12,364 nt of DNA from the NCBI GenBank assembly GCA_026987995.1, contig JALSMC010000200.1:1-12364 (forward strand), read 5' to 3'. Source of the stretch: Sulfurimonas sp. (GTDB lineage Bacteria; Campylobacterota; Campylobacteria; Campylobacterales; Sulfurimonadaceae). The notes beneath the pieces are model-generated. The model saw only the letters and a list, made by a program, of their open reading frames with translations, had not been told where the DNA came from and ran no database searches. Shown here piece after piece: positions 1 to 12,364 of the stretch. The translations under genes and the position numbers were made by a program. Positions within the stretch are counted from its first letter, which is position 1. Each line of letters starts with the position of its first letter.

Positions 1-690
1 ATAGATGAGTACTTTTTAAACAAGGATAGACTAATTCGCTTTATAGGTATAAACTCAAATGTTGATGTAGGATATATAGAAACACTTATAAAAAATAATG
101 AAAAGGTAGACATAAATTACCTTTATGAAAATAGACTGATGGGTGAGAGAGGTCGGCTAATATGCAGTTGTGAGCATGTTTATCATCGAGATTTAGTAGA
201 TATTGTTATGCAAACGGGTATTAGTTCCTTTAGCGAACTTGCAAACTTTAGTAGAGCAGGTAGAGTGTGTGGCAGATGTAAGGTGATGGTGCAAGATGTA
301 ATACAAGAGTCACAAAAGCTGATAGACCCAAATATACCAAGAAAAACAGTAGAAGATATAAAAAGAGAAAAAGAGATAGCAAAGGTTCAAAAACGCATAG
401 ATAAGTTTAATGCTTTAAATCCAAAAAATGAACTCAGTGCTGATAACCTAGATGCCGCTTTGGACTCTTTGGATATAGCAAAAAGTGAAGTAAATAGTTG
501 GATTTCAATGGTGACAGCAAATATGCAACTGCACCCAAGCTTTGAAACAGTAGTAGATAAGAGTGTTAAAGCATTAAACAGAGTACCTATTATATGGCTA
601 GAGCTTGCAGATTGTAGTGGAAATTCTGAAGCCTTTATCAAGTCTGCTAATCCTTCTATTGAAGATTTGATATTAATGGTTCTTATTTAA
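1..690 (+). CDS. Oxidoreductase C-terminus with BFD-like [2Fe-2S] domain fused to a truncated hydrogenase small-subunit N-terminus (5' partial)
   Basis: The frame is open from the first base, so the true start lies upstream; 229 residues are visible. Residues 1-45 resemble the tail of a NirB-type FAD/NAD(P)H oxidoreductase (inference). Residues 52-105 carry C54-x-C56 and, 32 residues later, C90-x2-C93, the cysteine pattern of BFD-like [2Fe-2S] domains. Residues about 120-229 align with residues 30-130 of HydA in this window. From residue 193 the match is strong (NRVP, then I-W-x-E-L, then D-C-x-G-N-S-E-A), and it ends where HydA continues into its catalytic-side fold. The protein stops about 24 residues after the only cluster cysteine (C205), so it cannot form a complete proximal cluster. 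Its role is unknown: electron transfer between NAD(P)H, a flavin and a hydrogenase is possible, or it may be a decaying fusion. It precedes tetR-hupSL on the same strand, 91 bases away. Confidence 0.75.
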   Translation: MDEYFLNKDRLIRFIGINSNVDVGYIETLIKNNEKVDINYLYENRLMGERGRLICSCEHVYHRDLVDIVMQTGISSFSELANFSRAGRVCGRCKVMVQDVIQESQKLIDPNIPRKTVEDIKREKEIAKVQKRIDKFNALNPKNELSADNLDAALDSLDIAKSEVNSWISMVTANMQLHPSFETVVDKSVKALNRVPIIWLELADCSGNSEAFIKSANPSIEDLILMVLI

Positions 691-740
691 AAGAGGGGAC
701 TCATTAGATTTTAGAGTTATAAAACACATCTTAAAAAGTA
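691..740 (+). pseudogene. Possible decayed continuation of the hydA-like segment
   Basis: Just past the stop at 690, bases 700-708 (ctcattaga) match hydA at its S-L-E-F codons (about 7230-7238). Read in the +2 frame from 701 they give S-L-D-F. The following bases keep a loose resemblance to hydA (gtt, then an aaacac block) before stops appear. The spacing from the last aligned codon is 25 bases instead of 9, so a small insertion plus frameshift would explain the early stop. The match is short and could be chance in AT-rich DNA. Confidence 0.3.
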
Positions 741-749
741 TGTTATAAT
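741..749 (+). promoter_or_regulatory. Extended -10 promoter candidate for tetR-hupSL
   Basis: TGT followed by TATAAT (744-749) forms an extended -10 element 32 bases upstream of the regulator's ATG. No good -35 hexamer lies 16-18 bases further up, which is common for sigma70 promoters in Campylobacterota. The GGGG at 751-754 is too far from any start to be its ribosome binding site. Confidence 0.45.
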
Positions 750-781
750 AGGGGAAAAAACAATAGTAGCATGGGGTGGAT

Positions 782-1375
782 ATGGCAAGAGTATCAAAAG
801 AAGAGCGAAAGAGTGGGATTATATCAGCTGCATTAAAGCTTTTTTCTCAAAAAGGGTTTTATGTAACAACTATTCCTGATATCGCTGAAAAAGTTGGCAT
901 GAGTGTTGGAAACTTTTATAATTATTTTACTTCTAAAGACCTACTTGCTAAAGAACTCGTTCTTTATATATCTCAATATCTTGGAGATAAGATTCGTGCT
1001 ATAAATGAGAGTGATGACTCCAGCGAAATTAAAATCCAAAAAATAGTCACGATGTACTTTGATATGGCAACTGAAAAACCAGAGATGATAGAATATTTTT
1101 TACGTGTATATCTTTCTAATCGTGAAGTATTTGGTGAAGGCTGTGAAGGTATGACCTGCGTTTCGCCTTTTATCACAGAGATGATGATATTTTTTAGTGA
1201 TGGTGTTGAGTCTGGTGAGTTACATAACCAAGACTTTTTTAGTGCTTTTGGGCTTTTTATGGGCTATCTTGGTGGTATGGTTTTTCTCTTTGGAGAGAAA
1301 ATACTACCTGACCCACTAGAAGAGTATAAAGAGTCTATCTCTTTAAATATTTACAATGCACTCAAAACAAGATAA
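782..1375 (+). CDS. TetR/AcrR-family transcriptional regulator
   Basis: A 197-residue protein of normal TetR length. Residues about 8-54 form the N-terminal helix-turn-helix domain. It has the typical layout: A-A-L-K-L-F-x-x-K-G-F, then T-T-I-P-D-I-A-E-K-V-G-M-S-V-G-N-F-Y-N-Y-F, then S-K-D-x-L. The rest is an all-helical ligand-binding domain with no recognisable ligand signature. ATG 782 is preferred because GGGG at 773-776 sits five bases upstream; an in-frame GTG at 776 is the alternative. Its end overlaps hupS by 20 bases, so it is almost certainly co-transcribed with hupSL and is a likely regulator of this operon and perhaps of the hyd and cyd operons (inference from position). The effector is not evident; C-terminal cysteines occur but form no cluster motif. 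Confidence 0.88.
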   Translation: MARVSKEERKSGIISAALKLFSQKGFYVTTIPDIAEKVGMSVGNFYNYFTSKDLLAKELVLYISQYLGDKIRAINESDDSSEIKIQKIVTMYFDMATEKPEMIEYFLRVYLSNREVFGEGCEGMTCVSPFITEMMIFFSDGVESGELHNQDFFSAFGLFMGYLGGMVFLFGEKILPDPLEEYKESISLNIYNALKTR

Positions 1376-2261
1376 AAAACTAAAACTTCTTTGGTTTCAG
1401 GGTGTCACCTGCAATGGTAACACTCATTCCTTTTTAAACCTCCCTAATATCGAACAACTTCTTGAGAACTTTGAAATTCTTTATCATCCTATTTTACCAT
1501 CTATATATTCATTAGAAGAGATACTTAAACTTGAAGAGAATTGTGACCTATTTCTCTTTGAAGGAACTTATGACCCTTTGATGCAGCATAATGGTGTGGA
1601 GTTGTCAAAAATTGTTGATTATTACACTAAGCATGCTACTCATGTCATTAGTGTTGGAACTTGTGCTAGTTTTGGTGGTATGTTCAAAGCAACAGCTCCA
1701 GAGAGAAATAGCGGACTCATCTTTAATGAAGAGGAGAGTTTTGGACCACTACTTGAACAAAAACAAAAAGTGATAAACCTTTCAGGATGTCCTGTACATC
1801 CAGAGTGGCTAAGTTATACACTAAGTATGATAGTCTCAGACAAAGAGGTAGAAGTAGATGAACTTCATCGTCCCATAGAGCTCTATAGTAACTTAGCACA
1901 TCATGGTTGTACTCGAAATGAGTATTTTGAGTGGAAAGTTGATGTAGATAATTTTGGAGAAAAAGAGGGCTGTCTTTTTTACAAACAGGGCTGTCGTGCA
2001 CCGATGACTCATGCCTCATGTAACAAAATACTTTGGAATGAAGTAAGCTCTAAAACGCGAGTAGGAACTCCATGCTTTGGTTGTACTGAACCTGATTTCC
2101 CTCGAACAGATATGTTTAGCACTAAAACAAATATGTCTATTCCTCAAGATACACCTCTTGGTGTACCAAAACGCAGTTACTTAACACTTACAGGTATTGC
2201 GAAGACTTTTCATATAAAAAGATTAGAAGGAAAACTCATTGATTACAAAACAACTCGTTGA
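1356..2261 (+). CDS. hupS: Cytoplasmic NiFe hydrogenase small subunit (cyanobacterial-like, group 2)
   Basis: Small subunit of a soluble NiFe hydrogenase, carrying the FeS relay from the HupL active site. It is 301 residues, with no Tat signal and no C-terminal membrane anchor, so it should stay in the cytoplasm. The first motif is W-F-Q-G-V-T-C19-N-G-N22, matching the 'QG..C.GNT' start of cyanobacterial HupS rather than the CxxC of classical group 1 enzymes. Other cluster residues are C103 (VGTCASFGG), C145 (SGCPVHP), H183 and C185, C206, C213, C222, C240 and C243 (PCFGCTEPDF). It lacks the extra cysteines of O2-tolerant enzymes. The ATG lies inside the tetR end and has no clear Shine-Dalgarno, so translation probably depends on coupling. 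The last 23 bases overlap hupL. Function could be H2 uptake or H2 sensing. Subgroup (2a/2b/2d) is not settled from sequence alone. Confidence 0.92.
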   Translation: MHSKQDKKLKLLWFQGVTCNGNTHSFLNLPNIEQLLENFEILYHPILPSIYSLEEILKLEENCDLFLFEGTYDPLMQHNGVELSKIVDYYTKHATHVISVGTCASFGGMFKATAPERNSGLIFNEEESFGPLLEQKQKVINLSGCPVHPEWLSYTLSMIVSDKEVEVDELHRPIELYSNLAHHGCTRNEYFEWKVDVDNFGEKEGCLFYKQGCRAPMTHASCNKILWNEVSSKTRVGTPCFGCTEPDFPRTDMFSTKTNMSIPQDTPLGVPKRSYLTLTGIAKTFHIKRLEGKLIDYKTTR

Positions 2262-3537
2262 TAAGATAGAAGGTGAGGCTTCTCTTTACTTTGAACTAGA
2301 AGATGAGAAAGTAAGTTTTGCTACTGTAAGCTTCCCTCATACTCGTGGGATGGAGCTGATGCTAGAAGGTAAAAATGCTCTTGATGCTTTAGTCATAACC
2401 CCACGAGTCTGTGGTATTTGTGGACATGCACATCTAATGGCTACTGTTAGAGCTATAGAAGATGCTTATAAAAATGCAGGATATGAGATACACTTGAGTG
2501 AAAAAGTAGAACTGCTTCGAGAGTTCACTCTAGTTATGGAAATGGTACAAAATCACTTTAAGTGGATGTACTTAACTATTATCCCTGCATTATCAAAACT
2601 AACAAATAGTTCCCAAGAACTTACACCACTTAAAGGTGCATTTGCTGCAAGTATCGCTACAAAAGCAATTGCTACCTTTGCAGGACAATGGCCCCACTCT
2701 TCATATATGATTCCAGGTGGAGTTACAGCTGATCCTACAAATATAGATATTTTAAAAGCACAGAGTTATTTAAGTGAGCTGAAAACTTTTTTTGAAAAAG
2801 AGTCTTTAGGAGTTTCGCTAGAAGACTTTTTAGCTTTTGATTCTTGTAATGATTTTACTAAACTCTCCAGTGATGTTGGAGCACTCAATGAAGCTTTGTT
2901 AAAAACAGATATGCATATAAAAGGTTTCGCGGATGATACTTTTATTGTTTTAGGTGAACATACATTTACTGAGGTTACAAAGCTAAAACATACACGTCAT
3001 ATTGGAGTACAACACAAATATGTGAGTACTGAGCCCTCTTACTCTCCACATGAAAAAACATATGCGAAGAATGCTCTGTATAAAGATGCTTATTATGAAA
3101 CAGGTCCATTAGCTCGTTCCCTCTCAAATAATTTTGCTATTATCAAAAATATACATAGGCGTTATAAAGATAGTGCTTACTCTCGTGTCATGGCAAGAGT
3201 GTTTGAACTTGCGTCACTTATACAACATGCTTCTTCTTTGCTGAAAAAACTTGATATAGCGGACACATCTTTTACAAAATCAGTAGATATATCTAAGATA
3301 AATGCTAGAGGAGTTGGTGTTGTTGAAGCACCGCGAGGACCGCTGATGCATACTATAGATATAGAAAATGGAGTGATTAAAAAATATAGTATCATCACTC
3401 CAACTCAGTGGAATATAGGAAGTTCTCATAAAGAAAAACCAACTCCTGCACAAAGAGCCATGATAGGACTCACAAAAGAAGAAGCTAACTTTGTTTTTCG
3501 TACTTTTGATGTCTGCTCAGTTTGTACTACTCACTAA
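2239..3537 (+). CDS. hupL: Cytoplasmic NiFe hydrogenase large subunit without C-terminal extension
   Basis: Catalytic subunit binding the NiFe(CN)2CO centre: R-V-C58-G-I-C61-G-H near the N-terminus and C426-x2-C429-x2-H432 at the C-terminus. At 432 residues it is short for a large subunit. The stop codon follows H432 directly, so the tail that maturation proteases normally remove after this His is absent, as known for regulatory HoxC/HupV-type and some other group 2 hydrogenases. The usual D-P-C before the C-terminal pair is D424-V425-C426 here. The start is TTG 2239, overlapping hupS by 23 bases. An upstream stop at 2224-2226 excludes longer forms, and AGAAGG (2225-2230) sits eight bases before it as a good ribosome binding site. 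It is followed by a convergent cytochrome bd operon. No HoxJ-like kinase is visible, so a sensing role is unproven. Confidence 0.92.
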   Translation: MITKQLVDKIEGEASLYFELEDEKVSFATVSFPHTRGMELMLEGKNALDALVITPRVCGICGHAHLMATVRAIEDAYKNAGYEIHLSEKVELLREFTLVMEMVQNHFKWMYLTIIPALSKLTNSSQELTPLKGAFAASIATKAIATFAGQWPHSSYMIPGGVTADPTNIDILKAQSYLSELKTFFEKESLGVSLEDFLAFDSCNDFTKLSSDVGALNEALLKTDMHIKGFADDTFIVLGEHTFTEVTKLKHTRHIGVQHKYVSTEPSYSPHEKTYAKNALYKDAYYETGPLARSLSNNFAIIKNIHRRYKDSAYSRVMARVFELASLIQHASSLLKKLDIADTSFTKSVDISKINARGVGVVEAPRGPLMHTIDIENGVIKKYSIITPTQWNIGSSHKEKPTPAQRAMIGLTKEEANFVFRTFDVCSVCTTH

Positions 3538-3566
3538 GTGTAACTGATAGGGTAGTTATTAGACTT
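3536..3566. terminator. Possible weak bidirectional terminator hairpin between convergent hupL and the cyd operon
   Basis: Between the hupL stop and the end of the minus-strand small gene lies TAACT (3541-3545) with AGTTA (3554-3558), an eight-base loop, flanked by AAGT and ACTT that could extend the stem across a bulge. It is AT-rich, weak and lacks a clean U-tract. Its position between convergent operons is the main argument. Confidence 0.25.
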
Positions 3567-3726
3567 AATTATTTTCTAGTTTAACTTCTTCAGCATAACG
3601 AGCTTCTAACTCCTCTAATCTTTCCATCCTCTTATAGTGTGCAATATTTAAATGAACAAAGTTCACAGCTATACCAATTACAATTGGCCATGATAGGTAC
3701 CAAAGTATACTTCCTAAAAATTCCAT
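3565..3726 (-). CDS. 53-residue membrane protein at the end of the cyd operon, CydX-like in position and shape
   Basis: A short gene read on the minus strand from ATG 3726 to TAA at 3565-3567, giving 53 residues. It starts M-E-F-L-G-S-I-L-W-Y-L-S-W, has one hydrophobic helix (about 4-27), then a charged tail rich in Glu, Arg and Lys (about 31-53). AGGAG lies six bases before the ATG and the gene begins 18 bases after the cydB stop, so it is clearly the last gene of the operon. CydX/CydS-type proteins are single-helix subunits of about 30-50 residues encoded just after cydB that stabilise the bd oxidase. The W-Y-x-x-W start resembles E. coli CydX (M-W-Y-F-A-W), but overall similarity is too short to be conclusive. 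The best reading is an accessory cytochrome bd subunit; a DUF-type small protein of another kind is possible. Confidence 0.75.
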   Translation of the reverse strand: MEFLGSILWYLSWPIVIGIAVNFVHLNIAHYKRMERLEELEARYAEEVKLENN

Positions 3727-3744
3727 TATATTCTCCTAAAATTA

Positions 3745-4869
3745 TTAATAATGATGTGAATCATTTTGTATCTCTTCAACTGTTAACTTCGTTTTATCCA
3801 TTGACTTCCATACAACAATTATATAAGCCAATACTATTGGTACTAAGAGTGATACAACTGCCATAACACTAAGTGAATAATAGCTTCCAGAACTATTTTC
3901 TATACTTAATGAACTCTGCATGTCAGAAAGCGATGGATAAAATATAGAGTTGTCAATTCCTAAAATAAAGAGTAAAAAAGTAACAGTTATTACAGTACCT
4001 GTTCCTGTAAGAAATATAGCTTTTGAAGAAGACTCAAAAACTGCAGTATATACTCCAAATAGTAGTGCTAAAACACCAGATGTAAATCCAATCAGAGAAA
4101 GAGTGGAGTTTAAAAATATGTGCAAGAACTTATTTGGCTCTATACTTACAACTTTTGAACTCTCATCATATACATAACCATCTTGAAGTAAAATTGTTGC
4201 AAGTATATATAAAAAAAGTACTAAAAATATAGTAAAGTTTTTCTTCACAACACTTTGAACTCTTGAATGAATGGCTTCATTATCAAGCGAGTTATAAAAG
4301 TATAAAGCACCTTGAACACGAGCTAAAAATACAAGCATCAGTCCAAATGCAAGGTTAAAAGGACTCAGTAGTGCTTCTAAACCATAACTATCTTGTGTCC
4401 ATTTTGAGAAGTTATACTCATTAACTGTAAAGTTCCCACCACTAAAGAGTGTCCCAAGAGCAACACCGATAAGAAAAATTCCCAATGAACCATTAATATA
4501 CAAAAGAGTTTCATAAAATCTTGTACCATATACATTGTCAGGTTTTTTTCTATACTCATATGCTACAGCTTGAATAATAAAACAAAAAAGTATTGTCATC
4601 CAAACATAATAGGCTCCACCAAAACTTACTGCATAAAAAAGAGGAAATGCTGCAAAAAGTGCACCACCAAACATAACGAGTGATGTAAATGTAAGTTCCC
4701 ATTTTCTTCCTAATGAGTTCACAAGTAAATCTCTCTCTTCTTCATTTTTAGCTAATGTATAAAGGAGAGTTTGTCCACCTTGTATAAAAGTCATAAAAAC
4801 AAAAAATGCCCCTATTAGACTTACTAAAAACCACCAGTAAACCTGTAAACCATATAATGTAATTTCCAT
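3745..4869 (-). CDS. cydB: Cytochrome bd quinol oxidase subunit II
   Basis: A polytopic membrane protein of 374 residues, close to the usual 340-380 for CydB, and partner of CydA in quinol:O2 oxidoreduction in the inner membrane. Family marks include F-G-G-A-L-F-A-A-F-P-L-F-Y at about 77-89, a following Y-E-Y-R motif, and the C-terminal L-V-P-I-V-L-A-Y-I segment. The first helix reads Q30-G-G-Q33 where E. coli CydB has D-G-F-D; this variant is what I recall from Bacteroidetes and Campylobacterota enzymes that travel with DUF4492. The ATG follows the cydA stop with no spacer, and its ribosome binding site (GAGGAG) lies inside the last cydA codons, so the two are translationally coupled. Confidence 0.93.
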   Translation of the reverse strand: MEITLYGLQVYWWFLVSLIGAFFVFMTFIQGGQTLLYTLAKNEEERDLLVNSLGRKWELTFTSLVMFGGALFAAFPLFYAVSFGGAYYVWMTILFCFIIQAVAYEYRKKPDNVYGTRFYETLLYINGSLGIFLIGVALGTLFSGGNFTVNEYNFSKWTQDSYGLEALLSPFNLAFGLMLVFLARVQGALYFYNSLDNEAIHSRVQSVVKKNFTIFLVLFLYILATILLQDGYVYDESSKVVSIEPNKFLHIFLNSTLSLIGFTSGVLALLFGVYTAVFESSSKAIFLTGTGTVITVTFLLFILGIDNSIFYPSLSDMQSSLSIENSSGSYYSLSVMAVVSLLVPIVLAYIIVVWKSMDKTKLTVEEIQNDSHHY

Positions 4870-6399
4870 TTAGTGCTCCTCTGGACCTATTTTAATCTGT
4901 TTTAACATAATTTTTATTTCTGCTATTAGTAAACCTGTAAAAAGAACAGCAAATAGCCAAAATGTAATCATAACACTAGTTGCTGCAACATTTGATGCAG
5001 CCATTCCTACTGGTAGCATTCCTTGAATAGCCCAAGGTTGCCTTCCGACTTCTGCTACAATCCATCCAGCCTCTTGAGCTACATAGCCTAGAGGAAGAGT
5101 AAACATGGCTATATATAAGAACCATCGCTTTTGCTCTATAACATTTATCATAGTGAAATAAAGTGATATAAAGAAAATAAGCATAAATAGAGTTCCTAAA
5201 CCAACCATAGTGTGAAAACTATAAAAAGATATGGCAACATTTGGTACAGCATCTTCAGGTTTTTCTAAATATCCATATCCCATGTATTGCTGATATGTTT
5301 CAAAAATTTTAAGAGATTCTGCCGTTTTTTCCGAATCTCCCTCTTTTTTATATTTTTTATAATCTTTTAGTGCTTGGAGTGCAATTTTTCCCTGTCTCAT
5401 CATTTCTGTTACAGGCGTAAGGTCATGATTTTTATTTCCATAGAGTAAATCATCTATTCCAGGTACAAAAGCATTTACATCATGGTAGCCTAAAAAGGAA
5501 AGTGCTCCAGGAATCTCAAAACTAAAATGAAACGGATCTTTTCCATCAGCTATCTCTTTGGTATCATCTAGGAGACCAAATGCAATAATTCCAGCTCTTT
5601 TTTCACCTTCATATAGACCTTCCATCGCTGCAAGTTTCATCGGTTGGTTTTGTGCCACTTGGTGTGCGGACTCGTCTCCTGTGGCAAGTAAAAAAAGTGA
5701 GGCAGTTAGTCCAAATGTTGCTGCAACAACAATGCTTCTTCTAGCAAACTGTGTATCTCTTCTTTTTATGAGATACCATGAGCTAATCGCAACAACAAAG
5801 AGTGAAGCAAGTACATACCCACTTGTAACAGTATGTAAAAACTTACTCACTGCGTTTGGATTAAAAAGAACTGCCCAAAAATCAACCATTTCATTTCTTG
5901 CAGTGTCTGGGTTAAAGTGCATCCCTACTGGGTGTTGCATCCAACCATTAGCGACCAAAATCCAAAGAGCAGAGAGGTTTGAACCTAAAGCGACTAACCA
6001 TGTAGATGTTAGGTGCATTCTTTTAGTGACTTTATCCCATCCAAAAAACATTACTGCAAAGAATGTAGACTCCATGAAAAATGCCATCAATCCTTCTATT
6101 GCAAGAGGTGCACCAAAAATATCACCAACAATCCAAGAGTAATTTGACCAGTTTGTCCCAAACTCAAACTCCATAATAATTCCAGTAGCCAAACCAATAG
6201 CAAAGTTAATAGCTAAAAGACCCATCCAAAATTTTGTGATAGTTTTCCATTTTTCATCACCACTACGTACATATATAGTTTCCATAATAGCAACTATAAA
6301 TGTTAAACCTAATGTTAGTGGTACAAAAAGCCAATGATAGAGTGCTGTTAGTGCAAACTGTGCACGCGACCAATCTATAAGTAGTTCACTGTGTTCCAT
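4870..6399 (-). CDS. cydA: Cytochrome bd quinol oxidase subunit I
   Basis: Subunit I, 509 residues, carrying hemes b558, b595 and d and oxidising quinol while reducing O2 to water. Haem ligands expected from E. coli are present: H22 (b595/d pocket), H189 (F-L-H-T-V) and M398 (F-H-T-M). Also conserved are E102 and E110 (I-E-G-L-M-A-F-F-M-E), the quinol-loop K255 and E260 (K-L-A-A-M-E) and G452-R-Q-P-W. The stretch between K255 and M398 is long, so this looks like a long-Q-loop enzyme of the E. coli CydA type rather than a short CioA type. The ATG is preceded by AAGGAA and lies two bases after the DUF4492 gene. Expected role: high-affinity terminal oxidase under microaerobic conditions, taking quinol reduced by the hydrogenase encoded divergently. 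Confidence 0.96.
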   Translation of the reverse strand: MEHSELLIDWSRAQFALTALYHWLFVPLTLGLTFIVAIMETIYVRSGDEKWKTITKFWMGLLAINFAIGLATGIIMEFEFGTNWSNYSWIVGDIFGAPLAIEGLMAFFMESTFFAVMFFGWDKVTKRMHLTSTWLVALGSNLSALWILVANGWMQHPVGMHFNPDTARNEMVDFWAVLFNPNAVSKFLHTVTSGYVLASLFVVAISSWYLIKRRDTQFARRSIVVAATFGLTASLFLLATGDESAHQVAQNQPMKLAAMEGLYEGEKRAGIIAFGLLDDTKEIADGKDPFHFSFEIPGALSFLGYHDVNAFVPGIDDLLYGNKNHDLTPVTEMMRQGKIALQALKDYKKYKKEGDSEKTAESLKIFETYQQYMGYGYLEKPEDAVPNVAISFYSFHTMVGLGTLFMLIFFISLYFTMINVIEQKRWFLYIAMFTLPLGYVAQEAGWIVAEVGRQPWAIQGMLPVGMAASNVAATSVMITFWLFAVLFTGLLIAEIKIMLKQIKIGPEEH

Positions 6400-6401
6400 T
6401 T

Positions 6402-6626
6402 TTATTCCTTAGTTAAATGTTGTAAAACCGAAGTTGCTCTCTCTTCATCTGTTGTAAAATGTTCTTTGAGTTGATTTGGGAAGAAGAGTACTTTTATTAT
6501 TGCAAACATTACGAAGAGTTTGATTAAAATAATAAACCATAACTGTTTTCCTACTTTCATATTTCTAAAACCATCATAGTAAAGATAAAAAGCTCGAGTA
6601 AATATATTTTTTGAATGATTATTCAT
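6402..6626 (-). CDS. DUF4492 small membrane protein, first gene of the cyd operon
   Basis: 74 residues. A short polar N-terminus is followed by F-Y-L-Y-Y-D-G-F-R-N-M near 13-24, a Lys-Gly-Lys turn, one strongly hydrophobic helix (about 29-49) ending F-F-P, and a charged C-terminus. I recognise this as the DUF4492 pattern, which is found upstream of cydA in Bacteroidetes and Campylobacterota. Its biochemical role is not established; a bd-oxidase assembly or accessory role is the natural inference. It ends two bases before cydA. No Shine-Dalgarno precedes the ATG, and a TATTAT box lies only about nine bases upstream, so a leaderless transcript or a more distant promoter must be considered. Confidence 0.85.
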   Translation of the reverse strand: MNNHSKNIFTRAFYLYYDGFRNMKVGKQLWFIILIKLFVMFAIIKVLFFPNQLKEHFTTDEERATSVLQHLTKE

Positions 6627-6634
6627 TATGTAGT

Positions 6635-6640
6635 ATAATA
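6635..6640 (-). promoter_or_regulatory. Candidate -10 box for the cyd operon (minus strand)
   Basis: On the minus strand TATTAT (complement of 6635-6640) lies immediately before the DUF4492 start. If used, transcription would start within a few bases of the ATG. A second TATATT/TATTAT-rich stretch near 6655-6665 would give a leader of about 30-35 bases and is an equally good candidate. Confidence 0.3.
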
Positions 6641-6757
6641 CACTCTTTAACTAAAAATAATATAAAATTTTAAAATTAGCTACCTGTCTATTGAGTTCGA
6701 AAAATATATAAGAAAATTAATTTTTTAGATTTATTTAATAAACTTCTTATATTCAAT

Positions 6758-6770
6758 TAACTTTAAGTTA
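6758..6770. repeat. 6-1-6 palindrome, possible operator of the hyd promoter
   Basis: TAACTT, one T, then AAGTTA form a perfect inverted repeat with a one-base spacer. It abuts the TATAAT box at 6772-6777, where a repressor would block RNA polymerase. The TetR-family protein at 782-1375 is the only regulator in the window, but no matching full palindrome was found at its own promoter, so the pairing is speculative. Confidence 0.35.
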
Positions 6771-6771
6771 T

Positions 6772-6777
6772 TATAAT
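6772..6777 (+). promoter_or_regulatory. Candidate -10 box of the hydABCDE operon
   Basis: A consensus TATAAT lies 44 bases before the hydA ATG, in the 195-base AT-rich divergent spacer. The -35 position (about 6749-6754) is poor, as usual in this phylum. The leader would be about 38 bases and contains AAGGAA (6811-6816) as hydA ribosome binding site. Confidence 0.45.
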
Positions 6778-6821
6778 ATATTATGGTGAATAGTAATTCA
6801 AAATGAAGAAAAGGAAATGTG

Positions 6822-8060
6822 ATGAGCATGGAAAACGAAGAATCTGTAAAGAAACTCTTTACAGCAGAAAGTGCGAAAGTGGATACGAATAAAGGTGATG
6901 CATATTATGAAGAGTTATATGCATCTTGTCAAGAGAGAATTGAAGACTTAAAAAAACTTGCACCTCTTAACAATAGAGTTGATTTTACAGAAAGTATAGA
7001 AGACCAAGGTTTAGGAAGAAGAGATTTCTTACAGTGGGCTTCTGCGACTACTGCGATGCTTATGCTTCCTGCTTCATTTACACCACTTGTAGCTGAGGCT
7101 GCAGTTCTTATGAACAGAGTGCCTGTTATCTGGGTTGAGCTTCAAGATTGTGCAGGTAACTCTGAAGCACTTCTTCGTTCAGATGGACCAAAAATTGATG
7201 AAATCATTTTAGATATTATCTCATTAGAGTTCCATGAAACACTTCAAGCCGCTTCTGGTCACCAAGCTGAAAAGCAGATGGATGAAGCTATGGAACACTT
7301 CAAAGGGAAGTATTTACTCTTTGTTGAAGGTGCGGTTCCACTAGGAATGAATGGTCAGTTTGGTACTATTGGTGCTAAAGGTGAAACATTTGTAGAACAC
7401 TTACATCGTGCAGCTGAAGGTGCAGCAGCAGTTGTTGCTGTAGGTTCATGTGCTACTTTTGGTGGTATTCCAGCAGCTGCTCCAAACCCTACTGATGCAG
7501 TTGGTGTTATGGATGTTGTTAAAGGGAAGCCACTTATAAATATTCCTGCTTGTCCAGCAAATCCTTCAAACATGGTAGGAGTTATTCTTCACTATGTACT
7601 CACAGGAACTATTCCAGAACTCGATTCTCTTTTACGTCCAAAGTTTGCATTTGGATATAGAATCCATGATAACTGTGAAAGACGTGCACACTTTGATGCA
7701 GGTGAGTATGTTGAAGAGTGGGGTGACGAGGGTGCGAAAAATAACTTCTGTCTCTACAAAGTAGGATGTAAAGGTCCAATGACTTTTAATAACTGTTCTA
7801 TTATTCGTTATAACGAAGGTGTGAACTGGCCTATTGGTGTTGGTCGTGGTTGTATAGGATGTTCTGAACCAGATTTCTGGGATAAGTATGCATATGAGCG
7901 CCCAATGGCAAATGCTAACATCAAAGCACCGACAGGTGGAGTAGAAAAAACAGTTGATGAGTTTGGTCTTGGGCTGTTAACAGTTGCAAGTATCGGTATA
8001 GGTATACATGCAGCTGCAAGTGCTATTGCAGGTAAAAGAGAAGATGGAGGAGAATACTAA
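6822..8060 (+). CDS. hydA: Periplasmic membrane-bound NiFe uptake hydrogenase small subunit, Tat-exported
   Basis: 412 residues. A hydrophilic lead of about 64 residues, as in Wolinella and Helicobacter HydA, precedes a Tat signal: R66-R67-D-F-L, hydrophobic core, likely cleavage near A-E-A (91-94). Cluster residues are C110, C210 and C244 (proximal), H282, C285, C310 and C316 (distal), and C325, C344 and C347 (medial). The second proximal cysteine of the classical C-T-G-C motif is N113 here. The extra cysteines of O2-tolerant enzymes are absent (G112 and G215). Residues 382-403 form a C-terminal membrane anchor containing H396, a candidate ligand for the HydC haem. ATG 6822 is chosen because AAGGAA lies five bases upstream; GTG 6819 and ATG 6828 are alternatives. 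The stop overlaps the hydB ATG by one base (TAATG). Confidence 0.95.
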   Translation: MSMENEESVKKLFTAESAKVDTNKGDAYYEELYASCQERIEDLKKLAPLNNRVDFTESIEDQGLGRRDFLQWASATTAMLMLPASFTPLVAEAAVLMNRVPVIWVELQDCAGNSEALLRSDGPKIDEIILDIISLEFHETLQAASGHQAEKQMDEAMEHFKGKYLLFVEGAVPLGMNGQFGTIGAKGETFVEHLHRAAEGAAAVVAVGSCATFGGIPAAAPNPTDAVGVMDVVKGKPLINIPACPANPSNMVGVILHYVLTGTIPELDSLLRPKFAFGYRIHDNCERRAHFDAGEYVEEWGDEGAKNNFCLYKVGCKGPMTFNNCSIIRYNEGVNWPIGVGRGCIGCSEPDFWDKYAYERPMANANIKAPTGGVEKTVDEFGLGLLTVASIGIGIHAAASAIAGKREDGGEY

Positions 8061-9901
8061 TGAGTAAAGTACACGGAAATGATGGCAACTTTCATCAGAC
8101 AGATAAAAATGGAAACAAGCATATAATTGTTGACCCGATTACAAGAATCGAAGGTCACCTTAGAATTGAAGCGGTAATTGACAAGAACAATACGATTATA
8201 GATGCATGGAGTTCTTCTACAATGTTTAGAGGGATTGAAACTATTGTAAAAAATAGAGATCCTAGAGATGTTGGTTTAATGACTATGCGTATTTGTGGTG
8301 TTTGTACAGGTACACACTACCAGCGTTCAATTGAAGCAGTTGAAGATGCATTTAATGTAACTATTCCTAAAAATGCTCGTATTGTTCGTAACCTTATTCA
8401 AGGTTCACTTCAAGTTCATGATCACTTTGTTCACTTCTATCACTTACATGCGCTTGACTTTGTAGATATTATATCTGCAACAAAAGCAGATCCAAAAAAG
8501 ACTGCTGCAGAAGCTATAAAATGGGCGAAAGCAGCTGGAACAACTCCATATATTTCAGGAGCTACAGACTTTAAAGCTATTCAAGATCGTATTGTTAAGT
8601 TTGCAAAAGAGGGTCGTTTAGGTATCTTTGGAAATGGATACTGGGGTAACAAGGGGTATAAACTTACTCCTGAGCAAAACCTTATTGGTGTGGCTCACTA
8701 CCTTAAGGGACTTGATGTTCAAAGACGTATGTCAAAAATGCATGCACTCTTTGGTGGAAAGTCTCCACACCCTCAGTCAATTGTTGTTGGTGGTGTTACT
8801 TGTGTTCAAGATATTCAAAACCCAGCTCGTATTGCACTTTTTCAAGAGCTACTACGTGAAACTACAGACTTTGTTAAACGTGCTTATCTTCCAGATATCT
8901 ATATGGCAGGAACAGCTTATGCAGCTGAAGCAACTGATGCATCACAATCTTTCCATGGTACTAACCATAAGGGAACATTAGGAAAAGGCATCGGTGGTTC
9001 TGGTGGAGGACTGTTGTCTTATATGTCTTATGGAGACTTTAGACTTGATGATACTGGTTTTTATAACTCAGCACTTTTCTTACCTTCAGGGGTAGTTCTG
9101 GATGGAGATATCACTCAGGTTCATGAACTTGATGAAGATAAGATTACAGAAGATGTAACACACTCATGGTTTGAAGGTACTGGTGCTCCTGAGCATCCTT
9201 ACGTTGGAACAACTATTCCTGAGTATACTGGACTTGATAAAAAAGATGATGGGTATGCTTATCTTAAAACTGATGGAAAATATTCTTGGATTAAATCTCC
9301 ACTATATGATGGCCGTAAGGTTGAAGTTGGACCACTTGCTCGTATGGTAATTGGATATGTTAAGGGTGATGAAACTATTACTAAGTATGTAGGAAACTTC
9401 CTTAAGCAGTCAGGTTTACCTCTAACGGTACTTTTCTCAACTGTTGGTAGAACAGCAGCACGTGCAATAGAGACTGAAATGATAGCTGATGCTATGCAAG
9501 ATTGGGCAGCTGAACTTGCTTCAAACGCAGCACATGGAGATCTTAGTACTTGGACAGAGTTTGACTTTGATAAAGTAAGTAAAGACTGTAGAGGTAGAGG
9601 TATGGCAGAAGCACCAAGGGGTGCATTAGGTCACTGGATCGTTATCAAAGATGGTTTAGTTCAAAACTTTCAAGCAGTAGTTCCATCTACATGGAATGCA
9701 GGACCACGTGGACCAAATGGTGAGATTGGGGCTTATGAAGCATCTCTTATCGGTACTAAGGTGGCAAACCCTGAAGAACCATTAGAAATCATTCGAACTG
9801 TACATAGTTTTGACCCTTGTATCGCTTGTGCTGTGCATGTAATGGATACAAATGGCAAGGAGTTAGCTGTATACAAAGTTGACCCTACTTGTGCATTTTA
9901 A
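8060..9901 (+). CDS. hydB: Periplasmic NiFe uptake hydrogenase large subunit
   Basis: 613 residues, the usual length of group 1 large subunits. It binds the NiFe centre that splits H2. Visible motifs are R-I-E-G-H-L-R (29-35), R-G-I-E (57-60), R-I-C79-G-V-C82-T and the C-terminal D585-P-C587-I-A-C590-A-V-H593. Twenty residues follow H593 (V-M-D-T to C-A-F), the tail normally removed by an endopeptidase after nickel insertion. It has no signal peptide and should be co-exported with HydA. GGAGGAG lies just before the ATG inside the hydA end. It fits group 1b of the Campylobacterota. The hydrogenase proper is HydAB, with HydC as electron outlet to menaquinone. Confidence 0.96.
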   Translation: MSKVHGNDGNFHQTDKNGNKHIIVDPITRIEGHLRIEAVIDKNNTIIDAWSSSTMFRGIETIVKNRDPRDVGLMTMRICGVCTGTHYQRSIEAVEDAFNVTIPKNARIVRNLIQGSLQVHDHFVHFYHLHALDFVDIISATKADPKKTAAEAIKWAKAAGTTPYISGATDFKAIQDRIVKFAKEGRLGIFGNGYWGNKGYKLTPEQNLIGVAHYLKGLDVQRRMSKMHALFGGKSPHPQSIVVGGVTCVQDIQNPARIALFQELLRETTDFVKRAYLPDIYMAGTAYAAEATDASQSFHGTNHKGTLGKGIGGSGGGLLSYMSYGDFRLDDTGFYNSALFLPSGVVLDGDITQVHELDEDKITEDVTHSWFEGTGAPEHPYVGTTIPEYTGLDKKDDGYAYLKTDGKYSWIKSPLYDGRKVEVGPLARMVIGYVKGDETITKYVGNFLKQSGLPLTVLFSTVGRTAARAIETEMIADAMQDWAAELASNAAHGDLSTWTEFDFDKVSKDCRGRGMAEAPRGALGHWIVIKDGLVQNFQAVVPSTWNAGPRGPNGEIGAYEASLIGTKVANPEEPLEIIRTVHSFDPCIACAVHVMDTNGKELAVYKVDPTCAF

Positions 9902-9913
9902 AAGGAGGACACT

Positions 9914-10663
9914 ATGAAAGCTAAACCAGGATATAGACAGGTAAAGCGTAGAACTGGTGCTCTGAGAATTATTCACTGGACAAATGTTATAGGAATGATT
10001 GCAGCAATAATTACGGGTTTATATATTGCGGATCCGTATTATCAAGCATTTATTGCTGATTCTGCTGTAGACAAATATGTTATGGCATGGAATCGTTGGA
10101 TACACTTTATGTTTGCTATTATTTTTGATGTAACATCTATAGTAGTAGTTTATTTGACATTCTTTTCTCGTGTTGAGCGTCCATGGACAAAGGTTATTCC
10201 AAATAAAAAGAATTTTATAGAGTTTTTTGAAGTACTTTTAAACTTATTAACATTAAATACACGTAAAAAGTTTAATTCAGAACATAACGATAGTTTTAAT
10301 ATTGCTTATTTCTTTCTATTTCATATTCTTATGATTTGGATGCTACTTACAGGTTTACAAATGTATGTACATGGTTTAGGTTCTGGGCTAAGTAGTATTG
10401 GTAATTGGTGGCCTTGGATGTTACACCTTGTGACTGACTGGACTCTTCCTGTTTCTTCATGGATGGCTGGTTCAACAGCAACGGGTAGTAATATTATGGA
10501 TGTACGTATTGCACATCATACGACTATGTGGTTACTTATTACATGGGTAGTATTTCATATCTATTACCAATTTTGGAGAACTATTTTCTGGAAAGAGGGT
10601 GATATATCTATCATTGTTGGTGGTAGTAAATATGTGAAAATTGAAGACGGAGAAAACAAGTAA
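9914..10663 (+). CDS. hydC: Hydrogenase b-type cytochrome subunit, quinone-reducing membrane anchor
   Basis: 249 residues with four main hydrophobic segments (about 20-40, 63-83, 128-152 and 200-222). Candidate haem b ligands are H21, H64, H201/H202 and H215, arranged as in HydC/HyaC cytochromes. It takes electrons from the distal HydA cluster and reduces menaquinone at the membrane. A near-perfect Shine-Dalgarno, AAAGGAGG (9901-9908), lies five bases before the ATG and begins in the hydB stop codon. The stop is directly followed by the hydD GTG. Confidence 0.94.
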   Translation: MKAKPGYRQVKRRTGALRIIHWTNVIGMIAAIITGLYIADPYYQAFIADSAVDKYVMAWNRWIHFMFAIIFDVTSIVVVYLTFFSRVERPWTKVIPNKKNFIEFFEVLLNLLTLNTRKKFNSEHNDSFNIAYFFLFHILMIWMLLTGLQMYVHGLGSGLSSIGNWWPWMLHLVTDWTLPVSSWMAGSTATGSNIMDVRIAHHTTMWLLITWVVFHIYYQFWRTIFWKEGDISIIVGGSKYVKIEDGENK

Positions 10664-11239
10664 GTGGCATATGAAAAAGTAGCACTCATTGGTATAGGAA
10701 ATATTATGTTTCATGATGAGGGCTTAGGTGCCTATCTTGTAAAATATATCGAAGAAAACTATGAAACACACCCTAAACTCACTATAGTTGAGGGTGGGAC
10801 TTTAGGGTTTACACTGATGACATACTATCAAGAGTATGACAAGATTATAGTTGTTGGTACAGGATCTAAGAGAGGTCCTGTCGGCACTATAAGTAGTGAA
10901 AATGCAGAAGAAGTTATGGCAAATGAAGATGCCACACGAAAAACTGCTAACGAAGTTGAAATAACGATGATGATAGAGATATGTTCTTTTCATGAAGATA
11001 TGGGAGAAGTACAACTTATCACTATGGTTCCTCACGATATCATAGATGTGAAAAATGCTATGACACCTGAAGCTTTAGCATGTATGCCAAAACTTGTAGA
11101 TGAAACACTCAAAGAGTTAGAAAATTCTGATATTATACTTAAGAGAAAAAATGAAGATGAAGTAAGCTTTGATAGCATCATTAAAGCATATGCAAATCCT
11201 AAAATTTCAGACTTTACAGATATGTCTCAATTTGCTTAG
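10664..11239 (+). CDS. hydD: HydD, hydrogenase maturation endopeptidase-like protein with altered metal ligands
   Basis: 191 residues of the HyaD/HybD/HydD fold: G-I-G-N-I-M-F-H-D-E19-G at the N-terminus and E-G-G-T-L-G (43-48). In E. coli HybD the nickel-sensing ligands are E16, D62 and H93. E19 matches the first. The second position falls in I-I-V-V-G65-T-G where D is expected, and the third is A-N96-E-V-E where H is expected. So two of three ligands appear to be lost (alignment by eye). It may still act on HydB by another geometry, have become a chaperone, or be helped by a second protease elsewhere. The GTG start follows the hydC stop with no gap, and GGAGAA lies 8-9 bases upstream. The C-terminal 40 residues are charged and extend beyond HybD. 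Confidence 0.88.
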   Translation: MAYEKVALIGIGNIMFHDEGLGAYLVKYIEENYETHPKLTIVEGGTLGFTLMTYYQEYDKIIVVGTGSKRGPVGTISSENAEEVMANEDATRKTANEVEITMMIEICSFHEDMGEVQLITMVPHDIIDVKNAMTPEALACMPKLVDETLKELENSDIILKRKNEDEVSFDSIIKAYANPKISDFTDMSQFA

Positions 11240-11301
11240 TATACAGCTCAAGAATTTTATTTAGCTGTTTAATAAACAAGAATTTAAAACCAGGAAAATA
11301 G

Positions 11302-12364
11302 ATGTATTTTATTTTTGAGCTAGAATTTAGCTCTAACAAAAACTATATAGCAAATTTAATTCGTGCATATGCACAAAAAGAAGAGATTGAAGCAGAAATA
11401 CTTCAAACGCAAGACAAAATAGTAATGATTTTTAATCAAGATGATGAAAAACTAGAGAGTTTTTTACTCAATATGGAAAGTATGCTTCCTGCATCACTTT
11501 TTCTAGGGGAAGGGAAACACTACTTTAGTGATGAAAAACCCTCTTTAAATGTAATAACAGATGCAAACTTACCTGTAAATATTGCCCCTTGTCCTACTTG
11601 TCAAAAAGAGATGTTTGATGTAAGTACACGTCGTTTTTATTACCCTTTTACATCTTGTAATAGTTGTGGGTCACAACACTCTTTTTTAACAAAGTACCCA
11701 TATACTCGTTCAAATACCACAATGAAATTTTTAGTACCATGTAGTGAGTGTGAAGAGGAGAGAAAGCAAAACTCACTCCGTAAGGACTATGCACTTATAT
11801 CATGTATAGAGTGTGGTATTGGACTTCGAATGTTAAGTAGAGAAAACGAATATATGGCTCTTAACAAGGGAGATTATCGTCAGCTTTTTAAAGCTAGTGC
11901 CGGTGCAATTAGCTCAGGAAAAACAGTGTTAATGAAAACAATGCACGGATACAGAAAGTTTTTTTATCCAAATAGAGACTTAGATGCAATAAAGAAGATA
12001 AAGTTTACAGATGCAAAACAGGAGCTTAATTTAGCCAAAGCACCATATAACCTCAATAAACTTAGTGAAGAAAAAGTGGGACTCTCAACTCTACTCATGG
12101 CAAATGCAGCTAGTTTTAATGAGCACTTGATGCTTGTAGAACAAGAGTTCAATGCCCTCTTAAGTATAGAGAGACCACTTCTGCGTGTAGCTACTAAGAG
12201 TGATGCGATGAAAAGACTATATGGCTCTTCTGCCTTGGTAAAGTACCCCGATGATGGTATGACTATGTTACTTGCTGCCGAGGCGGTGAAACATGGCTTA
12301 GAATATTTGGCATATATAGAGTGTGATAGTAATGAAGAAGCAGACTTCTTAGTAGACTTTGATG
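11302..12364 (+). CDS. hydE: HydE, HypF-related hydrogenase maturation protein (3' partial)
   Basis: The frame is open from ATG 11302 to the window end (354 codons). Residues 97-171 hold four CxxC pairs spaced C-x2-C-x18-C-x2-C-x24-C-x2-C-x17-C-x2-C, nearly the zinc-finger spacing of the carbamoyltransferase HypF, with HypF-like R-R-F-Y-Y-P-F-T and P-Y-T-R-S-N-T-T-M between them. Residues about 190-354 resemble a diverged YrdC-like domain. The N-terminal 90 residues sit where HypF has its acylphosphatase but lack its V-Q-G-V-G-F-R loop, so that activity is probably absent. HydE is the fifth gene of the hyd operon in Wolinella and Helicobacter and is a maturation factor of unclear chemistry. 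It lies 62 bases after hydD without a clear promoter; AGGA (11292-11295) is the ribosome binding site. Confidence 0.85.
   Translation, partial: MYFIFELEFSSNKNYIANLIRAYAQKEEIEAEILQTQDKIVMIFNQDDEKLESFLLNMESMLPASLFLGEGKHYFSDEKPSLNVITDANLPVNIAPCPTCQKEMFDVSTRRFYYPFTSCNSCGSQHSFLTKYPYTRSNTTMKFLVPCSECEEERKQNSLRKDYALISCIECGIGLRMLSRENEYMALNKGDYRQLFKASAGAISSGKTVLMKTMHGYRKFFYPNRDLDAIKKIKFTDAKQELNLAKAPYNLNKLSEEKVGLSTLLMANAASFNEHLMLVEQEFNALLSIERPLLRVATKSDAMKRLYGSSALVKYPDDGMTMLLAAEAVKHGLEYLAYIECDSNEEADFLVDFD

What the first reader, a model, noticed from the sequence alone, without database searches (positions are those of the whole stretch)
1..690. Oxidoreductase/BFD protein fused to a piece of hydrogenase small subunit
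A BFD-type [2Fe-2S] domain (C54-x-C56, C90-x2-C93) is followed in the same frame by about 100 residues that track HydA of this window, with 16 of 29 identities over residues 197-225 by eye. The fused part ends before most cluster ligands, leaving only C205. It could be a docking module that mimics HydA, or a broken NAD(P)H-linked hydrogenase subunit. I do not know a described family with this layout.
Basis: partly seen in the sequence, partly recalled or inferred. Interest (0 to 1): 0.75.

Follow-up and report, generated by a model that had tools for sequence, protein, structure and literature searches.

The report
Truncated reductase-hydrogenase fusion gene
The window opens with a cut-off copy of a gene that, in many related ocean bacteria, joins an NAD(P)H-handling enzyme to the wiring subunit of a hydrogenase, probably letting the cell turn hydrogen gas straight into reducing power, although databases name it simply as a hydrogenase small subunit.

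Summary
In detail: 1-690 encodes a BFD [2Fe-2S] domain followed in frame by ~110 residues homologous to HydA. It is part of a split, truncated gene. Relatives carry the whole gene: ~805 residues, NirB-like FAD/NAD(P) reductase + BFD + complete [NiFe] small subunit, mostly followed directly by a complete large subunit (full-length in 41 of 135 genus genomes; 37 of 397 sampled phylum genomes). The small-subunit part keeps its cluster cysteines but lost the Tat arginines and the membrane anchor; the old signal region persists as an internal linker. An Arg after strand beta-2 (112 of 113) suggests NADP(H). Best reading: a soluble, cytoplasmic, two-subunit NADP-linked hydrogenase derived from a membrane group-1 enzyme, not described in the papers searched. 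Here the N-terminal part ends contig C45, the middle opens the window, homology stops sharply at base 674, and the rest and its large subunit were not found: a broken copy or a chimeric contig, not a conserved docking module. Catalysis, cofactor and location are inferred, not shown.

The parts
1..690 (+). 3' fragment of a fusion gene (residues ~344-568 of the 805-aa full-length relative L033, then 4 unrelated residues and a stop); the 5' part lies at the end of contig C45 of the same assembly
157..309 (+). BFD-type [2Fe-2S] domain, Cys55, Cys57, Cys90, Cys93
355..576 (+). linker homologous to the N-terminal region and Tat signal of HydA; about 475-576 lies opposite RRDFLQWASATTAMLMLP of HydA but has no twin arginine
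   Evidence: alignment; motif scan
577..674 (+). start of the [NiFe] small subunit, with Cys205 (613-615) in the motif DCSGN; ends before the other cluster ligands
674..675 (.). break point: homology to every full-length relative tested ends at 674; 675 to about 780 has no significant match in fetched loci or elsewhere in the own genome
776..1375 (+). TetR-type regulator (neighbour, not part of the fusion)
1356..3537 (+). HupS-like (1356-2261) and HupL-like (2239-3537) pair, no Tat motif (neighbour)
6819..10663 (+). HydA (6819-8060, Tat signal), HydB (8060-9901), HydC cytochrome b (9914-10663): the separate membrane hydrogenase (neighbour)

Best explanation
The gene family is a soluble, cytoplasmic, two-subunit [NiFe] hydrogenase that couples H2 to NADP(H). 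Subunit 1 is one chain: a NirB/ferredoxin-reductase-type FAD module, a BFD [2Fe-2S] domain, a linker that is a former Tat signal region, and a complete group-1-type small subunit. Subunit 2 is a complete [NiFe] large subunit, usually encoded next door. Electrons most likely run H2 -> NiFe -> three small-subunit clusters -> BFD cluster -> FAD -> NADP+ (the reverse is possible), supplying NADPH for biosynthesis and carbon fixation. The copy in the window is a truncated remnant of this gene, or a chimeric contig, and as assembled cannot form the hydrogenase. Shown by sequence: architecture, ligands, loss of Tat motif and anchor, neighbouring large subunit, truncation in the assembly. Inferred: cofactors, electron path, direction, cytoplasmic site, NADP preference.
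For: Full-length fusions in 41 of 135 genus genomes (one of them, G025, with an in-frame TAG) and 37 of 397 sampled phylum genomes in four families and 11 of 68 genera. Domains Pyr_redox_2, Fer2_BFD, Oxidored_q6 and NiFe_hyd_SSU_C in P0021; 117 of the 120 proteins shown (of 732 hits) have this set, the other three are 485-570 aa and lack only Pyr_redox_2. Of 117 proteins of 640 aa or more, BFD, distal and medial cysteine patterns occur in 117 and the proximal pattern (with CxGN) in 116. Large subunit directly downstream and complete in 16 of 24 loci, plus one running off its contig; both [NiFe] ligand motifs in 13 of 13 tested. No RRxF[LIM] in 25 of 25 fusion rows against presence in 23 of 23 HydA-type rows, and in none of 113 database fusions. 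Beta-2 Arg in 112 of 113. Fold match of the N-terminal part to ferredoxin reductases. One clade, 100/100. Truncation.
Against: No activity, location or cofactor has been measured. The small-subunit C-terminus of the structure model is below pLDDT 50, so the distance from BFD to the distal cluster is unknown. One usual proximal-cluster cysteine is Asn. Three of 24 loci have no adjacent large subunit (L058, L062, L072), three more are cut by contig ends and one has it in pieces. GSGPIG in 100 of 113 is the GxGxxG form often seen with NAD rather than NADP (the rule is recalled). Most fusion sequences come from metagenome assemblies, but complete or near-complete genomes (G032, G031, G009, G012) carry it too.
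Confidence: 0.72

Rival explanations
1. For the window copy only: the truncation is an assembly or binning artefact; contig C200 joins the start of an intact fusion gene to the hyd cluster, and the organism has a complete gene.
For: The gene is already split at a contig end; the assembly has 334 contigs, 81.6% completeness, 4.25% contamination; the stretch after the break matches nothing; the reading frame up to the break is undamaged.
Against: No contig end with the missing 3' part or its large subunit was found in the own genome, though 18% of it is missing. Other genomes show damaged fusions too: G025 (in-frame TAG), G153 (TGA), and L073, where the gene is in pieces.
Confidence: 0.4
2. The intact enzyme works mainly the other way: NADPH-driven H2 formation as a redox valve, perhaps linked with the neighbouring group-4-type complex.
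For: Complex-I-like genes (antiporter, NuoH-like, NuoB-like) lie downstream in several loci; checked by family in L056, by look in L033, L052 and L053.
Against: The hosts are H2-oxidising autotrophs in the papers seen (for example PMC7952632, passages), which need NAD(P)H rather than shed it. Sequence cannot fix the direction.
Confidence: 0.2
3. The reductase half does not use NADP(H) as partner but another acceptor or donor (for example persulfide or polysulfide, or NADH only).
For: Fold relatives include CoA-persulfide, CoA-disulfide and NAD-dependent persulfide reductases; a cysteine follows YDRIHL in 111 of 113 proteins.
Against: The beta-2 Arg is nearly invariant, the NirB/ferredoxin-reductase match covers residues 4-446 including BFD, and the BFD domain is the usual outlet of such a module (recalled).
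Confidence: 0.15
4. One reading: the short protein is a functional HydA mimic.
For: The frame is open and ends in a clean stop four residues after the homology ends.
Against: No conserved short form seen among the listed matches; the homology ends in the middle of a conserved strand with unrelated residues after it.
Confidence: 0.03

Closest known systems
Group 1 (HydAB/HynAB, 1b) membrane-bound uptake [NiFe] hydrogenase of Campylobacterota
   Same: Small subunit homologous over its whole length (40-49% to window HydA); large subunit with the same ligand motifs; the CxGN proximal motif shared with the hyd-cluster HydA
   Different: No Tat motif, no C-terminal anchor, no cytochrome b gene next to it, and a FAD/NAD(P) + BFD half fused in front
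NirB, NADH-dependent nitrite reductase large subunit
   Same: N-terminal 446 residues match the NirB model (FAD/NAD(P) fold plus BFD)
   Different: Score 158 against a cut-off of 578, and the siroheme half is replaced by a hydrogenase small subunit
NAD(P)-linked soluble hydrogenases (HoxFUYH, group 3d; Hyh/sulfhydrogenase, group 3b)
   Same: Works like them if the reading is right: H2 linked to NAD(P)(H) in the cytoplasm (inferred)
   Different: Those have multi-subunit diaphorases of other families and group-3 catalytic subunits (recalled); the large subunit here scores best with group-1-type chains and sits with HydB rather than HupL in the tree
Putidaredoxin reductase / BphA4 type ferredoxin reductases
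   Same: Best fold matches of the N-terminal ~400 residues, target TM-score about 0.8
   Different: They pass electrons to a separate ferredoxin; here the [2Fe-2S] carrier and the hydrogenase are in the same chain

Membership tests
[NiFe] hydrogenase (general) | Large subunit with both CxxC motifs binding the NiFe site | tested here: met
   RICGVC and DPC(L/I)AC in 13 of 13 fusion-linked large subunits; PF00374 E 4.7e-195 in L033. The window copy has no such large subunit of its own
[NiFe] hydrogenase (general) | Small subunit with ligands for the FeS clusters | tested here: met
   Medial and distal patterns 117 of 117, proximal pattern with CxGN 116 of 117; one usual proximal Cys is Asn. Not met in the window fragment, which keeps only C205
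Group 1 membrane-bound uptake hydrogenase | Tat twin-arginine signal on the small subunit | tested here: not met
   0 of 25 fusion rows against 23 of 23 HydA-type rows; 0 of 113 database fusions
Group 1 membrane-bound uptake hydrogenase | C-terminal membrane anchor and cytochrome b partner | tested here: not met
   C-terminal hydropathy at most 0.86 in 103 fusions against 1.57-1.98 in 10 HydA; no HydC-like gene directly next to the fusion pair in the loci read
Group 1 membrane-bound uptake hydrogenase | Placement by HydDB | not testable with these tools
   HydDB not on hand; in my small trees the subunits lie near HydA/HydB
NirB nitrite reductase | Siroheme/sulfite-reductase half | tested here: not met
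   No such Pfam domain in P0021 or L042; model match stops at residue 446
NAD(P)-linked soluble hydrogenase (group 3b/3d) | Group-3 large subunit | tested here: not met
   Best solved relatives are group-1-type periplasmic chains; NAD-reducing chain 5xf9 only E 4.5e-23
NAD(P)-linked soluble hydrogenase (by function) | H2-dependent NAD(P)+ reduction | not testable with these tools
   Needs an enzyme assay; sequence only suggests NADP(H)

The most novel reading that the evidence does not exclude
A new hydrogenase subtype: a periplasmic, membrane-anchored group-1 enzyme was pulled back into the cytoplasm by gene fusion, its Tat signal turned into a linker, and wired through a NirB-type BFD-FAD module to NADP+, giving the simplest (two-subunit) NADP-linked [NiFe] hydrogenase, with an Asn-modified proximal cluster. 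It is spread through Campylobacterota and hidden among the 'extra copies of group 1' in published comparisons.
Probability: 0.6. Interest if true: 0.8.

Novelty: new variant of a known kind. Interest (0 to 1): 0.66.

Why it matters
Sulfurimonas and relatives are major chemoautotrophs of vents and redoxclines. How they draw NAD(P)H from H2 is open: the cytoplasmic group-2 enzyme was proposed, but the soluble fraction of S. denitrificans showed no H2 uptake at the time sampled (PMC4149538, passages). A soluble NADP-linked hydrogenase in cultured species such as S. gotlandica would make this directly testable, would change how second and third 'group 1' copies are read, and would be a compact natural H2-to-NADPH enzyme. 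It would also be a clear case of a Tat-exported enzyme turned cytoplasmic by fusion.

Tried and rejected
Docking-module idea: rejected because relatives carry complete fusions and no conserved short end was seen among the listed matches. Simple frame shift at the break: rejected, since nothing after base 674 aligned with the rest of the fused gene in relatives and the three frames read on show no resemblance by eye. A shared spacer: 675 to about 780 has only chance-level matches in 11 TetR loci of relatives, and the own genome holds no second copy. The structure model was meant to give the BFD-to-distal-cluster distance; the small-subunit end is too poor for that. Trees: the join of fusions with CxGC-type HydA is weak (82/63) and the E. 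coli rows are long branches, so the exact HydA ancestor is open; the large-subunit bootstrap had not settled. Whole-fusion hydropathy: a 19-residue window somewhere in P0021, P0111 or P0086 reaches 1.95; I did not locate it, so a buried strand is assumed, not shown.

Full report
OBSERVATION. The frame 1-690 is open at the window start, and the window is a complete contig, C200 of a 334-contig assembly that is 81.6% complete. Fer2_BFD matches residues 53-103; cysteines are 55, 57, 90, 93 and 205. TIGR00391 (hydA) matches residues 150-226 at E 1.5e-12, while Pfam shows no small-subunit match. BLASTP to the window's HydA gives 72.8 bits over residues 119-228 against at most 21.9 bits in 200 shuffles, and 16 of 29 identities at 197-225.

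WHERE THE REST OF THE GENE IS. Of 60 relatives searched, 38 matched, most of them only through HydA; 11 (L003-L013) carry open frames of 776-821 residues that match residues 1 or 2 to 225 at 55-79% identity, and a twelfth (L014) is cut by its contig end. In the own genome the N-terminal residues 1-341 lie at the end of contig C45 (open frame of 345) and the following residues open the window, so two contigs split one gene. Homology to the full-length relatives ends at base 674; the stretch to about 780 has no significant match in the fetched loci or elsewhere in the genome. The rest of the small subunit and a fusion-type large subunit were not found in the own genome; the only matches there were the HydAB and HupSL-like pairs of the window. 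As 18% of the genome is missing, this is not proof of absence.

WHAT THE FAMILY IS. In P0021 (Ca. Sulfurimonas marisnigri) Pfam finds Pyr_redox_2 1-276, Fer2_BFD 396-446, Oxidored_q6 548-695 and NiFe_hyd_SSU_C 715-795. In L033, the same gene read from genome G032, NCBIfam finds NirB over 4-446 (158 bits, below its cut-off of 578) and hydA over 491-795 (375 bits, above its cut-off of 180). A protein search with the small-subunit part, limited by design to long proteins, gave 732 hits, of which the best 120 were shown: all 120 carry BFD and both small-subunit domains, 117 also Pyr_redox_2; the other three are 485-570 aa. Names include S. gotlandica GD1 ('quinone-reactive Ni/Fe-hydrogenase, small chain precursor'), S. 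aquatica and Sulfurimonas sp. HSL3-2. Genus scan: 44 of 135 genomes matched at E 1e-130, 41 of them from residue 1 to at least 770 (one, G025, with an in-frame TAG); the other three are the own genome, G153 (with a TGA) and G024. Phylum sample: 46 of 397 matched at E 1e-110; by my reading of the rows 37 are full length, three partial (own, G024, G449) and six HydA-only; the full-length ones fall in families f1, f4, f6 and f9 and in 11 of 68 genera. The named scan returned 24 loci at 53-79% identity, then a gap to 30% or less.

OPERON. Of those 24 loci a complete large subunit follows directly in 16, one (L067) runs off its contig, one is in pieces (L073), three fusions are cut by the contig end (L051, L065, L071), and in three no large subunit is adjacent (L058, L062, L072). 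L060 and L072 are the contigs also held as L039 and L035. The 13 large subunits tested keep RICGVC, DPC(L/I)ACAVH and a C-terminal extension. A maturation protease follows in several loci (family checked in L057). Antiporter, NuoH-like and NuoB-like genes follow in others (family checked in L056; by look in L033, L052 and L053).

FROM EXPORTED TO CYTOPLASMIC. The alignment puts the HydA Tat region opposite a conserved internal segment of the fusion (VNSWISMVTANMQLHP). RRxF[LIM] occurs in 23 of 23 HydA-type rows (18 CxGN, 3 CxGC, 2 E. coli) and in none of 25 fusion rows; two rows too short to hold the region (one HydA piece, one fusion piece) and two HupS-like rows were set aside. None of 113 database fusions has it. 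Mean hydropathy of the segment is -0.07 in the 103 fusions that matched the anchor pattern and 0.64 to 0.90 in 10 HydA; at the C-terminus the maximum is 0.86 against 1.57-1.98. The inference is that the protein stays in the cytoplasm.

NUCLEOTIDE. The residue after strand beta-2 of the NAD(P) fold is Arg in 112 of 113 proteins (108 by pattern, 4 of 5 exceptions by eye; P0114 has Cys); the next is Gly 86, Ala 11 or Ser 11 in those 108. In eight Bacillota NirB-like proteins I see no Arg there (by eye). BphA4 chains with T176R/Q177G score above the wild-type chain in the sequence search (mutant titles; 1d7y is titled NADH-dependent). That such mutants were made to use NADPH is recalled. Against this, the loop reads GSGPIG in 100 of 113, a form often linked with NAD (recalled). 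NADP(H) is likely, not shown.

TREES AND MOTIFS. The 17 fused small subunits form one clade (100/100) beside campylobacterotal HydA; the nearest joining node is weak (82/63). Fusions (24 of 25 rows; L073 did not show the motif) and 18 HydA rows share CxGN where three other HydA have CxGC and E. coli CxCC or CxGC. That the replaced residue is a usual proximal-cluster ligand is recalled. Fusion-linked large subunits are parted from HydB and the E. coli chains by a 100/100 branch.

STRUCTURE. The AlphaFold model has mean pLDDT 77.2 and pTM 0.60; residues 1-380 are mostly near 90 and 717-805 almost all below 50. The N-terminal part matches ferredoxin reductases, target TM about 0.8; the 50 rows shown hold no hydrogenase, so the model gives no structural test of the small-subunit half. 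No claim on inter-cluster distances is made.

LITERATURE. No listing or passage seen describes this fusion. PMC7952632 (passages) classes hydrogenases by large-subunit trees and gives S. gotlandica three group-1 enzymes. PMC12403661 (passages) gives all seven of its strains, HSL3-2 among them, two group-1 copies. PMC12029903 (passages) calls group 1 membrane-bound. S. gotlandica and HSL3-2 have a fusion protein; that one of the counted group-1 copies is the fusion's partner is my inference. Passages of PMC4149538, PMC4584964, PMC10066037, PMC10811913, PMC12286921 and PMC6265342 were also read. Subscription papers were not available and supplements could not be read.

VERDICT. The window holds a broken or mis-assembled copy of a conserved and, in the papers searched, undescribed hydrogenase architecture, which most likely works as a soluble H2:NADP+ oxidoreductase.

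Noticed in passing
window 6819-8060 (HydA) and 1356-2261 (HupS-like): The usual CxxC of the proximal cluster reads CxGN (DCAGN, CNGN), shared by 18 HydA rows and the fusions, while three other campylobacterotal HydA have CxGC.
   Followed up: partly
window 3748-6399, minus strand: Cytochrome bd oxidase genes (cydA 4873-6399, cydB 3748-4869) lie reversed between the HupSL-like pair and HydABC; in relative L039 HydA follows HupL directly.
   Followed up: no
window 776-1375: A TetR-type regulator ahead of the HupS-like gene has relatives in 57 of 135 genus genomes at E 1e-30; a candidate regulator of the hyd cluster.
   Followed up: partly
L035 3449-6296 (same contig as L072): Four reverse-strand genes, the first looking like a SulP-type transporter, separate a fusion gene with an in-frame TAG near its end from its large subunit.
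   Followed up: no
L073 6590-12596: Fusion and large-subunit genes both in pieces in one assembly: a second decayed or error-ridden copy.
   Followed up: no
L033 5227-7929 and L056 13091-16195: A P-type cation ATPase (L033) and complex-I-like group-4-type genes (L056) lie next to fusion operons; a possible link of NADP- and ferredoxin-coupled H2 use.
   Followed up: partly
full-length fusions, residue 45 (L033 numbering): A cysteine follows YDRIHL in 111 of 113 proteins, near where related disulfide and persulfide reductases carry their redox cysteine (recalled).
   Followed up: no
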